A stretch of DNA of 64,000 bases from Methanofollis formosanus (lineage in GTDB: Archaea > Halobacteriota > Methanomicrobia > Methanomicrobiales > Methanofollaceae), in contig NZ_CP037968.1 in assembly GCF_019633745.1 (NCBI RefSeq), forward strand, positions 496,001-560,000. Direction: 5' to 3'. The notes beneath the pieces are model-generated. The model was not told where the DNA came from and did not search any database. It worked only from the letters and a program-made list of their open reading frames with translations. The translations under genes and the position numbers were made by a program. Within the stretch, counting starts at the first letter, position 1. Each line of letters opens with the position of its first letter. Positions 1 to 64,000 of the stretch are shown here, piece after piece.

Positions 1-1299
1 GAAGAAGCGACGAACAACGCCTTCCTCGCCCTGAAGTTGAACCTGCTCGGCGGGATCGCCTTTGCGGCTTCGTTCCTGTACCTCGCAACCGTCGACCCTT
101 CAGGCGGGCTCTTCGAACTCGACGCCCTCATCGCCTCGGGTCAGTCCGTCGCGATCATTCCCGCGGTGCTCATCTGCTTCGCAGGCCTGACCAAAGCGGC
201 ACAGATGCCCTTCTCCAGTTGGCTGGTCGGCGCGATGGTCGCCCCGACTCCGGTCTCGGCCCTGCTCCACTCGAGCACCATGGTCAAGGCCGGCGTCTAC
301 ATCATCGTCAGGTTCGCTCCGGTACTCCTGGGCACCCTCGCCGGCGTGGCCCTCGGCATGGTCGGCGCCGTGACCTTCCTGCTCGCCTCGGCCATCGCCA
401 TCTCGCAGACCAACGCAAAGAAGGTGCTTGCCTACTCGACCATTGCCAACCTCGGGCTCATCGTTGCGTGTGCCAGCGTCGGGACGCCCGAACTGGTCTG
501 GGCCGCGATCATGCTCATCATCTTCCACGCCGTCGCGAAGTCACTCCTCTTCCTCTGCGTCGGGACGGTCGAACACCGCACCGGCAGCAGGGACATCGAG
601 GACATGGACGGCCTGATCGTCAAGTTCCCCAAGATCGCCGTGATGATCGCCATCGGGATCGCCGGCATGTTCCTCGCACCCTTCGGGATGCTCATCTCCA
701 AGTGGGCCGCAATCGAGGGGTTCATCGACGCACCCTTCGGCATCGTCTTTGTCACCATCCTCGCCTTCGGCAGTGCCGTCACGGTCTTCTTCTGGGCCAA
801 GTGGATGGGTAAAGTCCTCTCGGTGACGCCGTTCGGCGAGAACCTCGAAGGATCGGTCTCCCGTGGCAAGTGGGTGGTCCTCTCCTCGCTCGCCGCACTC
901 ACAGTGCTCGCCGCCCTCCTCTTCCCGCTGGTCTCCTCGGTGCTCATCGAGCCCTACGTGCTCGGCGTCTACGGCGAGACGGCGCGGCTTGCACAGGACA
1001 ACATCATTATCATGCTGCTGATGATCCTCCTCCTGCTCTTCCTCCCGCTCTCCCTGTACACTTCAAGTAAGGAGAGCCGGAAACTGCCGGTCTACATGAG
1101 CGGCCGGGCCACGACACCGGACCTCAAGTTCGCCGGGTCTCTCGGCATCCAGCGCGAGATGACCACCAGGAACTACTACTTCGACGAGTACTTCGGCGAG
1201 AAGAAACTCCTGCGCCTCGGCGACCCGATCTGCATCCTCCTCATCCTGGCGGCTGCGGCCCTGGTTGCGTGGGGCATGAGCATGGGGGTGGTCATGTGA
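1..1299 (+). CDS. echA: Ech-type hydrogenase subunit A (NuoL/M-like ion-translocating subunit), 5' partial
   Basis: This is the membrane antiporter-like subunit of an energy-converting [NiFe] hydrogenase, expected to move H+ or Na+ when hydrogen and ferredoxin are interconverted. The frame is open from base 1, so the true start lies upstream; 432 codons are visible. The protein is a run of hydrophobic helices with the hallmark charged motif of the Nuo L/M/N family: KAAQMPFSSWL near visible residues 60-70, then PTPVSALLHSSTMVKAG, with a further buried Lys/His region (FHAVAKSLLFL). The next gene, echB, starts inside its last codons. Five more Ech genes follow, so the family assignment is firm. 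The TTG at base 37 should not be taken as the start. Confidence 0.93.
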   Translation, partial: EEATNNAFLALKLNLLGGIAFAASFLYLATVDPSGGLFELDALIASGQSVAIIPAVLICFAGLTKAAQMPFSSWLVGAMVAPTPVSALLHSSTMVKAGVYIIVRFAPVLLGTLAGVALGMVGAVTFLLASAIAISQTNAKKVLAYSTIANLGLIVACASVGTPELVWAAIMLIIFHAVAKSLLFLCVGTVEHRTGSRDIEDMDGLIVKFPKIAVMIAIGIAGMFLAPFGMLISKWAAIEGFIDAPFGIVFVTILAFGSAVTVFFWAKWMGKVLSVTPFGENLEGSVSRGKWVVLSSLAALTVLAALLFPLVSSVLIEPYVLGVYGETARLAQDNIIIMLLMILLLLFLPLSLYTSSKESRKLPVYMSGRATTPDLKFAGSLGIQREMTTRNYYFDEYFGEKKLLRLGDPICILLILAAAALVAWGMSMGVVM

Positions 1300-2156
1300 C
1301 CTCGATCATCACGGCCATCGCCTTCGTCATCCTCGCCCCCATCCTCGGCGGGCTGGTCGCCGGGATCGACCGGAAGGTCACCGCAAGGATGCAGGGCAGG
1401 GTCGGCCCGCCGCTTCTGCAGCCCTTCTACGATGTGGCCAAACTCTTCGAGAAGGAAGACGTCACCGTCACCCCCTCGCAGAACCTCTACATCATAGCCT
1501 ACCTCGTCTTCATGGTCGTGAGCGGGGCGTACTTCTTCGCCGGAGGCGACTTCCTGCTCGTCATCTTCGCCTTCACCCTGGCCCACGTTTTCATCGTGCT
1601 GGGTGCGTACGCCGCCTACTCGCCGTACAGTTACATCGGCGCCGAGCGCGAACTGATCACCCTGATGGCCTACGAACCGATGGTGATCTTCACGGCCGTC
1701 GGGCTGTACCTGGTCACCGGCAGTTTCTACATCAGCGAGATCGCCACCTCGACGGTCCCGGCGATCCTGTACCTGCCCGGTGTCTTCCTGGGCTTCCTGA
1801 CTATCCTGACCATCAAACTGCGCAAGTCGCCCTTCGACATCTCGACCTCGCACCACGCCCACCAGGAACTGGTGAAAGGACTGACCACCGAGTTCGCCGG
1901 CCCGGTGCTGGGCAAGGTCGAGATCGCCCACTGGTACGAGAACGTCGTCCTCCTCGGGATGATCTACCTCTTCTTCGGGTTCAACCCGGTGCTGGCCATC
2001 GTGGTCATCGCCCTCGCCTACTTCCTGGAGATCTTCATCGACAACACCTTCTCCAGGATGAAGTGGCAGTGGACCATGAAGAGCGGGTGGGGCGTTGCCG
2101 CGACCCTGGGGTTCCTAAACCTCGTCATTGTATACTACTTCTATGTGGGGGTCTGA
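1296..2156 (+). CDS. echB: Ech-type hydrogenase subunit B (NuoH-like membrane subunit)
   Basis: This 286-residue integral membrane protein anchors the hydrogenase module to the ion pump. It has about eight hydrophobic segments and three recognisable NuoH/EchB loops: GRVGPPLLQPFYDVAKLF near the N-terminus, YIGAERELITLMAYEP in the middle, and KSPFDISTSHHAHQELVKG further on. I chose the GTG at 1296, which overlaps the echA stop as ATGTGA, giving the tight coupling expected in this operon. An in-frame GTG at 1269 would add nine His/Gly-rich residues that the family lacks. Confidence 0.94.
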   Translation: MTSIITAIAFVILAPILGGLVAGIDRKVTARMQGRVGPPLLQPFYDVAKLFEKEDVTVTPSQNLYIIAYLVFMVVSGAYFFAGGDFLLVIFAFTLAHVFIVLGAYAAYSPYSYIGAERELITLMAYEPMVIFTAVGLYLVTGSFYISEIATSTVPAILYLPGVFLGFLTILTIKLRKSPFDISTSHHAHQELVKGLTTEFAGPVLGKVEIAHWYENVVLLGMIYLFFGFNPVLAIVVIALAYFLEIFIDNTFSRMKWQWTMKSGWGVAATLGFLNLVIVYYFYVGV

Positions 2157-2160
2157 GAGC

Positions 2161-2610
2161 ATGGCATATCTGAAAAAGTCACCCTGGCTGCTCCACTACG
2201 ACGCGTCCAGCTGCAACGGCTGCGACATCGAGGTGCTCGCCTGCCTCACCCCGCTGTACGACGTGGAGCGCTTCGGGATCATCAATACCGGAAACCCGAA
2301 ACACGCCGATGTCTTTCTGATCACCGGCGGAATCAACGAGATCAACCGCGAGGTCGTCAAGAACACCTACGAACAGATCCCCGACCCCAAGGTCGTGGTG
2401 GCCGTCGGGATCTGCGCCTGCTCCGGCGGCGTCTTCAGGGAGTGCTACAACATGGCCGGCGGCGTCGACCAGGTCATCCCGGTCGACGTCTACGTCCCCG
2501 GTTGCGCCGCGAGGCCTGAGTCGATCATCGACGGGGTCGTCAAGGCCCTGGGGATCCTTGAAGAGAAACGGACCGCGATGAAAGAAAAGGAGAAACAGCA
2601 TGGCAATTGA
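2161..2610 (+). CDS. echC: Ech-type hydrogenase small subunit C (NuoB-like, [4Fe-4S])
   Basis: This 149-residue protein is the small electron-transfer subunit that passes electrons between the NiFe site and the ferredoxin subunit. Proximal cluster ligands are visible as CNGCD near residues 19-23, GICACSGG in the middle and VPGCAARPE near the C-terminus, the usual pattern in group 4 hydrogenases and NuoB. The ATG at 2161 follows the echB stop by four bases and opens MAYLKKSPW; an upstream in-frame extension would overlap echB without a reason. Its 3' end overlaps echD by 11 bases. Confidence 0.95.
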   Translation: MAYLKKSPWLLHYDASSCNGCDIEVLACLTPLYDVERFGIINTGNPKHADVFLITGGINEINREVVKNTYEQIPDPKVVVAVGICACSGGVFRECYNMAGGVDQVIPVDVYVPGCAARPESIIDGVVKALGILEEKRTAMKEKEKQHGN

Positions 2611-2980
2611 AGAACAGGTGCTCAAAGAGACCGCCCTCGCAGACCTGCACAAGGAGGTGCAGGTCTACCATAACCGGGGCTTCCGCCTGGTCCAGGTGAG
2701 TTGCTCGATGGTCGAGGACTCCTTTGAACTCAGTTACAGCTTTGACAAGGACTACCACTTCGAGAGCCTGCGGGTCATGGTCCCGGCCGGGACGACGGTG
2801 AAGAGTATCTCAGGGATCTACTGGGCGGCCTTCATCTACGAGAACGAGATCCACGACTTCTTCGGTCTTGAGTTCGAGGGCATGAGCCTTGACTACAACG
2901 GCACGCTCTTCAAGACCGCGAAGAAGTTTCCCTTTGCAAACGTCACCTTCAGGGGGGAGGAACCATGTCAAAAGAAATAG
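2600..2980 (+). CDS. echD: Ech-type hydrogenase subunit D (NuoC-like)
   Basis: This 126-residue soluble subunit resembles the 30 kDa (NuoC) subunit of complex I, which helps assemble and hold the large subunit. The diagnostic segment FIYENEIHDFFGLEFEGM lies around residues 75-95; the ENEIHDFFG core is the NuoC/EchD signature. It has no cysteine cluster, as expected. It starts inside the end of echC and its last 16 bases overlap the start of echE, so the three genes are probably translationally coupled. Confidence 0.93.
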   Translation: MAIEEQVLKETALADLHKEVQVYHNRGFRLVQVSCSMVEDSFELSYSFDKDYHFESLRVMVPAGTTVKSISGIYWAAFIYENEIHDFFGLEFEGMSLDYNGTLFKTAKKFPFANVTFRGEEPCQKK

Positions 2981-4044
2981 TCGTGCCTTTCGGCCCGCAA
3001 CACCCGGTGCTCCCCGAACCTCTCCATCTCGACCTCGTCGTCGAGGACGAGAAGGTGAAGGAGGCGATTCCCGGCGTCGGCTATATCCACCGCGGGCTGG
3101 AGACGCTGGTGCAGAAGCGGGAATATCCTGAATATGTCTATATCGCCGAGCGGATCTGTGGGATCTGCAGTTTCATCCACGGGATGACCTACTGCCAGGG
3201 CATCGAGACGATGATGAACGTCGAGGTGCCGGAGCGTGCCGAGTTCCTGCGGGTGATCTGGTCGGAGTACTCCAGGATGCACTCGCACCTCCTCTGGCTC
3301 GGGCTCTTCGCCGACGGCATGGGCTTCGAGAACCTCTTCATGGACGCCTGGCGCCTGCGCGAGCATGTGCTCGACGACATGGAGGCGACGACCGGCGGTC
3401 GGGTGATCCAGGGGAGCGCCAAGGTCGGCGGTGTCCGCCGCGATATCAGCAGCGAGAAACTCGACGAGATGGTCACCGGCCTGGAGGGGATCAGGGGCGA
3501 ACTCAAGGACATGATGGACGTCTTCCTCTTCGACAGTTCGGTGAAGTCCAGGCTCAGAAACATCGGGATGCTCTCCCCCGAGGACGCCTACGAACTCGGC
3601 GCGGTGGGCCCGACGCTGCGCGGGAGCAATGTCGCCTCTGATGTCAGGATGAACGGGTACGCCGCCTACGACCGCCTTCACTTCGAACCGGTCGTCGAGG
3701 ACGGGTGCGACTGCTATGCCAGGTGTGCGGTGCGGGCGAAGGAACTCTTCGCATCCATCGACCTGATCAAGGAAGCGGTCCAGAAGATCCCGGACGGCCC
3801 GATCGAGGTGAAGGTGACCGGCAAGCCCGAGGGTGAGTACTTCTCGCGGGCCGAACAGCCGCGCGGCGAGGTGATCCACTATGTCAAGGGCAACGGCACC
3901 AGAAACCTTGCCCGCCACCGCGTGCGGACGCCGACGATGGCGAACATCCCGCCCCTGGTCAAGATGCTGCAGGGTTGCGAACTCGCCGATGTGCCGGTGA
4001 TCACGCTGACCATCGACCCGTGCATCGGGTGCCTGGAGAGGTGA
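2965..4044 (+). CDS. echE: Ech-type hydrogenase large subunit E (NiFe catalytic subunit)
   Basis: This 359-residue protein carries the NiFe active site. The N-terminal ligand pair is RICGIC (Cys65 and Cys68) and the C-terminal pair is DPCIGC (Cys353 and Cys356), so all four metal-binding cysteines are present and the enzyme should be an active hydrogenase rather than a NuoD relative that has lost nickel. The protein ends three residues after the last ligand, as in Ech enzymes that lack a C-terminal processing extension. The FGPQHPVLPEPLHL start is shared with NuoD. It overlaps echD, and echF follows after seven bases. Confidence 0.96.
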   Translation: MSKEIVVPFGPQHPVLPEPLHLDLVVEDEKVKEAIPGVGYIHRGLETLVQKREYPEYVYIAERICGICSFIHGMTYCQGIETMMNVEVPERAEFLRVIWSEYSRMHSHLLWLGLFADGMGFENLFMDAWRLREHVLDDMEATTGGRVIQGSAKVGGVRRDISSEKLDEMVTGLEGIRGELKDMMDVFLFDSSVKSRLRNIGMLSPEDAYELGAVGPTLRGSNVASDVRMNGYAAYDRLHFEPVVEDGCDCYARCAVRAKELFASIDLIKEAVQKIPDGPIEVKVTGKPEGEYFSRAEQPRGEVIHYVKGNGTRNLARHRVRTPTMANIPPLVKMLQGCELADVPVITLTIDPCIGCLER

Positions 4045-4051
4045 GTGAGAG

Positions 4052-4450
4052 ATGGTCTATTTCAAGATGGCAAAGACGGCGATCAAGTCGCTCATCCACG
4101 GCCCGTCCACCATCCGGTACCCGGCCGAACCGGCAAAGCAGTACCCGACTTCACGCGGGCACGTGACCATCGACCCCTCGAAGTGCATCTCCTGCGGGAT
4201 GTGCATGCGCAAGTGTCCGGCCGATGCGATCTGCGTCAGGCGCGACGAGAAACTCTGGGAGATCGACCTCTTCAAGTGCCACGTCTGCAACTGCTGCGTG
4301 GAGGTCTGCCCGGTGCACTGCCTCACGATGGAGACGGAGTACCGCCCGGCTTTCGCCGAGCACGAGGGCGTGCAAGTGGTGAAGATCACCTATGTCAAGC
4401 CCGAGAAGAAGGCCGTGAAAAAGCCGGCTGAAGATAAGTCCGAAGAGTAG
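4052..4450 (+). CDS. echF: Ech-type hydrogenase subunit F (2x[4Fe-4S] ferredoxin, NuoI-like)
   Basis: This 132-residue iron-sulfur protein should pass electrons between soluble ferredoxin and the hydrogenase small subunit. Two clusters are seen: Cys45, 48, 51 and 55 (CISCGMCMRKC), and Cys76, 79, 82 and 86 (CHVCNCCVEVC). Cys81, next to a ligand, is an extra cysteine. The C-terminal tail is lysine-rich (EKKAVKKPAEDK). A GAGGTGA ribosome-binding site lies in the seven-base gap after echE. A second in-frame ATG at 4067 is a less likely start. The six genes echABCDEF run in the order of the Methanosarcina and Desulfovibrio ech operons. Confidence 0.94.
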   Translation: MVYFKMAKTAIKSLIHGPSTIRYPAEPAKQYPTSRGHVTIDPSKCISCGMCMRKCPADAICVRRDEKLWEIDLFKCHVCNCCVEVCPVHCLTMETEYRPAFAEHEGVQVVKITYVKPEKKAVKKPAEDKSEE

Positions 4451-4470
4451 ATGGGGCAAGACTCATCCTA

Positions 4471-4477
4471 TTTTTTT
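4471..4477 (+). terminator. T-tract terminator after ech operon
   Basis: Seven consecutive T residues 21 bases after the echF stop, the form of an archaeal U-tract terminator. No strong hairpin precedes it. Confidence 0.5.
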
Positions 4478-4545
4478 GGCCGCTTCGTCGGCCGCGGATG
4501 AGCAGCATCGAAAAATGAAAATATAGGGGTTTTGTGAACAGGAGT

Positions 4546-4593
4546 TCACTGCTTGGGTTCCTTCGGCTGCTTCTTGCCACCCTTCTTTGCCAT
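4546..4593 (-). CDS. Putative 15-residue lysine-rich microprotein
   Basis: The reading frame encodes MAKKGGKKQPKEPKQ followed by TGA. Six of fifteen residues are lysine, with Gly, Pro and Gln filling most of the rest, so the peptide would be strongly basic and unstructured. It is called because of its signals, not its length: a textbook ribosome-binding site GGAGGTG at 4601-4607 sits seven bases before the ATG, a possible TATA element (AAGGTTTAAACC, about 4640-4650) lies roughly 26 bases before a plausible RNA start, and a T-rich stretch follows the stop on the same strand (about 4505-4515). It converges on the ech operon. I do not recognise the family; the function is unknown. It could be the leader of an untranslated RNA instead. 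Confidence 0.5.
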   Translation of the reverse strand: MAKKGGKKQPKEPKQ

Positions 4594-4610
4594 GGTGCCT
4601 CACCTCCTGT

Positions 4611-4860
4611 GAGTGCGTTGATCAGAGATTCGTATCTCCGGGTTTAAACCTTGTGTCATATCTTTGCTTAATTCCGCGATCTCCTCGCAATAGGGAGATT
4701 TTCCGGGCCATTTCAGGCGTATTTCCAACCCCTCGCACCAGGTCCCGAGGCCACCCGGGAATGGCCTGCAATCCTGGAGAGATCCTGAGAGTGCGGCGCG
4801 AGGTGCGGCACCTCCCGGGCTCAGGGCTTCAGATCACCCGCCTCCCACAAAGAAAATGAT
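4611..4860. other. Intergenic stretch, nothing else recognised
   Basis: Apart from the possible promoter of the mini-gene at 4640-4650 and a small inverted repeat GAGAT-TCGT-ATCTC at about 4625-4638, I see no gene, RNA or repeat copy here. Confidence 0.4.
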
Positions 4861-5440
4861 CTCCAATATTGGCTTTGTAGAATCGGGCATGAACCCTGGG
4901 CTCAAGCATACGGGATGAAAATTTTCTGAGTTGCTTTACGGTGTGTGGGCGGGACCCCAATCCTCGCGACAGAACCTTTGGAAGATCTGGTTTCATCGCC
5001 GCCCCCCGGTTATCCTCGTCGTGGGGGTCCGGGGGCGGAGCCCCCGGCATAAGGATGAGGGAAGGCGATGGATGAAGGTCACAGGGGAGGTGAGGTGATG
5101 AAAAGAGGATGGTTTACCATGAAAATGATCCAGAATACCCTCTCTTCATGTTTGCATGAGAGTCTGAACTCTTTATATCACGTTGAAGCCGATACGCAGA
5201 GGATAGAAAATTCCTCTGATGGATCGGCCGCCCCCATCGTCGAGATTTCCCTGCCATCTCGCACCGGGGGATTGCACCCCCCGGACCCCCCACGACGAAG
5301 ATAGGTGGGGGCGGCGATGGAACGAAGTCTCCACCAGTTCTCCTGTCTTGATAAGAGAGAGAGCACGTGACGAGAAATGTTCATCCCGTATGCTTGAGCC
5401 CGAGGCTCATGCCCGATTCTACAGAGCCCCAATATTGGCA
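4861..5440. repeat. Composite repeat locus 1, bounded by inverted hairpin copies
   Basis: A hairpin copy in minus orientation (4871-4926) and one in plus orientation (5375-5430) face outward at the two ends, about 500 bp apart. Both are flanked by the palindrome CCAATATTGG (4863-4872 and 5429-5438). Inside are a GC-rich hairpin (CCGGGGGCGGAGCCCCCGG near 5029-5047), the module that begins ATGAAAATGATCC (5118-5240), a second GC-rich hairpin with a TTGCA loop (5262-5300), and the short lead-in with AAGAGAGAGAGCACGTGACGAG. The arrangement resembles a non-autonomous inverted-repeat element, but no transposase is present. Confidence 0.75.
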
Positions 5441-5539
5441 CTATCGATTTGAATGGAGATCTGGCCGCATAGAACGCCATCGTAACGAATATGCGGAGAC
5501 CAAAACGCTCTCTAAACTTTCAGGGACTTTGCCTTCCCA

Positions 5540-5695
5540 CCCCTCTCTTCTTCCCGGGGGTCCGTGAAGTGGTGGTCACATATGGTGTCCTGCTCCGAAG
5601 GGAGAGCAAGGATTCACAACCCGGAGACCAAGGAGAATTATCATCCCCTATGCTTGAACCCGGGGTTCACGGCGGATTCTACAGAGCCCAAAACT
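5540..5695 (+). repeat. Composite repeat locus 2, partial
   Basis: This holds a shortened GC-rich part (CCTTCCCACCC then CCCGGGGGTCCG), the module GTGTCCTGCTCCGAAGGGAG (about 5570-5615, a GCTCC/GGAGC hairpin) and a plus-orientation terminal hairpin (5638-5693, stem TGAACCC/GGGTTCA). The same order of parts is seen at 30400-30531, 36990-37116 and 48585-48713. Confidence 0.7.
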
Positions 5696-5804
5696 AGTTC
5701 ATCTCATCAGAGAAAGATCATTCATCACGCTCCGGGCCTTCCGGACGGTTGCATCGTGCCGTCACGGGCTTTCAGTCAGCACACCACACCACCAGCGATC
5801 AACA

Positions 5805-7478
5805 ATGTACACCTATATCCCCGGCACTCTGGTTATGATTGCATCACTCGTCATAGCCTCAGTCATCGCCGGCGTCAGCTGGAAACGCCGCGACGCGGCA
5901 GGTGCACGGGCGTTTTTCGTCTTCACCCTCGGTGTCCTGGTCTGGTCGCTCGGCGAGGGCTCGGCCCTCCTCCCGCTCGGCCCTGACTGGCAGGTTTTCT
6001 GGGTCAAGGCGGCGTTTGTCGGCATCGCCGTGCTGGTCCCGGCATGGATGGCATTTGTCATGCAATATACCGGCAAGGAGCGGACGGTCACCCTGGTCGC
6101 GACCATCGCCGCTGCCGTCGTTCCCGCTGCCGCCGCCGTGCTCTCTCTCTCTGAGAGCGTGCCGGTCACCGAACTCATGGAGGGCACCCCGTACCTCCTC
6201 GTGATGGCTTCGGTGTATCTCGTCGTCATCATCAGCGTCATCTTTCTGGTGGCGATGCTCCTCGCGGCGCCGGCGACGTACAGACGCCAGATCGGGTTTG
6301 TCCTGATGGGCGCCCTCATCCCCTGGGTGGTGGTCCTCTCCCCCCCATTCACGACGTCCCTCCTCGAACCAACCGCCAGTTGGTGTGTCCTCTGCATCAT
6401 GACCGCCGCCCTCGCCGCCACGGCCGGGGCGCTCAAGGCCGGGCTCTTCGGCACGATCCCCCTCTCCAAGGACCGGTACTTCAACAACCTTACCGACGGC
6501 ATCTTCGTCCTCGACCCGCAGTTCAGGCTCGTTGAGGCGAACAGAAAGGGCGAGGAGATGGTGCGGCACCATTCGGAAGAACTGACCGGACTGCCGGCGG
6601 CCGAGTTCATCAATCATTTCCCTGAACTCCAGAAGGGATACGAAGGTGAATACGAGGCCACCTATATCCAGAGCATGAAAAAGCCGGACGGGAGCACAGA
6701 ACACTTCGAACTGCGCATCTCTCCCATCACCGACTGGTGCTCCAGGACCACCGGCCACTTTCTCCTGGTCAGGGACATCAGCAGACTCAAGGAGACCGAG
6801 GACGCCCTCCGCACGGCCCACAAAAAGGTCTCGATCCTCAGCGAGATCTCGCAGCACGACATCAAAAACCAACTCGAGGTGATCGCCGGGTACGGTGGGG
6901 TTCTCGACGATATCACACCCGACGACTCGGATCAGAAGATATACGTCAGGCGGATCCTCGACGCCTCGGAGATTATCGCCGAGCACATCGCTGCCGCCAG
7001 GGACTGCCGCGATCTCGGGATCAGGACGCCCGAGTGGCAGTCGGTGGCGGAGGGGGCAGCCAGGGCGGGCAGGATCCTCGAGAACCACGGCGTCGCCCTT
7101 GAGGTGGAGGCCGGAGACCTCGAGATCCATGCCGACCCTCTCTTCGAAAAAGTCTTTTACAACCTCTACGAGAATGCCATCAGGCACGGCGGCGGCATCA
7201 CAACGATGAGGGTGAGCGCTTCGGATGCAGGCGGGCAGGTGGTCATCGTCGTCGAGGACGACGGTAGAGGCGTGGCCACATCAGAGAAAGAAAAGATTTT
7301 CGAGAGAGAGTACGGCTCGCACTCGGGCCTCGGCCTCTTCCTGACCCGGGAGATCCTCTCGGCAACCGGCATCTCGATCCGGGAGTGCGGGGTACCCGGG
7401 AAGGGGGCGAGGTTTGAGATCCTGGTCCCGCCAGAGAGATCTCGTCGGGCCGACCCTGCGGGAGAAGACGCGGGATAG
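5805..7478 (+). CDS. Membrane sensor histidine kinase (7TM-PAS-HisKA-HATPase)
   Basis: This 557-residue signalling kinase has seven hydrophobic segments in residues 1-215, a PAS domain at about 220-330 (RYFNNLTDGIFVLDP), a phospho-acceptor helix pair near 345-410 and an ATPase domain near 440-545. The H-box reads SQHDIKNQLEVIAGY, the HDIxNQL variant common in methanogen kinases. The N-box is NLYENAIRHGG, G1 is DDGRGV and G2 is GLGLFLT, so it should be active. No response regulator lies nearby. The N-terminus resembles the archaeal 7TM histidine-kinase sensor domain, whose ligand is unknown. The TPP enzyme gene starts 45 bases downstream and may be co-transcribed. The ATG at 5805 is the first that includes the full first helix. 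Confidence 0.92.
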   Translation: MYTYIPGTLVMIASLVIASVIAGVSWKRRDAAGARAFFVFTLGVLVWSLGEGSALLPLGPDWQVFWVKAAFVGIAVLVPAWMAFVMQYTGKERTVTLVATIAAAVVPAAAAVLSLSESVPVTELMEGTPYLLVMASVYLVVIISVIFLVAMLLAAPATYRRQIGFVLMGALIPWVVVLSPPFTTSLLEPTASWCVLCIMTAALAATAGALKAGLFGTIPLSKDRYFNNLTDGIFVLDPQFRLVEANRKGEEMVRHHSEELTGLPAAEFINHFPELQKGYEGEYEATYIQSMKKPDGSTEHFELRISPITDWCSRTTGHFLLVRDISRLKETEDALRTAHKKVSILSEISQHDIKNQLEVIAGYGGVLDDITPDDSDQKIYVRRILDASEIIAEHIAAARDCRDLGIRTPEWQSVAEGAARAGRILENHGVALEVEAGDLEIHADPLFEKVFYNLYENAIRHGGGITTMRVSASDAGGQVVIVVEDDGRGVATSEKEKIFEREYGSHSGLGLFLTREILSATGISIRECGVPGKGARFEILVPPERSRRADPAGEDAG

Positions 7479-7523
7479 AGATATATCTGAGAGGGAGGAT
7501 CAGCAGCATGGGGGGACGCTACG

Positions 7524-9143
7524 ATGGACGAGAAGAGTACACCTGCCGGCGAACAGACCGTCGCCGAAGTGATGGTCGCGGAACTGGCGAGGTGGGGGAT
7601 CGACCTGTACTTCGGGGTGCCGGGAACCTCGTCGCTCGGGATCATCGACGCCGTCAGGAAGCATCCTGACGCCAGGTTCATCCAGGTGCGGCATGAAGAG
7701 AACGCGGCGATGGCCGCGTCGGCCTACCACAAATTGACCGGGAAGGTGGCGGCCTGCGTGACCATCGCAGGGCCGGGGGCGACGAACCTGGCGACCGGGC
7801 TCTACGACGCAAAGGAGGACCGGGCCGCGGTCCTGGCCATCAGCGGGCAGGTGGCGGGTCAGTATGTCGGGCCGGGGGGGTTTCAGGAGATCGATCAGGA
7901 CGCTTTTTTCAGGCCGGTCACGGTCTTCAACAATACGGTTCACGAGAAGACCCGCGCCCTCAAACTCGTCGATATGGCGGTGCGCCGGGCCATCGTGGAG
8001 CGAGGCGTCGCTCAACTCTCGGTCCCGAACAATATCCAGAAGGAGGTCCTGGACCCGACCTGCTGCCCGCGGGAGGGGCCGCCGCCGTCGGTCAGGATCG
8101 CACCCGACGATACCCAGGTGCGGGAGGCGGCGAGAGCCCTCAACGCCGCCACGCGGCCGGTGATTATCGCCGGGTGGGGCGCACGAGGGGCGACGGAGAG
8201 TCTGCTTGCAGTCGCCGGGCGGATCCGGGCCCCGGTCCTCACCACCTACCGGGCCAAGGGACTGGTCCCTGAGGACCATCCCTGGCATCTCGGGGTGCTC
8301 GGGAGCGTGGGCACGCCTGCGGCGCGGGAGTGGGCGACCGGGGCCGACCTCATCCTCACCTGCGGGGTCGGGTTCTCCAGTCAGACGCGGGTGCCGGCGG
8401 AGACCCCGCTCGTCCAGGTCGATCTCGACCCGGTCAAACTCGGGAAAAACCGGGAGACGATCGCCCTCTGGGGGGACTGCGCCGTCGTGCTCCCGCGTCT
8501 TCTGCAGCATCTCGAGGAACGGGAGGAAAACGGGGCGAAGGAGCGGATCGCCGGCCAGAAGGCGGAGTGGCTGGCACAGACGGCGGCCGAGGCCGACCCA
8601 ACCGCCGTGCCGATCCGCCCGCCCTATATCATGCAGGTGCTCTCTGAGATCCTCCCCGAGGACGCGGTCATTTCCATCGATGTGGGTGAGAACGGATGGT
8701 GGTTCGGCCGGAACTTCAGGATGCGACCCCACCAGAAGTTCGTGATGTCCGGGTACCTGGCGACGATGGGCTTCGCCCTCCCGGCGGCGCTGGCCGCCCG
8801 ACTGGCATACCCGAACCGTCCGGCCGTCTGCATCACCGGCGACGGCGGGTTTACGATGGCGATGGCTGAGTTCCTCACCGCGGTCAAGTACGATCTTCCC
8901 GTCACGGTCATCGTCCTCAACAACCATGAACTCGGGATGATCCTGGTGGAGCAGCGGATGGAACATTACCCAAACTTCGGGACCGAACTGCACAACCCCG
9001 ACTTCGTGGACTATGCACAGGCCTGCGGGGGGCAGGGCTTCAGGGTGGAGCGGCCCGACGATCTGGCCCCTGCCGTCGCGGAGGCGCTTGCCGCAGGCGT
9101 CCCGGCGATCGTCGACGTGGAGACCGATCCGAAGCGGTTCTGA
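7524..9143 (+). CDS. TPP-dependent enzyme, pyruvate oxidase/acetolactate synthase-like
   Basis: This 539-residue thiamine-diphosphate enzyme has the three-domain order of the POX/ALS family. The N-terminal half carries YFGVPGTSS and the catalytic Glu in RHEENAA (about residue 58). The central domain (about 200-340) is of the nucleotide-binding type, with NAATRPVIIAGWGA. The C-terminal domain has the ThDP/Mg motif GDGGFTMAMAEFLTA ending in VLNN. Substrate cannot be fixed from sequence: pyruvate oxidase, a decarboxylase and a catabolic acetolactate synthase are all possible, and no ilvN-type regulatory subunit is nearby. I chose the ATG at 7524 with GGGGGGA upstream; the ATG at 7508 is out of frame. 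Confidence 0.85.
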   Translation: MDEKSTPAGEQTVAEVMVAELARWGIDLYFGVPGTSSLGIIDAVRKHPDARFIQVRHEENAAMAASAYHKLTGKVAACVTIAGPGATNLATGLYDAKEDRAAVLAISGQVAGQYVGPGGFQEIDQDAFFRPVTVFNNTVHEKTRALKLVDMAVRRAIVERGVAQLSVPNNIQKEVLDPTCCPREGPPPSVRIAPDDTQVREAARALNAATRPVIIAGWGARGATESLLAVAGRIRAPVLTTYRAKGLVPEDHPWHLGVLGSVGTPAAREWATGADLILTCGVGFSSQTRVPAETPLVQVDLDPVKLGKNRETIALWGDCAVVLPRLLQHLEEREENGAKERIAGQKAEWLAQTAAEADPTAVPIRPPYIMQVLSEILPEDAVISIDVGENGWWFGRNFRMRPHQKFVMSGYLATMGFALPAALAARLAYPNRPAVCITGDGGFTMAMAEFLTAVKYDLPVTVIVLNNHELGMILVEQRMEHYPNFGTELHNPDFVDYAQACGGQGFRVERPDDLAPAVAEALAAGVPAIVDVETDPKRF

Positions 9144-9402
9144 GAGGAGGAGAGGGGTTCCGGGAGCAGAGCCCCCGGCACAAGGATGTGGGAAGACACG
9201 TCGATCTTGATCAGCCGCCCTCAATCGTTGAATCTTCACCGTCATCTCGCGCCGGGGGGGTTGCCCCACGGACCGAGGATCGGCAGGGGCGGCGATTGAG
9301 CAATGTCCTCCGAGTGCGCCGTCGCGATAAGAAACATTCTCTGAACGATTTTCATCCCATATGCTTGGGCCCCATGTTCATGTCCAATTCTCCAGACCCA
9401 AC
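9144..9402 (+). repeat. Composite repeat locus 3
   Basis: The interval after the TPP enzyme holds a GC hairpin part (CCGGGAGCAGAGCCCCCGG, 9161-9179), a GC-rich centre near 9250-9300 and a diverged plus-orientation terminal hairpin (9343-9402: CATCCCATATGCTTGGGCC, then TTCATGTCCAATTCTCCAGA). The aminotransferase gene begins 55 bases after it. Confidence 0.65.
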
Positions 9403-9456
9403 AGAAGGGATTTATAGCGAGGGTCGTTCATAGGATGCCGGAGTGGGGGGAGAGCA

Positions 9457-10794
9457 ATGCAGCAGATGTATGCGATCAGGACAGATCCACGGATCGATGC
9501 GGTCGCCGTCCCTGAGAACCTGCGGGTCGGCCTGATGGTCGCGGAGCAGAGAAAACGGTGCAGTGCGATGGGGTGTCAGGCCAGGTTCTTTAATTTCGCC
9601 TTCGGGCAGTCACCGTTCCCGGTGCCGCCCGAACTGGTGACATCGTTGAAACGGGAGGCCGCACTCGGGCACTATACCGAGGCCGCCGGGACCGGGGAAC
9701 TGCGCGAAGCGGTGGCCGGGTTTTATGCACGTCATTTTGGAATCCAGACCGATCCCGAGCGGGTCGTCGTGGGCAACGGCTCCAAGGAACTCATCTACAT
9801 CATCTTCTCGATGATGGAGGCGACCGCGGTGATCCCGTCGCCGGCATGGATCGGGTATGCCCCGATCATCAGGTTGCTCGGCAAGGAGTACAGGACGCTT
9901 CCGCCCAGGCCAGAGCGGGGTTATCGGCTCGATCCGGTCGACTTGAAGGCGGTGCTTGCCGCCCACCCAGCCGAGCGCCATATCCTCATCTTCAACAACC
10001 CCAACAACCCGACCGGCGCCCTGTACACGAAACAGGAACTGGAGGCGATCGCGGAGGTCTGCCGGGAGTACGGGTGCCTGGTAATCGCCGACGAGATCTA
10101 CGCGCTCACGACCTACGACTTCGATCGCTTCACCTCGATGGGCACGGTGTACCCTGAGGGGACCTTCGTCACCGGCGGGCTCTCGAAGGACCGTTCGGCG
10201 GCGGGGTACCGCCTGGGTACATGCATCCTGCCGGAAGATTGCCCCGAAGAGTTGATCGCCGATTTCACCAAGGTGGCGGCGACGATGTACACCTCGGTCG
10301 CCACCCCGGTCCAGTACGCCGCGATCACGGCGTACGCCGAAGATCCGGCGGTCGAGGAGTACATGCAGGCGGCGCGGGGGGTCCACCGCATCATCTGCCG
10401 GTATATGAGCAAGGCGGTCTCCACCATCGACGGGGTTATGGCGACGGTGCCGGAGGGCGGGTTCTACTTCCTCGCCGATTTCAACCTCCTTGCCGACGAC
10501 CTCAGACAGTACGGGGTCACCCGTTCGAACGATCTCAGCACCGCCCTCCTCGCCCATCCGCATCATGTGGCGACGATCGGCGGGGACGCCGTCATGCTCC
10601 CGCAGGACCGGTTCGGGATCAGGGTGGCCTGCGTCGACTATGACGGCCGGCGGGCCCTCGATCTGTACCGCGAGGAGCGCCCGGCCACCAGCCTCGACGA
10701 GACGGCTTTCGTCCACGAGGTGGCGCCGTTGATGGTCGAGGGCGTCGGGGCGATGCGGCGGTTTGTGGAGGAGGTGCGCAAGGAGGCGCGGTGA
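9457..10794 (+). CDS. Class I/II pyridoxal-phosphate aminotransferase
   Basis: This 445-residue protein has the fold type I aminotransferase landmarks: YTEAAGTGELREAVAGFY, the NPNNPTG substrate/cofactor segment (about residues 184-190), the PLP-phenol aspartate in VIADEIYAL and the Schiff-base lysine in GGLSKDRSAAGYRLG. The last glycine-arginine pair suits an aspartate- or aromatic-type enzyme. Its precise amino-acid substrate is not readable from the sequence. It has an extended N-terminus of about 45 residues before the core. A purine-rich GGGGGGAGAG precedes the ATG. It lies alone between two repeat loci. Confidence 0.85.
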   Translation: MQQMYAIRTDPRIDAVAVPENLRVGLMVAEQRKRCSAMGCQARFFNFAFGQSPFPVPPELVTSLKREAALGHYTEAAGTGELREAVAGFYARHFGIQTDPERVVVGNGSKELIYIIFSMMEATAVIPSPAWIGYAPIIRLLGKEYRTLPPRPERGYRLDPVDLKAVLAAHPAERHILIFNNPNNPTGALYTKQELEAIAEVCREYGCLVIADEIYALTTYDFDRFTSMGTVYPEGTFVTGGLSKDRSAAGYRLGTCILPEDCPEELIADFTKVAATMYTSVATPVQYAAITAYAEDPAVEEYMQAARGVHRIICRYMSKAVSTIDGVMATVPEGGFYFLADFNLLADDLRQYGVTRSNDLSTALLAHPHHVATIGGDAVMLPQDRFGIRVACVDYDGRRALDLYREERPATSLDETAFVHEVAPLMVEGVGAMRRFVEEVRKEAR

Positions 10795-10849
10795 GAAATA
10801 TATCGATTTTTTTGTTCAGGGGCAAAACCTCTTACTGAATATCTCTGCG

Positions 10850-11236
10850 GGGGGCTAGCCGCCCCCCGGTCCCCCCGCGCGAAGATAGGCGGTGGACGGC
10901 ATTACGATCTTCATGGCGATTGATTTTGCCTTCCCGGCCCTATCTTCATCCCGGGGGCCCGGGGGCAGAGCCCCCGGCACGAGCATGGGGGAAGGCAGCT
11001 GAATCATGCATGAACCAAGAAAAGGTGAGGTTTTCTACAGAGCCCGATGAACATTATTCTGAATGTGTTTCGAGGCGTGGAAAGATCGATTCCCTCTCCT
11101 CGCGACAGATCACCCGAAGGATGGAACACGGCCTCCACCAATTCTCCAATCTTGAAAAGAGCGATCAAGCGACGAGACATTTTCATCAGATATGCTTGAA
11201 GCGTGCTCTCACTTCATGAGCGATTCTACACAGCCG
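10850..11236 (+). repeat. Composite repeat locus 4
   Basis: Two GC-rich hairpin parts (10850-10890 and 10945-10982, the latter a perfect CCGGGGGCAGAGCCCCCGG) are followed by a degraded hairpin arm ending TTCTACAGAGCCC (about 11005-11046). The standard lead-in AAGAGCGATCAAGCGACGAG comes next. The terminal hairpin (11178-11236) has a stem of the second class, TGAAGCGTGCTCTCACTTCATGA. Confidence 0.7.
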
Positions 11237-11289
11237 AGATGCGAGTGATAACGATCAGGAGAAACACAGAGTGTTTCGAGTCGGCCCGC

Positions 11290-11395
11290 CGCGGCGAGAT
11301 GGCGGTGAAGATTCTCTGATCAGGGGCGGCACGCCTGATCATCACGCCTTCTCACGCACACCAGGCAAGATCCCCGCCGTGTGGCGACAGGGGGT
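11290..11395 (-). repeat. Composite repeat fragment (GC part, inverted)
   Basis: The stretch around GGTGAAGATTCTCTGATCAGGGGCGGCACGCC and ATCATCACGCCTTC is the reverse-strand counterpart of the GAAGGCGTGATGATC-GTGCCGCCCC block found at the other loci. It lies directly upstream of the lipoprotein gene start. Confidence 0.5.
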
Positions 11396-11471
11396 TGACC
11401 GAAGAAGGACAACCTTTTCCATCGGCAGGCAGATACTCGATGCAAGAAGGGTCTATCCCGAGGTACCCCCT

Positions 11472-12650
11472 ATGAACAGACAGAGCATCATCTCTCTCCT
11501 TCTCTGCGTCCTGTTCTTCCTCTCTCTAGCCGCAGGGTGCACCGATACCGGCACGAACGCAGTCGGAGGAGAACATCCTCAGCAGGCGGACATTTCCGGG
11601 GCACTGGCCGGGTCTGCCGATCGACTCACCATCGAAAAGGCACCGGTCAGGGAGAGCGTCGCCGTCCAGACGATCGTGCCGGTGGCCGGGCAACCGACGG
11701 TGACGCAGGTCTTCGAGACGAAGTTCGAGAGGAAGACCTATACGGTCGAGGTGGAGGTGAACGGCAGCGTCTATGCCGGGGCACGGAGCGTCGACAAGGG
11801 CCTACCGGCGGGCGCGGGCTGGAACGACCCCACGGTCATGACGGCATACTACCGGCGGTTCATCGACGACCCGGCGATGACGATCTTCTTCGATGATATG
11901 GCCAGGGGACTCAGGGCGGTCAAGGCGCGGGAAGGGCTCAATGACGGCGAGTACCTGGAGTTTCTGATCACCTTTGTCCAGCAGATCCCGTACGACCCGA
12001 ACGCCCCGGCCCATCCCCGCTATCCGGTCGAGGTGGTCCGGGACCGGACCGGCGACTGCGACGAGAAAAGTCTCCTTCTCCTCGGCCTCCTGGCCCACGA
12101 GGGGTACGACACCGCCTTCATCCTCTTCCCCGATGAACATCATGCAGCGGCCGGCATCAGGATCAGCACCGGCGGCACCCCGTCTTTCCGGGTCTTCGAG
12201 GGGCCTGAAACGGGCAAGTATTTCTACATCGAGAGCACCGAACCGACCTACATCGGGCTTTACACCGAACCTTTCGGGAGTGCGGAGGCGGTCGTTGTCC
12301 CTATCGGCGACGGCACCGGTCGCTTCAACCGGGTGAACTACATATCCCGGATCACCGGGACCTATCAGAAGATCGAGGAGCGCCTCCCCTTCATGCATGA
12401 CAGGATGGAGGAATGGGAAGACGAGATCAGAGAGATGGAGAGGAAACTCACCGGCGGGACCTATGAGTCTCGTGCAGAGTGGGACCGGGACCATCAGGCT
12501 TATCTCAAACTCATCGATGAGCACAACGACTATGTCGAGAAGTACAACACCTATCTCGAGGTCTACCACTACATCGCCGAGCACCCTTACGACATCGAGG
12601 GGGTGTACCGTCACATCGACAATTCGGGTGTGGAAGATATCAGGATCTGA
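11472..12650 (+). CDS. Lipoprotein with transglutaminase-like domain
   Basis: This 392-residue exported protein starts with a lipoprotein signal (MNRQSIISLLLCVLFFLSLAAGC), with Cys23 as the probable lipidation site. A low-complexity linker is followed by a transglutaminase/protease-like domain near residues 165-255. The cysteine is in GDCDEKSLLLL and a histidine follows in FPDEHHAAAG, with an Asp/Glu-rich segment after it. The last 100 residues are charged and helical. Whether it cleaves, crosslinks or only binds is unknown. The ATG at 11472 is chosen because it opens the signal peptide; an in-frame upstream extension runs through repeat DNA. Confidence 0.8.
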   Translation: MNRQSIISLLLCVLFFLSLAAGCTDTGTNAVGGEHPQQADISGALAGSADRLTIEKAPVRESVAVQTIVPVAGQPTVTQVFETKFERKTYTVEVEVNGSVYAGARSVDKGLPAGAGWNDPTVMTAYYRRFIDDPAMTIFFDDMARGLRAVKAREGLNDGEYLEFLITFVQQIPYDPNAPAHPRYPVEVVRDRTGDCDEKSLLLLGLLAHEGYDTAFILFPDEHHAAAGIRISTGGTPSFRVFEGPETGKYFYIESTEPTYIGLYTEPFGSAEAVVVPIGDGTGRFNRVNYISRITGTYQKIEERLPFMHDRMEEWEDEIREMERKLTGGTYESRAEWDRDHQAYLKLIDEHNDYVEKYNTYLEVYHYIAEHPYDIEGVYRHIDNSGVEDIRI

Positions 12651-12718
12651 AGAGCAGTTCCGGTCCGCACCCTCCTTTCATATAGTACATACGATATCTC
12701 CTGCGGAGGTATCGAGGA

Positions 12719-13186
12719 ATGGAAAACCCTATTGTAGAGATCGGATTCGACGTCTTTCCGAAGAGACATACCTGTGACGGCGAGGACATTTCACCAGAAA
12801 TCCATATTTCCCGGTTGGCGTCGCCCTACTTCGCGATCATTCTCACAGACCCCGGTGCAAAGGTCGATCACTGGCTCATCTGGAATATCCCGGCAACAGA
12901 CCTGATCCCTGAAGGGATTCCCGGGATGCCGGATGTTTCGTCCCCTATCTCTGCACGGCAGGGAAAAAACGACCTCGGGAAGATCGGGTACAGCGGGCCG
13001 TGCCTGCCCGAGGGAGCGGCCCATGAGTATTACTTCAATCTCTACGGCACCGACGCACCGCTCGACCTTCCCGGCGGCGCGAGCGGAGCGGAGTTGAAGG
13101 AGGCGCTCAAGGGGCATACCATCCAGTACAGCGGAAGCACGGTGGCAGGGTATCGCCGAGAGGTACCGGAACTGAGGGCGCGGTGA
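12719..13186 (+). CDS. YbhB/YbcL-family PEBP-like protein
   Basis: This 155-residue cytosolic protein belongs to the phosphatidylethanolamine-binding / Raf-kinase-inhibitor-like family. Visible marks are CDGEDISPEI at the front, the DPGAKVDHWLIWNIP strand-loop-strand that corresponds to the DPDAPxxxxxxHWxxxNIP motif, GYSGPCLPEG, and HEYYFNLYGTD. The ligand pocket residues therefore look intact. The role in archaea is unknown. A GGAGGTATCGAGG site precedes the ATG. It follows the lipoprotein by 68 bases on the same strand. Confidence 0.9.
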   Translation: MENPIVEIGFDVFPKRHTCDGEDISPEIHISRLASPYFAIILTDPGAKVDHWLIWNIPATDLIPEGIPGMPDVSSPISARQGKNDLGKIGYSGPCLPEGAAHEYYFNLYGTDAPLDLPGGASGAELKEALKGHTIQYSGSTVAGYRREVPELRAR

Positions 13187-13263
13187 AGAGGGAGGGGCGG
13201 GCCTTCGGGGCCCCGTGTCTTCTTCAGATCCTGAGCCCCTCTGGAAGGCGAGAAAAGAAACGG

Positions 13264-13410
13264 CTATGTCTTCTCCTCGGCATGGGCGCCGACGATGACC
13301 GACACAAACCCGACAACTCCTATGACCCCCGAGAACTGTGCGTGGAAATCGAAGAAGAAGACAGCCATAATGAGGAGCCAGGTGCCAAAGATAATCCAGT
13401 CGTTTCGCAT
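13264..13410 (-). CDS. Small two-helix membrane protein
   Basis: This 48-residue frame starts MRNDWIIFGTWLLIMAVFFF and ends HAEEKT. It has two hydrophobic segments (about residues 5-20 and 25-41), a very common form in archaeal small membrane proteins. The ATG at 13410 is preferred; a longer frame reaching 13542 runs through the FWDDL repeat module. An AT-rich stretch (about 13425-13450) could hold the promoter. No function can be given, and it converges on the PEBP gene. Confidence 0.5.
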   Translation of the reverse strand: MRNDWIIFGTWLLIMAVFFFDFHAQFSGVIGVVGFVSVIVGAHAEEKT

Positions 13411-13464
13411 GGACTCAGTCAAACTATTCCGTGTATTAATATCGCATAATTTTTCTGGTTGGAT

Positions 13465-13930
13465 TACCATGAGGTCATCCCAAAACTTTCCGGGCTTGAT
13501 ATGTGACCTGAAGATGTGTTTCTGAAGTACGGCATCGTTCACGAGATTGCCGCCGCCCCTCCCCTATCTTCGTTGTAGGGGGTCCGGAGGGTCTCCCCCC
13601 GGCGGGAGAGAGCACAGGATACTTTTGGGATATGCTCCATGAAAATGATCCTGAAGATCACCTCTTTCGGTTTGCATGAGAATTCGCACTCACCAGATCT
13701 CGTTGAAGTTAATACGCAGAGGATAAAAAAATTCTTCAGAGTGATCAGCCGCCCCCAATCGTCGAATCTTCACCTCCCGGACCCCCCACGACGGGGATAG
13801 ATGGGGGCGGCGATTGAACGAGATCCTCACCGGTTCTTTGGTCTTGAAAAAGAGAGAGCAAGCGACGAGAAATTTTCATCCAGTATGCTTGAGGTGTGCG
13901 TTCGCTTCATAAGCCATTCTCTGCGATGAA
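13465..13930 (+). repeat. Composite repeat locus 5, near full length
   Basis: Parts in order are a GAGGTCATCCCAAAACTTTCCGG block (13471-13494) with its downstream TGACCTGAAGATGTGTTTCTG, a GC-rich hairpin (about 13553-13610), a TTTTGGGATATGCTCC block (13623-13638), the ATGAAAATGATCCTG module (13638-13765), a second GC part (about 13770-13815), the lead-in with GAGAGAGCAAGCGACGAG and a terminal hairpin (13870-13925) of the GAGGTGTGCGTTCGCTTC class. The order and spacing match locus 58520-59055, which defines a full-length element of roughly 0.46-0.53 kb. Confidence 0.75.
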
Positions 13931-14109
13931 TCATAGTCTGCGGCCGGACAGGAGAGAGAGCGAGGTCCCGGGCATGGGGAGGGGGCGGCGCGGGATCCAG
14001 GATTCCAGACCCATAAATAAAGCATCCTATCTGTTCTACCCGATCAGAATCCAGAGAAATTAAAAAAACTGATAACCCGCGAGACTCCATCTTCACCCGG
14101 AGATATCCG

Positions 14110-14835
14110 ATGAGCGCGATACTTGAGGTGCACAATCTCACGAAGGTCTACGGGGAGACCAGAGCAGTGGACGAAATAACATTGTCCGTCAAACAGGGTT
14201 CGCTCTTCGGGCTGCTCGGCCCCAACGGTTCGGGGAAGAGCACGATGATCAAGATGCTGACCGGGCAGATCAGGCCGACGGCGGGATCGGCGACGGTCCT
14301 CGGTCTCGATGTGGAGAAAGATCCGGTCGGCGTGCGGTCGCAGGTGGGGATCATCCCCGAGCAGGAGACGCCGCCCAGTTTCCTCACCGCAGAGGAGTAC
14401 CTGGACTTTGTCGGGAAAGTCAGAGCGATCCCCGACATTGAGGAGCAGAAAGCATGGTGGTTTGAGTTCCTGGAGTTCGGGGACAAACGCACCGTACTCT
14501 GCAAGGACCTCTCGCGGGGCACCAGGCAGAAACTGATGTTTGCCCAGGCATTTCTCCACAGGCCGGTCCTCGCCCTCATCGACGAACCGCTCATCAACTT
14601 CGACCCCATCATGCAGGAGAAGGTGAAGGACTATCTGGGGGCATATGTGAAGGAGGGCAACACCGTCTTCATCTCCACCCACATTCTCGAGATCGCCGAG
14701 GAGATCTGTTCGGATTTCGCCGTCCTCCATACCGGAAAACTCCTCGCCACCGGCGGGATCTCCGAGGTCACGGAGAGCGGTCGGCACCTCGGCGAGTACT
14801 TCCTCTCGCTCGTCAGGACGGGTGTCCATGCTTGA
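14110..14835 (+). CDS. ABC transporter ATP-binding protein
   Basis: This 241-residue ATPase has Walker A GPNGSGKST (about residues 38-46), a Q-loop in GIIPEQETPP, a diverged signature LSRGTRQK, Walker B VLALIDEP and a switch His in FISTHILEIAEE. It resembles the ABC-2 type or NatA class, energising export or membrane processes. The next gene is the membrane partner and its start overlaps this gene's end. The signature's SRGT in place of SGGQ is common in this class. The exported substrate is unknown. Confidence 0.93.
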   Translation: MSAILEVHNLTKVYGETRAVDEITLSVKQGSLFGLLGPNGSGKSTMIKMLTGQIRPTAGSATVLGLDVEKDPVGVRSQVGIIPEQETPPSFLTAEEYLDFVGKVRAIPDIEEQKAWWFEFLEFGDKRTVLCKDLSRGTRQKLMFAQAFLHRPVLALIDEPLINFDPIMQEKVKDYLGAYVKEGNTVFISTHILEIAEEICSDFAVLHTGKLLATGGISEVTESGRHLGEYFLSLVRTGVHA

Positions 14836-16234
14836 ACTCTTCAGGGCCATGATGAAAGAGGAGTGGCGTATCCACTCCACGATGTTCGGGAGCCTGAGCT
14901 TTGCCCTCTATCCGGTGCTGATCTGCGCCATCGCCTTCATGGGTTCGTTCCTCCTCCCCTACCTCGAACCCATCCTCCCCTTCGGAGACTTCGCCCTTGT
15001 CATCCACGCGGTCTTCCTCCTCCTCGGCCTCATGGTCGGTGCATTCGGGCTCCTGATGAACGAGGTGATGGAGAGGAGGTTCGGGCAGTCGAGCAGTCTT
15101 GCCTATTCGGCGCGGATCTTCCCTCTGTCTGAGCGGTTCATCTTCCTGAACTTCGTCGTGAAGGACACGGTCTACTACATCCTCCTCTGGGTGCTCCCCT
15201 TCGTCCTGGGGTTCGCGCTCGCCGCACCCTCGGTCGGCGTCCCGTTCGAGACAGTGCTCCTCCTCCTGCTCACCCTCTCCCTCTCGTTCCTCACCGGGCT
15301 CTCGGCCGCGTTCTTCTTCTCGATGATCTACACCCGCTCGAAGCGTCTCCTTGCACTCGTCTGCGTCCTCTTCCTCGGCACGGGAGCGGCGGCATCGGTG
15401 ACCATCGGCGCCGGTCCCGAAGTGCTCTTCCTCCCGCTAACACTCTTCCACGCCTTCTCATGGTGGACGCTCCTCGCCGCGTGTGTTGAGATCCTCATCC
15501 TCAGCGCGGCCGCCATCGCGCTCCTCACTCCCGAATCGGCCGCGACGACGAAATACTACCGCAACCGACTCGCACCCCTGGCAAACCGGTTGTCCCCCTT
15601 CCCGTACCCCGTCCTCGCCGCAAAGGACATCATCGATCTCTCCCGGAGCGGCAGCGCCGTCGGGCAGACCATCTTCTCCTTCCTCGTCCCGCTCGGACTC
15701 ATCTGGTGTTTTCTCTCGGTGCTTGGCGGTTTCCTCCCGCAGCACAGCATCCTCCTCCTCTTTGCGATCATCACCGGCGTGGTCGCCTCGACGATGTACG
15801 TCTGGCTCACCATGTTCGACTCCTTCGGCCCATACGCCTGCCTCCCGGTGAGCGTCGCCATGGTCATAAAAAGCAAGGTCTGCAGTTTTGCCGTGCTGCA
15901 GATGATCCCGATCGCCCTCATCGCCCTCCTTACCCTGGCGATCGGGTCAGAGGTCTATCTCCTGCCCGCACTCATCCTCTGCTCTTCGGTCTCATGCTAC
16001 GGACTGGCGGTGACAGTTTTCCTGACCGGACTCTCGCCGAATGTCCTCCTCTATGACACCAGGGTTCTCGCCTTCTATCTCCTGGCGCTCGGCCTGCCGG
16101 TCTTCCTCCTCATCGTTCTCTCCTTCATGAACCCCTGGTACGTGACGGCGTCGGTGCTCCTCCTCATACCGGCGCGGTGGCTCGTGCAGCGGGGATATCG
16201 GAAGTGGGAAGGGAGAGAGCAGATGACGTTCTGA
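14828..16234 (+). CDS. ABC transporter multi-span permease
   Basis: This 468-residue integral membrane protein has about 12 hydrophobic segments and no soluble domain. It is the likely partner of the preceding ATPase, because its ATG at 14828 lies inside the last codons of that gene (ATGCTTGA), giving translational coupling. A GTG six bases earlier is a possible alternative. The N-terminus, MLELFRAMMKEEWRIHSTM, is an amphipathic lead typical of ABC-2 permeases. Gene order and spacing support a two-gene exporter; the substrate cannot be inferred. Confidence 0.85.
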   Translation: MLELFRAMMKEEWRIHSTMFGSLSFALYPVLICAIAFMGSFLLPYLEPILPFGDFALVIHAVFLLLGLMVGAFGLLMNEVMERRFGQSSSLAYSARIFPLSERFIFLNFVVKDTVYYILLWVLPFVLGFALAAPSVGVPFETVLLLLLTLSLSFLTGLSAAFFFSMIYTRSKRLLALVCVLFLGTGAAASVTIGAGPEVLFLPLTLFHAFSWWTLLAACVEILILSAAAIALLTPESAATTKYYRNRLAPLANRLSPFPYPVLAAKDIIDLSRSGSAVGQTIFSFLVPLGLIWCFLSVLGGFLPQHSILLLFAIITGVVASTMYVWLTMFDSFGPYACLPVSVAMVIKSKVCSFAVLQMIPIALIALLTLAIGSEVYLLPALILCSSVSCYGLAVTVFLTGLSPNVLLYDTRVLAFYLLALGLPVFLLIVLSFMNPWYVTASVLLLIPARWLVQRGYRKWEGREQMTF

Positions 16235-16559
16235 GAATAAAAATTGGACTTTATAGGTCTCTCCTACCTCCCCCTTTCATCCCGATTGCGATGACGTTCG
16301 TCCAGTGCGCGAAGAATAATATCCGAGAGAGTCTCACCGATCGCCGTTGCACGGGGCTTTATAATGGGAGGGGGAGATCCTTCTTCCTTACTCGCCCCGG
16401 GAGTGTCATGGCGGACAGAGGAGACAGGAGCACACCTCCCCTCTTCAGGATTCATTTCACACCGCCGGACATACAGAGGTTGCCGCGCAATCGAGTCATG
16501 ATCCACCCTGCGACACAACAGCATAAAAGATATTCTATTTGCATCATCTGGAATTCGGA
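16235..16559. other. Intergenic stretch without a recognised gene
   Basis: I see no gene here. An A/T-rich element CATAAAAGATATTC (about 16521-16534) near its end lies about 26-30 bases before the GTG at 16560 and is a plausible promoter for the next gene. Confidence 0.4.
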
Positions 16560-16835
16560 GTGTTCATATCGAGTATCGGTCAATTTTGTATTGTGCCGGC
16601 AAACGACGACAAAAGAGGACAGATATCAGGAAGACTGCCCCTCCATCTCTACCGCTGGCTGGAGGGAATGGTCTGCGATTCGGAACACCCGGATCGGAAC
16701 TATCCAAACCTGAACCAGGCGCTCATCGGTGAACTGACAAAGGCAAAAACGCTCTCCGAAATTTCCATGGATATAGAGGACCTGAAGAGAAGAGTCGAAG
16801 CACTTGAGAAGGCGATGGAAGAGATCAGATCATAA
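16560..16835 (+). CDS. Small ribbon-helix-helix-like protein with C-terminal coiled coil
   Basis: The 91-residue product has a segment GQISGRLPLHLYRWLEGMV, then YPNLNQALIGELTK, that fits the strand-helix-turn-helix order of an RHH (CopG/MetJ-type) DNA-binding domain. A heptad-like helix follows (DIEDLKRRVEALEKAMEEI). It may be a small dimeric regulator whose coiled coil promotes oligomers. I chose the GTG at 16560 from the distance to the A/T-rich element upstream. The GTG at 16593 would give a more compact protein starting MPANDDKRG. The family was not recognised by name. Confidence 0.55.
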   Translation: MFISSIGQFCIVPANDDKRGQISGRLPLHLYRWLEGMVCDSEHPDRNYPNLNQALIGELTKAKTLSEISMDIEDLKRRVEALEKAMEEIRS

Positions 16836-16837
16836 CT

Positions 16838-17350
16838 CGACTCTGTAGAATTTTGCATGAATCCCTGGCTCAAGCATACGGGATGAAAATTTCTCGTCGT
16901 TTGATCGCTCTCTCTATTCAAGACAGGAGAATCTGGGGGGATCGTGTTCCATCGCCGCCCCCACCTATCTTCGTCGTGGGGGTCCGAGGTTTCCCCCGGC
17001 GCGAGATTGCGGGAAAGATTTGACGATTCGGGGCGGCCGATCCATCAGAGGAATTTTCTATCCTCTGCGTATAGGCTTCAAAGGGATATGGCGAGTTCAA
17101 ACTCTCATGAAAACCTGAAGAGAGGATCGTCAGGATCATTTTCATGGTAATTTTGCATGAACCTTCGTTTCAAGCATACGCGATGAAAATTACTCCAAGC
17201 AGCGTTTCAGGGGGTGTGGGGATCCCTACCTCGCGACAGGGCATCTTGAAGATCTGGTTTCATCGCCGCCCCCGGGCTATCTTCATCCGTGAGGGGTTCT
17301 GGGGGCAACGCCTCCCGCTAAGATACCCGTCAAGATGATTTCATCAACGT
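16838..17350 (-). repeat. Composite repeat locus 6, minus orientation
   Basis: A minus-orientation terminal hairpin (16840-16895) is followed by the reversed lead-in (TCGCTCTCTCTATTCAAGACAGG), a GC part (16950-17010), the reversed ATGAAAATGATCC module (17025-17147) and a second minus-orientation hairpin (17147-17192), then another GC part (17260-17325). The second hairpin directly abuts the module, so two elements appear to be joined or one carries an internal end. Confidence 0.7.
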
Positions 17351-17479
17351 CGACATTCCAGAGATTGTCACCGCCAATCACGTTCACACGCGGAAAGAGT
17401 GAGGGCTTTTAAAAAGCCCCTTAAGGAGAACTGACGCCATCCTGACTCATCACGGTGACAAAAGCCTGTAGGGAATCCA

Positions 17480-17770
17480 CAATAACAAAGAGCATATCCC
17501 AAAACTCCTCCGGGGTGGCCCTCTCCTCGAACCGAAGCGCTTCCTTCCAGAAAATTGGCGGGGGATCGCATCCGGTCTTCACGATCATCGCTCTGCCTTC
17601 CCGCTCCAATCGCAATCCCGGGGGTCCGGGGTGCTAGCCCCCGGCGCGATGGTGTGGGAAGGCATGAATGCAGGGGTGCTCAACGAAAAGGGGAGGATAT
17701 TTTCTCCACATCCACCGTTATCTTCTGAGAGGTGGAGGACTGAAGAGTTTTGGGATGACCTCACAGAAAA
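17480..17770. repeat. Repeat fragments around two FWDDL-type blocks
   Basis: A block ATATCCCAAAACTCCTCCGG (17494-17513, minus orientation), a GC hairpin part with GAAGGCATG (about 17585-17665) and a block GAGTTTTGGGATGACCTC (17745-17762, plus orientation) lie together. Between them the DNA looks coding-like on the minus strand (17421-17615) but carries no recognisable protein. Confidence 0.5.
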
Positions 17771-17823
17771 ATACCAGATCAATATTCGCGCTCTGGAAAA
17801 ACCAAAATCAAAACTCTAGAATC

Positions 17824-17852
17824 CAAAAAAACCTGAAAAAAATTCAAAAAAT
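17824..17852 (-). terminator. Poly-U terminator of tRNA-Gly
   Basis: Three A runs on the plus strand correspond to T tracts downstream of the tRNA on its own strand, starting about 30 bases after the mature 3' end. Confidence 0.5.
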
Positions 17853-17881
17853 AAGTTCACCGATCAAGGATGAATAAGAAG

Positions 17882-17953
17882 TGCGCCGACCGGGACTCGA
17901 ACCCGGGTTTAGGCGTTGGCAACGCCTAGTGATGACCACTACACTATCGGCGC
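17882..17953 (-). tRNA. tRNA-Gly (anticodon GCC)
   Basis: The reverse strand folds as a complete tRNA: acceptor GCGCCGA pairs with TCGGCGC plus discriminator A, the anticodon arm is AGGCG-TTGCCAA-CGCCT with anticodon GCC, and the T arm has GGTTCGAGTCC. The CCA end is not encoded, and there is no intron. It reads the glycine codons GGC/GGU. Confidence 0.97.
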
Positions 17954-18358
17954 TCTGCTGGTGTTGTATCACCGCAGTGCTCTACAATATTTGCTATACT
18001 CACATATAAGGGTTTTCCAGGTCGAGGGGGCCCGAGGGGGGCGTCGACCCCTGAGGTCCACTCATGGGTGGCCGCCACTGCCATCCTGTCGATCTCCCAA
18101 ATGACGGATATTCGCCGCGGGCATGGAGTGCAGAGCGCCGGATCGTCGCGACAATTGGAGATATTTTCAGCAAATGCGGGCGGAGATCATTTTTTCTTCA
18201 TCGCCGATCCGGTGACTCCTCCCCGACTCACACCCCGCCGCAGACCGAAGAGAGGAGGTCAGGGGCGCCCGGCACCGCGCAGAGCGAGAGCGTCGGCGAT
18301 GATCACGGTGGCAAAGAGGCGCGCCACCCCACCTGCGACAAAAAAAGGTGTGACCATC
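17954..18358. other. Intergenic stretch between tRNA-Gly and the next gene
   Basis: Beyond the tRNA promoter and a T tract on the minus strand at about 18338-18345 (a possible terminator of the membrane-protein gene), I see no gene or repeat copy. Confidence 0.4.
17985..18010 (-). promoter_or_regulatory. Candidate promoter of tRNA-Gly
   Basis: On the tRNA strand two A/T-rich elements, TTATATGTG (about 18002-18010) and TAGCAAATATTG (about 17985-17996), lie 30-55 bases before the tRNA; the nearer one fits a TATA box with a short leader. Confidence 0.4.
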
Positions 18359-19333
18359 TCAGGCCTCAGGCACCTCGGAACCCTCCGGGGCCGCGAGGAG
18401 ATCATGTTCCGGGCTGAACTCTCTGAGGACGAGGAGGGCATAGTACCGGAAGAACGTCACGAACGGCACCTGCACCAGAAGGAGAAGGGGGATTGCGATG
18501 AGCATGCCGATGACCAGGAGGAGGATGAAGAGCGCGAGGGCCGCGTCCCCCACGAGAGCCATCGCAAGGAGCGCGATGCCGCCAAGGGGGATGCCGACGA
18601 TGAGCAGGACCAGGAGCACCAGGATGAACATCGCGATCCCGACGACGATGCCGAGGACGAACCTGGTGATCAGATACACCGCCGCGTTTTTCAGGTCGGC
18701 GACGAGGAAACCCCAGACTTTTTTCCACCCTGCGATGACCCCGCAGTCCTCGGCGACCATCACCGGAACGACGAAGTCGGTCGTGAAGAGAAAGACCACG
18801 CCGAAGAGGATGGCGAGGAGGAGGATAGCCGGGATGAGAACGATCAACCCGACAAGGATGGACGCATTCCCAACCGTCGCGGCCGGCACGATGAAGAGCA
18901 TAACGAGGAGAACCATGGCCGCGATGAGGAGAAGAATGAGCAGGAGCTGGAAAAGAAAGAGGCGCAGACCTTTCCCGGTTCGCATCCCGAAGGTACGGGA
19001 GAGCGAGATCTCTCCCGAACTGAGGCAATCGACAAAGACGAACTGGAAGACCGACCCGAGATAGAGAAAGAGGAGACTCAGGAGAAGGACGGCCCCGACG
19101 ATCAGGAGAATGGTCGGGTCTGAAAGCCCGAGATCGGCCGGAACCGCGGCCTGATCGAATTGGTCGGCACCTCCAAAGTTGTAGGAGAATGGGTTGAAAC
19201 CACCGGCCCCCCCGATGAAGAGGGCGATGACGGCGAGCCTCAGCCAGACTCCCGCGTTGAACGGCCAGAGCAGGGACTTTGTCCGCGAAATGGCCGCGTC
19301 GATGGCGCTGAAAGCATACAGGTCATTACTCAT
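18359..19333 (-). CDS. Multi-span membrane protein of unknown function
   Basis: This 324-residue hydrophobic protein has about six to eight membrane segments and a soluble charged C-terminus ending SPEHDLLAAPEGSEVPEA. The N-terminus, MSNDLYAFSAIDAAISRTKSLLWPF, looks like an amphipathic lead before the first membrane helix and recalls DUF7544/DUF4013-like archaeal membrane proteins; I am not sure which. The ATG at 19333 is chosen over the one at 19339 because the TATA element TATATAT at 19357-19363 predicts an RNA start at about 19334, that is, a leaderless message. It is transcribed away from the tetrapyrrole operon. Confidence 0.8.
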   Translation of the reverse strand: MSNDLYAFSAIDAAISRTKSLLWPFNAGVWLRLAVIALFIGGAGGFNPFSYNFGGADQFDQAAVPADLGLSDPTILLIVGAVLLLSLLFLYLGSVFQFVFVDCLSSGEISLSRTFGMRTGKGLRLFLFQLLLILLLIAAMVLLVMLFIVPAATVGNASILVGLIVLIPAILLLAILFGVVFLFTTDFVVPVMVAEDCGVIAGWKKVWGFLVADLKNAAVYLITRFVLGIVVGIAMFILVLLVLLIVGIPLGGIALLAMALVGDAALALFILLLVIGMLIAIPLLLLVQVPFVTFFRYYALLVLREFSPEHDLLAAPEGSEVPEA

Positions 19334-19356
19334 GCCCATGGGTGGGGAGACGGACG

Positions 19357-19363
19357 ATATATA
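19357..19363 (-). promoter_or_regulatory. TATA box of the membrane-protein gene
   Basis: TATATAT centred 26-27 bases before the ATG at 19333, which suggests a leaderless transcript. Confidence 0.55.
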
Positions 19364-19400
19364 GCAGGCGGCCCTCCGGTGCTACGATCGAGAGTGCCGG

Positions 19401-19415
19401 ATAATACATAATCTT
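19401..19415 (+). promoter_or_regulatory. Candidate promoter of the tetrapyrrole operon
   Basis: The sequence ATAATACATAATCTT lies 30-45 bases before the sirC start; it is the only A/T-rich element in the interval. Confidence 0.4.
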
Positions 19416-19444
19416 AATCTGCGGCCGCCTCCAACTGATCAGTG

Positions 19445-20065
19445 ATGGTCCCCCTCATCATCGACCTCGCCGGCCGGCATGTCGTCATCTTCGGGGGCGG
19501 AGCGGTGGGCCTGCGGAAAGCGACCTATTTCTGCCGTGAAGCAGAGGTCACCGTCGTCAGCAGATCGTTTCTCCCGGAGTTCTCAGGACTCGACGTCAGA
19601 TGCCTGGAGGCCGACCTCTCCGATATGGACGACGACGCCCTTGCCGTCCTGCTCGACGGTGCGTTCCTCGTCGTTGCCGCCACCTCAGACGAGGAGACGA
19701 ACAACCACATCGGACGGACGGCGCGGGAGGCCGGCGCCCTCTTCAACAATGCCAGGGGAGACGGAGGGGACACGCTCATCCCCTCGGTGGTCAGGGGCGA
19801 AGAATACCTCATCGCCGTCAGCACCGGCGGCGCGAGCCCGGCCGTCCCCAGGTTCCTGCGCGAGCACCTCGAAGCGGCATACCCCTATCTCGACGCGATG
19901 ATCAGGGTCGAGGCCAGGCTGCGGGACGCCCTCAAGCAGACCGTCCCCGACCAGGCAAAACGTGCGGCGGTGCTCAGGGCGGTCCTCCACGATCCCGACG
20001 CCTGGACATGGCTTGCCGACGGCGAGGACCGGGCATATGAACGAATACAGGAGCGGTACATGTGA
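19445..20065 (+). CDS. sirC: Precorrin-2 dehydrogenase / siroheme branch enzyme
   Basis: This 206-residue NAD-dependent enzyme oxidises precorrin-2 to sirohydrochlorin, the step after CobA and before metal insertion. An N-terminal Rossmann site IFGGGAVGLRKATYF (about residues 14-28) and the SirC/Met8 segments AATSDEETNNHIG and STGGASPAVPRFLREHLE are present; the latter contains the Ser-Pro region used in Met8-type enzymes. The length matches stand-alone archaeal SirC. The start is the ATG at 19445; the GTG three bases before it is possible. It leads a six-gene run that supplies uroporphyrinogen III and precorrin-2, and its stop overlaps the hemA start. Confidence 0.9.
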   Translation: MVPLIIDLAGRHVVIFGGGAVGLRKATYFCREAEVTVVSRSFLPEFSGLDVRCLEADLSDMDDDALAVLLDGAFLVVAATSDEETNNHIGRTAREAGALFNNARGDGGDTLIPSVVRGEEYLIAVSTGGASPAVPRFLREHLEAAYPYLDAMIRVEARLRDALKQTVPDQAKRAAVLRAVLHDPDAWTWLADGEDRAYERIQERYM

Positions 20066-21336
20066 CGCGATTTCTCCATACCGACCTGGCCATGGCCGGG
20101 CTCAACCACCATACCGCGGCCCTCGGCGACCTGGAGACCTTCCGGTTCCCCGACGAGGAGACCTTCCTCGCCGCGGCCCGCGAGCGGTTCAAGGGCGCCC
20201 TCCTCCTCCAGACTTGCAACCGGATCGAGGTGCTGGTCCATGGCGACGCACAGGGCCTCACCGCCTTCCTCCACGAACAGGGGAGAGAAGCGTTCGATAT
20301 TCTCGAGGGCGTCGAGGTGCTCAGTCACCTCCTCGAGGTGGCCGCCGGGATCGACTCGATGATCATCGGCGAAGACCAGATCCTCGGACAGTTGAAACGA
20401 GCGCTGGCACTCGCACAGGAGAGCGGCGCCTGCGACCCGATCATCGACCTCTGCATCAAGAAGGCGGTGCATGTGGGGGTCGAAGTGCGCAGGAGGACCG
20501 AGATCAACCGCGGGGCGGTCTCGATCGGTTCGGCGGCCGTCGCCCTGGCAGAAGATCTCCTCGGCAGCCTGGACGGACGCCACATCCTGGTTCTCGGCAG
20601 CGGCGAGATGGGGATGCTCGTGGCCAAGGCCCTCGCCGCCAGGGACCTGACCGCGATCTACGTAGCCAACCGGACCTACGAACGCGCCCTCGTCCTCGCC
20701 GAGAAGATCGGGGGGAAAGCGGTAAATTTCAGCGAACTCACCAGATATATCACCCTCTCCGACGTCGTCATCACCTGTACCTCGGCCCCGCACCCGGTCC
20801 TCACCAGGGAGATCCTGGCCCGAGCGATGAGAGACCGGTGCTGGCCCACCGAAGGCCACCCGCGTCCCCTCGTCGTCGTCGACATCGCCCAGCCGCGGGA
20901 CGTCGAGGAGGGTGCCGCGGAGGTCGACGGCGTCAGCCTCTATACCATCGACAACCTCAGGGACGTCAACGAGCATACCATCGAGACGAGGCGGACGGAG
21001 GCCGCCAGGGCGGAGGCGTTCATCGAGGAGGAACTCGACCGCTTCCTCTCGCAGATCAACGGCGCCTCCGCGGACGAGGTGCTCCGCGGCCTGTACACCT
21101 GGGCCGAGGCCGTCAGGACCAGAGAACGCGACCGGGCCCTGGCGCGGCTGCAGGGATACGGCCCGGAGACCGAGGCCGTCATCGACGACCTCTCGAGAGT
21201 ATTGACCAAAAAACTCCTCATCGACGCAACCTTCTCGATCCGGTCGTGTGCGGAGCAAGGACGGATCGAAGACGCGGAGCAGCTGGTGAGAGCGATCACA
21301 CGAGGTGACCGATTATGTTCCCGGAGAGACGACTGA
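20062..21336 (+). CDS. hemA: Glutamyl-tRNA reductase
   Basis: This 424-residue NADPH enzyme reduces glutamyl-tRNA to glutamate-1-semialdehyde, the first committed step of C5-pathway tetrapyrrole synthesis. The catalytic cysteine is Cys52 in LLLQTCNRIEV. EVAAGIDSMIIGEDQILGQ is the family signature, and a Rossmann site ILVLGSGEMGML is seen in the middle. The C-terminal helical dimerisation domain is present. The GTG start at 20062 overlaps the sirC stop by four bases (ATGTGA). It has the length of archaeal and bacterial HemA. Confidence 0.96.
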   Translation: MTRFLHTDLAMAGLNHHTAALGDLETFRFPDEETFLAAARERFKGALLLQTCNRIEVLVHGDAQGLTAFLHEQGREAFDILEGVEVLSHLLEVAAGIDSMIIGEDQILGQLKRALALAQESGACDPIIDLCIKKAVHVGVEVRRRTEINRGAVSIGSAAVALAEDLLGSLDGRHILVLGSGEMGMLVAKALAARDLTAIYVANRTYERALVLAEKIGGKAVNFSELTRYITLSDVVITCTSAPHPVLTREILARAMRDRCWPTEGHPRPLVVVDIAQPRDVEEGAAEVDGVSLYTIDNLRDVNEHTIETRRTEAARAEAFIEEELDRFLSQINGASADEVLRGLYTWAEAVRTRERDRALARLQGYGPETEAVIDDLSRVLTKKLLIDATFSIRSCAEQGRIEDAEQLVRAITRGDRLCSRRDD

Positions 21337-22301
21337 GACGACTGAGAAAGAGAAACCTCCAGCCCCTGTTCAGGGAGACGAGGCTGACGGCAGAAGACCT
21401 GATCATGCCGGTCTTCTTCGACGAGACGATTGAAGAGGCCGTGCCCATCGCATCGATGCCTGGCCAGTGGCGCTACCCCATCAACGCCGCCGCCGCCGTG
21501 GCGCGGCGCTTGGAGAAGGCCGGGGTGCGGGCGGTCATCCTCTTCGGCATCCCGGCCTCGAAAGACGCCGGGGCGCACTCGGCCTATGCCGAGAACGGCG
21601 TGGTCCAGCAGGCCGTGGCGGCGGTCAAGGCCGTATGCCCGAAAATGGTGGTGATCACCGACGTCTGCGCCTGCGAGTACACCGACCACGGCCACTGCGG
21701 GATCGTCGGCGAGACCTGCAGCGGCGAGATCGACCTCCTCAACGACCCGTCCCTTGCCCTGATGCAGAAGATCGCCGTGAGCCAGGCCCAGGCGGGCGCC
21801 GACATGGTCGCCCCCTCCTGCATGCTCGACGGCCAGGTGGCCGCGATCAGGGAGGCCCTCGACGCCGCGGGGTATGCCGAGGTTCCCATCATGTCGTACT
21901 CCACCAAGTTTGCGAGCGCCTTCTACGGCCCCTTCAGGGACGCCGCCGACTCGGGCTACTCCTTCGGCGACCGGACCACCTACCAGATGGACCCGGCGAA
22001 CGCCAGGGAGGCCTACGCCGAGTCGGAGATGGACGCCGCAGAAGGGGCCGACATCCTGATGGTCAAGCCCGCCGGGATGTACCTCGACATCCTCGCCGCG
22101 GTGCGCGAGATCGGTCTCCCGGTCGCCGCCTATCAGGTCTCCGGCGAGTACGCGATGCTCAAGGCCGCGGCCGCACAGGGCTGGATCGACGAGAAGGCCT
22201 GCACCCTCGAGAGCCTCACCTGCATCAAGCGGGCGGGCGCCGACCTGATTATTACCTATTATGCAGAAGACGCAGCGAGGTGGCTGAGTGAAGAGCAGTG
22301 A
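21315..22301 (+). CDS. hemB: Porphobilinogen synthase (5-aminolevulinate dehydratase)
   Basis: This 328-residue enzyme joins two 5-aminolevulinates to porphobilinogen. The Schiff-base lysines are in [14 protein letters not shown] and in [10 protein letters not shown]. The zinc-site cysteines are present in [14 protein letters not shown], so this is the zinc-dependent type. It starts within the end of hemA and its end overlaps hemL by 14 bases. Confidence 0.96.
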
Positions 22302-23538
22302 ACTCTTTGAAGAAGCAAAAACGATGATGCCCGGCGGGGTCTCGAGCCCGGTCAGGGCGATCCGGCCCTACCCCTTCTACACTGCAGGAGGACACGGGCC
22401 GTTCATCAAGACGGTGGACGGATGCGAACTCATCGACTGCTGTCTGGGCTACGGGCCCCTCATCCTGGGCCATGCCCATGAGACGGTCCGCCGTGCGATC
22501 GAGGAGCAGGTGACCGAAGGGTGGCTGTACGGCACCCCCTGCCCGCAGGAACTCGACCTTGCCAGGCGGGTCATCGATGACCACCCGTCCATCGATATGG
22601 TCCGCTTTGTCTCGAGCGGGTCGGAAGCGACGATGGCGGCGATCAGGCTCGCCCGCGCCGCCACCGGCAGACAGGACGTCATCAAGATCGAGGGCGGGTT
22701 CCATGGCGCCCACGACGCCGTTCTGGTGAAGGCGGGTTCAGGGGCGACGACGATGGGCGTCCCGGACTCTGCAGGCATCGTCGCCGACCTGGTGAAACAT
22801 ACCAGGCAGGTGGCGTACAACGACCTCGAAGCCCTGGAGAGCGTCCTCTCCTCCTCGGAGGATATCGCGGCGCTCATCATCGAACCGGTGATGGGCAATG
22901 TCGGCCCGGTCCTGCCTGAGGAAGGGTATCTCCAGGAGGTGCGCAGACTCACCGAAGAACACGACGTCCTCCTCATCTTCGACGAGGTGATCACCGGGTA
23001 CCGCCTCGGGATCGGCGGGGCGCAGAAATATTTCGGGGTCACCCCTGACCTCACCACCCTGGGCAAGATCATCGGCGGCGGCCTCCCGGTCGGCGCCTTC
23101 GGCGGACGAAAGGATCTGATGGAACAGGTCGCCCCGCAGGGCCCGGTCTACCAGGCCGGCACCTTCAGCGGCAACCCGCTCACCATGGCGGCCGGCGCCG
23201 CCGCCCTCACATGGCTCCACGACCACCCCGAGACCTACCGGACCCTCGACGAGGGGACGCGGGCGATCGGGGACACTTGCGAGGACGCCCATGCCGGCGG
23301 GTCCTTCGTCAGGATCGGGTCGATCTTCAAGTACTTCTTCAGACCCGAAGCACCGAGGAACTACGCCGAGGCAAAGGAGAGCGACACCGCACGGTTCGCT
23401 ACCTTCTGGGAGAAGATGCTCGCACACGGCGTCTTCCTCCCGCCCTCCCAGTTCGAGACCGAGTTCATCTCGGCCGCGCACACCGACGAGATCATCGAAC
23501 ACATCGCAGACCACTACAGCACATGTCTCTCAGAATAG
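22288..23538 (+). CDS. hemL: Glutamate-1-semialdehyde 2,1-aminomutase
   Basis: This 416-residue PLP enzyme isomerises glutamate-1-semialdehyde to 5-aminolevulinate, the step between HemA and HemB. The PLP lysine lies in [18 protein letters not shown], and the PLP aspartate is in [12 protein letters not shown]. The N-terminal [18 protein letters not shown] is typical of the family. The start is GTG, and the gene is overlapped on both sides by neighbours in the operon. Confidence 0.96.
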
Positions 23539-24407
23539 GCACACGGGGCAGCAAACTCGCCCTCGTCCAGACCGAACGGGCCTGCAAGGCACTGAACGAT
23601 CTGGGCATCGAGGTCGAGACCGCTGTCATCAGGACGAAAGGCGACGCGGAAACCGGAGTACCGCTCCACGAGGTCGGGGGGCAGGGCATCTTTGTCAGGG
23701 CCCTCGACGAGGCGATCATCGACGGGACCATCGACGCCGCCGTCCACTCGATGAAGGACATCCCGGCCCAGCGGCCGCGCGGCGTCGTCACCGGCGCGGT
23801 GCTCACCCGCGACGCTCCCGAAGACTTCCTGGCCCACGAGATGCGGATCAACAAAGTCCAGGTGATCGGGACCGCCTCGACACGGCGGCGGGCGCAACTT
23901 CTCAGGCACGACCCCGAGATCGAGGTGAAACAGCTCCGCGGCAACGTGGAGACGCGCCTGCGCAAGATGCAGGAGGGGGAGTACGACGCCATCGTCCTTG
24001 CCAGGGCCGGACTGGACCGTCTCGGCTACAAGGTAAAGGGCGAACGCCTCCCGGTTTCAAAGTTCGTCCCCTCGCCCAACCAGGGCGCGATCGCTGTCGT
24101 CTGCAGGAACGACCCCGAGATCATCGAGCAGATCAGCGCCCTCAACGACCCCCGGACCCGAATGGACGTCGGGATCGAGCGGATCGTGATGCAGGAGGTC
24201 GGCGGCGGGTGCTTCACGCCGCAGGGCATCTACTGCAGGGACGGCCATCTCATCGCCGAAGTGCTCTCCCTCGACGGGCAGAGGGAGGTCAGGATCGAGG
24301 AGGACATCTCGACTCCCGAAGAGGCGGAAGAGTACGGGCGGCACCTGAAGCGGGAGGCGAGCGACCTCATCAGAGAGGCGTACAAACAACTGGGGCTGGT
24401 CCTGTGA
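23523..24407 (+). CDS. hemC: Hydroxymethylbilane synthase (porphobilinogen deaminase)
   Basis: This 294-residue enzyme polymerises four porphobilinogens into hydroxymethylbilane. The N-terminal signature [15 protein letters not shown], the segment [11 protein letters not shown] with the catalytic Asp, [12 protein letters not shown] and the dipyrromethane-cofactor cysteine in [11 protein letters not shown] are all visible. The ATG at 23523 is inside the end of hemL; a much longer open frame upstream of it is a shadow of hemL. The next enzyme, uroporphyrinogen-III synthase (HemD), is not encoded in this window. Confidence 0.96.
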
Positions 24408-25150
24408 GTGGGAAAGTCACGCTGGTAGGGTCAGGCCCCGGCGGCCTCGGTCTTCTCACGACCAGGGGGCGCGAGGCGATCGACGCCGCGGAGGTCGTCC
24501 TCTACGATCAACTCCCCGGCGAAGAGATCCTCAGCACCCTCCCTGAGGGTGCCGAACAGATCGACTGCGGCAAGCACGGCGGGGACCACACCCTTGAGCA
24601 GGACGAGATCGAGGCCCTGATGGTCGAGCGGGCACGGCAGGGCAAACGCGTCGTCAGGCTCAAGGGCGGCGACCCCTTCCTCTTCGGCCGGGGCGGGGAA
24701 GAGATGGAGACCCTGCGGGCGCAGGGGATCGAGGTCGAGGTCGTCCCTGGCATCACCTCCGCGATCGCCGTCCCCGAGGCCGTCGGGATCCCGGTGACTC
24801 ACCGGCGCTTCGCCTCCCAGGTGACGATTCTCACCGGGCACGAGGACCCGACCAAAGGGGAGTCGGCCCTGGACTGGCAACTCCTGGCAAAGAGCAGAGG
24901 GACGATCGTGGTGCTGATGGGAGTGAGGAATCTCCCGAAGATCGCCGCCGCCCTCATCACCAACGGCAAGGACCCGGATACGCCGGTGGCTATCATCGAG
25001 CGGGGGATGCGGCCCGACCAGCAGGTGACGACCGGGCCGCTCGGGGAGATCGCCGACCGCGCCCGTCAGCGCGGGGTGAAGCCCCCGGCGGTCATCGTCA
25101 TCGGCGAGGTCGCCGGGCTGTACGACGGCACAACGGTCTACCGGCCCTGA
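24404..25150 (+). CDS. cobA: Uroporphyrinogen-III C-methyltransferase
   Basis: This 248-residue SAM-dependent enzyme methylates uroporphyrinogen III at C2 and C7 to give precorrin-2, which leads to siroheme, cobamides and coenzyme F430. The SAM-binding loop VGSGPGGLGLLT starts at about residue 8, and the RLKGGDPFLFGRGGEE motif and VPGITSAIA follow, as in SumT enzymes without a fused HemD. The GTG at 24404 overlaps the hemC stop. Its last 13 bases overlap the 3' end of the oppositely transcribed oxidoreductase gene. Confidence 0.94.
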   Translation: MSGKVTLVGSGPGGLGLLTTRGREAIDAAEVVLYDQLPGEEILSTLPEGAEQIDCGKHGGDHTLEQDEIEALMVERARQGKRVVRLKGGDPFLFGRGGEEMETLRAQGIEVEVVPGITSAIAVPEAVGIPVTHRRFASQVTILTGHEDPTKGESALDWQLLAKSRGTIVVLMGVRNLPKIAAALITNGKDPDTPVAIIERGMRPDQQVTTGPLGEIADRARQRGVKPPAVIVIGEVAGLYDGTTVYRP

Positions 25151-26295
25151 AGTTCCAGCCAGATCTCTCTGGCCCGGCTCTCAGGGATCTCGAGGTCGTC
25201 CCAGGTGAGGACCGACCCGGCCTTCACTTTTCTTCTCACTTTTGCGTCGTAGACCAGTCCGATCGGGACATGCTCCGGGATCTCGGCCGTCCTGACCGTG
25301 CTCCCGCGCACCGCAAAACTTCCCATCCCCTGCCGGATCTCCTGGCCGGGTTGGAGATCGGTCTTCGCGATGGTCGCTACCGAGATCGCCGGGGCCGGGC
25401 CGTTATTCAGGAGCGGTTCTCCCCCGTCGGCGATCCGTCTGATGGTCTTTGTGATCTCCAGGTTGCAGAGATGGAAGTTCCTGATCAGGGTGTACACCGG
25501 CCCCTCCCCCATCTTGAAGTTGCTGAGATACCCTTTGAACCGGTCGTCGTGGAGGGCAGCGATGAAAACCCCGGCGGGCGCGCCCGGGGAGAGAATAAAG
25601 TCACTCACCGGTTCCCCGGCAAGGATCGCCGTCTCGGCGAGCACCTCCGCACCGGCCGTCAGATCCTGGGTGCCGGGTCCGAGAAGGCCGGGCCTGATGA
25701 TCCCGGCGCCCAGTCCGTTGGCCACCAGTGCCTGCTCGACCTGAACCTTCGTCCCGTCGGTGAAGGAAGTGACCTTGTCCAGGCTGATCCCCTGCTTCTT
25801 CCCCCAGTAGTCCATCTCCTCGGGCGTAGGATTGTGGTTGAGGTATCCCTTGATGTTCCCATAGACCAGAGGCACGAAACCCATCTGGAGGGCCTCCTCC
25901 CGCAGCGCGGCGATGCATCCGGGCTGATCGCCTTCGGCCTCAGAAAATACTCCTTTCTTCGCGAAATACGATCCCGTGGTCACCTGCGTCTCCGCATCCA
26001 TCGTGACCACCGGGAGGCCGGCGGCCATCACCTCCTCGATCACCTCGGTCGCATGGAGGACGTGGCCCGAGCACTCCACCACCAGGTCGGAACCTTCTAT
26101 GAGGTCTTCGACGGCATTCGTCGGCTTGAAATTTTTTGGCAGGCCTGAAAGGCCGTCAGACGCCCTGCGAGTCAGGACCGGACCCGGGACCATCCCCTCC
26201 TGCCCTCCGAGCGCCATCATAAATCCGCGGGCGATGAAGCCCGTCCCGACGACACCTACCCGTAGCGGGTCGCCAGTCTCTCCCCCCCTGTACAT
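25138..26295 (-). CDS. NAD(P)-binding homoserine-dehydrogenase-like oxidoreductase with SAF domain
   Basis: This 385-residue protein has an N-terminal Rossmann domain (VGVVGTGFIARGFM, about residues 13-26), a middle part of homoserine-dehydrogenase type (SDLVVECSGHV), and a C-terminal SAF-like segment (about 300-375, KAGSVLTWDDLEIPES). SAF domains occur in sugar-acid and sialic-acid enzymes. The substrate is unknown; a sugar- or polyol-related dehydrogenase is my best guess, supported only by the divergent RmlC-like gene. A TATA box at 26319-26329 puts the RNA start within about three bases of the ATG, so the message is probably leaderless. The gene converges on cobA with a 13-base overlap. 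Confidence 0.8.
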   Translation of the reverse strand: MYRGGETGDPLRVGVVGTGFIARGFMMALGGQEGMVPGPVLTRRASDGLSGLPKNFKPTNAVEDLIEGSDLVVECSGHVLHATEVIEEVMAAGLPVVTMDAETQVTTGSYFAKKGVFSEAEGDQPGCIAALREEALQMGFVPLVYGNIKGYLNHNPTPEEMDYWGKKQGISLDKVTSFTDGTKVQVEQALVANGLGAGIIRPGLLGPGTQDLTAGAEVLAETAILAGEPVSDFILSPGAPAGVFIAALHDDRFKGYLSNFKMGEGPVYTLIRNFHLCNLEITKTIRRIADGGEPLLNNGPAPAISVATIAKTDLQPGQEIRQGMGSFAVRGSTVRTAEIPEHVPIGLVYDAKVRRKVKAGSVLTWDDLEIPESRAREIWLELQGR

Positions 26296-26318
26296 TGGGG
26301 AGGGAACTCTGGTTTTTT

Positions 26319-26329
26319 ACATATATACC
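26319..26329 (-). promoter_or_regulatory. TATA box of the SAF-domain oxidoreductase
   Basis: GGTATATATGT on the minus strand, centred about 29 bases before the ATG at 26295. Confidence 0.6.
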
Positions 26330-26429
26330 TTGCGATCATTCCCCCCTGGGAGCGATACGTCACGGTGGTTCGGATGATGAATAAAGTGATGAAATCAGGC
26401 ATTTGTACCAGTGCAGCATTTCAAGGCGA

Positions 26430-26445
26430 GAGATATATATAATGC
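26430..26445 (+). promoter_or_regulatory. TATA box of the RmlC-like gene
   Basis: GAGATATATATAATGC on the plus strand, about 60 bases before the ATG at 26499. A GGGCGC-AC-CCGCGCCC-type GC inverted repeat (about 26465-26480) and the GAAAGGAGTGA ribosome-binding site lie in the leader. Confidence 0.6.
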
Positions 26446-26498
26446 ACAGTATATCGGATCCCCATGGGCGCACCCGCGCCCGAAAGGAGTGACAACCA

Positions 26499-26966
26499 AT
26501 GATCGACGGTGTAAAGACAAAGCCCCTGCAGTTCGTACCTGACGAGCGGGGGAGGTTGATGGAGATCATCAGGTGCGATGATGAGTGTTTCAAACAGTTC
26601 GGGCAGGTCTATATGACCACCAGTTACCCGGGCGTGGTGAAGGCGTGGCATTGCCACCATCTTCAGACCGACAATATCTGCTGTGTGAAAGGAATGATCA
26701 AACTCGCTCTCTACGATGCCCGTGAGGATTCCCCGACCTTCGGCCAGGTGGACGAATTCTTCTTCGGCGAACACGCGCCCATTCTTCTCACGGTTCCGCC
26801 CTATGTCTACCACGGGTGGAAGTGCATCTCTGAGGACGAGTCGATCATCATCTCGACCCCCACCGAGCCGTACAACCGCGAACAGCCCGACGAATACCGC
26901 CTCCCGGCCGACTCCCCGGAGATCCCGTACGACTGGCTCCTTCTGCCGGGGCGTCGGAACGGCTAA
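26499..26966 (+). CDS. RmlC-like cupin, dTDP-4-dehydrorhamnose 3,5-epimerase family
   Basis: This 155-residue cupin resembles dTDP-sugar epimerases (RmlC/RfbC): FVPDERGRLMEI at the front, GVVKAWHCHHLQTDNICCVKG with the active-site histidine region, IKLALYDAREDSPT, and TVPPYVYHGWKCISEDESII. It is shorter than classic RmlC (about 180 residues). It could supply a deoxysugar for surface glycans, but no other rhamnose genes are in the window. It has a strong ribosome-binding site (AAAGGAGTGA) nine bases before the ATG. Confidence 0.82.
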   Translation: MIDGVKTKPLQFVPDERGRLMEIIRCDDECFKQFGQVYMTTSYPGVVKAWHCHHLQTDNICCVKGMIKLALYDAREDSPTFGQVDEFFFGEHAPILLTVPPYVYHGWKCISEDESIIISTPTEPYNREQPDEYRLPADSPEIPYDWLLLPGRRNG

Positions 26967-26999
26967 TAGCAAAGACGTCCCTCTGTGCTATTGAGTTGC

Positions 27000-28643
27000 A
27001 TGAGAAGCGACCTTGTCAAGAGAGGATATCCCAGGGCACCGAACCGCTCTCTGCTGCGGGCGCTCGGGATTACCGAACGTGAGATGGACCTCCCCTTCAT
27101 CGGGATCGCCGACGCCTTCAACACCATCGTCCCCGGCCACCTTCACCTCAGGGATCTCGCCAGGAAGGCGGCCGAAGGAGTGGCCGCCGGTGGCGGGGTG
27201 CCCTTCGAGTTCGGGGTGATCGGGGTCTGCGACGGGATCGCGATGGGGCATATGGGCATGCGCTACTCCCTTCCGAGCCGCGAGAACATCGCCGACGCCG
27301 TCGAACTGATGGTCGAGGCGCACCGTTTCGACGGCCTCGTATGCGTGGGGACCTGCGACAAGATCGTGCCCGGGATGCTGATGGCCGCGGCGCGCTGCGA
27401 TATCCCGACGGTCGTGGTCACCGGGGGGCCGATGCTCCCCGGGAGCCTGGGCGGCCGTGAACTCTCCCTCACCGACGTCTTCGAGGGGGTCGGGAAAGTC
27501 GCCGCCGGGACGATGACCGAGGAGGAACTGCACGACCTGGAGTGTGCCGCCATGCCGGGCTGCGGAAGCTGCCAGGGGCTGTACACGGCCAACACGATGG
27601 CGTGCATGACCGAGGCGATGGGGCTCTCCCTGCCGGGGTGCGCCGCCACCCCCGCGGTGGACGCCGCCAAACTCCGGCTCGCCCGCGAGAGCGGGGAGGC
27701 GGTGGTGCGTCTGGTCGAGGAGGGTACGACCGCACGGCAGATCGTCACGCTGGAGAGCCTGAGAAATGCCGTGCGGGTGGACATGGCCCTCGGCGGTTCG
27801 ACGAACACGGTGCTCCACCTGATGGCGGTGGCCACCGAGGCCGGGGTGCCGCTCTCCCTCGACGACTTCAACGAGATCGGCGAGAGCGTCCCGCACCTCA
27901 GTTCCATGCAGCCCGGGGGGCCGCACTCGATGGTCGCCCTCCACCGGGCCGGGGGGATACCGGCGGTTCTCCACGAACTCTCCGACCTGCTGGAGGACGC
28001 GGTCACCGTCTCAGGCGAACGTATCGGAGAGATCGCGGAGAAGGGCCGGGTCCTGGACGGTGCGGTGATCAGGCCGCGCACCGATCCCGTGCACGCGGCC
28101 GGCGGCCTGCGGGTGCTGCGCGGAAGCCTCGCCCCGGACGGCGCGGTGGTCAAGTGCGCCGCGGTCGACGAGGCGATGTGGCGGCACACCGGGCCGGCCC
28201 GTGTCTTCGACGGCGAGGACGCGGCGATGCATGCGATCCTGGCGCAGGAGATCAGGGAGGGGGATGTCGTGGTGATCCGGTACGAGGGCCCGCGGGGCGG
28301 GCCCGGGATGCCTGAGATGCTCTCGCCGACCTCGGCCCTGATGGGCCTGGGCTATACACGGGTGGCCCTGGTCACCGACGGGCGGTTCTCCGGCGGGACG
28401 AGGGGGCCGTGCATCGGGCACGTCGCCCCTGAGGCCGCGGCCGGCGGCCCGATCGCTCTTGTCAGGGACGGAGACCGGATCGCCGTCGACCTCTTCGCCC
28501 GGCGGATCGACCTCCTCGTCGACGAAAAAACCCTGGAAGAGCGGCGTATCGCCTGGAAACCGGCTGAAAAGGAGTTGCGCGGCGTCCTGAAACGGTACGC
28601 GGCTCTGGTCGGGCAGGCCGATATCGGTGCGGTCCTGCGGTGA
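27000..28643 (+). CDS. ilvD: Dihydroxy-acid dehydratase
   Basis: This 547-residue iron-sulfur enzyme makes 2-oxoisovalerate and 2-oxo-3-methylvalerate for valine, leucine and isoleucine. Cluster cysteines are in [10 protein letters not shown] and in [18 protein letters not shown]. The GRFSGGTRG segment near the C-terminus is a family signature, as is [22 protein letters not shown] at the start. The ATG at 27000 begins at that sequence; the earlier in-frame codons add nothing conserved. It follows the RmlC-like gene by 33 bases; no other ilv genes are in the window. Confidence 0.96.
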
Positions 28644-28659
28644 AGATTCTACGATTGAG

Positions 28660-28980
28660 GGGATGGTCTGTCTGACCGACGTGCCTTCCCCATCAATCGC
28701 GCGAGGGTTTCTCTCATGCTCTTTGATGCTCACATCTCGAAAATCGGGCTTTGTAGAATCAGGCATGAACCCCAGGTTCATGCCCAATTCTACAGAGCCG
28801 AAAGTTTGACGATTGGGAGCGGGAAGGCAGCATGAAAGTTCCTCAAGAGGGGATTGCCGTCCGCCGCCAATCTTCATCTCCTGGCGGAAGAAATGCGTCC
28901 AGAATCCCTGGAAGGAAGCACTCCGGCCTGAGGAAGTGTTCCAGGCCTCAGGGGGTTTTGGGGTATGCTCCACGATAAAC
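28660..28980. repeat. Composite repeat locus 7 with a 52-bp palindrome
   Basis: At 28748-28799 two right arms of the terminal hairpin are joined head to head: GGCTTTGTAGAATCAGGC, ATGAACCCCAGGTTCAT, then GCCCAATTCTACAGAGCC, a nearly perfect palindrome. It is followed by AAAGTTTGACGATTG, a GC part and a GGGGGTTTTGGGGTATGCTCC block (28950-28971). Confidence 0.75.
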
Positions 28981-29115
28981 TTTTGATGCTGTATGCCTGA
29001 GGCATGCCCCTGATTCATCCCTGATTTTCCAAAATCCATTTCGGAGAGTTCAAATCCCCTGCAATATACCTATTCCTCTGTGCAGGATCCCCACCTGCTC
29101 CGAGGTGATAGTAAA

Positions 29116-29703
29116 ATGATCGAGAGATTCCTTGAAGGTAACAAGACCTTCGTTGAGGGTGAATTCACTGAGCACAACGATTACTACCAGGAACTTGCCA
29201 CCGGCCAGAGCCCGACGGTCCTCTGGATCGGGTGTTCCGACTCCAGGGTCGCCCCCGAGCGGATCACCGGGGCACGGGCCGGCGAGATCTTTGTCCACCG
29301 CAACATCGGCAACATCGTCAGGATCGGGGACTGGAACTTCGCCACCATCCTGGAGTATGCCGTCAAGCACCTGAAGGTCCACGACATCGTCGTCTGCGGC
29401 CACTCGGACTGCGGGGCGATGAAGGCCCTCACCGCGGAAGGCGAGTCTGACGAGGCCTACATCCCGCTCTGGCTCTCCAACGCCGCCAGCGCCATGGAAG
29501 CCGTCGAGGCGGAGACGCCGCGGCCCGAGGACGCCGAAGGGATGAAGAAGTGGCGGCGGCTGGTCGAAGAGGAGAATGTCCGCCTCCAGCTTGAAAATCT
29601 CAGGACCTACCCGATCGTGCGGGAAGCCGAGAGAGAGGAGAAAGTCACCCTTCACGGCCTTTACTTCGACCTCGAAACCGGCGTGCTGGAAAAAATCGCG
29701 TGA
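29116..29703 (+). CDS. Beta-class carbonic anhydrase
   Basis: This 195-residue zinc enzyme interconverts CO2 and bicarbonate, which feeds carboxylation and methanogenesis. Zinc ligands are Cys40 (WIGCSDSRV, with the Asp42/Arg44 dyad), His96 and Cys99 (CGHSDCGAMKAL); VHRNIGN is also present. The length and spacing match plant/cab-type beta enzymes. The ATG at 29116 has GAGGTGAT upstream (29101-29108); an upstream in-frame start would lie before this site. A GCAATATACC element near 29060 may be the TATA box. Confidence 0.95.
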   Translation: MIERFLEGNKTFVEGEFTEHNDYYQELATGQSPTVLWIGCSDSRVAPERITGARAGEIFVHRNIGNIVRIGDWNFATILEYAVKHLKVHDIVVCGHSDCGAMKALTAEGESDEAYIPLWLSNAASAMEAVEAETPRPEDAEGMKKWRRLVEEENVRLQLENLRTYPIVREAEREEKVTLHGLYFDLETGVLEKIA

Positions 29704-30020
29704 GCCGGTCGGGATACGACCATCCCGGTTAGCGATCCAGAACGCGTCTCCGGGCCGGGATCGCACCCGGCGCCGATCTTTTTTGAAGCGTGGAGAGAGT
29801 CCCATGCCGGTGCGGATCCCCAACGACCGAGACGGGAAAGCACTCCCCCAGTTATCCTGACGCCGGGTGCTCGCGACGGCGCGCACGACCCTCTTCTGGA
29901 GAGATGCCGCCGATTATTCTGATCGACGTTGATAATTTTCAATGAGAATGAAAGGCCCTATACAATCCTCCAGATCCTTTTCGGGCAATTGATCTGACTG
30001 ATCCTTACCGTTGACGAGGA
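29704..30020. other. Intergenic stretch, no gene called
   Basis: I see a weak inverted repeat just after the carbonic anhydrase stop (CCGGTCGGGATACGACCATCCCGG, about 29705-29730), which may end the transcript, and no other feature. Confidence 0.35.
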
Positions 30021-30024
30021 GTTC

Positions 30025-30535
30025 CTCGGCTTTCGGCTCTACAGAAATCATCGTGATGATCCTCTTCGGCGGAGGGCTGGCCGCTCGAAGACCCGCCGGC
30101 CTTCTCATGTTCGCTCCGCTCACACTCGAAAATCAAAGATTTTTTCGACTCCCTTCAGTCGTCTCCCCGATCCCCCCGCGCGAAGATAGGCGGGGGATGG
30201 CAGTACGCTCTTCATGGCGATTGATTTTGCCTTCCTGGCCCTATCTTCATCCCGGAGGTCCGGGGGCTCTGCCCCCGGCGCAAGGGTGCGGGAAGGTGTG
30301 ATGATCGGATGTGCCGCCCTCATCGTAGAATCGTTCCTGGAATCTCGCACCGGGGGGTTGCACCCCCCGGACCCCCCACGACGAAGATCGGTGGGGGCGG
30401 CAATGAAGTGGTCGCCCTATGTGGTGTCCTGCTCCGAAGAGGGAGCAAGGATCCACTCACCAGAGACCACCAGAAATATTCATCCCGTATGCTTGAGCCC
30501 AGGGTTCATGCCCGATTCAACAGATCCAGAAAATT
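30025..30535. repeat. Composite repeat locus 8
   Basis: Parts are an unclear end sequence (GGCTCTACAGAAATC, 30038-30052), two GC-rich blocks (30165-30200 and 30240-30290, with CCGGGGGCTCTGCCCCCGG), GTGATGATCGGATGTGCCGCC, a hairpin with TTGCA loop (30351-30370), the GTGTCCTGCTCCGAAGAGGGAGC module (30421-30450) and a plus-orientation terminal hairpin (30474-30531). It lies at the 3' end of a minus-strand gene. Confidence 0.7.
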
Positions 30536-30598
30536 ACACCTCACGGAAAAATCGAAGACAAAGATATCAGACAAAAAAAAGGGGGTTGTCCACGGCCC

Positions 30599-30940
30599 TC
30601 AGTTCAGAGCCGCATCGATCTCTTTTTTGATCAGGGGCATGGAGATCCGCCCGACCGGCGTCACCCGCCCGTTGACCAGAATGATCGGGAGCGGAGGCTG
30701 GTGTTCCTCGACGATCTTCTGGACATAGTCCGGCACCCCATCGTCGAGGAGCGTGAACTTCACCGCGACCTGCCCCGGGTACTCGGCCATGAGCCGGTCT
30801 TTGAGGGCATCGACCGCTTTCACCAGGTTCTCGGAGGGGGAGCAGGCATGAAGGTCGCAGCTGCGCTGTTCATTGCAGGGGAACGGCCCGCATGACCCGT
30901 ACGAAAACCCGATAATCTCGATCTCAGCATGATCAGCCAT
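30599..30940 (-). CDS. Small thioredoxin-fold-like cysteine protein
   Basis: This 113-residue protein has a cysteine-rich front (YGSCGPFPCNEQRSCDLHAC, about residues 14-33), then a helix and a VNGRVTPVGRISMP segment that looks like the end of a thioredoxin-like fold (cis-proline in PPLPIILVNG). The five or so cysteines could bind a metal or an iron-sulfur cluster; no CxxC redox pair is seen. The start at 30940 has AGGTGATC before it. It follows the flavoprotein gene on the same strand by 43 bases, so a redox pair is possible. Confidence 0.6.
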   Translation of the reverse strand: MADHAEIEIIGFSYGSCGPFPCNEQRSCDLHACSPSENLVKAVDALKDRLMAEYPGQVAVKFTLLDDGVPDYVQKIVEEHQPPLPIILVNGRVTPVGRISMPLIKKEIDAALN

Positions 30941-30983
30941 GATCACCTGTTGGCGCCGGCCCGATATGAGTATTTGTTCGGTA

Positions 30984-31883
30984 CTAGAGAGGCGGCACCG
31001 AGTCGATCCCCTCCAGCACTCCGGAGAGACGCTCGCGCACCTCCTCCTCCCATCCCGCAATCGCCCTGATGTCGGTCAGGTCGTCCACCCCGTCGAGGAG
31101 CACCTCCCCCGCCGTCCTGACCCCGAGGGAGGTGAAGAACGCACCGACGACCCGCCGCACACACTCGAAGTTCTCCGAGCCCCTGCGTCCGGCCACCGCA
31201 AGGAGGAGCCCGGCCTGCTCCCGTCCCCGGACGCCGGCGAGGGCGCGCCCGGCTCGGAGGGCCTGGCACCGGTCGATGACCGCCTTCAGCGCCGCCGGGA
31301 CGGTCTCGGTGTACACGGGCGTGCAGACGACGATGAGCCGCGCATGGTCCAGGGCCGGGACCACCTCGTCCATCCGGTCCTCGATGACGCACCTGCCTGA
31401 ATTAAAACAGCGGTAACACGCGGTGCAGGGCTCCACCCCGAACCTGTCAGGGGAGATGACCTCGCAGCGCAGCCCGGCCTCGTTGCACCGGTCCGCCACC
31501 CATCCGGCAAGGACCGCTGAGTTCCCGTGCGGGCGCGGACTGCCCTGAAGGAGCACCGCCCCGGCCGCGGGTGCGCGCGGCCGCCCGGCGGCCAGCGGCT
31601 CGGGCGGGTGGAGGAGGAAGGTGTCGGGCCTGAGCGGAAGTTCCTCTTTCAGCCGGAAAAAAGCGGTCACGGCGACGTTGTGCGCGGTCTGCATGCTGCC
31701 CGGCGGGTACTCGTAGGTGTTGGTATGGTACGTGTACAGCACGTCGCCGCCCGCGCGTAACTCCAGCGTGTAGCGTGTCATGCCTGAGAGCACCTCCGAG
31801 AGATCCTCGCTGAAGAGGACCAGTTCGCACCTCTCCCCTCGCACCTCAACCTCTGCCGATTTCAGGAGCACCGCCTCAGCCAT
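30984..31883 (-). CDS. Iron-sulfur flavoprotein / NADPH-dependent FMN reductase family, with N-terminal extension
   Basis: This 299-residue protein has a flavodoxin-like FMN-binding domain in residues 108-299: GSPRPHGNSAVLAG binds the flavin phosphate, and the cysteine motif CTACYRCFNSGRC is of the kind found in archaeal iron-sulfur flavoproteins. The first 108 residues are unrelated to that domain and have no recognised fold. Electron transfer with ferredoxin is the likely role. The ATG at 31883 has AGGTGAGG upstream and begins MAEAV; a GTG nine bases earlier is an alternative. It is transcribed divergently from carA. Confidence 0.82.
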   Translation of the reverse strand: MAEAVLLKSAEVEVRGERCELVLFSEDLSEVLSGMTRYTLELRAGGDVLYTYHTNTYEYPPGSMQTAHNVAVTAFFRLKEELPLRPDTFLLHPPEPLAAGRPRAPAAGAVLLQGSPRPHGNSAVLAGWVADRCNEAGLRCEVISPDRFGVEPCTACYRCFNSGRCVIEDRMDEVVPALDHARLIVVCTPVYTETVPAALKAVIDRCQALRAGRALAGVRGREQAGLLLAVAGRRGSENFECVRRVVGAFFTSLGVRTAGEVLLDGVDDLTDIRAIAGWEEEVRERLSGVLEGIDSVPPL

Positions 31884-31957
31884 CCCCCTCACCTACGACG
31901 AGAGAGGGACCCTCCCCATATAACCCTTCCCACCCTGCGGGGGGGGACATCCCCATA

Positions 31958-31968
31958 TGTTAAAAAGG
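31958..31968 (+). promoter_or_regulatory. Candidate carAB promoter
   Basis: ATGTTAAAAAG lies about 33 bases before the carA ATG, predicting a leader of only a few bases. Confidence 0.4.
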
Positions 31969-31996
31969 TGCATGGCGCAATGAATATGGTAATTCA

Positions 31997-33052
31997 ATGA
32001 AGGCGGTTCTGGGTCTTGAAGACGGCGAATTCGTTGTCGGAGAGGGATTTGGTGTTGAAGGCTCCTGTTCCGGGGAACTGGTCTTCAGCACGCAGATGAC
32101 CGGGTACATGGAGGCGCTGACCGATCCGAGTTATGCGGGTCAGCTCCTCATGTTCACCTTCCCTCTCGTCGGCAATTATGGCGTAGACCATGATAATTTC
32201 CAGAGTCCGGGGGTGTGTGCCCTTGGGTGCATTACACGGGAAGTGTGTACGCATCCGACAACCCTTCCCTCACTCCCTGACTTTTTTGAAGAAAACAATC
32301 TTTTTGGCATCACCGGCGTCGACACCCGGAGGCTCACCGTCAAGACGAGGGAGCACGGGACGATGCGGGCCGCCCTCATCGTCGGGAGCGACGACGGGGA
32401 GGAAGCGGTGCGGATGGCCCGCGCCGCCCCCGACGTCGCGGAGACTGACCTCATCCCGCAGGTCTCCTGCGACGAGCCCTTCCGCATCCCTGGGAGGGGC
32501 AAGCGGATCGCGGTCATGGACCTCGGGATCAAAAAGAACATCGTGATCAGCCTTGCAAGGCGCGGCGCGGACCTCTACCTCTTCCCGCACGACGCCACGC
32601 CGGCAGAGATCGGGGCCTGCGAGCCCGAGGCCCTCTTCATCACCAACGGGCCGGGCGACCCCCAGCGGGCCACCGGCGCCATCAACGCGGTGAAGCACTA
32701 CCTGGGCGAACTGCCGGTCTTCGGGATCTGCATGGGCAACCAGGTGGCCGCGCTCGCCCTGGGGGCCGAGACCTACAAGATGAAGTTCGGGCACCGCGGC
32801 TCGAACCAGCCGGTCAGGCACATGAACGGACAGATCTACATCACCACGCAGAACCACGGCTTCGCGGTGGACGCCGGGACCCTCCCCGAAGGGTGCCGGG
32901 TCGCCTACGAGAACGTCAACGACGGCAGCCTCGAAGGGTTCTGCGACGAAGACCTCAACCTCTTCTGTGTCCAGTTCCACCCCGAGGCCCATGGTGGGCC
33001 GCACGATACCGAACGTCCCATCTTCGACCTGATGTACAGGAGGATCGTCTGA
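31997..33052 (+). CDS. carA: Carbamoyl-phosphate synthase small (glutaminase) subunit
   Basis: This 351-residue subunit hydrolyses glutamine and channels ammonia to CarB for pyrimidine and arginine synthesis. The N-terminal domain has FGVEGSCSGELVFST and TGYMEALTDPSY. The class I glutaminase triad is seen as GICMGNQ (Cys), with His and Glu in QFHPEAHGG. Length and order match the family, and the A of its TGA stop is the first base of the carB ATG. Confidence 0.97.
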   Translation: MKAVLGLEDGEFVVGEGFGVEGSCSGELVFSTQMTGYMEALTDPSYAGQLLMFTFPLVGNYGVDHDNFQSPGVCALGCITREVCTHPTTLPSLPDFFEENNLFGITGVDTRRLTVKTREHGTMRAALIVGSDDGEEAVRMARAAPDVAETDLIPQVSCDEPFRIPGRGKRIAVMDLGIKKNIVISLARRGADLYLFPHDATPAEIGACEPEALFITNGPGDPQRATGAINAVKHYLGELPVFGICMGNQVAALALGAETYKMKFGHRGSNQPVRHMNGQIYITTQNHGFAVDAGTLPEGCRVAYENVNDGSLEGFCDEDLNLFCVQFHPEAHGGPHDTERPIFDLMYRRIV

Positions 33053-36000
33053 TGCCGCGCAACCAGCAGATCAAGAAGGCGCTGATCATCGGGTCGGGCC
33101 CGATCCAGATCGGTCAGGCCGCAGAGTTCGACTTCTCGGGCTCGCAGGCCTGCCGCGCCCTCAGGGAGGAAGGGGTCGAGGTGGTCCTGGTCAACTCCAA
33201 CCCGGCGACCATCCAGACCGACCCCGAGATGGCAGAGCGGGTGTACATCGAGCCGCTCCAGGCCGAGATCATCGCAAAGATCATCGAGAAGGAGAAGCCC
33301 GACGGGATTCTCTCGGGTATGGGCGGCCAGACCGGGCTGAACATGACAGCCGAACTTGCGGAGATGGGCGCCCTTGACGGCGTCGAGATCCTGGGCACGC
33401 CGCTCGAGGCGATCTACGAGGGGGAGGACCGTGAGAAGTTCAAGGCCCTGATGAACCGGATCGGCGAACCTGTGCCGAGGAGCATGATCCTTGAACATAT
33501 CGAGGACCTCGGCAAGGCACTCGAAGTGGTCGGCCTGCCGGCGATCATCAGGCCCGCGTACACCCTCGGCGGTGCGGGCGGCGGGATCGCTCACACCGAG
33601 GAAGAACTCCGTCGGATCGTCGACGTCGGTCTCAACCGCTCGCGTATTCACCAGGTGCTCATCGAAGAGTCGGTGATGGGCTGGAAGGAGATCGAGTTCG
33701 AGGTGATGCGCGACGCCGCCGATACCTGCATCATCATCTGCGGGATGGAGAACGTCGACCCGATGGGCGTCCACACCGGCGAGTCGGTCGTCGTCGCCCC
33801 GATCCTGACCCTGCGCGACGACGAGTTCCAGATGATGCGCTCGGCGGCGATCAAGATCATCCGCGCCCTGAACGTCCAGGGCGGGTGCAACATCCAGTTC
33901 GCCTACAAGGAGGGCGATTACCGGGTCATCGAGGTCAACCCGCGCGTCTCGCGTTCCTCGGCCCTCGCCTCCAAGGCGACCGGGTACCCGATCGCGCGGG
34001 TGGCGGCCAAGATTGCTATCGGTCTGCACCTCGACGAGATCACCAACTCGGTCACCGGCGTGACGCCCGCCTCCTTCGAACCGGCCATCGACTATGTCGT
34101 CGTCAAGGTTCCGCGCTGGCCCTTCGACAAGTTCAAGACCGCCGACCGTACGCTCACCACGGCGATGAAGTCGACCGGCGAAGTAATGGCCATCGGCCGG
34201 ACCATCGAGGAGGCCTTCAAGAAGGCGATGCGCTCGCTCGACACCGACGTGCGCGAGCACACCAACGCGAACGAGATCAGGATGATCCTCTCCAGCCCCA
34301 CCGACGAGCGCTTCGGTTGTCTCTTCGACGCCGTCAGGCAGGGGATGAGCGTGGAGGAGATCGCCGGGCTCACCAATATCACGCCCTTCTTCCTGGAGAA
34401 GGTCAGGCACATCGTCGAGATCGAGGACCGGCTCAAAGCGGAGAAGAGCGAGGAGTCGGTGCGGGTCGCCAAGAACTACGGTTTCTCCAACACCGAGATC
34501 GTCGACCTCACCGGGATGGATGCGGAGACGGTCGAGCGGATCGCCGGCCGGCCGACCTACAAGATGGTCGACACCTGCGCCGCCGAGTTCCCGGCACAGA
34601 CGCCGTACCTCTACTCCACCTGGGAGGAGGAGAACGAGGACCTCCATGACGAGCGCAAGAAGGTGCTCATCCTCGGCTCAGGCCCGATCCGGATCGGGCA
34701 GGGGATCGAGTTCGATTACTGCACCGTCCATGCGGTCACCGCAGTGCGGGAGGAGGGCGTCGCCGTCCACATCGTCAACAACAACCCTGAGACGGTCTCC
34801 ACCGACTTCGACACCTCTGACCGGCTCTTCTTTGAGCCGATGCAGCTGGAGGACGTCGTCAACATCCTCACAAACGACGATTACGACGGGGTGATGGTCC
34901 AGTTCGGCGGGCAGAACTCGGTGAACCTGGCCATCCCGATCGAGCAGGAGATCGCACGCCTCGGGCTCAAGACGAGGGTGCTTGGCACCTCACCGGACGC
35001 CATGGACATGGCCGAGGACCGCGACCGCTTCAGCGTCCTCCTGGACAAACTCGAGATCCCCTCGGCCCCGAACAGTTCGGCCTACTCCGAGGAGGAGGCC
35101 AGGTCAATCGCCGAAGATATCGGATACCCGGTTCTGGTCAGGCCGAGTTATGTGCTGGGCGGCCGGGCGATGGAGATCGTCCACGACGAGGTCGAACTGG
35201 ACAGTTACATGAAGGAAGCGGTGCGGGTCTCGAAGCAGCACCCGGTGCTCATCGACCGTTTCCTCCAGGACGCCTTTGAACTCGACGTGGACGCCGTCTG
35301 CGACGGGGAGGAGGTGCTCATCGGCGGCGTGATGGAGCATATCGAGGAGGCCGGCGTCCACTCCGGCGACTCGGCCTGCGTCATCCCCACCCAGTCCCTG
35401 CCGGCGTCGGTGATCGACCGGGTGAAGGACTACACTCGCCGGATCGCCCTGGAGATGGGAGTCGTCGGGCTCATCAACATCCAGCTTGCGGTCAAGGACG
35501 ACGTCGTCTATGTGCTCGAAGCAAACCCGCGGGCAAGCAGGACGGTGCCCTTCGTCTCGAAGGCGACCGGGCTCCCGCTCGCGAAGATCGCCGCGAAGGT
35601 GATGATGGGACGCAAACTCGCCGAACTCGGCTACGAGGAGCGGACCATCTCCCATGTGGCCGTCAAGGAGGTGCTCCTGCCCTTCAACAAACTTCCGGGC
35701 GTCGACACGGTCCTCGGCCCCGAGATGAAGTCGACCGGCGAGGTGATGGGTCTGGACTATGACTTCGGCCGGGCCTACTACAAGGCCTGCCTCGCCGCGG
35801 ACAACGACCTGCCCCTCGAGGGCAATGTCTTCATCTCGGTCTCCGACGAGCAGAAGGAGTCGGTCGTCCCGGTCGCCAGGAAACTCCAGGCACTCGGGCT
35901 AACCATCTACTGCACGGGCGGCACGGCCGAGTACCTCAGCCAGTCAGGAGTCGAGGTGAAGATGGTCAGGAAGGTCCAGGAGGGCTCGCCCAACGTCGTC

Positions 36001-36219
36001 GACATGATGCGTAAAGGGGAGATCAGCCTGATCATCAACATCCCCTCGGACAAGCAGTCCCGCCACGACCACTACACCATCATGCGGGTGGCCATCGACT
36101 ACTCGGTGCCCTACATCACCACCCTCTCCGCAGCCGAGGCGGCGGCGCAGGCGATCGAGGTGATGAAGCACGAGGAGATCACCATCGAGCCCCTGAACCA
36201 CTATATCGGGAAGGCCTGA
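33052..36219 (+). CDS. carB: Carbamoyl-phosphate synthase large subunit
   Basis: This 1055-residue enzyme makes carbamoyl phosphate from bicarbonate, ammonia and two ATP. It has two similar halves: LIIGSGPIQIGQAAEFDFSG near residue 10 and LILGSGPIRIGQGIEFDY near residue 541, each followed by an ATP-grasp domain (ending VIEVNPRVSRSSALASK and VLEANPRASRTVPF). The C-terminal MGS-like regulatory domain (about 920-1055) includes IYCTGGTAEYL. The A of the carA TGA stop is the first base of its ATG. It is intact and of normal length. Confidence 0.98.
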   Translation: MPRNQQIKKALIIGSGPIQIGQAAEFDFSGSQACRALREEGVEVVLVNSNPATIQTDPEMAERVYIEPLQAEIIAKIIEKEKPDGILSGMGGQTGLNMTAELAEMGALDGVEILGTPLEAIYEGEDREKFKALMNRIGEPVPRSMILEHIEDLGKALEVVGLPAIIRPAYTLGGAGGGIAHTEEELRRIVDVGLNRSRIHQVLIEESVMGWKEIEFEVMRDAADTCIIICGMENVDPMGVHTGESVVVAPILTLRDDEFQMMRSAAIKIIRALNVQGGCNIQFAYKEGDYRVIEVNPRVSRSSALASKATGYPIARVAAKIAIGLHLDEITNSVTGVTPASFEPAIDYVVVKVPRWPFDKFKTADRTLTTAMKSTGEVMAIGRTIEEAFKKAMRSLDTDVREHTNANEIRMILSSPTDERFGCLFDAVRQGMSVEEIAGLTNITPFFLEKVRHIVEIEDRLKAEKSEESVRVAKNYGFSNTEIVDLTGMDAETVERIAGRPTYKMVDTCAAEFPAQTPYLYSTWEEENEDLHDERKKVLILGSGPIRIGQGIEFDYCTVHAVTAVREEGVAVHIVNNNPETVSTDFDTSDRLFFEPMQLEDVVNILTNDDYDGVMVQFGGQNSVNLAIPIEQEIARLGLKTRVLGTSPDAMDMAEDRDRFSVLLDKLEIPSAPNSSAYSEEEARSIAEDIGYPVLVRPSYVLGGRAMEIVHDEVELDSYMKEAVRVSKQHPVLIDRFLQDAFELDVDAVCDGEEVLIGGVMEHIEEAGVHSGDSACVIPTQSLPASVIDRVKDYTRRIALEMGVVGLINIQLAVKDDVVYVLEANPRASRTVPFVSKATGLPLAKIAAKVMMGRKLAELGYEERTISHVAVKEVLLPFNKLPGVDTVLGPEMKSTGEVMGLDYDFGRAYYKACLAADNDLPLEGNVFISVSDEQKESVVPVARKLQALGLTIYCTGGTAEYLSQSGVEVKMVRKVQEGSPNVVDMMRKGEISLIINIPSDKQSRHDHYTIMRVAIDYSVPYITTLSAAEAAAQAIEVMKHEEITIEPLNHYIGKA

Positions 36220-36222
36220 GGG

Positions 36223-36241
36223 TCTTCTTTTTTCATTTTTT
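36223..36241 (+). terminator. T-rich terminator after carAB
   Basis: TCTTCTTTTTTCATTTTTT follows the carB stop by a few bases, before the repeat cluster. Confidence 0.55.
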
Positions 36242-37116
36242 GGGTCTGTAGATATTCTTTGATGGACTCTTAGGCGGGGGACGCCACAGGGTACGTGATC
36301 CCCTGAAAAGCGATCGGCTCTTTCCTGTCCCGGTTCTATCCTCGGGGTCATGACAACAGGACAAGTGTGATGATCGGATATGCCGTCCCTTATTGCGGGA
36401 TCTTTTCTGCCATCTCGCGTGAGGATAGGGCGGAGACGCCACAGGGGAGGGGAATCCCGCTGGAAAGAGAGCGGCCCTCTCCCGTCCAGGTTCTATCTTC
36501 GGGGTCACGACGACGGGGAGGTGTGGTGATCAAGAATGTGCCGTCCCCTCATCATCGGATCTGTTCTGTTGTCTCGCGTGAAGATAGGGGGGGACGGCAC
36601 GGGGCGCGTGATCCCGCGGGATAATGATCTCCCCTCTCCCGTCAGGAGGTCAATCTTCGGGGTCACGACGACGGGACGGCGTGATGATCAGAATGTGCTG
36701 CCCCCCCATCGCAGGATCTTTCCCACAGTCTCGCGTGAAGATAAGGGGGGCGGTGAGAGCCCAAATTCGTTTCTGTTGTTTTGTCGTGAGTTGAGACGTG
36801 AGAATCTCCGACATGACCTTCCCGGCCCTATCTTCATCCCGGGGGTCCGGGGGCAGCGCCCCCGGCACCGATGTTTGGGAAGGCGTGATGATCCGATGTG
36901 CCGCCCTCATCGTAGAATCGTTCCTGGAATCGTGCACCGGGGGGTTGCACCCGCCGGACCCCCCACGACGAAGATGTGCGGGGGCGGCAATGAAGTGGTC
37001 GCCCTATGTGGTGTCCTGCTCCGAAGAGGGAACAAGGATCCACGCACCAGAGACCACCAGGAATGTTCATCCCGTATGCTTGAACCCAGGGTTCATGCCT
37101 GATTCTACACAGCCGA
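36238..37116. repeat. Composite repeat locus 9, with tandem units
   Basis: A minus-orientation end (GGGTCTGTAGATATTC, 36241-36256) and a plus-orientation terminal hairpin (37062-37116) bound about 880 bp. Inside, from 36267 to about 36745, three tandem units of about 157-159 bp are seen. Then come a GC hairpin (36839-36863), GTGATGATCCGATGTGCCGCC, a TTGCA-loop hairpin, and the GTGTCCTGCTCCGAAGAGGG module (37007-37035). It separates carAB from the next gene. Confidence 0.75.
36267..36745 (+). repeat. Tandem repeat, three units of about 158 bp
   Basis: The marker CTCGCGTGAGGATAG or CTCGCGTGAAGATAG recurs at 36414, 36573 and 36730, 159 and 157 bases apart. Each unit also holds ATCTTCGGGGTCACGACGACGGG (or a close form) and a GTGATGATC block. 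Units differ by roughly a third of their bases, so the array is old. Confidence 0.7.
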
Positions 37117-37122
37117 AAAAAG

Positions 37123-37557
37123 TTAAAAAGTCCCGGCCGCGATCCCGTTCAACTCGTCGATAAGTTCCGCCAGTGCCGGCGGGACTGCTCCGTCCTCTGC
37201 ATGGATCGTCTTGCCTGCGGCGGTCACCTCGTACGAGAAGAGGTCATAGCCCTGGCATGCCGGGCGGTACTCCGGCCCGAGACGCTGGTAGGCCTCAGAG
37301 GTGATGATCGCGGTGATGTTGTCCATTGTCTGCTGGTTGAGAGGGACGAGAATCTCTTCGCCGTGCCTGGAGACGATTGCGGTGTTGTTTGTATAGACGA
37401 CGACGGTGTCGTTGGCGCCCATGAACCCGCCGCTGAGGTGGTACTCGACGAGCGTCCTGTCGGCATCCTCAGGAGCGCCGGCCGATGAGGTGCACCCGGC
37501 CGCCAGGAGGGCGAGGAGGAGGCAGCCTGTGATGAGGAGGGTGTGAATCGATCGCAT
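37123..37557 (-). CDS. Small lipoprotein
   Basis: This 144-residue protein opens with a lipoprotein signal, HTLLITGCLLLALLAAGC, with Cys22 as the likely lipidated residue. The mature part has no recognised domain. It is a predicted surface or membrane-anchored protein of unknown function. Its 3' end lies next to repeat locus 9. Confidence 0.7.
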   Translation of the reverse strand: MRSIHTLLITGCLLLALLAAGCTSSAGAPEDADRTLVEYHLSGGFMGANDTVVVYTNNTAIVSRHGEEILVPLNQQTMDNITAIITSEAYQRLGPEYRPACQGYDLFSYEVTAAGKTIHAEDGAVPPALAELIDELNGIAAGTF

Positions 37558-37648
37558 AGTATGGATATGATCCGACGTCCTCTCCGATAACCGGTCCTGT
37601 GACTGCGAGATATTTTGCAGTCATCAGAGGAATGCTCCCGGCTCCCTG

Positions 37649-38563
37649 TCAGAAAAGCCCGGACCCGACCTCAACCCCCTTCTTTTCGCTCCCCTCCTTC
37701 ACAAACGTCCCTTGCCGGTACTCCCTGAGCGCCTCCCGCACCTCCTCCTCGGTGTTCATCACGATGGGGCCGCCCCACGCGACCGGTTCCCTGATGGGCC
37801 GGCCAGAAAGGAAGAGAAACCTGAGGGGGAGGTCACGGGCGCGGACGGTCACCTCGTCGCCGTCGCCGTACAGGACCACCTGGCGGTTGTGCGCCTCACC
37901 CCCCGCCCCGTCATCGAACCTCCCCGCCCCGTCATCGAACCTCCCCGCCCCGTCGACGACATAGGCGAAGACCGTGTAACCCTCCTCCACCGGATGGACG
38001 AATTCGGCGCCCGGCTCGACCGCCACGTCGAGGTACACCGGATCAACGACGATCCCCTGCACCGGCCCGACGGCCCCGGCACATTCGCCGGCGATCACCC
38101 GTACGGTCACACCGGGGGCCGGAGAAACCACCGGGATCTCGGCGGCCCGCACCTCCCGGTAGCGCGGGGCCATCATCTTCTGCGCCCGCGGGAGGTTCAC
38201 CCAGAGCTGGAACCCTCCCATCGCTCCGTCGACCGGCATCGGCATCTCCTGGTGGACGATCCCCGAACCTGCGGTCATCCACTGGACGTCCCCGGCACCG
38301 ATCGTCCCGGCATTGCCGATGCTGTCCCCGTGCTCCACTCGCCCCGCAAGCATGGAGGTGACCGTCTCGATCCCCCGGTGCGGGTGCCAGGGGAAACCGG
38401 CGAGATAGTCCTCGGGCCGGTCGGCGCGGAAGTCGTCGAGCATCAGGAAGGGATCGAAGAGCGGCACCTCCCTCGCGCCGAACGCCCGGTGCAGTCTCAC
38501 CCCGGCGCCCTCGACGGTCTTGAGCGCATCCAGCACGCGCACGACCTCTCGTCTGCGGGTCAT
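37649..38563 (-). CDS. Pirin-family protein
   Basis: This 304-residue bicupin resembles pirin, a quercetinase/transcription-cofactor-like family. GFPWHPHRGIETVTSMLAG and GSGIVHQEM hold the metal-ligand histidines of the N-terminal cupin. Unusually, the C-terminal domain contains a 7-residue repeat, GAGRFDD twice and then GAGG (DNA at about 37900-37951, unit 21 bp), an in-frame expansion in a surface loop. Function in archaea is unknown. Confidence 0.88.
   Translation of the reverse strand: MTRRREVVRVLDALKTVEGAGVRLHRAFGAREVPLFDPFLMLDDFRADRPEDYLAGFPWHPHRGIETVTSMLAGRVEHGDSIGNAGTIGAGDVQWMTAGSGIVHQEMPMPVDGAMGGFQLWVNLPRAQKMMAPRYREVRAAEIPVVSPAPGVTVRVIAGECAGAVGPVQGIVVDPVYLDVAVEPGAEFVHPVEEGYTVFAYVVDGAGRFDDGAGRFDDGAGGEAHNRQVVLYGDGDEVTVRARDLPLRFLFLSGRPIREPVAWGGPIVMNTEEEVREALREYRQGTFVKEGSEKKGVEVGSGLF
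37900..37951 (-). repeat. 21-bp tandem repeat inside the pirin gene
   Basis: GTCATCGAACCTCCCC and CGCCC (a 21-bp unit) occurs twice without mismatch, followed by a partial copy. The multiple of three keeps the frame. Confidence 0.75.
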
Positions 38564-38591
38564 GGCCGGGACGGCGGGAAAAGTGGGCCCC

Positions 38592-38861
38592 TCACCACCT
38601 GACCCTCTCCTGTTTCTTCTTCAACTCCTCGAAGGGGACGAGCGTGTAACTGTGGAGTTTCCCCTCCGCGTCGAGGGCGAGTTCGAGGTACAACCCCTGC
38701 CCGGTGTGTTCCATCGCCACCGTCGCCGGGTCGCCGCCCTGCTGGGCAAACCCCATCCTGACCAGTTCGTCCTCGAAAAGCCTGAGCGGCATCCCCCCGT
38801 AGCGGTCGAGAAGAGCCTCCGCGTCTTTCATCACGTCGACCTGGAGCGTCTTGATGACCAT
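38592..38861 (-). CDS. Small hypothetical protein
   Basis: This 89-residue soluble protein begins MVIKTLQVDVMKDAEALLDR and ends KKKQERVRW. It is a mixed alpha/beta sequence without a motif I recognise. A longer in-frame extension upstream is a shadow of the membrane-protein gene, so the ATG at 38861 was chosen. It lies between the VTT-type gene and pirin, both on the same strand. Confidence 0.55.
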   Translation of the reverse strand: MVIKTLQVDVMKDAEALLDRYGGMPLRLFEDELVRMGFAQQGGDPATVAMEHTGQGLYLELALDAEGKLHSYTLVPFEELKKKQERVRW

Positions 38862-38910
38862 GTCTGCCGATACTGCGCCGACTCCTATGAATAGATGCCG
38901 GTCACAGGAG

Positions 38911-39462
38911 TCAGGCCAGGAGCACCCCCTTGATGACGAGGATATAGAGGGAGAGGAGGGCCGCCTCACCCGCCCCCACCCCGACCAGGCACTTCCAGAG
39001 CGGAACCCTGAGGGTGGAGGCAAGGTAGACGACAAGGTCGGTGGGGACAATGGGGCAGATGCTCCACCCGGCGATGACGGGAAACTGGTGTTCCAGGAGG
39101 TGCGCTCTGATCTGCGCCGACTGTTCGGGGTACCGCTTCTCGAGAACGGCGTCAAAACCGAGGCGGCGTGCGCAGCAGTGAACCAGGGTGGAGGAGGTGA
39201 GGATGCCGAGCATGCTCACGACAAACACTTCCAGGGGATCGAAGAGCACGATCCCCGAGAGAAGAAGAGGCGTCGAAGGGACGAACACCAGGCCCCTGAT
39301 CGAGAGAATGAGGAAGTAAACGAGAAGGGCGACGGCACGATGCTCGTCGGTGGTGCCGTCGAGAGCGGCGAGGCTGAAGTACTCCGGGTACAGCACATAT
39401 GCCATGAGGCCGAGGGCGACCAGGGAGGCCCAGATGAAGGGGACGGCCCGCCGCAGCCACAT
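38911..39462 (-). CDS. VTT-domain (DedA/TVP38-like) membrane protein
   Basis: This 183-residue membrane protein has about five hydrophobic segments and the VTT core: GLVFVPSTPLLLSGIVLF and ICPIVPTDLVVYLAST, which fit the re-entrant loops of DedA/TVP38 lipid-scramblase-like proteins. Role and substrate are unknown. It precedes the small gene by about 50 bases on the same strand. Confidence 0.85.
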   Translation of the reverse strand: MWLRRAVPFIWASLVALGLMAYVLYPEYFSLAALDGTTDEHRAVALLVYFLILSIRGLVFVPSTPLLLSGIVLFDPLEVFVVSMLGILTSSTLVHCCARRLGFDAVLEKRYPEQSAQIRAHLLEHQFPVIAGWSICPIVPTDLVVYLASTLRVPLWKCLVGVGAGEAALLSLYILVIKGVLLA

Positions 39463-39739
39463 GCGTCAGGGCCCCCGCGGACTGGTGCGGGGAGGTGCGG
39501 GGTGCGGGGGGCCTCTGCGGATGGAATACTGAGAGACTGCTGATCTGGAATGGAGAGAGATGAGCGCATGGGTGCAGGGTATCGGGGAGAGATCCTCTCT
39601 GTTAGATCCTGCCGGTGTAGCCATGCTCAGGTTCCCTCTTTCTTCTCTCCCCCCTCATCATGCTTTTGCCCGGGTCGACATCTTGACCTGAGAGTGGCAT
39701 GACAAAATATAAATTAAAAATATTAAAATTTAATACGCA

Positions 39740-41545
39740 ATGGGTTTTGAAATAAGTGCGAGGAATAGATTTGAAATCCTTTTCATTCTTTCGATAATGT
39801 TTCTTCTTTTCATCTCGTCTGGTTGCACCACGACCGGGCAGACGCAGGCCTCGATCTCCGGCACCGTCACCGGCGACTACACCACAGGACCGGTCTATGT
39901 CGTCGCTCTCGATGCAGACCGGTATGGTCCCCCTGACATCAGGGTGATGGAAAGCGGCGAGCATCCCGAACAGTCGGAGTATGTCACCGCGTTCACAGCC
40001 CTCACGGCACCCGGCGCCTTCAAGATCGACGGGCTGCCCGCCGGGAACTACACCCTGTACGCCTGGGCCGACACCGACGACAACGGCTGGATCGACCATG
40101 CGACATACCGCGACCCGACCGGCTGGCACAGCACCGGGGAACGTCTTGGGCCCGGGACCGTATCGCTCGCTCAGGGCGATTCCCTCCGGGACGTCGGGAT
40201 CAGACTCGTCGCCCCCTCCCCGTACCCAGAGGAACTGAACATCTCGGTCGGTGACGGCGGCGGGAGACTCACTGTCATGAAGGGCCGCCCGGTCCTTCAG
40301 CTCAGGGGCACGCCCGACGAGCGGGCATATGCGATGGGTTACCTGGCCGGCCCGCAGATCAAGGACTGGATCGAGTATGTCCTCCTTGAGACATTTTACC
40401 CATCGGCCGAGGAGTATGACGATATTTTCATCCCCTATCTGAAAGCACACATGACAGGCGTGCTTGCAGAACGCGGCGACGAGTTCGATGCGGTCCTCGA
40501 CGGGATGGAAGCGCGAGGGGTCGACCTCTATTCCGAAACTCTGGGCCGAAACCTCACCCGCGAGGACATCCTCGCCGAGAACGCCTATTCCTTCCTCCTG
40601 TACTTCAGGCTCTACGGCCTCGCCATGGGCGACCTCAACCTCGGAAACAGCAGTGTCCAGGACGGAGGGATCTCACCGCACCTCTGTTCGAGCGCGGTTG
40701 CATGGGGGAACAGGACAGAGAACGACGAACTCGGCGGCGGGGTTATCCACGGCAAGAACATGGACGGCGAGACCGACCTCAGGAAGGTGACGGTGAACAG
40801 CCTCCTGATCGTCGCCTCTGACCCTCCGGCAGGGTCGGGACAGAAGCGTGTGGTGGGGTTCGACTGGCCAGGTTTCATCGGCACTTTCAACGGCATGAAC
40901 GAGGACGGACTGGTCCTGGTACCCCACTCCTCTCCCTCGGTCCCGGCATGGAACGAGACAGACCTGTTCCCGTACGTCCTGCTGTACATGGACACCCTCC
41001 AGGGGGAGAGCAGTGTGGACGGTGCGTGGGAGTACTGGCAGACGATGAACCGGACGCGGACGGGGGGGTATAACGCCGGGGTCTCGATGCCGTACCTGAA
41101 CTCTTCGGGAAGCGCCCCGGTCTGCTTTGAGGCGGACTCCTACGGCGGGGCCAAGCGCAAAGCCGGGTTCATCGAGCCGGAAGATCCCTTCTCCCTCATC
41201 ATCGCAAACACCTTCTACCAGTATCAGGGCGAGAACCCGGAGGCAGTCTCAAAGGTACAGGGATATCACGAGACGATCGAGCCCGGAGACTATCGGTATC
41301 TGGCGATGCTCGACCTCTTCAATGAGTACGAGAAAGAGGGGCGGACCATCGGCACCCCCGAGATGATCGCACTCATGCAGGCGGCTTCGACCTCAGAGGA
41401 GTACCAGGGGATCACCGAGTACACCTTCATCGCCTACCCCGACCAGGGAGCGTTTGCCGTAGCCACTGAGGACCTGGTAAACCACACCCTCGACGCCCCG
41501 TTTGCGCCGTTCACCAGGTATTCCTTCGACGAGGTCTTCGGGTAG
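39740..41545 (+). CDS. Lipoprotein with N-terminal beta domain and C45-like Ntn-hydrolase domain
   Basis: This 601-residue exported protein has a signal peptide with lipobox (FLLFISSGC, Cys29), a prealbumin-like beta domain (about residues 38-155, ending NYTLYAWADTDDNGWID) and a C-terminal domain of about 400 residues like the C45/acyl-CoA:6-APA acyltransferase or phospholipase-B-like family. The probable nucleophile is the cysteine in HLCSSAVAWGNRT. Another landmark is GGGVIHGKNMDGETD. The family cleaves or transfers acyl or amide groups; the substrate is unknown. A very A/T-rich region with TATAAATTAAAAATATT (about 39706-39722) precedes the ATG. Confidence 0.75.
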   Translation: MGFEISARNRFEILFILSIMFLLFISSGCTTTGQTQASISGTVTGDYTTGPVYVVALDADRYGPPDIRVMESGEHPEQSEYVTAFTALTAPGAFKIDGLPAGNYTLYAWADTDDNGWIDHATYRDPTGWHSTGERLGPGTVSLAQGDSLRDVGIRLVAPSPYPEELNISVGDGGGRLTVMKGRPVLQLRGTPDERAYAMGYLAGPQIKDWIEYVLLETFYPSAEEYDDIFIPYLKAHMTGVLAERGDEFDAVLDGMEARGVDLYSETLGRNLTREDILAENAYSFLLYFRLYGLAMGDLNLGNSSVQDGGISPHLCSSAVAWGNRTENDELGGGVIHGKNMDGETDLRKVTVNSLLIVASDPPAGSGQKRVVGFDWPGFIGTFNGMNEDGLVLVPHSSPSVPAWNETDLFPYVLLYMDTLQGESSVDGAWEYWQTMNRTRTGGYNAGVSMPYLNSSGSAPVCFEADSYGGAKRKAGFIEPEDPFSLIIANTFYQYQGENPEAVSKVQGYHETIEPGDYRYLAMLDLFNEYEKEGRTIGTPEMIALMQAASTSEEYQGITEYTFIAYPDQGAFAVATEDLVNHTLDAPFAPFTRYSFDEVFG

Positions 41546-41553
41546 GCCTGCCT

Positions 41554-42990
41554 TCACTCATTTTTTTCCCGGTGCGTCCAGGGATACCTCGCGTACAGGC
41601 TCCGCGCCATCCTCTCCATATCGAAGAGTTCGGCCGCCTCTTTCTCGGTGAGATATCCCTTCTCCACGGCGAGGGCAGGGACCGCCACCCCCCGGCACCT
41701 CGCCTCCTCGGCGATTTCGGCCGCCCTGAGATAGCCGATGCGCGGCGAGAGGAGGGTGGCGAGGGCCGGGTTTCTCATCAGGGAGGCGCGGGCCTGCCCC
41801 CGGTTCGCTCCTATTCCGGCGACGCACTTCTCCTCGAAGAGGGGGAGGAAGGAGATGAGGAGCGAGAGGGAGGTGAGGATGTTGTACGTCATCACCGGCG
41901 TCATCACGTTCAGGTCGATCTGCCCGGCCTGCGCGGCGAGGGCCACGGCGGTGTCGTTGCCTACCACCTGGAAGCAGACCATGTCGAGGCACTCGGCCAT
42001 CACGGGGTTCACCTTCCCGGCCATGATCGAGGAGCCGGGCTGGACGGCAGGGAGGGTAACCTCGGCCAGGCCGCTCGTCGGGCCCGAACCCAGGAGCCGG
42101 AGGTCGTTGGCGATCCGGATCAGTTCGAGGGCGAGTTCACGCAGGGCGCCGGAGAAGGCCGCCATCTGGGCGCGGCTCTGGAGGGCCTCGAAGGAGTCGC
42201 CGGCCGGAACGAGGCCGAGGCCGGTGAACCTGTTGAGGTCGGCGATGACCGTCTCACGGAACTGCGGGTGGGCGTTGGCCCCGGTGCCGCTCGCCGTCCC
42301 GCCGATGGCCACCTCCATCAGGTCTTCCCGCCGCTCCTTCACCCGCCAGGCCGCCCGGCGGAGCGCCGTGGCGTAGGCCGTGAACTCGTCGCCGAGGGTG
42401 AGGGGCAGGGCGTCCATCAGGTGAGTCCGCCCGCTCTTCTGGACGTCGGAGAACTCTTCCCCTTTTGTGGAGAAGGCCAGGGCCAGCGAGTCGAGGGCCT
42501 CGAGGAGACGGTCGGCCTCGGTGATGACCGCGATATGCGAGGCCGTCGGGAAGGTGTCGTTGGTCGACTGGCCCCGGTTGACATGGTCGTTGGGGGAGAG
42601 GTAACAGTAGTCCCCCCTCTCGCGTCCCAGGAGTTCGAGGGCCCGGTTTGCCAGCACCTCGTTGACATTCATATGAAAGGACGTCCCCGCACCGGCCTGG
42701 AAGACGTCCACCGGGAACTGATCGTCGAAGCGCCCTTCAAGCCCCTCGTCCGCGGCCCTGACGATCGCCCCTCCCCGTTCCCCGTCGATCTCGCCGAGGG
42801 CCATATTTGCATAGGCCGCCGCCTTCTTGAGGACGAGGTACGCCCTCACCAGTGCCGCGGGTTCCCGCACGCCGCTCACCGAAAAATTCTCGACCGCCCG
42901 CAGGGTCTGGATCCCCCAGTAGACATCGGCGGGCACCTCTCGCGCCCCCAATGAGTCGCGCTCACGACGGGTGGGCACCCTCTCACTCAC
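41554..42990 (-). CDS. Aspartase/fumarase-family lyase, probably aspartate ammonia-lyase
   Basis: This 478-residue enzyme belongs to the fumarase C / aspartase superfamily. The signature GSSIMAGKVNPV is present, with an Ala where fumarase and aspartase usually have Pro. Segments favour aspartase: VYWGIQTLRAVENF, FQAGAGTSFHMNVNEVLANRA and AAQAGQIDLNVMTPV; the stretch SPRIGYLRAAEIAEEA is more fumarase-like. So the reaction is aspartate to fumarate plus ammonia, or malate to fumarate. The GTG start overlaps the end of frdB by eight bases, which places it as the last gene of the C4-dicarboxylate operon. Confidence 0.82.
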   Translation of the reverse strand: MSERVPTRRERDSLGAREVPADVYWGIQTLRAVENFSVSGVREPAALVRAYLVLKKAAAYANMALGEIDGERGGAIVRAADEGLEGRFDDQFPVDVFQAGAGTSFHMNVNEVLANRALELLGRERGDYCYLSPNDHVNRGQSTNDTFPTASHIAVITEADRLLEALDSLALAFSTKGEEFSDVQKSGRTHLMDALPLTLGDEFTAYATALRRAAWRVKERREDLMEVAIGGTASGTGANAHPQFRETVIADLNRFTGLGLVPAGDSFEALQSRAQMAAFSGALRELALELIRIANDLRLLGSGPTSGLAEVTLPAVQPGSSIMAGKVNPVMAECLDMVCFQVVGNDTAVALAAQAGQIDLNVMTPVMTYNILTSLSLLISFLPLFEEKCVAGIGANRGQARASLMRNPALATLLSPRIGYLRAAEIAEEARCRGVAVPALAVEKGYLTEKEAAELFDMERMARSLYARYPWTHREKNE

Positions 42991-43753
42991 CCCCCTTCTT
43001 TCGTCTCGTCAGTTCGGCCCGCGCCCGCCCGATGGCCACATTCGGCTCGATCCCCCTCGGGCAGACCCGCCGGCAGTTGGCGTGAAACTCGCACCGCCAC
43101 CACCCATGGGGAGTGTCCGCAGTCCTCAGGCGGCGGCCGTCCCCGGCCTCCCTGGAGTCGAGGTGGAAGCGGTACACCTTCGCCAGTGCCGCGGGGCCCG
43201 CGTAGGCGGGATCGTCTCCGTCGACCGGGCAGGCCCCATAGCAGGCCCCGCAGAGGAGACAGGCGGTGTAGGCCTCAAGGGCCCCGGCCGTCTCAGGCGC
43301 CATCAACCGCTCGCGCTCTGGTGCCCGGTCCGCCGGGGCGAAGGTCGGTCTCATAGCCCGGTAGTGCGCGAAGAAGGGCGCCATGTCCACGACGAGGTCG
43401 CGGAGCACCGGCAGGTGAGGGAGGGGTTCGACCAGCACCGTCGTCCTGGCGTCCCACGCCTCGCCCCCCTCGATCGCCGGGTACGGCGCGAGTGGTTCGC
43501 GCTCCTCCCCGGCGAGCAGTCCGGCCACCTGCGTCCTGCAGGCCAGGGCCGGGTACCGGTTGACGAGCATCGCACAACTCCCGCAGACCGCACCCCGGCA
43601 GGAGTACCTGAAGGCAAGGGAGTCGTCGTAGACCTCTCTTGCCCTGAAGAGCGCACCGAGCACGGTCATGCCGGGTTCGGCATCGATCTCGAAGAGGTCA
43701 TAGTGCGGCGCCGTCTCTGGCCGGCCGTCATGCCGCAAAACCTTCAGCATCAT
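42983..43753 (-). CDS. frdB: Fumarate reductase/succinate dehydrogenase iron-sulfur subunit (short form)
   Basis: This 256-residue protein carries three iron-sulfur centres: a plant-type [2Fe-2S] site (CRGAVCGSC and a later Cys), a [4Fe-4S] site (CLLCGACYGACPV) and a third site (CEFHANCRRVCPRG). It would pass electrons to FrdA. Methanogen TfrB, which uses coenzymes M and B, has an extra cysteine-rich CCG domain of about 200 residues; that domain is absent here, and no membrane anchor (SdhC/D) gene is nearby. Its electron partner is therefore unclear. Its ATG overlaps the frdA stop. Confidence 0.9.
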   Translation of the reverse strand: MMLKVLRHDGRPETAPHYDLFEIDAEPGMTVLGALFRAREVYDDSLAFRYSCRGAVCGSCAMLVNRYPALACRTQVAGLLAGEEREPLAPYPAIEGGEAWDARTTVLVEPLPHLPVLRDLVVDMAPFFAHYRAMRPTFAPADRAPERERLMAPETAGALEAYTACLLCGACYGACPVDGDDPAYAGPAALAKVYRFHLDSREAGDGRRLRTADTPHGWWRCEFHANCRRVCPRGIEPNVAIGRARAELTRRKKGGE

Positions 43754-45465
43754 CAGTACACCCGCTCCTGCGGTTCGAAGGTGCCGATGGTCACGGGCGC
43801 GTACGAGATGACCACCTTGCCGTCGGCCAGACCGGCCATCGTGTGCCTGAGATAGCGTTCGTCGTCACGCTTCGGAAAGTCGGTGCGAGTGTGCGAACCC
43901 CGACTCTCCCGGCGCATCAGTGCCCCGCGGGCCACCGTCTCCCCGACGAGGAGGAGGTCCTCAAGTTCGAGGAGGTTGACGAGCGCCTGGTTGAACCTCC
44001 GGCCCCGGTCGCCGACCGAGGCCCCGGCGGCATGCTTGCGAAGGGCCGTGAGCGTCGAGAGTCCGTCCTGCATCTTCTGCTCCTCCCTGAAGATCCCGAA
44101 AGAGCGGTACATCGTCTCCTTCAGGTCGCGCAGGAGGGCCGGGACTTTCTCTTCTCCCTCGCGGCCGAGGAGTGCGGCGACCCGCCGTTCATCTGCCGCG
44201 GCCGCCTCGACGGCCGGACCGGGGTCAGGCCTCGCGCGTGCGTTCACCGCATCGATGATCCCGTCCGCGGCCCGCCGCCCGAAGACCACGGTTTCGAGGA
44301 GCGAGTTGCCGCCGAGACGGTTCGCCCCGTGGACGCTGACACAGGCGCACTCGCCCGCGGCGTACAGCCCCGGCACCCCCGTTCTGCCCCCGTCGTCGAC
44401 GGCGATCCCGCCCATCGAGTAGTGCTGGGCAGGCTGTACCGGGAGCGGTTCGGCGACCGGGTCGATGCCTGCAAAGTCCAGGGCGATCTGCCTGATGCCG
44501 GGCAGCCGCGCCATGATCTTCCCGGCGCCCAGAGCGGTGAGGTCGAGGTGGACATATCCCCCCGGAAACCCCCGGCCTTCGGCGACCTCGGTCTCGATCG
44601 CCCTGGCGACGACGTCGCGCGGGGCGAGGTCGAGGGAGTGGGGGGCGTAACGCGCCATGAACCGCTCCCCTTCCCGGTTGAGGAGGATCCCTCCTTCCCC
44701 ACGCGCCCCTTCGGTGATCAGGATGTTTGTCCCGGCAAGCGAGGTCGGGTGAAACTGGACGAACTCCATGTCCTTGAGCATGGCCCCGGCGCGGAGGGCG
44801 AGGGCCGCCCCGTCGCCGGTGTTGATGAGGGCGTTGGTCGACCGGCTGTACAGCCGCCCAAACCCCCCGGTCGCGAGCAGCACCGCTTTCGCCGGGAAGG
44901 CGTGCACCTCACCGGGGGGGACGGAGAGGGCCGTGCACCCGGTGCACCGCCCCCCGTCGGTCACCAGCGAAGTGACGAAAAATTCCTCATAGAAGGCGAC
45001 ATCGGCCGCCATCAACTGCTCGTACAGGGTGTGCAGGATGGTGTGGCCGGTCCGGTCGGCGGCATAGCAGGTCCGCGGGAACCCGGCGCCGCCGAAGGGA
45101 CGCTGGGCGATCGTTCCCTCTTCAGTCCTGGAGAAGACCACGCCCATATGTTCGAGTTCGATCACGGCCGCCGGGGCCTCCCGGCACATCACGGCGACGG
45201 CGTCCTGGTCGGCAAGATAGTCAGAGCCCTTCACGGTGTCGAAGGCGTGGGCCTCCGGGGTGTCCTCCTCGTAGCCGGGTGCGTTCCCGAGGGCGGCGTT
45301 GATCCCGCCCTGGGCGGCGACCGAGTGGGACCTGAGCGGGTGGACTTTGGAGACCACCGCCGTCGCCACCCCGGCACGGCAGGCCTGGAGTGCCGCCCTG
45401 AGTCCGGTCAGTCCGCCGCCGACGATGACCAGGTCATGGGCATGGACCTCTGCACGCGCTCCCAT
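43753..45465 (-). CDS. frdA: Fumarate reductase/succinate dehydrogenase flavoprotein subunit
   Basis: This 570-residue FAD protein interconverts fumarate and succinate. It has the FAD site [16 protein letters not shown], the flavin-attachment region [26 protein letters not shown] with the catalytic arginine, [14 protein letters not shown] and [13 protein letters not shown]. With frdB it forms the catalytic core. It lies 26 bases after the malic-enzyme gene. Whether it works as a reductase or dehydrogenase is not readable from sequence; the organism's likely anaerobic life favours reduction. Confidence 0.93.
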
Positions 45466-45491
45466 CTCTCCCCCCTCAGGTCATCCTGTCC

Positions 45492-46709
45492 TCAAACCCT
45501 TTGTGCCGGTGCATGCCGCCGGGCACACCCGCACCGCACCGCCGCCTCCTGCACCCCGGCGGCGACGGCACCCGCGACCCGGCGGTCGAGGACATCAGGG
45601 AGGATATGGTCTGGCCGCGGCTCATCGACGGTGGCGGCGAGGGCGGCGGCGGCCGCCAGTTTCATCTCGTCGGTGATCCTGGACGCGGCGGCGTCGAGGG
45701 CGCCCCTGAAGATCCCCGGGAAGGCAAGGACGTTGTTGACCTGGTTGGGGAAGTCGCTCCGGCCGGTCCCGACGATCGCCGCCCCCGCGGCCGCCGCCTC
45801 GCCGGGCATGATCTCGGGGACCGGGTTGGCCATGGCAAGGACGATCGGATCGTCGTTCATCGACCTGACCATCTCTGTGGTCACGATCCCCGGCGCCGAG
45901 ACCCCGATGAAGACGTCGGCGCCGACCAGCGCATCGGCGAGGGTGCCGTCCAGGTTCCAGCGGTTGGTCTCATGGGCGAGGATGTATTTGTGCGGAAGGG
46001 AGAGGAGGTCGGATCGCCCGCGGTAGAGCGTCCCCCTGCTGTCGCAGACGATGATCTCTCCGACCGGCGTGCAGAGCATCCGGTCCATCCCCAGGCAGGT
46101 GAGGAGACGGGTGATGCCATACCCGGCCGCCCCGGCCCCGCTGACCACGATTTTCAGGTCGGCAAACTCCTTACCGATGAGTTGGCAGGCATTGACGAGG
46201 GCCGCCAGAACCACCACCCCGGTTCCGTGCTGGTCGTCATGCATCACCGGGATCCCGAGGTCCTGGAGTTCTTCTTCGATCGCAAAACATCGCGGCGCCG
46301 CGATGTCTTCCAGGTTGATCCCGCCAAAGACCGGAGCGATGTTTCGGATCTGCCCGACAAGATCCTGGTCTTTGTCGGCGAAACAGATAGGAAAAGCGTC
46401 GATCCCGGCGAACTCCCTGAAGAGGAGGGCCTTCCCCTCCATCACCGGGATGGCCCCATAGCCCCCGATGTCCCCGAGCCCGAGGACCGCCGACCCGTCG
46501 GAGACGATCGCCACGGTGTTGGCCTTGAGGGTGTAGCGGTAAGCGAGGTCGGGTGCTGCGGCGATCTGGCGGCACACCTCGGCGACGCCCGGCGTGTAGG
46601 TGAGGGCCAGGTCGTGGACCGTCCTGACCGGCACCTTCCCCCTGACACCGATCTTTCCTTGGTGCCGTTCATGGAGGTCCAGCGATTCGGCGTAGATATC
46701 CCGCCCCAT
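45492..46709 (-). CDS. Malic enzyme (NAD(P)-dependent, decarboxylating)
   Basis: This 405-residue protein matches short malic enzymes: LTYTPGVAEVC, LKANTVAIVSDGSAVLGLG, the metal-site VMHDDQHGTGVVVLAAL, and the nucleotide-binding VVSGAGAAGYGITRLL. It makes pyruvate and CO2 from malate, or may run in reverse. It lacks the phosphotransacetylase-like C-terminal domain of MaeB. The ATG at 46709 is the first that leads into the conserved start; the frame upstream continues into lysE. It lies 40 bases after lysE and is second in the C4 cluster. Confidence 0.92.
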   Translation of the reverse strand: MGRDIYAESLDLHERHQGKIGVRGKVPVRTVHDLALTYTPGVAEVCRQIAAAPDLAYRYTLKANTVAIVSDGSAVLGLGDIGGYGAIPVMEGKALLFREFAGIDAFPICFADKDQDLVGQIRNIAPVFGGINLEDIAAPRCFAIEEELQDLGIPVMHDDQHGTGVVVLAALVNACQLIGKEFADLKIVVSGAGAAGYGITRLLTCLGMDRMLCTPVGEIIVCDSRGTLYRGRSDLLSLPHKYILAHETNRWNLDGTLADALVGADVFIGVSAPGIVTTEMVRSMNDDPIVLAMANPVPEIMPGEAAAAGAAIVGTGRSDFPNQVNNVLAFPGIFRGALDAAASRITDEMKLAAAAALAATVDEPRPDHILPDVLDRRVAGAVAAGVQEAAVRCGCARRHAPAQRV

Positions 46710-46749
46710 AGGTGCGCCATGGTGTCCGCCGTCCTCATAAAGATTGGCG

Positions 46750-47391
46750 TCACTCCTGCCCGGCCGCCAGCACGCCGAGTCCGAGCACGATGAGGAGGGC
46801 ACCCATCGTCCGATCGAACCAGTGGCCCATCCTGAGAAAACGGGTGCGGACCGCGGTGTGGCTGAAGAGGGACGAGACGAGCGTAAACCAGAGGGCGGTC
46901 GCCACGCCCATGTACACCCCGTACCCGGCCTGGAGGAGGGCCGGCGTGCCGGGTGTGATCACGACCGTGAAGAGGGAGAGGATAAAGAGGGCGGCCTTGG
47001 GGTTGAAGGCATTGGTCATCAACCCGGTCATGAAGGCCTTCCCCGCGCCCGGAACCCGGACAGCCTCGATCCCCCCGTCGCCGTCCTCCCGGTACGGTGG
47101 GGTCTGCAGGGCCTTGATGCCGAGGATGATGAGGCAGGCCGCGGCCAGGACTTTCATCACCGTGAAGGCGACGAGGGAATGGGCGATGAAGACCCCGATA
47201 CCGAGGAGGGCATAGGTCACGTGGATGAGAAGCCCGCAGGCGATCCCGAGGCTGGTGACAAGGGCGGTTCGCCGTCCGTAACTGACGCTCTGCTTCACGA
47301 CCATCGCAAAGTCAGGCCCCGGCGCGGCGACGGCCAGGAGGTGGATGACGGCGATGGTGACAAACTGGGTGAGATAGAGGGAGCCGGCCAT
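46750..47391 (-). CDS. LysE/RhtB-family amino-acid exporter
   Basis: This 213-residue membrane protein has about six hydrophobic segments and the family mark PGPDFAMVVKQSVSYGRRTAL near residue 25, followed by LGIACGLLIHVTYALLG. A second mark is FMTGLMTNAFNPKAALF. It probably expels an amino acid or related compound by proton exchange. Its position directly before the malic-enzyme gene, in the same operon as an aspartase-like lyase, makes an amino-acid or C4 link plausible but unproven. Confidence 0.9.
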   Translation of the reverse strand: MAGSLYLTQFVTIAVIHLLAVAAPGPDFAMVVKQSVSYGRRTALVTSLGIACGLLIHVTYALLGIGVFIAHSLVAFTVMKVLAAACLIILGIKALQTPPYREDGDGGIEAVRVPGAGKAFMTGLMTNAFNPKAALFILSLFTVVITPGTPALLQAGYGVYMGVATALWFTLVSSLFSHTAVRTRFLRMGHWFDRTMGALLIVLGLGVLAAGQE

Positions 47392-47444
47392 GATCTGTGG
47401 TAGAGTGTTGGCGAGCAGGAGAAAAAAAAGCGATCAGCCGGGAT

Positions 47445-48143
47445 TCACCTCGCCGCCTCCACCGCGAGGAGTGCCTCGACCCATCGCCGCGCCGCGCAGG
47501 GGTCGTCGGTGGCGAAACCGTCCGCGCCCATGGCCGCCGCCCGCCGCACCTCGCCCTCGGTGTTCAGCACCCAGGGGACGACGCGGAGATAGTGGGCATG
47601 GGCCTGCTCGACGAGGTCGCGGCTGAGGCGGTCGGCGCGCGGGAGAAGAATACCGGCCCCGACCGAGAGGGCGAGGCCGATGGGATCCTCGACGAGCCGC
47701 GAGAAGATGAGCCCGGTCTTCACCTGCGGGAGGACTTCCCTGACCACTTCGAGGCTGGAGGCATGGAAAGAGACGATGAGAACCCGGTCGGTCCCATGTT
47801 CCTTGACCGCCTCGCAGACCGCCGCCTCGGTCCCGACCTCTTTGATCTCCACCACGAGCCCGCACCGCCCCAGCACGAGGTCGAGCACCTCCTCGAAGGT
47901 CGGCACCTGCTCGCCCCCGCCGGCGTCGAGGCGCCGCACCTCGCGGAGGGTGAGGGCCCCGACTGCGCCGTGCCCGTCGGTCGTGCGGTCGACGGTGGGG
48001 TCGTGGACCGTCACCAGGGCGCCGTCTTCGGTCTGGCGGACGTCGACCTCGACATAGTCGGCGCATGCCATCCCCTTCCTGAGCGCCGCGAGGGTGTTCT
48101 CTGGGGCGACGGCCCGCGCCCCCCGGTGGCCGATGATGAACAT
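47445..48143 (-). CDS. Glycerophosphodiester phosphodiesterase
   Basis: This 232-residue enzyme splits glycerophosphodiesters to glycerol-3-phosphate (or -1-phosphate) and an alcohol. The catalytic pair and metal residues are in IIGHRGARAVAPENTLAA, VEVDVRQTEDGALVTVHDP and VVEIKEVG; the TDDP near the end completes the barrel. The start at 48143 (MFIIGHRGA) is the usual one; the frame extends 20 residues upstream. It heads the minus-strand run toward lysE (gap 53 bases). Confidence 0.9.
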   Translation of the reverse strand: MFIIGHRGARAVAPENTLAALRKGMACADYVEVDVRQTEDGALVTVHDPTVDRTTDGHGAVGALTLREVRRLDAGGGEQVPTFEEVLDLVLGRCGLVVEIKEVGTEAAVCEAVKEHGTDRVLIVSFHASSLEVVREVLPQVKTGLIFSRLVEDPIGLALSVGAGILLPRADRLSRDLVEQAHAHYLRVVPWVLNTEGEVRRAAAMGADGFATDDPCAARRWVEALLAVEAAR

Positions 48144-48240
48144 GCCGGGAGGCAGGTGCCGCGAGGATATAGAGGTGACGGCCGGGGGAGGAGGACGGTC
48201 CATGACAGATCAGGGGCGTACCTGACAGGAATATTTTCCA

Positions 48241-48715
48241 TTTCGGTCCTGTAGAATTTTGCATGAGGTGAGAGCACGCCTCATGAAATATTACCATGAA
48301 AATGATCCTGACGATTATCTCTCCGGGTTTGCATAAGAGTTTAAACCGGCCATATCTCGTTGAAGATGATATGCAGATGACAGAGACCCCTTCAGCATGA
48401 TCGGCGTTCTGCCTTCCCACCCCTATCGCCATCCCAGGGGTCCGGGGGCAGAGCCCCCGGCCGATGGTGTGGGAAGGCGTGATGATCGGTTGTGCCGCCC
48501 CAGATCGTAGAATCTTTACCGCCGTCTCGCGCCGGGGGTTGCACCCCCGGACCCCCAGGAAAGAGGATAGGTGGGGGCGGCAGGTGAGTGGTGTTCCCCC
48601 CATGGTGTCCTGCTCTGAAGGGGGAGCACAGATCCAAACACCCTGGAGATCAACGAGAATTTTCATCCCGTATGCTTGAACCCGGAGTTCATGCCCGATT
48701 CCACAGAGCCGAACA
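48241..48715. repeat. Composite repeat locus 10, bounded by inverted hairpins
   Basis: A minus-orientation hairpin of the second class (48247-48297, stem GAGGTG/CGCCTC) and a plus-orientation hairpin of the first class (48658-48713, GAACCCGGAGTTC) face outward. Inside are the ATGAAAATGATCCTG module (48296-48400), a GC hairpin (48438-48462), GTGATGATCGGTTGTGCCGCC, a second GC part and the GTGTCCTGCTCTGAAGGGGGAGC module (48605-48630). It lies between gdpD and tRNA-Arg. Confidence 0.75.
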
Positions 48716-48823
48716 GCCCGGATGATTTCTCCAGAGCCCAACAAAGCCCGAAAGACAACAACAGAAAAGTGACGGCAGACCGAGACCAGAGGCTCAAGGG
48801 TCAGAAATACACAAAAATGGAGA

Positions 48824-48895
48824 CGCCCCGGCCGGGACTTGAACCCGGGTCAAAAGCTCCGCAGGCTTCTAGGATATCCACTACCCTACCGGGAC
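48824..48895 (-). tRNA. tRNA-Arg (anticodon GCG)
   Basis: The reverse strand folds as a tRNA: acceptor GTCCCGG pairs with CCGGGGC (one G-U pair) plus discriminator G; anticodon arm GAAGC-CTGCGGA-GCTTT with anticodon GCG; T arm GGTTCAAGTCC. No intron and no encoded CCA. It reads the CGC/CGU arginine codons. Confidence 0.95.
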
Positions 48896-48927
48896 ACTGC
48901 AGACGTGCTCTATAGAATTGAACGTCA

Positions 48928-48940
48928 TTGCATATATTCG
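48928..48940 (-). promoter_or_regulatory. Candidate promoter of tRNA-Arg
   Basis: CGAATATATGCAA on the tRNA strand, about 35-40 bases before the mature 5' end. Confidence 0.5.
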
Positions 48941-48971
48941 TTCCCCTTTCCCGAAAAAAATGGGGGTCTGG

Positions 48972-49601
48972 TCAGACCGATTCTTCAAGCTTCCCGACCC
49001 TGACCGTCAGGTCCACGTCCACATAGGTTCCATGCATCTCCAGCAGATAGTTTCCGGGGCCGAGCACCATCAGTTCTTTCTCTCTGACCGTCGAGTAGAG
49101 GCCGCCGAACCCGTCTTCTTCCACGATGTTCCCGTTCTCGTCCCTGACGGTGATCGTAAGCCTGCTCGTGTCGCTGGGCCGGGTCACGGTCTCCCACGTC
49201 TCTTTCGTCCCATGGGTGACCAGCACCTTTCTGCTCTCGATCTCAGGCGTCACCTCGGCCTCGATGATCATAGGGGGGTGAGGGACGTCGACGTTCCATG
49301 CCTTTGAGAAAGAAGGTTTCTTCAGTTCCTCGTGGAGGACGACCGGATACTCTTGCTGTGGCGGTTGCTCGGGCGCGGGACGCGCGCTCGGCCCGAGCGT
49401 CGGTGTAGTCTCGGTCGGATAGGGGGTCACCTCAATGACATGACTGCTGTCCATCACCGTACCGGCCGTTCCATCGGACTCAGTTGTTCCTCCCCCCTGC
49501 GAGGACGTCCCCGCCTGATCCGAGGGGATCTCCTCGGCACACCCGGCGGCAAACAGGGCCATGCAGATGAGAAGAGGAAGAAGAAGATACGGAGTTTTCA
49601 T
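48972..49601 (-). CDS. Lipoprotein with disordered linker
   Basis: This 209-residue protein opens MKTPYLLLPLLICMALFAAGC, with the lipobox Cys at 21. A Ser/Thr/Gly/Pro/Gln-rich linker follows (about residues 22-85), then a beta-rich C-terminal half with no family I recognise (ITVRDENGNIVEEDGFGG and MVLGPGNYLLEMHGTY suggest a beta sandwich). The ATG at 49601 is chosen because TATATAT at 49625-49631 predicts an RNA start at about 49602, that is, a leaderless message. An in-frame ATG eight codons upstream would lie at the TATA box. Confidence 0.7.
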   Translation of the reverse strand: MKTPYLLLPLLICMALFAAGCAEEIPSDQAGTSSQGGGTTESDGTAGTVMDSSHVIEVTPYPTETTPTLGPSARPAPEQPPQQEYPVVLHEELKKPSFSKAWNVDVPHPPMIIEAEVTPEIESRKVLVTHGTKETWETVTRPSDTSRLTITVRDENGNIVEEDGFGGLYSTVREKELMVLGPGNYLLEMHGTYVDVDLTVRVGKLEESV

Positions 49602-49623
49602 CAGGAAAGAATGTAATCTCTCC

Positions 49624-49634
49624 ATATATATGAG
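49624..49634 (-). promoter_or_regulatory. TATA box of the lipoprotein gene
   Basis: CATATATATGG on the minus strand, centred about 27 bases from the ATG at 49601. Confidence 0.55.
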
Positions 49635-49693
49635 TTTACAGCCGGAGCAGAGGCAAGGCTATATATGAGAGAATGGATCACGCCCGAGAATAT

Positions 49694-50893
49694 TTAATCG
49701 TTTGCATCTTCAGTTGGGGGCCGTGTAGTGCAATATGATGAAATAATCCCATAAAATATCTCTTCGGCACGGATGAGCGAATCGATGGCGACGCGTTCGT
49801 TGACCCCGTGGATCGTCGTCACCTCGCCGGGCCCGTACTCCACCGCCGGGAACCCGGCTTTCCGGAGATGACGGGCGTCGCTTGCCGCCCACTGGAAGAT
49901 CGGGACCGGCGCCTCCCCATACACCCGCCTGATCTCGGCACAGACCCGTTCGGCCACCCGCGCCGACGGCGAGGTACAGGAGGGGTCGGAGACCGCGGTC
50001 ACCTTCATCTCCGCCGATGGGACCAGGGCCGCGATCTCTGAGACGATCTCACCGGCCGTGCACCCCCATGGGATCCGGAGGTCCAGGTCCAGGTCGCAGT
50101 GTTCGGCCACGATATTCGCCTTCTCTCCTCCCCGGATCACGCCGGGGTTGAACATCACCCGGCGGAGCACATGGTCCAGGCCCTGGAGTCCGAAAAGTCC
50201 CTCCAGCACGGCGGAGGAGCGAGCGATCACCCGCTCCATCTCCGCACTCACCGGATAATCGCGTTCATGGAGGGCCTTGAGATACTCGATGACCTCGTGC
50301 GCCTCCATCACCGCGCTCCTCCCGACGGCCGGATACAACGAACTGTGACCGGGTTCCCCGGCAAAAGAGAGCGAGATCCGCGCAAGCCCTTTCTGTCCGA
50401 TGCACGGCGAGAGGGGAGGAGTCGGTTCTGCGATGAGGGTGTCGCACGGCCTGAGCACCCCCTTGGCCAGGAGATACTCCATCCCATAACACCCGCCGGT
50501 CTCCTCGTCGCAGACAAAGACTACCTCGACCGGCGGTTCCTCGCCCTCGTCGACGGCCCGCCTGAGCGCGGTGAGCAGAGCGGCGCACCCGCCCTTCATA
50601 TCGCTGCTCCCCCGCCCCCAGATGTACCCGTCCTCCTCCACGCCGCTGAAAGGAGGATGGCGCCAGCCGTCGGCGATGGCCGGGACGACATCGAGATGGC
50701 CGCAGAGGAGCAGCTGTGGGTTATGATGCCGGGCGATCAGGTTGCACCGCCGCCCGTCCCTGGAGACGACCGTGCTCTCGATCCCGATCTCCGCAAGAAA
50801 CGAATGGATGTACTCGGCGACCTCCCGTGTCTCCCCGGGTGGGTTCTCGCTCCTGAGTCGCACCAGGTCCCTGCAGAGATCGCCGACATCCAT
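49694..50893 (-). CDS. M20-family metallopeptidase / deacylase (ArgE/DapE-like)
   Basis: This 399-residue zinc hydrolase has the M20 landmarks LLLCGHLDVVPA (metal His and Asp), WGRGSSDMKGGCAALL, and CDEETGG with the catalytic and metal acids. It resembles acetylornithine deacetylase and succinyl-diaminopimelate desuccinylase. The substrate is not determined. The window encodes dapA and dapB, but methanogens commonly use an aminotransferase route to diaminopimelate, so DapE is not assumed. It follows the unknown gene at 50911-51426 by 17 bases on the same strand. Confidence 0.85.
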   Translation of the reverse strand: MDVGDLCRDLVRLRSENPPGETREVAEYIHSFLAEIGIESTVVSRDGRRCNLIARHHNPQLLLCGHLDVVPAIADGWRHPPFSGVEEDGYIWGRGSSDMKGGCAALLTALRRAVDEGEEPPVEVVFVCDEETGGCYGMEYLLAKGVLRPCDTLIAEPTPPLSPCIGQKGLARISLSFAGEPGHSSLYPAVGRSAVMEAHEVIEYLKALHERDYPVSAEMERVIARSSAVLEGLFGLQGLDHVLRRVMFNPGVIRGGEKANIVAEHCDLDLDLRIPWGCTAGEIVSEIAALVPSAEMKVTAVSDPSCTSPSARVAERVCAEIRRVYGEAPVPIFQWAASDARHLRKAGFPAVEYGPGEVTTIHGVNERVAIDSLIRAEEIFYGIISSYCTTRPPTEDAND

Positions 50894-50910
50894 GATCTTT
50901 CTCTTCCTCT

Positions 50911-51426
50911 TCAGGCGCTTACGCTCGATTTGTACTCTTCAAAGAGTTTCCCGAGCGAACCTTCCGTATAGATACTGTTGAAGAATTCACGGGAGAAGAA
51001 CTCGTCGACTGCATCGGCGAAGAACGACGCCGGAATGGGGCGCTTGCTCTCAGGGTCCAGAACGATCCTGAAACTCCGGTAACTTGCCGGGTTATCATTA
51101 TCATAGACCCCGCGCCAGACCATCGGGAGCTTCTTGAACCGCTCCGGGTGGTTTGCCTTGAGCCAGTTGACGAAGCCCGGGAAAAGCGGGTGGTCGTCCT
51201 TCTTCGCCTCGTCGAGCCGCCAGCGCATGTACTCCTGGTACATGATATTCTTGGGCGCCTGGTAGTTGATGGCATAGGTGCTCAGGGTATGCTCGATGTG
51301 CGCCAGTGCGTCGAAGAAATAAAACGAAAGCGTCGGGTGGAAGTCGCTCGGGTCCTCAAGGATGAGAGACTTTCCATAATACCTCACCAGAACTCTGAAA
51401 TATTCGTCCTCGAAGAGTTCGTTCAT
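50911..51426 (-). CDS. Hypothetical protein, 171 residues
   Basis: This soluble protein is rich in aromatic residues (FEDEYFRVLVRYYG, FHPTLSFYFFDALAHIEH, YQEYMRWRLDEAKKDD) and is probably mostly helical. I do not recognise a family. A TATA-like ATATACC at 51451-51457 predicts an RNA start near the ATG at 51426, so it may be leaderless. It appears to be the first gene of a two-gene unit with the M20 peptidase. Confidence 0.65.
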   Translation of the reverse strand: MNELFEDEYFRVLVRYYGKSLILEDPSDFHPTLSFYFFDALAHIEHTLSTYAINYQAPKNIMYQEYMRWRLDEAKKDDHPLFPGFVNWLKANHPERFKKLPMVWRGVYDNDNPASYRSFRIVLDPESKRPIPASFFADAVDEFFSREFFNSIYTEGSLGKLFEEYKSSVSA

Positions 51427-51449
51427 ACACTCTGTTTACTCAGTCATGC

Positions 51450-51458
51450 TATATACCA
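51450..51458 (-). promoter_or_regulatory. TATA box of the 171-residue protein gene
   Basis: GGTATATAG on the minus strand, centred about 28 bases before the ATG at 51426. Confidence 0.5.
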
Positions 51459-51499
51459 TTGCATACTGGCAGGAACCGGGAATAGAAGCAGAAAATGTG

Positions 51500-51625
51500 T
51501 GGAGAGGGGCGGCCCCGGTGGGAGAGTGTAGAACGGCTTGACGATCAGGCGTGCCGCCCCATTGCAGATTCTTCACCGCAGTCTCGCGCCGGGGGGCCAT
51601 GCCCGACTCAACAGAAAAAAAGGTG
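51500..51625 (+). repeat. Composite repeat fragment
   Basis: GACGATCAGGCGTGCCGCCCC, TCTCGCGCCGGGGGGCCATG and CATGCCCGACTCAACAGA are parts of the GC module and of a diverged terminal right arm, in a short space between the unknown gene and moaA. The left arm is missing. Confidence 0.5.
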
Positions 51626-51647
51626 GGCACGAGATCAGGGCCTGCCC

Positions 51648-52526
51648 TCACCTGAAGAACGGTTCCCTGATCTGCACGGCCTTCACAAAGAGGTTCTCGA
51701 GTTCCTCCCCGTGCTTGCCCCTGATATCGATATGGTTGTCGGTCCGCAGCAGACAGGGCTTGAGGTACCCGTCCGAGGTGACCCGCAGGCGGTTGCAGAA
51801 GGCGCAGAATTCGGTGTTGTGGAGAGGTCTGACCACCTCGATCTCCGCCCCATCCATACAGTATTTCTTGCGGTGGTGCATCCGCCTGGTGACGATCTCC
51901 TTTGAGTTCTCCGCGATCTCCCGCTCCAGACGGTCCACGTCCCCATGGAGGGTGCACTCGTTGAACTCCATCAACTCGATCACCTGGAGGATGAGGTTGT
52001 CGTTACCCCTGACAAAGGCAAAAAAGTCGTCGACTTCGTCCTCGTTTACGTCCTTGAGAAGGACCATATTCAACTTCACCGGCGTCAACCCGGCGTCCAC
52101 CGCGGCCCTGATGCCCCTGACCACCCGGTCGAGGAGATTTTTTTTGGTGATCTCCCGGTAGCGCTCGGGCCTGAGGGTATCGAGGCTCACGTTCACCCGC
52201 GAGAGTCCGGCCGCCTTGAGGTCATGGGCAAGCCCCTCGAGGAGCGTGCCGTTGGTGGTGAGCGACGCCTCGATCCCGTCAGGAACCGCCCTGACAATAT
52301 CGAGAATGTCCTTTCTGACCAGGGGCTCCCCGCCGGTGAACTTCACGCTCCTGATCCCGAACTTCGCCCCGACCTCCAGGATCTCCCGGATCTCCTCGAG
52401 CGAGAGTTCCTCGCGCGGCTGCACCTCGCCCTCGGCATGGCAGTAGAAACAGTCGAGATTGCACCGGGGAGTGATGCTGAGACGGAGGTTGGTCACCTTC
52501 CGGCCGAAGGTATCCTCAAGCACCAT
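51648..52526 (-). CDS. moaA: GTP 3',8-cyclase (molybdopterin synthesis, radical SAM)
   Basis: This 292-residue radical SAM protein turns GTP into the first precursor of the molybdenum/tungsten cofactor. The SAM-cluster motif is CNLDCFYC (near residue 22), the MoaA segment KFTGGEPLVRKD follows, and the second cluster is in EFCAFCNRLRV with a later Cys in KPCLLR. This cofactor supports formylmethanofuran dehydrogenase in methanogens. The ATG at 52526 is preferred because AGGAGGAG lies seven bases before it; a GTG six bases earlier is the alternative. It overlaps the end of rlmE. Confidence 0.93.
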   Translation of the reverse strand: MVLEDTFGRKVTNLRLSITPRCNLDCFYCHAEGEVQPREELSLEEIREILEVGAKFGIRSVKFTGGEPLVRKDILDIVRAVPDGIEASLTTNGTLLEGLAHDLKAAGLSRVNVSLDTLRPERYREITKKNLLDRVVRGIRAAVDAGLTPVKLNMVLLKDVNEDEVDDFFAFVRGNDNLILQVIELMEFNECTLHGDVDRLEREIAENSKEIVTRRMHHRKKYCMDGAEIEVVRPLHNTEFCAFCNRLRVTSDGYLKPCLLRTDNHIDIRGKHGEELENLFVKAVQIREPFFR

Positions 52527-53115
52527 CGCCACTCCTCCTGAAGTTCTTGGCGATAACGTATACTTCTCTGCTCCCCCGTCTCGAGGCCTGCGGGCGGTAC
52601 GTGCGCACCGAGCGGAAGTGCTTCTTCACCTCGGCATAGAACTCAGGGAAGTCCTCGCCCTGGAAGGACTTGCAGACAAAGTTCCCACCCTCCTTGAGGA
52701 GCGTGACCGCAAACATAAGGGCGTCCTCTCCCAGACCGATGGCCCGCGCCTGGTCGTAACTCGACGCTCCCGAGAGTTTGGGGGAGGCGTCGCAGGTCAC
52801 CACCGAGACCGTGCCTTCGGCAAGCCCCCGGATCTCTTCCTGGACTTCAGGCGTGGTGAAGTCGCCGACCAACGTTGAAACACCCTCCATCGGTGCGATC
52901 GGGTTGAGGTCGACGCCGATGATCCTGCCGTGCGTGAGTGTCTGGAGCACCTGCAGCCAGCTTCCCGGCGCGGCGCCGAGATCGACGACATTGTCGTCCT
53001 CTCTGATCACCGTAAAACGCCTCTGGATCTCGGTCAATTTGTACGCGGCCCGTGCCCTGAAGCCCTCTTTCATCGCTTTTTTATAATATCTGTCCCGTGT
53101 CCACTGTGATGTCAT
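52516..53115 (-). CDS. rlmE: 23S rRNA 2'-O-methyltransferase (FtsJ/RlmE)
   Basis: This 199-residue SAM methyltransferase modifies a uridine in the 23S rRNA A loop. The K-D-K-E catalytic residues fit: a lysine in RAAYKLTEIQ, Asp in TCDASPKLSG, lysine in FVCKSFQGED and Glu in SREVYVIAK. The SAM site is VVDLGAAPGSWLQVL. It is of family length. It runs divergently from PCNA. Confidence 0.94.
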   Translation of the reverse strand: MTSQWTRDRYYKKAMKEGFRARAAYKLTEIQRRFTVIREDDNVVDLGAAPGSWLQVLQTLTHGRIIGVDLNPIAPMEGVSTLVGDFTTPEVQEEIRGLAEGTVSVVTCDASPKLSGASSYDQARAIGLGEDALMFAVTLLKEGGNFVCKSFQGEDFPEFYAEVKKHFRSVRTYRPQASRRGSREVYVIAKNFRRSGDGA

Positions 53116-53179
53116 TCCCTTATCTCCGCTATATTTCAGAGCCCTGTTGCGGTACCGGATAGAATAAAAAATATCATGC

Positions 53180-53195
53180 TATAATGTATAAAGAG
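53180..53195 (+). promoter_or_regulatory. Candidate PCNA promoter
   Basis: The stretch TATAATGTATAAAGAG is centred about 26 bases before the ATG at 53214, consistent with a leaderless transcript. A second element, CTTATAAGG, lies closer. Confidence 0.5.
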
Positions 53196-53213
53196 TCTTA
53201 TAAGGGGTTTGTA

Positions 53214-53957
53214 ATGTTAAAAGCAACGATTGATGCAGAAACCTTCAGGGAGTCGATCGACGCGGTGGCCGCGCTCGTGACCGAATGCCGACTTCACGTC
53301 GACGAAACCGGGATCAGGACGTGCGCGGTCGACACCGCCAACGTCGCCATGGTCTCCCTCGAACTGGGCAAGGACGCCTTCGAAACCTACGAAGCCGCCC
53401 CCGAAGAGCTCGGGATCGATATCGCGAAGATGAAGAGCATCCTCGGCATGATGTCGAAGGGCGACCTCCTCTCCCTCAACCTCGCCGAAGGCAGCCACAA
53501 ACTCGAACTCTCCTTCGGGAGTTACCAGTACTCGGTCACCCTCCTCGACGTCAACACCATCAGGAAGGACCCGAGTCCCCCCGCGATCGAGCTCCCCGGC
53601 AAGGTCGATCTCCAGGGTAGCGCCCTCTCCTCGGCAATCAAGGCCGCCGACGTCATCTCAGACAAGATCGCACTCGGGATCGATGAGAAGACCGAGACCT
53701 TCTTTATGATGGCCGAAGGCGACACCGATCACATCAGGCTCGAACTCGGGCGCGACCAGCTCATCGACATCCAGCCGGCAGAGGCGCGCTCGCTCTTCTC
53801 CCTCGACTATCTCAAGGACATGGGCAAGGTCATGGCCCGCGCCGAGAAGGTCAGGGCGGAGATCGGCGTCGACCACCCGGTGCGGTTCCTCTTCGACCTG
53901 GCCGAGGGGAGCGGCCACATCCAGTACCTCCTCGCCCCGCGGATCGAGGCCGAGTAA
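53214..53957 (+). CDS. pcn: DNA polymerase sliding clamp (PCNA)
   Basis: This 247-residue protein forms the trimeric ring that holds replication enzymes on DNA. It has two similar domains; the first includes MLKATIDAETFRESIDAV and VAMVSLELGKDAFETYE, and the linker DVNTIRKDPSPPAIELPG carries the interdomain loop. The C-terminal end, LLAPRIEAE, is typical of PCNA. The ATG at 53214 was chosen over the upstream in-frame ATG at 53184 because the TATA distance suits it. Its TAA stop overlaps the priL start. Confidence 0.96.
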   Translation: MLKATIDAETFRESIDAVAALVTECRLHVDETGIRTCAVDTANVAMVSLELGKDAFETYEAAPEELGIDIAKMKSILGMMSKGDLLSLNLAEGSHKLELSFGSYQYSVTLLDVNTIRKDPSPPAIELPGKVDLQGSALSSAIKAADVISDKIALGIDEKTETFFMMAEGDTDHIRLELGRDQLIDIQPAEARSLFSLDYLKDMGKVMARAEKVRAEIGVDHPVRFLFDLAEGSGHIQYLLAPRIEAE

Positions 53958-54967
53958 TGGGCGTCGACCTGGAGCGGAACCACCTGGCACGATATCCTTT
54001 TTTGCAGGAGTCCCAGACATTTGCCAGGGACAGTACCGACTCCATCGAAACCTTCCTGGAGAGTGAGATCGGCAAGATCGTCCTCCCGCATGCGGTGGCC
54101 CGCGCAAAGGCGGCGCTCTTTTCCGACCCGCGCGATCAGGACAAAGACGAGTCCGAACCTCCCTTCAAGGTATCCATCTTCTCCTATGTCATCGCCCGCA
54201 TCTTGGTCTCCTGTACGAAGGACAGGATGATGGCTGACCGACTGGCGAGGTACGAGGCCGCGCGCGCCGCCGCCGCCCTCCAGCGCGAAGACCCCGCGAT
54301 CAGGGCCCATGTCGCGCAGAGCCTCGGGATCGATCTCGATGCGCGGACCATCCCGGTCACCACCTACGTGGAACTCGTCGCCCGTCTCCGCGACGACCAC
54401 TGGCGACTGGTCAACCGGGAGGTGCGGGAAGGCATGGTCGCCGTCGGCACCAGCGAGATGGCCGAACTGCTGCGCGAGCGGATCCGCGTCGTCGTGGGAC
54501 AAAATCTCCCGCTTGATGTCCCGGCGTCGCTCTGCGATACGCTCAAGCCCTATACCGACGAACTCGCCGCGGCCCTGCGGGAGAAGACTCTCGAAGAGTT
54601 CGGCGAGGTGGACGAGACCTCTTTTCCCCCCTGTATCGCCGCCCTCATCACTGCCGTCACGGCGGGCACAAATCTCACGCACATGGGGAGGTTCGCCCTC
54701 ACGGCCTTCCTCCATAACATCGGGCTTTCGACCGAACAGATCGCCGAAGTCTTCCAGCGCGCGCCCGACTTCGACCTCTCGATGACGATGTACCAGGTCG
54801 AGCATATCTCCGGGCGGTCAGGGACCGAGTACACCCCCCCCTCGTGCGCGACGATGCGGACCTACGGGATCTGTGTCCACAAAAACGCGCTCTGCGAACT
54901 GGTGAGCCATCCGCTCTCGTACTATCGGCGCAAAAAACAGCAGCAAGAAAACCAGAAAAAAAAATAG
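53957..54967 (+). CDS. priL: DNA primase large subunit PriL (iron-sulfur)
   Basis: This 336-residue subunit partners the catalytic PriS in making primers. The C-terminal [4Fe-4S] cysteines are in SFPPCIAAL, PPSCATMRTYGIC and NALCELVSHPLSYY. RFALTAFLHNIGLSTEQI and the MYQVEHI segment are further family marks. PriS is not encoded in the window. It overlaps the PCNA stop as TAATG. A lysine-rich tail (KKQQQENQKKK) ends the protein. Confidence 0.95.
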   Translation: MGVDLERNHLARYPFLQESQTFARDSTDSIETFLESEIGKIVLPHAVARAKAALFSDPRDQDKDESEPPFKVSIFSYVIARILVSCTKDRMMADRLARYEAARAAAALQREDPAIRAHVAQSLGIDLDARTIPVTTYVELVARLRDDHWRLVNREVREGMVAVGTSEMAELLRERIRVVVGQNLPLDVPASLCDTLKPYTDELAAALREKTLEEFGEVDETSFPPCIAALITAVTAGTNLTHMGRFALTAFLHNIGLSTEQIAEVFQRAPDFDLSMTMYQVEHISGRSGTEYTPPSCATMRTYGICVHKNALCELVSHPLSYYRRKKQQQENQKKK

Positions 54968-54976
54968 ACCGATTTT

Positions 54977-55174
54977 TCAGCTGATCTTTTCTTTGATGAT
55001 ATAGCCTGCGCCGCTCATCGTGACCAGGAAGATCACGAAGGCAGCGACGTAGGCAAGCCCGATCCCCTCCGGCTGCATCCCCTCGGGGACCACGCCCGGC
55101 AGGGCGACGAGCAGCACGACGAAGAGCAGCAGGCTTGCGGCCCCGGTCAGCACATCCAGTACACGCGCGTCCAT
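54977..55174 (-). CDS. Small two-helix membrane protein
   Basis: This 65-residue protein starts MDARVLDVLTGAASLLLF and has two membrane segments (about residues 12-28 and 39-55), ending YIIKEKIS. The motif at the centre, VVPEGMQPEGIGLAYV, has no name I know. It overlaps nothing on its strand and converges on priL. Confidence 0.65.
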   Translation of the reverse strand: MDARVLDVLTGAASLLLFVVLLVALPGVVPEGMQPEGIGLAYVAAFVIFLVTMSGAGYIIKEKIS

Positions 55175-55257
55175 ATACCCACCTATTATGCCGTCCCCCT
55201 ATTTCTCTTCTCCTGACGTTCCGTCATCCTTTTCCGGGTCAGGCCCCATCCTTCTGT

Positions 55258-55806
55258 ATGGACCGCGACCATGCACTCGCCCTCCTGGGGCGGCACGTCA
55301 CTTCCGAGTCGCTCACCAGACACTGCATCGCCACGGCCGCGGTGATGCGCGGCCTCGCCGAAGCGCTCGACGAGGACACCGACCTCTGGGAGACGATCGG
55401 GATCCTCCATGACATCGACTTCGAGGCCGTCGGCGAGGACATGACCCGCCACGGTATCGAGGGCGCCCGGATCCTCAGGGACGAAGGCCTCCCCGAAGAG
55501 GTCTGCCGGGGGGTGGAACGGCACAACCACACGCTCTTCGGACCGTACACCGAACCCCTCGACCTCGCCCTCCAGTCGGCCGACAGCATCAGCGGCTTCA
55601 TCATCGCATGCGCCCTGGTCAAGGGCGGTGCGGTCACCGACGTCACCCCGAAGACCGTCAAAAAGAAGATGAAGGACAGGACTTTCGCCGCCGGGTGCGC
55701 GCGGGAACGGATCGCCGCGGTCGAGAGCCTCATGGACCTGCCCGACTTCTACCAGGTCGCCATCGACGCAGTTGCCGGGCATAAAGAGGAACTCGGCCTG
55801 CGGTAG
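55258..55806 (+). CDS. HD-domain phosphohydrolase-like protein
   Basis: This 182-residue protein has a small HD domain: TRHCIATAAVMRGLAE (first His), GILHDIDFEAVG (HD pair) and HGIEGARILRDEGLPEEV with a later His and QSADSISGF (last Asp). The metal-binding residues of the HD family are therefore present. It may cleave a nucleotide or phosphate ester; the substrate is unknown. The ATG at 55258 begins the conserved region; an in-frame upstream extension overlaps the small membrane-protein gene. Confidence 0.85.
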   Translation: MDRDHALALLGRHVTSESLTRHCIATAAVMRGLAEALDEDTDLWETIGILHDIDFEAVGEDMTRHGIEGARILRDEGLPEEVCRGVERHNHTLFGPYTEPLDLALQSADSISGFIIACALVKGGAVTDVTPKTVKKKMKDRTFAAGCARERIAAVESLMDLPDFYQVAIDAVAGHKEELGLR

Positions 55807-55838
55807 GATTATGCCGGTGGATGACGAGGATATCTGCC

Positions 55839-56411
55839 ATGACCGGAGATGAACGCGACCTGGTGCTCAGGCGACTCGCCGAGGCGGTCGAACTCCTGAA
55901 AGAGGAGATGGACCCCGACCTCATCCCCGAGGTCGGGTCCAACATCGCCTATGCCCTGGAGAAGGCGCGAGGGCCCGCCGACGTCGCCGCCGTCGAGGGC
56001 CGGATCGTCAGACTCGGCGACCGGGTCCATCCTGTCGGGAGGATCGCCTTCGGAGCGAGCGACCATGTCGCCAGGATCGTCCTGACGGCGATGCGGTTCG
56101 ACCGAAGGGTTCGGGCTGCCGCCAACATCAGGTTTGCCGATTTTCTCATCGAAGAACTGGAAGAGATGATGCTCGACATCAGGTACTTCGACCGCGTCCA
56201 GGAACCGCCTGGCATCAAGACGATGGACTGGGGAGTCGCCTCCTGCTGCAAGACCGGTGTACCCGACATCATCTACGACCGCGGTGCGGTGGGCAAGGAA
56301 CCGATGATCCGGGTCCTGGGCGAAGACCCGATGGAGGTCGCGCACAATATTCTTAAACTGTCAAGACTCATTAAAGATACAAAATTGAGGGATAGGTGCG
56401 AATGGGAATAA
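55839..56411 (+). CDS. ThiN-domain protein (thiamine-phosphate synthase family)
   Basis: This 190-residue protein is nearly all ThiN domain: IPEVGSNIAYALEKARG at the front, FGASDHVARIVL with the active-site His, AAANIRFADFLIEELE and PDIIYDRGAVGKEPMIRVLG. ThiN domains make thiamine phosphate, usually fused to ThiD or to a helix-turn-helix regulator (ThiR); here neither partner is fused. The start is the ATG at 55839 or 55821. It overlaps rps17e by ten bases. Confidence 0.85.
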   Translation: MTGDERDLVLRRLAEAVELLKEEMDPDLIPEVGSNIAYALEKARGPADVAAVEGRIVRLGDRVHPVGRIAFGASDHVARIVLTAMRFDRRVRAAANIRFADFLIEELEEMMLDIRYFDRVQEPPGIKTMDWGVASCCKTGVPDIIYDRGAVGKEPMIRVLGEDPMEVAHNILKLSRLIKDTKLRDRCEWE

Positions 56412-56596
56412 AGCCGACATATATCAAGAGTCTTGCTGAGAACATGATGAAGACCCATACTGGCCGCTTCTCCGGCGATTTCGAGGAGAACAAGCAGGTC
56501 GTCTCTGAGTTTTCCGTTATCGACTCCAAGCGCGTCAGGAACCGCGTCGCTGGCTACATCACAAGGAAGCAAAATACTAAAAAGACATCGGCGTAA
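56402..56596 (+). CDS. rps17e: Ribosomal protein S17e
   Basis: This 64-residue protein starts MGIKPTYIKSLAENMMKTH and carries FSGDFEENKQVVSEF, the family hallmark. It is a small-subunit protein found in archaea and eukaryotes, not bacteria, and is a firm domain marker for the window. The ATG lies inside the end of the ThiN gene. dapA begins nine bases after it. Confidence 0.96.
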   Translation: MGIKPTYIKSLAENMMKTHTGRFSGDFEENKQVVSEFSVIDSKRVRNRVAGYITRKQNTKKTSA

Positions 56597-56605
56597 CTCC
56601 TACTC

Positions 56606-57481
56606 ATGTTCGAGGGAGTTTACCCAGCGATTATTACTCCTTTTTCACAGACGCCTGACCGGGCTCTCGACCTCGAGGGCCTCCGGTCAAATATAGCCTA
56701 TTTGATCGGAGAGGGCGTCCATGGGATCGTTCCGTGCGGATCGACCGGCGAGTCTGCCACCCTTACCTTCGAAGAGCACGAACAGGTGATCGGGGTGGCG
56801 GTGGAGGCAGCGGATGGCAAAATCCCGGTGCTTGCCGGGACAGGATCAAACAACACCGCCGAGGCGATACGGTTCACGAAGGCGGCGCGGGACCTGGGGG
56901 CGGACGGCGCCCTGGTCATCAGCCCGTATTACAACAAACCGAACCGCTCGGGACTGGTCAAGCACTTCACCGCCCTGGCCGACCTGGACATCCCGATCGT
57001 CCTGTACAATGTCCCGGGACGGACCGGGCAGAATCTCCAGCCCGACCTGGTCGTCGAACTCGCCGACCACCCCAACATCGTCGGCGTCAAGGAGGCAAGC
57101 GGCGACCTGGAGCAGGTCTCCATGATCATCGAGGGGACGCAGGACAAGGACTTCGTCGTCCTCTCCGGCGACGACGCCCTCACGCTTCCGATCCTCGCCC
57201 TCGGCGGGGCGGGCGTCATCTCGGTCGCCGCCGACCTCATGCCCGCACAGATGGTGGCGATGTACGAGGCCGTCAGGAGGGGCGACCTGGCCGAGGCGCG
57301 GCGGATCCATTACGAACTCTCTCCGCTCTTCAGGGCGATGTTCATCGACACCAACCCCATTCCGGTGAAGACGGCGGTCGGGCTGCGCGGGATGGCCGCA
57401 GGGCCGGTCCGCCTCCCTCTCGACGACCTGGACGCCGGGAAGACGGAGGCCCTCAAGGAGGTGCTGCGGCTTTATGACTAA
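56606..57481 (+). CDS. dapA: 4-hydroxy-tetrahydrodipicolinate synthase
   Basis: This 291-residue TIM-barrel aldolase joins pyruvate and aspartate semialdehyde, the first step of the diaminopimelate/lysine pathway. CGSTGESATLTFEEH and the catalytic tyrosine in PIVLYNVPGRTGQNL are visible, with the Schiff-base lysine in VGVKEASGDLEQ. It overlaps dapB by eight bases, and asd lies downstream, past the repeat locus at 58520-59055. Confidence 0.96.
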   Translation: MFEGVYPAIITPFSQTPDRALDLEGLRSNIAYLIGEGVHGIVPCGSTGESATLTFEEHEQVIGVAVEAADGKIPVLAGTGSNNTAEAIRFTKAARDLGADGALVISPYYNKPNRSGLVKHFTALADLDIPIVLYNVPGRTGQNLQPDLVVELADHPNIVGVKEASGDLEQVSMIIEGTQDKDFVVLSGDDALTLPILALGGAGVISVAADLMPAQMVAMYEAVRRGDLAEARRIHYELSPLFRAMFIDTNPIPVKTAVGLRGMAAGPVRLPLDDLDAGKTEALKEVLRLYD

Positions 57482-58235
57482 AGTTGTTGTCTGCGGCGCC
57501 CTCGGGCGGATGGGGACGATTATCGGGCGTCTGGTCACCGAATCTCCAGACCTCGAACTCGTCGGCGGCGTCGATCTCAGGGAGGGTTCCTTCTATGGGG
57601 TGCCGGTCGCCGAGGCCGAAAAGATCGGTGAGTTCCTCGACGAGGTGCGGCCCGACGTGCTCATCGACTTCACGGTCGCCAGCGCATCGGTCGGAAACAT
57701 CAAGGCCGCGGCCGCGCGCGGTGTGGCCCTGGTCGTCGGGACGACCGGGTTCTCGCCCGAACAGCGCGAGGAGATCAGGAGCGCCATCGAGGGGAACGTT
57801 CCCGCGGTCATCTCCAGCAACTTCAGTGTCGGCGTGAACATCTTCTGGAAACTGATCCGCGAGGCGGCGCGCCTCCTCCGTGACGGGTACGACGTGGAAG
57901 TAACCGAGGCCCACCACCGCTACAAGAAGGACGCACCGAGCGGCACGGCAAAGACCATCCTCGAAGTCCTGGACGAGGAACTCGGCCCGCGTCCCCATGT
58001 CTACGGGCGCGAGGGGATGAAGGAGCGGGAGAACGAGATCGGCGTCCATGTGGTCAGGGGCGGCGATATCGTCGGCGATCACTCGGTGCTCTTCGCCGGG
58101 AACTACGAGACCATCGAACTCTCGCACCGCGCTTATGACCGCGCGGTCTTTGCGAGCGGTGCGGTGCGGGCGGCAGCCTGGGCGGATGGTCAGGCACCGG
58201 GGATCTATTCGATGGACGACGTCCTGGGACTCTGA
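57474..58235 (+). CDS. dapB: 4-hydroxy-tetrahydrodipicolinate reductase
   Basis: This 253-residue NAD(P)H enzyme reduces the DapA product. The Rossmann motif VVCGALGRMGTIIGRLV lies at the N-terminus, GTTGFS follows, and the DapB active-site segment AHHRYKKDAPSGTA is present. VTEAHHRYKKD is the substrate-binding signature. It lies in the dapA-dapB-ferredoxin unit. Confidence 0.96.
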   Translation: MTKVVVCGALGRMGTIIGRLVTESPDLELVGGVDLREGSFYGVPVAEAEKIGEFLDEVRPDVLIDFTVASASVGNIKAAAARGVALVVGTTGFSPEQREEIRSAIEGNVPAVISSNFSVGVNIFWKLIREAARLLRDGYDVEVTEAHHRYKKDAPSGTAKTILEVLDEELGPRPHVYGREGMKERENEIGVHVVRGGDIVGDHSVLFAGNYETIELSHRAYDRAVFASGAVRAAAWADGQAPGIYSMDDVLGL

Positions 58236-58298
58236 GCGGACGGTTCCATCGAAATCTATTTCTCTGTTTTTTGTGTAACTATAGAGTGGAGTACGAAT

Positions 58299-58472
58299 AT
58301 GGTTGCAGTTGTTGACGCTGATCTGTGTGTTGGATGCGAAACGTGTGTCGATGAGTGCCCAGTAGAGGCCATCACCATGGAGGATGGTATCGCAGTCATC
58401 GACAAGGATCTCTGTACGGATTGCGGCACCTGTGTCGACGTCTGTCCGGCAGAAGCCATCCAGATGGAATAA
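58299..58472 (+). CDS. Ferredoxin, 2x[4Fe-4S]
   Basis: This 57-residue clostridial-type ferredoxin has two regular CxxCxxCxxxCP cluster sites: Cys10, 13, 16, 20 ([11 protein letters not shown]) and Cys39, 42, 45, 49 ([11 protein letters not shown]). Between them is [14 protein letters not shown], and the start is MVAVVDADL. It follows dapB by 63 bases and may be co-transcribed with it. It would serve as a low-potential electron carrier, for example to Ech-type or other redox partners. Confidence 0.95.
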
Positions 58473-58479
58473 ATCTCAT

Positions 58480-58490
58480 CTTTTTTCTCT
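58480..58490 (+). terminator. T-rich terminator after the ferredoxin
   Basis: CTTTTTTCTCT about eight bases after the ferredoxin stop. Confidence 0.45.
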
Positions 58491-58519
58491 TTGATCGATT
58501 CTTTTGAAATTTTATTCTC

Positions 58520-59055
58520 GAGGTCATCCCAAAACTCTCCGGCCTTGATAGGTGACCGGAAGACGTTTCTGAGGTACGGCGTCGTTCAAGAGCGTGCTGC
58601 CGCCCCGCCCCTATCTTCGTCGTGGGGGGTTCCGGGGGGGCAACGCCACCCGGCGCGAGATGTCGGGAAAGGTTCTGCGATGTGGGCGGCACGCCCCCCG
58701 TCGAAGAGAACCATCACGATGATCTACCATGAAAATGATCCTGACGATCCTCTCTTCAGGTTTGCATGAGAGTTTGAACTCGCCATGTCCCGTTGAAGCC
58801 GATACGCAGAGGATAGAAAATTCTTCTGATGGATCGGCCGCCCCCAATCGTTGAGATTTCCCTGCCATCCCGCGCCGGGGGGAAACCCCCCGGACCCCCC
58901 TCGACGAAGATAGCCGAGGGGCGGCATGATGATCGACTTCGATTCGCTCCTCGAACGGAAGGATGAGGGTCAAGAATCGATCCCGTTCTGATCTGATATT
59001 TTCATCCCGTATGCTTGAGGCGTGCTTTCCCTTCATGTAAAATTCTACAAAGTTC
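58520..59055 (+). repeat. Composite repeat locus 11, near full length
   Basis: In order: GAGGTCATCCCAAAACTCTCC block (58520-58540) with TGACCGGAAGACGTTTCTG, GC hairpin (58600-58660), the ATGAAAATGATCCTG module (58730-58850), a second GC part (58870-58925), and a terminal hairpin (58996-59055) of the GAGGCGTGCTTTCCCTTC class. It matches 13465-13930 part for part. It separates the dapAB-ferredoxin unit from asd. Confidence 0.75.
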
Positions 59056-59358
59056 ATCTCCGATTCAAACAGCAAAAAACCGATTTTTGAAGTAGAAGCA
59101 ATAGTGAAAGCTTTGAAGGACGGCAAACCTCCTGAGAACACCATCTTTCAGATCTCTTCCGTCCCCCCTGATCGGCCCTGCACGTTCGGCACCCCGCCCC
59201 CTGTCGCCCGGGGATCGAAAGGCACGTTTCTCTATTTCCCTGCGTTCCTCTTCAAATCGAATCTATCGCTCCCTGTAACGTCGTTGATAGAGAAAAAATG
59301 GGGAATGCTCTGCAAAAGTAACATTTTAATAAACCTTCGCATATAGGTAAAGTCATCC
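59056..59358. other. Leader region of asd
   Basis: An open frame at 59104-59346 has no protein-like composition and is not called. The sequence TTTTAATAAA at 59324-59333 is a likely TATA box, about 31 bases before the asd ATG. Confidence 0.4.
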
Positions 59359-60375
59359 ATGATTACAGTAGGAGTTCTCGGCGCAACCGGTGCCGTCGGT
59401 CAGAGGTTTGTACAACTCCTGGCCGATCACCCGTGGTTCGACCTGGGGGTGCTCACGGCATCGGAGCGCAGTGCTGGCAAGAAGTATCGTGACGCGGTCA
59501 ACTGGCGCCTTGATGTGCCGTTCCCTGAAGGCGCAGGAGAGATCGTCGTCAGCCCCACCACCGCCGCTGCGGTTAAGGACTGCGACATCGTCTTCTCGGC
59601 ACTGCCTGCGGATGTCGCAGGGAAGACCGAACTTGAGGTGGCTGCCGCAGGTGTCGGTGTCTGTTCGAACGCCAGTTCGCATCGGATGGACCCTGACGTC
59701 CCGCTCGTCATCCCTGAGGTCAATGCCGATCATCTCGGTCTCATCGACGTACAGCATGACCGGGGACGGGACGGTTTCATCGTCACCAACCCCAACTGCT
59801 CGACGATCATGCTGACGCTCGCCCTCGCACCCCTGCAGCCGCTCGGCTTCTCCGGCGTGCAGGTGGCGACGATGCAGGCGATCTCGGGCGCGGGTTTCCA
59901 GGGCATCGCCGGCATGGAGATCTTCGACAACGTGGTCCCCTTCATCAAGAATGAAGAGGAGAAGATGGAGACCGAACCGAGGAAGATCATGGGGACATTT
60001 GATGGTGCTGCGGTCGAACCGGCCTCCTTCTCGGTGAGTGCCTGCTGTAACCGGGTTCCGGTCATCGATGGCCACACTCTCTCGGTGTGGCTTGACATGG
60101 ACCGGTCCCTCGAGGAGATCAGGCGGGCGTTTGAGGAGTACGTAGCACCGTTCTCCGGCCTGCCGACCCAGCCTGCAAAGTCTGTTGAGTACCTCAAGCA
60201 ACCTGACCGCCCGCAGCCGAGGCTCGACCGCAACCGCGGCAACGGCATGACGGTATCGGTCGGAAGGTTACGGGAGGGGCCGAGATTCACGGCACTCGGC
60301 CACAACACCATCCGTGGCGCGGCCGGGGCATCGGTCCTGAATGCGGAGTTAATTTATAAGGAGAAGTATCTCTGA
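59359..60375 (+). CDS. asd: Aspartate-semialdehyde dehydrogenase
   Basis: This 338-residue enzyme reduces aspartyl phosphate to aspartate semialdehyde, the branch point to lysine, methionine and threonine. The Rossmann site [15 protein letters not shown] is at the N-terminus, the catalytic cysteine is in [10 protein letters not shown], and the active-site His is in the conserved region near [10 protein letters not shown]. It supplies the substrate for DapA. The gene starts after repeat locus 11, with its own promoter. Confidence 0.95.
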
Positions 60376-60398
60376 TTGACCATCGGCAGAGGTGGACT

Positions 60399-60674
60399 AT
60401 GTTGAAAGACAACACAGTATTCGTCGGGAACAAACCGGTGATGAACTACGTGCTCGCAGTCGTTACCCAGTTCAACAATGGTGCAGAGGAAGTGGCTATA
60501 AAATCAAGGGGCAAGGCTATTTCAAGGGCGGTCGACACGGCCGAGATTGCGATCAACCGTTTCCTGGATGGGGTCGCAAAAAAGGAGATCCTCACCTCGA
60601 CCGAGATGATCGATACTGACACAGGAAGGACGAACGTCTCCAGTATTGAGATTATTCTGTCCCAAAACCTCTAA
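60399..60674 (+). CDS. albA: DNA/RNA-binding protein Alba
   Basis: This 91-residue chromatin protein has the Alba fold marks [16 protein letters not shown] and [18 protein letters not shown], with the lysine-arginine-rich binding surface in SRGKAISRA. It compacts DNA and binds RNA. It starts 24 bases after asd with GAGGTGG before the ATG. A T tract (60687-60696) follows. Confidence 0.95.
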
Positions 60675-60686
60675 CAAGGACATACC

Positions 60687-60696
60687 TCTTTTTTTC
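60687..60696 (+). terminator. T-tract terminator after alba
   Basis: CTCTTTTTTT shortly after the alba stop. Confidence 0.5.
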
Positions 60697-60742
60697 CCCG
60701 ACCAGAAAGGCTATAAGATCTCTCGTAAGAGATCTATTCCGA

Positions 60743-61201
60743 ATGAGACGACTGGCGTACGGCCTTGTGATCGCTCTGTGCCTCGCGGCGTTTGCAGTAC
60801 CCGCGATGGCCGCAGAGAATACCTCTGAATATCGACACGGATATATCACCGTCCAGAGCGTCGAGATCGACCTGGTCAACGATGAAGCAACGGTGAACGT
60901 CACCTATACCGTCGACGACGGCGTTCAGCTTCTCGTTCATTTTCTCGGGATGAGCGACCTGCGCACCAAGGTCACTGAGGTCGCAAATTTCCAGAATGCC
61001 ACCATCGAAGAGATCGGCATGGACCACGCCGTCCTCGTGGTCGAGGGAGCGGCCAACGGTTATGACGACGGCACCTTCCGTTTCTATGAGCACGAGTTTT
61101 CGGTCTCGGTTCCAGAGATCACCGTGAAGACCCCGCAGGAACAGCGGGTCTATTACAATACCACCCGCCTGCCGGCAAGCATCGGGTACTTCAGGACGTA
61201 A
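60743..61201 (+). CDS. Secreted protein of unknown function
   Basis: This 152-residue protein opens with a signal peptide (LAYGLVIALCLAAFAVPAMA, cleavage probably after Ala23). The mature part is rich in beta structure, begins AENTSEYRHGYITVQS and ends LPASIGYFRT. No family I recognise. Its position after alba and its promoter region (TCTCGTAAGAGATC, a dyad at about 60720-60733) do not reveal the role. Confidence 0.7.
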   Translation: MRRLAYGLVIALCLAAFAVPAMAAENTSEYRHGYITVQSVEIDLVNDEATVNVTYTVDDGVQLLVHFLGMSDLRTKVTEVANFQNATIEEIGMDHAVLVVEGAANGYDDGTFRFYEHEFSVSVPEITVKTPQEQRVYYNTTRLPASIGYFRT

Positions 61202-61207
61202 GGCCTG

Positions 61208-61224
61208 ATCTTTTTGTTTATTTT
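61208..61224 (+). terminator. T-rich terminator after the secreted protein
   Basis: ATCTTTTTGTTTATTTT follows the stop closely, at the edge of repeat locus 12. Confidence 0.45.
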
Positions 61225-61690
61225 CGGCTCGGTAGAATTTTTCATGAGGCGAAAGCACGCCTCAAGCATACGCGATGAAAATATCAGATCAGATCTGGAT
61301 CGATTCTTGACCCCCATCCTTGCGTTCGAGAAGTGAATCGAAGTCGAACATCATGCCGCCCCCCGGTCCCCCCGCGCGATTCGATAGGCGGTGGACGGCA
61401 GTACGCTCTTCATGGCGATTGATTGTGCCTTCCCGCCCCTATCTTCATCCCGGGGGTCCGGGCGGCAACCGCCCCCGGCATGGTGGTGTGGGAAGGCATG
61501 ATGATCAGACGTGCCGCCCCATACCGTAGAATCTTTCCTGGAATATCACACCGGGGGTTGCACCCCCGGACCCCCCGGACAGAGGATAGGCGGGGGCGGC
61601 AGATGAGTGGTGTTCCCCCCATGGTATCCTGCTCTGAAGGGGGAGCACGGATCCAGACACCCTGGAGACCAACGATCACTACAGGTCCGA
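61220..61690. repeat. Composite repeat locus 12
   Basis: A minus-orientation terminal hairpin of the second class (61223-61282, stem GAGGCG/CGCCTC) is followed by two GC-rich parts (61350-61400 and 61440-61480), GATGATCAGACGTGCCGCCCC, a TTGCA-loop hairpin and the GTATCCTGCTCTGAAGGGGGAGC module (61623-61645). The expected second hairpin is missing; the sequence ends in GATCACTACAGGTCCGAC. Confidence 0.7.
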
Positions 61691-61877
61691 CATTTGAGGC
61701 ATGACTCGACAGCAGTCTTCCCGGCCCCCATCGTCATCCCCCACCCTCACCAAAGGCGAAGAGGTGCCGGCCCTCTCTTGCGCACGGGAGAAGAACGACG
61801 CAGGGAAGAACCGGGGGCGACGACGGTCGGTATCCCCCCATCACCCAACAAAACAGAACACACCCACAGGGGTGCAG

Positions 61878-63011
61878 TCACAAACTCCGCCCTTCAGGAC
61901 GGGGGAGTTGACTTCCTTTTTTCTCGATCCAGCGGTTGATCAGAGACTGGACATAGACCCCGACGAAGGCGAGGAAAAGCCCCGCGACCATCGAATAGAC
62001 GGCATACTCCACCCCTGCGATCTCCTCGAATGGGAAATCCTCGATCATCGAGATGGAGAGCATGTAAATGCTGATCCCATAGATGATGATCCCGATCGCC
62101 CCGATGAAGAAGGGGAGGACGATCACCTTGCCGAGGTCGACGATCTCGTGAAGATAGACATCGATGATCTTGCCGATCGAAGCGGTGAGTCCCGCGACGG
62201 TGAACCACCCGATCGCCCCGAAGGCGAAGGTCAGGATGTGGAGGAGGAAACCCTCCTCGGTATAGTAGGCAAGGAGACTGTTGAGGCCGATGATGATCCC
62301 GACGATGATGAACAGGATCGCTGCGATATAGGAGACGAAGGTGATCCGTCCTCTATGCAACGCCGTCTGGAGCGAGTTGATGCTGTAACTGAAGAACTCG
62401 TCCATCCCGAGCCCTTTGAAGAGCAGATACAGGCCAAGGGCCCCGACCACGATGATCGTCGCCCCTTCAGGGCGGCCGATCAGGTATGCCGTTGCATAGA
62501 TGAGCATCGCAAGGCCCAGGGGTATGAGGACCATCCTGGCGATCTTGGGATCGTCGAGGAGTTTTTTGATGATATAGTAGGTCCCCTCGAGGTTGGGCAT
62601 CTGGGTAACGATCACCCGCTGCACCCCGCTCACCACCATCCTCGACTGGACGATCGGGAGGACGTACTCATCCTCCGCACCGTCGGAGATGAGGATACAG
62701 GACTCCGCACCGGTCGAATCGACGACTCCCATCAGGTCCGCGGCGATCTTGCGGTCGCCCTCGAGCATCTGCATGTGGTCGCCGGCGAGGAGGGCGACCT
62801 CGACCGCCTCGCCCTTCTCGACCAGGGCGTCATAGGTCTTGACCGCCTGGAAAATGGCATTGACATCAGAGTCTTCGGGGTCTGCAAGGCCCAGCGCCTC
62901 CGCAGCCTTCAGACATGCCTCCCTCCCGACCACCGGGCTCCTGACGTTGGCCTTGAACCCAAGGTCGTCGTCCCGATCGACGCAGAGGATGAGTGTCGTG
63001 CCGTCAGCCAT
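61878..63011 (-). CDS. DUF373 family membrane protein
   Basis: This 377-residue protein has a soluble N-terminal half (about 1-160) and about six membrane segments after it. The start, TLILCVDRDDDLG, with its CVDRDxDLG core, marks the archaeal DUF373 family. The function of the family is unknown. Its C-terminal tail, KKGSQLPRPEGRSL, ends near repeat locus 12. Confidence 0.9.
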   Translation of the reverse strand: MADGTTLILCVDRDDDLGFKANVRSPVVGREACLKAAEALGLADPEDSDVNAIFQAVKTYDALVEKGEAVEVALLAGDHMQMLEGDRKIAADLMGVVDSTGAESCILISDGAEDEYVLPIVQSRMVVSGVQRVIVTQMPNLEGTYYIIKKLLDDPKIARMVLIPLGLAMLIYATAYLIGRPEGATIIVVGALGLYLLFKGLGMDEFFSYSINSLQTALHRGRITFVSYIAAILFIIVGIIIGLNSLLAYYTEEGFLLHILTFAFGAIGWFTVAGLTASIGKIIDVYLHEIVDLGKVIVLPFFIGAIGIIIYGISIYMLSISMIEDFPFEEIAGVEYAVYSMVAGLFLAFVGVYVQSLINRWIEKKGSQLPRPEGRSL

Positions 63012-63070
63012 TGAGAAGGTACGTTGTTTTCAAAGTAATAAATGGTTGCGAAGAGACAGAAAAAAGGGTA

Positions 63071-63934
63071 TTAAATAAGTTTGGAACGCTGCAGGAGAAG
63101 AATGTCCTCGGTGGTAAGCTTCTCGCCGCCCTTGAAGAGCTCGAAGATCCGCTCTGCTTCCTGGCGGACCTGCCGCTGCTCCTTGGTGACCTTCGACTTC
63201 TTCTTCTTGTTGTGCAGGCCGGAGATGACCTTGTCGTAGTCACGGAGTTCCTTCTGGCAGGCGATGAAGGCCTGGTGTTCCTCGTCGGCAGACTCCTGGG
63301 CCTCGACAAAGGCCTTGTGCTCGGCGTCGGCGCTCTCGCGGGACTGGTCGGCCTTGCGGTAGAACTCAACCATCTGGTCGTGGTGGTTCTGGGCGAGTTC
63401 GGCGACTTCGGTCACCCTGTCGTGGATGTCGGACGCCTCTTTGCGCAGGTCGCGGGCAGACTGGAGCTTGGTCTTGAGGTCCTTGTTCTGCTCAAGTTCG
63501 TCTTCCTGCTCCTTGATGGCGGCCTTCATCTGCTTGATCTTGTCGATCAGTTCCCGCTCTTTGTCGGTGGAGAAGACCTCGGTCTGCTGCCGAAACTCCA
63601 TCGACTCGATCTGGCGCTGGAGTTCCTTGACGCTTGAGTTGCGCTTGAAGGAGGAGTGTTCCTTCTTGAAAGACTCGATCTCGCCAAAGTACTCGTTCGC
63701 CTGGGCGTTGAGCTCGTTCCTCTGAACCTTCAGCTCCTTGACCTCGGTGTTGTATTTGTCACGGAGCTCCTTGTTCTTCTGGGCTTCCTCCACGAACTCG
63801 CGGGTCTGGCCGTTGAGTTTATTTCGCTCCTTGGCGTGGGAACTGGCGAGGGCGTTCAGTTCGTTCCGCCGGTTTTTGTGCTGTTCAGACTCGGAAAGAG
63901 CTTTCTTTCTTTTTTCGATCAGTTCATCCAACAT
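63071..63934 (-). CDS. Archaeal coiled-coil protein (COG1340-like)
   Basis: This 287-residue protein is nearly all predicted coiled coil, rich in Glu, Lys, Gln and Asn (ERNKLNGQTREFVEEAQKNK, ELKVQRNELNAQANEYFGEI) with a short basic, alpha-helical end (KKKSKVTKEQRQVRQEAERI). It resembles the archaeal COG1340 coiled-coil proteins of unknown role. The start at 63934 follows the stop of an upstream gene by three bases, so it is probably the second gene in a unit. Confidence 0.85.
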   Translation of the reverse strand: MLDELIEKRKKALSESEQHKNRRNELNALASSHAKERNKLNGQTREFVEEAQKNKELRDKYNTEVKELKVQRNELNAQANEYFGEIESFKKEHSSFKRNSSVKELQRQIESMEFRQQTEVFSTDKERELIDKIKQMKAAIKEQEDELEQNKDLKTKLQSARDLRKEASDIHDRVTEVAELAQNHHDQMVEFYRKADQSRESADAEHKAFVEAQESADEEHQAFIACQKELRDYDKVISGLHNKKKKSKVTKEQRQVRQEAERIFELFKGGEKLTTEDILLLQRSKLI

Positions 63935-63937
63935 GCT

Positions 63938-64000
63938 TTACCAATCCTCAAATCTCGGTACCAGTTGTATAGAGCCACCGGGTCTGGTGATGCGCGGGCG
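63938..64000 (-). CDS. C-terminal tail of a gene cut by the window end
   Basis: On the minus strand the frame from the window edge to a TAA at 63938-63940 encodes TRPGGSIQLVPRFEDW before the stop. It sits three bases before the coiled-coil gene start, as expected for an operon partner. Too little is seen to name it. Confidence 0.4.
   Translation of the reverse strand, partial: RPRITRPGGSIQLVPRFEDW

Follow-up and report, generated by a model that had tools for sequence, protein, structure and literature searches.

A conserved 15-codon frame with a covarying Shine-Dalgarno hairpin in the methanogen genus Methanofollis

Stand-alone genes of 15 codons fall under common annotation size limits and are hard to distinguish from chance frames. 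Thx and eL41 are short basic proteins associated with the ribosome, 25–26 residues long, arginine-rich and broadly conserved, and the leader peptides of transcription attenuation comprise about 14–20 codons behind a strong Shine-Dalgarno (SD) sequence. In Methanosarcina mazei, Ribo-seq revealed 314 unannotated small open reading frames (sORFs), half of them of 30 residues or fewer; several are conserved within the genus, and some lie on small RNAs (PMC11456600). The small RNA sRNA154 of this species carries a conserved 20-residue frame, is proposed to have a dual function, and has an sORF described as leaderless (PMC11456600).

The Methanofollis micro-ORF described here resembles the M. mazei sORFs as a tiny, unannotated methanogen frame conserved at the genus level, but it belongs to another genus and was found by comparison, whereas those were found by Ribo-seq. 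It is also SD-led and stand-alone, unlike the leaderless sORF of sRNA154. Its predicted product is very short and lysine/arginine-rich, as are Thx and eL41, but it has 15–16 residues, is rich in lysine, glycine and proline, and is limited to one genus. Attenuation leader peptides are similar in codon number and strong SD, whereas the micro-ORF is untied to one downstream gene and has its own T-rich end.

Start signals and conservation of the frame

The window, a 64,000-nt stretch (G000:C1:496001-560000) of a single-contig genome of 2.97 Mb, contains the micro-ORF MAKKGGKKQPKEPKQ on the minus strand at 4546..4593, with 15 codons followed by TGA (ATG at 4593-4591, TGA at 4548-4546). An in-frame TGA lies nine bases 5' of the ATG, so the micro-ORF cannot extend farther in this genome. 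The SD sequence GGAGGTGA, an 8-nt match at 4600..4607 on the minus strand, is separated from the ATG by six bases, or by seven when counted from GGAGGTG. About 49–50 nt before the ATG is a TATA-like box, TTTAAA (4643..4648, minus strand), a putative promoter element, and 3' of the stop a T-rich tract (4510..4526, minus strand) forms a candidate transcription terminator. Two instances of the combination GGAGGTGA-N(4-8)-ATG are present in the window against 0.26 expected, which is weak taken alone.

What places the micro-ORF beyond chance is its conservation. Degenerate pattern searches recovered it from 9 of 12 Methanofollis genomes, the SD is invariant in all nine orthologs, and 34 of the first 39 coding bases are invariant in their alignment. 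The TATA-like box (TTTATA or TTTAAA in other clades) and the SD with its spacing are conserved in all nine, so the micro-ORF has kept its own start signals, and the T-rich tract is kept in kind in the same genomes. The sequence-only reading had proposed a complete mini-gene comprising this frame, a GGAGGTG with seven-base spacing, a TATA element and a T-rich stretch after the stop. Each part was found as claimed, and the whole set, from promoter box through SD, frame and stop to T-rich tail, is kept as one unit.

Variation among the orthologs is of a coding type, falling mainly at third positions within the first 13 codons. When mapped on an EchA tree, codons 2–13 showed 12 parsimony changes, 8 of them at third positions (P = 0.019). 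Replacements in this stretch affected only residue 6 (Gly/Ser) and residue 2 (a single Ala/Val exchange). The C-terminus reads PKQ, PKE, PQE, PQQE or PQPE, giving 15 or 16 residues. One clade has a whole extra in-frame codon ahead of the stop. A single clade uses TGA as its stop codon, and the others use TAA. The third-position bias, the in-frame codon indel and the retained stop indicate purifying selection on the frame as a protein, in a test of modest power that rests on 13 conserved codons. Identical codons at conserved residues were also somewhat more frequent than expected (8 of 11 versus 4.7, P = 0.027), with the expectation drawn from conserved residues of the TPP-enzyme, aminotransferase, EchE and EchF genes. 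Since this identity slightly exceeds the level of the neighbours, an added function at the RNA level is possible.

Between the most divergent clades, the first 13 residues of the peptide differ at two positions only, whereas identity is 48% for the kinase, 74% for the TPP enzyme, 62% for the aminotransferase and 73% for EchF. With the peptide near-unchanged and its signals and upstream region kept while the neighbours diverged, the micro-ORF is a credible functional gene. Its conserved basic core, KKGxKKQPKEP, is the one feature pointing to the possible nucleic-acid or membrane-surface binding suggested by the sequence-only reading.

Searches beyond the genus gave no comparable frame, with one chance-like bacterial exception. 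A sequence model of SD and frame scored the nine orthologs at 70–79 bits across 232 genomes of the order; matches elsewhere in these genomes reached at most ~20 bits, and the weak matches inspected were unrelated. A genus-wide pattern allowing mismatches and a frame pattern without the ATG in 80 genomes both returned the orthologs only. A scan of genome contigs matched three Methanofollis records and one frame on a Yonathbacteria contig, which is chance-like, and no match to the micro-ORF was found in viral contigs. In another family of the order, the minus strand of L083 near 1516 carries a 48-residue frame beginning MAKRNNKQTSKFVATKASSIL with the SD GGGAGGTGA, a candidate small conserved protein.

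The leader hairpin and the upstream block

The SD lies within a hairpin, GCaCTCAC-AGGAG-GTGAGGC (4597..4616, minus strand), which we identified by folding and arm comparison and which is absent from the earlier description. All nine leaders enclose the SD in this way: GGAG occupies the loop, and GTGA opens the 3' arm. The arms are CTCAC/GTGAG in four genomes, ACTTCAC/GTGAAGT in three, and AACTCAC/GTGAGTT in two. With the arms set in register, both partners of pairs five to seven differ among the three clades, and complete pairing occurs only between arms of one clade, not between arms combined across clades. This covariation across three clades, in an informal comparison of few sequences, indicates an RNA structure conserved beyond coding need. 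Individual hairpin energies were 1.4–2.4 standard deviations below shuffles, so the hairpin rests mainly on covariation. When leader and first codons were folded jointly, G002 and G007 had a different minimum-energy structure, and the SD hairpin is therefore likely but not settled in these two genomes. In the clade of the window genome only (L018, L016, L021, L022), the stop codon lies within a hairpin, GTGAAC/GTTCAC, whose arms are fixed and whose loop varies among TCCT, TCCA, TCGT and TCTA.

A 220-bp upstream block with motifs at fixed distances accompanies the micro-ORF and was also missed in the earlier description; past about -245 the upstream DNA is unalignable. Motif A, GGTGCCGCAC (4803..4812, minus strand), contains a dyad, GTGC-S-GCAC, and in the nine-genome alignment its consensus GGTGCSGCA(C) lies at -219 to -221 from the ATG. 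It is 72–73 bp upstream of motif B, GGTGCGAGGG (4730..4739, minus strand), in all nine genomes; motif B is invariant and lies at -146 to -149. Motif C, GGAAAATCTC (4695..4704, minus strand), lies near -110 in the alignment. The A–B pair was present in all nine genomes with the micro-ORF and absent from all 223 others among the 232 of the order searched. The block appears to have a regulatory role. We rejected it as a shared regulon site, as the A–B pair was found at the micro-ORF locus only, and as a conserved RNA fold, as consensus structure on either strand amounted to no more than a few pairs. Rfam covariance models gave no match near the gathering score in 4400–5900.

Neighbouring genes and genomes without the micro-ORF

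In the window, the micro-ORF is convergent with the last gene of the ech operon, which encodes a ferredoxin-like subunit (here EchF; 4052..4450, plus strand, Pfam Fer4), and divergent from a gene for a 7TM-PAS-HATPase histidine kinase (5805..7478, plus strand; Pfam PF16927, PF08448 and PF02518). The constant neighbours that define the locus are a TPP-enzyme gene (nine of nine genomes) and the kinase (eight of nine), with an aminotransferase gene beyond them. The convergent and divergent arrangement is found in G000, G003 and G005, and the micro-ORF is also divergent from the kinase in G001. It shares a strand with the kinase in G002, G007, G008 and G009, where the kinase begins ~150–200 nt downstream, and it is retained in G011, where the kinase is absent from the locus.

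The suggestion that the frame may be conserved next to ech held in part: the operon lies on the micro-ORF's interval in five genomes (G000, G003, G005, G008 and G009) and ~7 kb off in a sixth (G001), and the pattern does not extend to the rest of the genus. G002 has a different hydrogenase paralog nearby, with 41% EchE identity. We rejected antisense control of ech, as the convergent layout is confined to one clade. A 54–57-nt repeat, GGCTTTGTAGAATCGGGCATGA..., occurs three times between ech and the kinase in the window (4871-4926, 5375-5432 and 5633-5692), in direct and inverted pairs. This interval is ~830 bp longer in G000 than in G005, and the extra DNA therefore resembles an insertion of mobile or repeat DNA.

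Three of the 12 genomes (G004, G006 and G010) are without the micro-ORF. In G004, the sister of G002, a transposase-like gene lies directly before the kinase, which is truncated to its C-terminal part; we identified this gene by eye from the DNA at the truncation point (L056). In G006, only the C-terminal 212 residues of the TPP gene remain, and they are fused to another frame, representing either a deletion junction or an assembly chimera; the in-frame and unrelated N-terminal partner of this remnant (L117, G006:C2:400338-403973) appeared by eye to be like Mur-ligase or cofactor-biosynthesis proteins. In G010, contigs end within TPP and just past EchE, so absence there is not established. On the tree, the three absences need three changes, and the simplest reading is two losses and one gap. 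Since the midpoint root has genomes with the micro-ORF on either side, the micro-ORF is most simply ancestral to the genus. Absence from close relatives with shared synteny, on which the sequence-only reading had staked its claim, was not observed: the three genomes without the micro-ORF show a transposase insertion, a truncated neighbour or a contig end at the locus, so no relative with intact synteny lacks it.

Competing readings and a possible function

We consider it fairly probable that the locus is a stand-alone, regulated, protein-coding micro-gene ancestral to Methanofollis, with transcription and translation predicted from its conserved signals. This is the best-supported reading. Its main rival, which we regard as unlikely but worth serious weight, is a small RNA of ~100 nt, dual-function or purely regulatory, that acts by base-pairing with the frame secondary. 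Near-invariant nucleotides in the frame, the slight excess in codon identity, the covarying 5' hairpin and the stop-overlapping hairpin of a single clade, with its variable loop, are all consistent with such an RNA, and sRNA154 of M. mazei provides a precedent (PMC11456600). However, the bias toward third-position changes, the whole-codon indel that keeps the frame, the invariant SD at proper spacing, and the switch between TGA and TAA with the frame intact are not predicted by a function of the RNA alone and argue against it. A micro-gene and a dual-function RNA can hold together.

The remaining alternatives are far less probable. A leader peptide or attenuator of the downstream histidine kinase would fit the four genomes in which the micro-ORF precedes the kinase on the same strand, but the micro-ORF points away from the kinase in four others, persists without it in G011, and is followed by a T-rich tract of its own. 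Thus, it holds no fixed position or orientation before one regulated gene, and this explanation is very improbable. We give equally little credence to a chance frame whose conserved part is only a neighbour's upstream regulatory DNA. The conserved upstream block is long, but conservation carries on into the SD and 13 codons and drops after the stop. It keeps the frame, and where the orientation changes it goes with the micro-ORF rather than with a neighbour. Very short stand-alone precursor genes for ribosomally made, modified peptides do exist, as in microcin C7 and PqqA; nevertheless, the constant neighbours here (kinase and TPP enzyme, with the aminotransferase beyond) are not peptide-modifying enzymes, and the peptide has no modifiable Cys or Thr and no division into core and leader, which makes such a precursor the most improbable of the alternatives.

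Under the micro-gene reading, transcription would start ~25 nt downstream of the gene's own TATA box, with motifs A, B and C as upstream sites controlling it, and would terminate within the T-rich tract, so that the RNA would measure ~100 nt. The leader would be almost wholly one hairpin, with GGAG of the SD exposed in its loop and GTGA kept in its stem, and we propose that ribosome access could thus be tunable. The product would be a cationic peptide of 15–16 residues that has hardly any hydrophobic residues and is predicted to be disordered and to stay in the cytosol. Its charge, together with the hairpin, suggests that its target is probably RNA, the ribosome or an acidic protein, and that it possibly binds its own leader hairpin as feedback. 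That this is among the smallest stand-alone conserved archaeal genes, encoding a 15-residue cationic peptide that binds its own SD hairpin and so autoregulates, in a circuit resembling that of a ribosomal protein in miniature, under a dedicated upstream regulatory region, is a speculative and rather doubtful extension.

A reading of raw sequence joined to comparison within one genus can establish a 15-codon gene. The promoter, upstream sites, SD hairpin and peptide form a compact, testable unit in a methanogen and, if translated, the micro-gene would bear directly on the minimum size of a functional archaeal gene.
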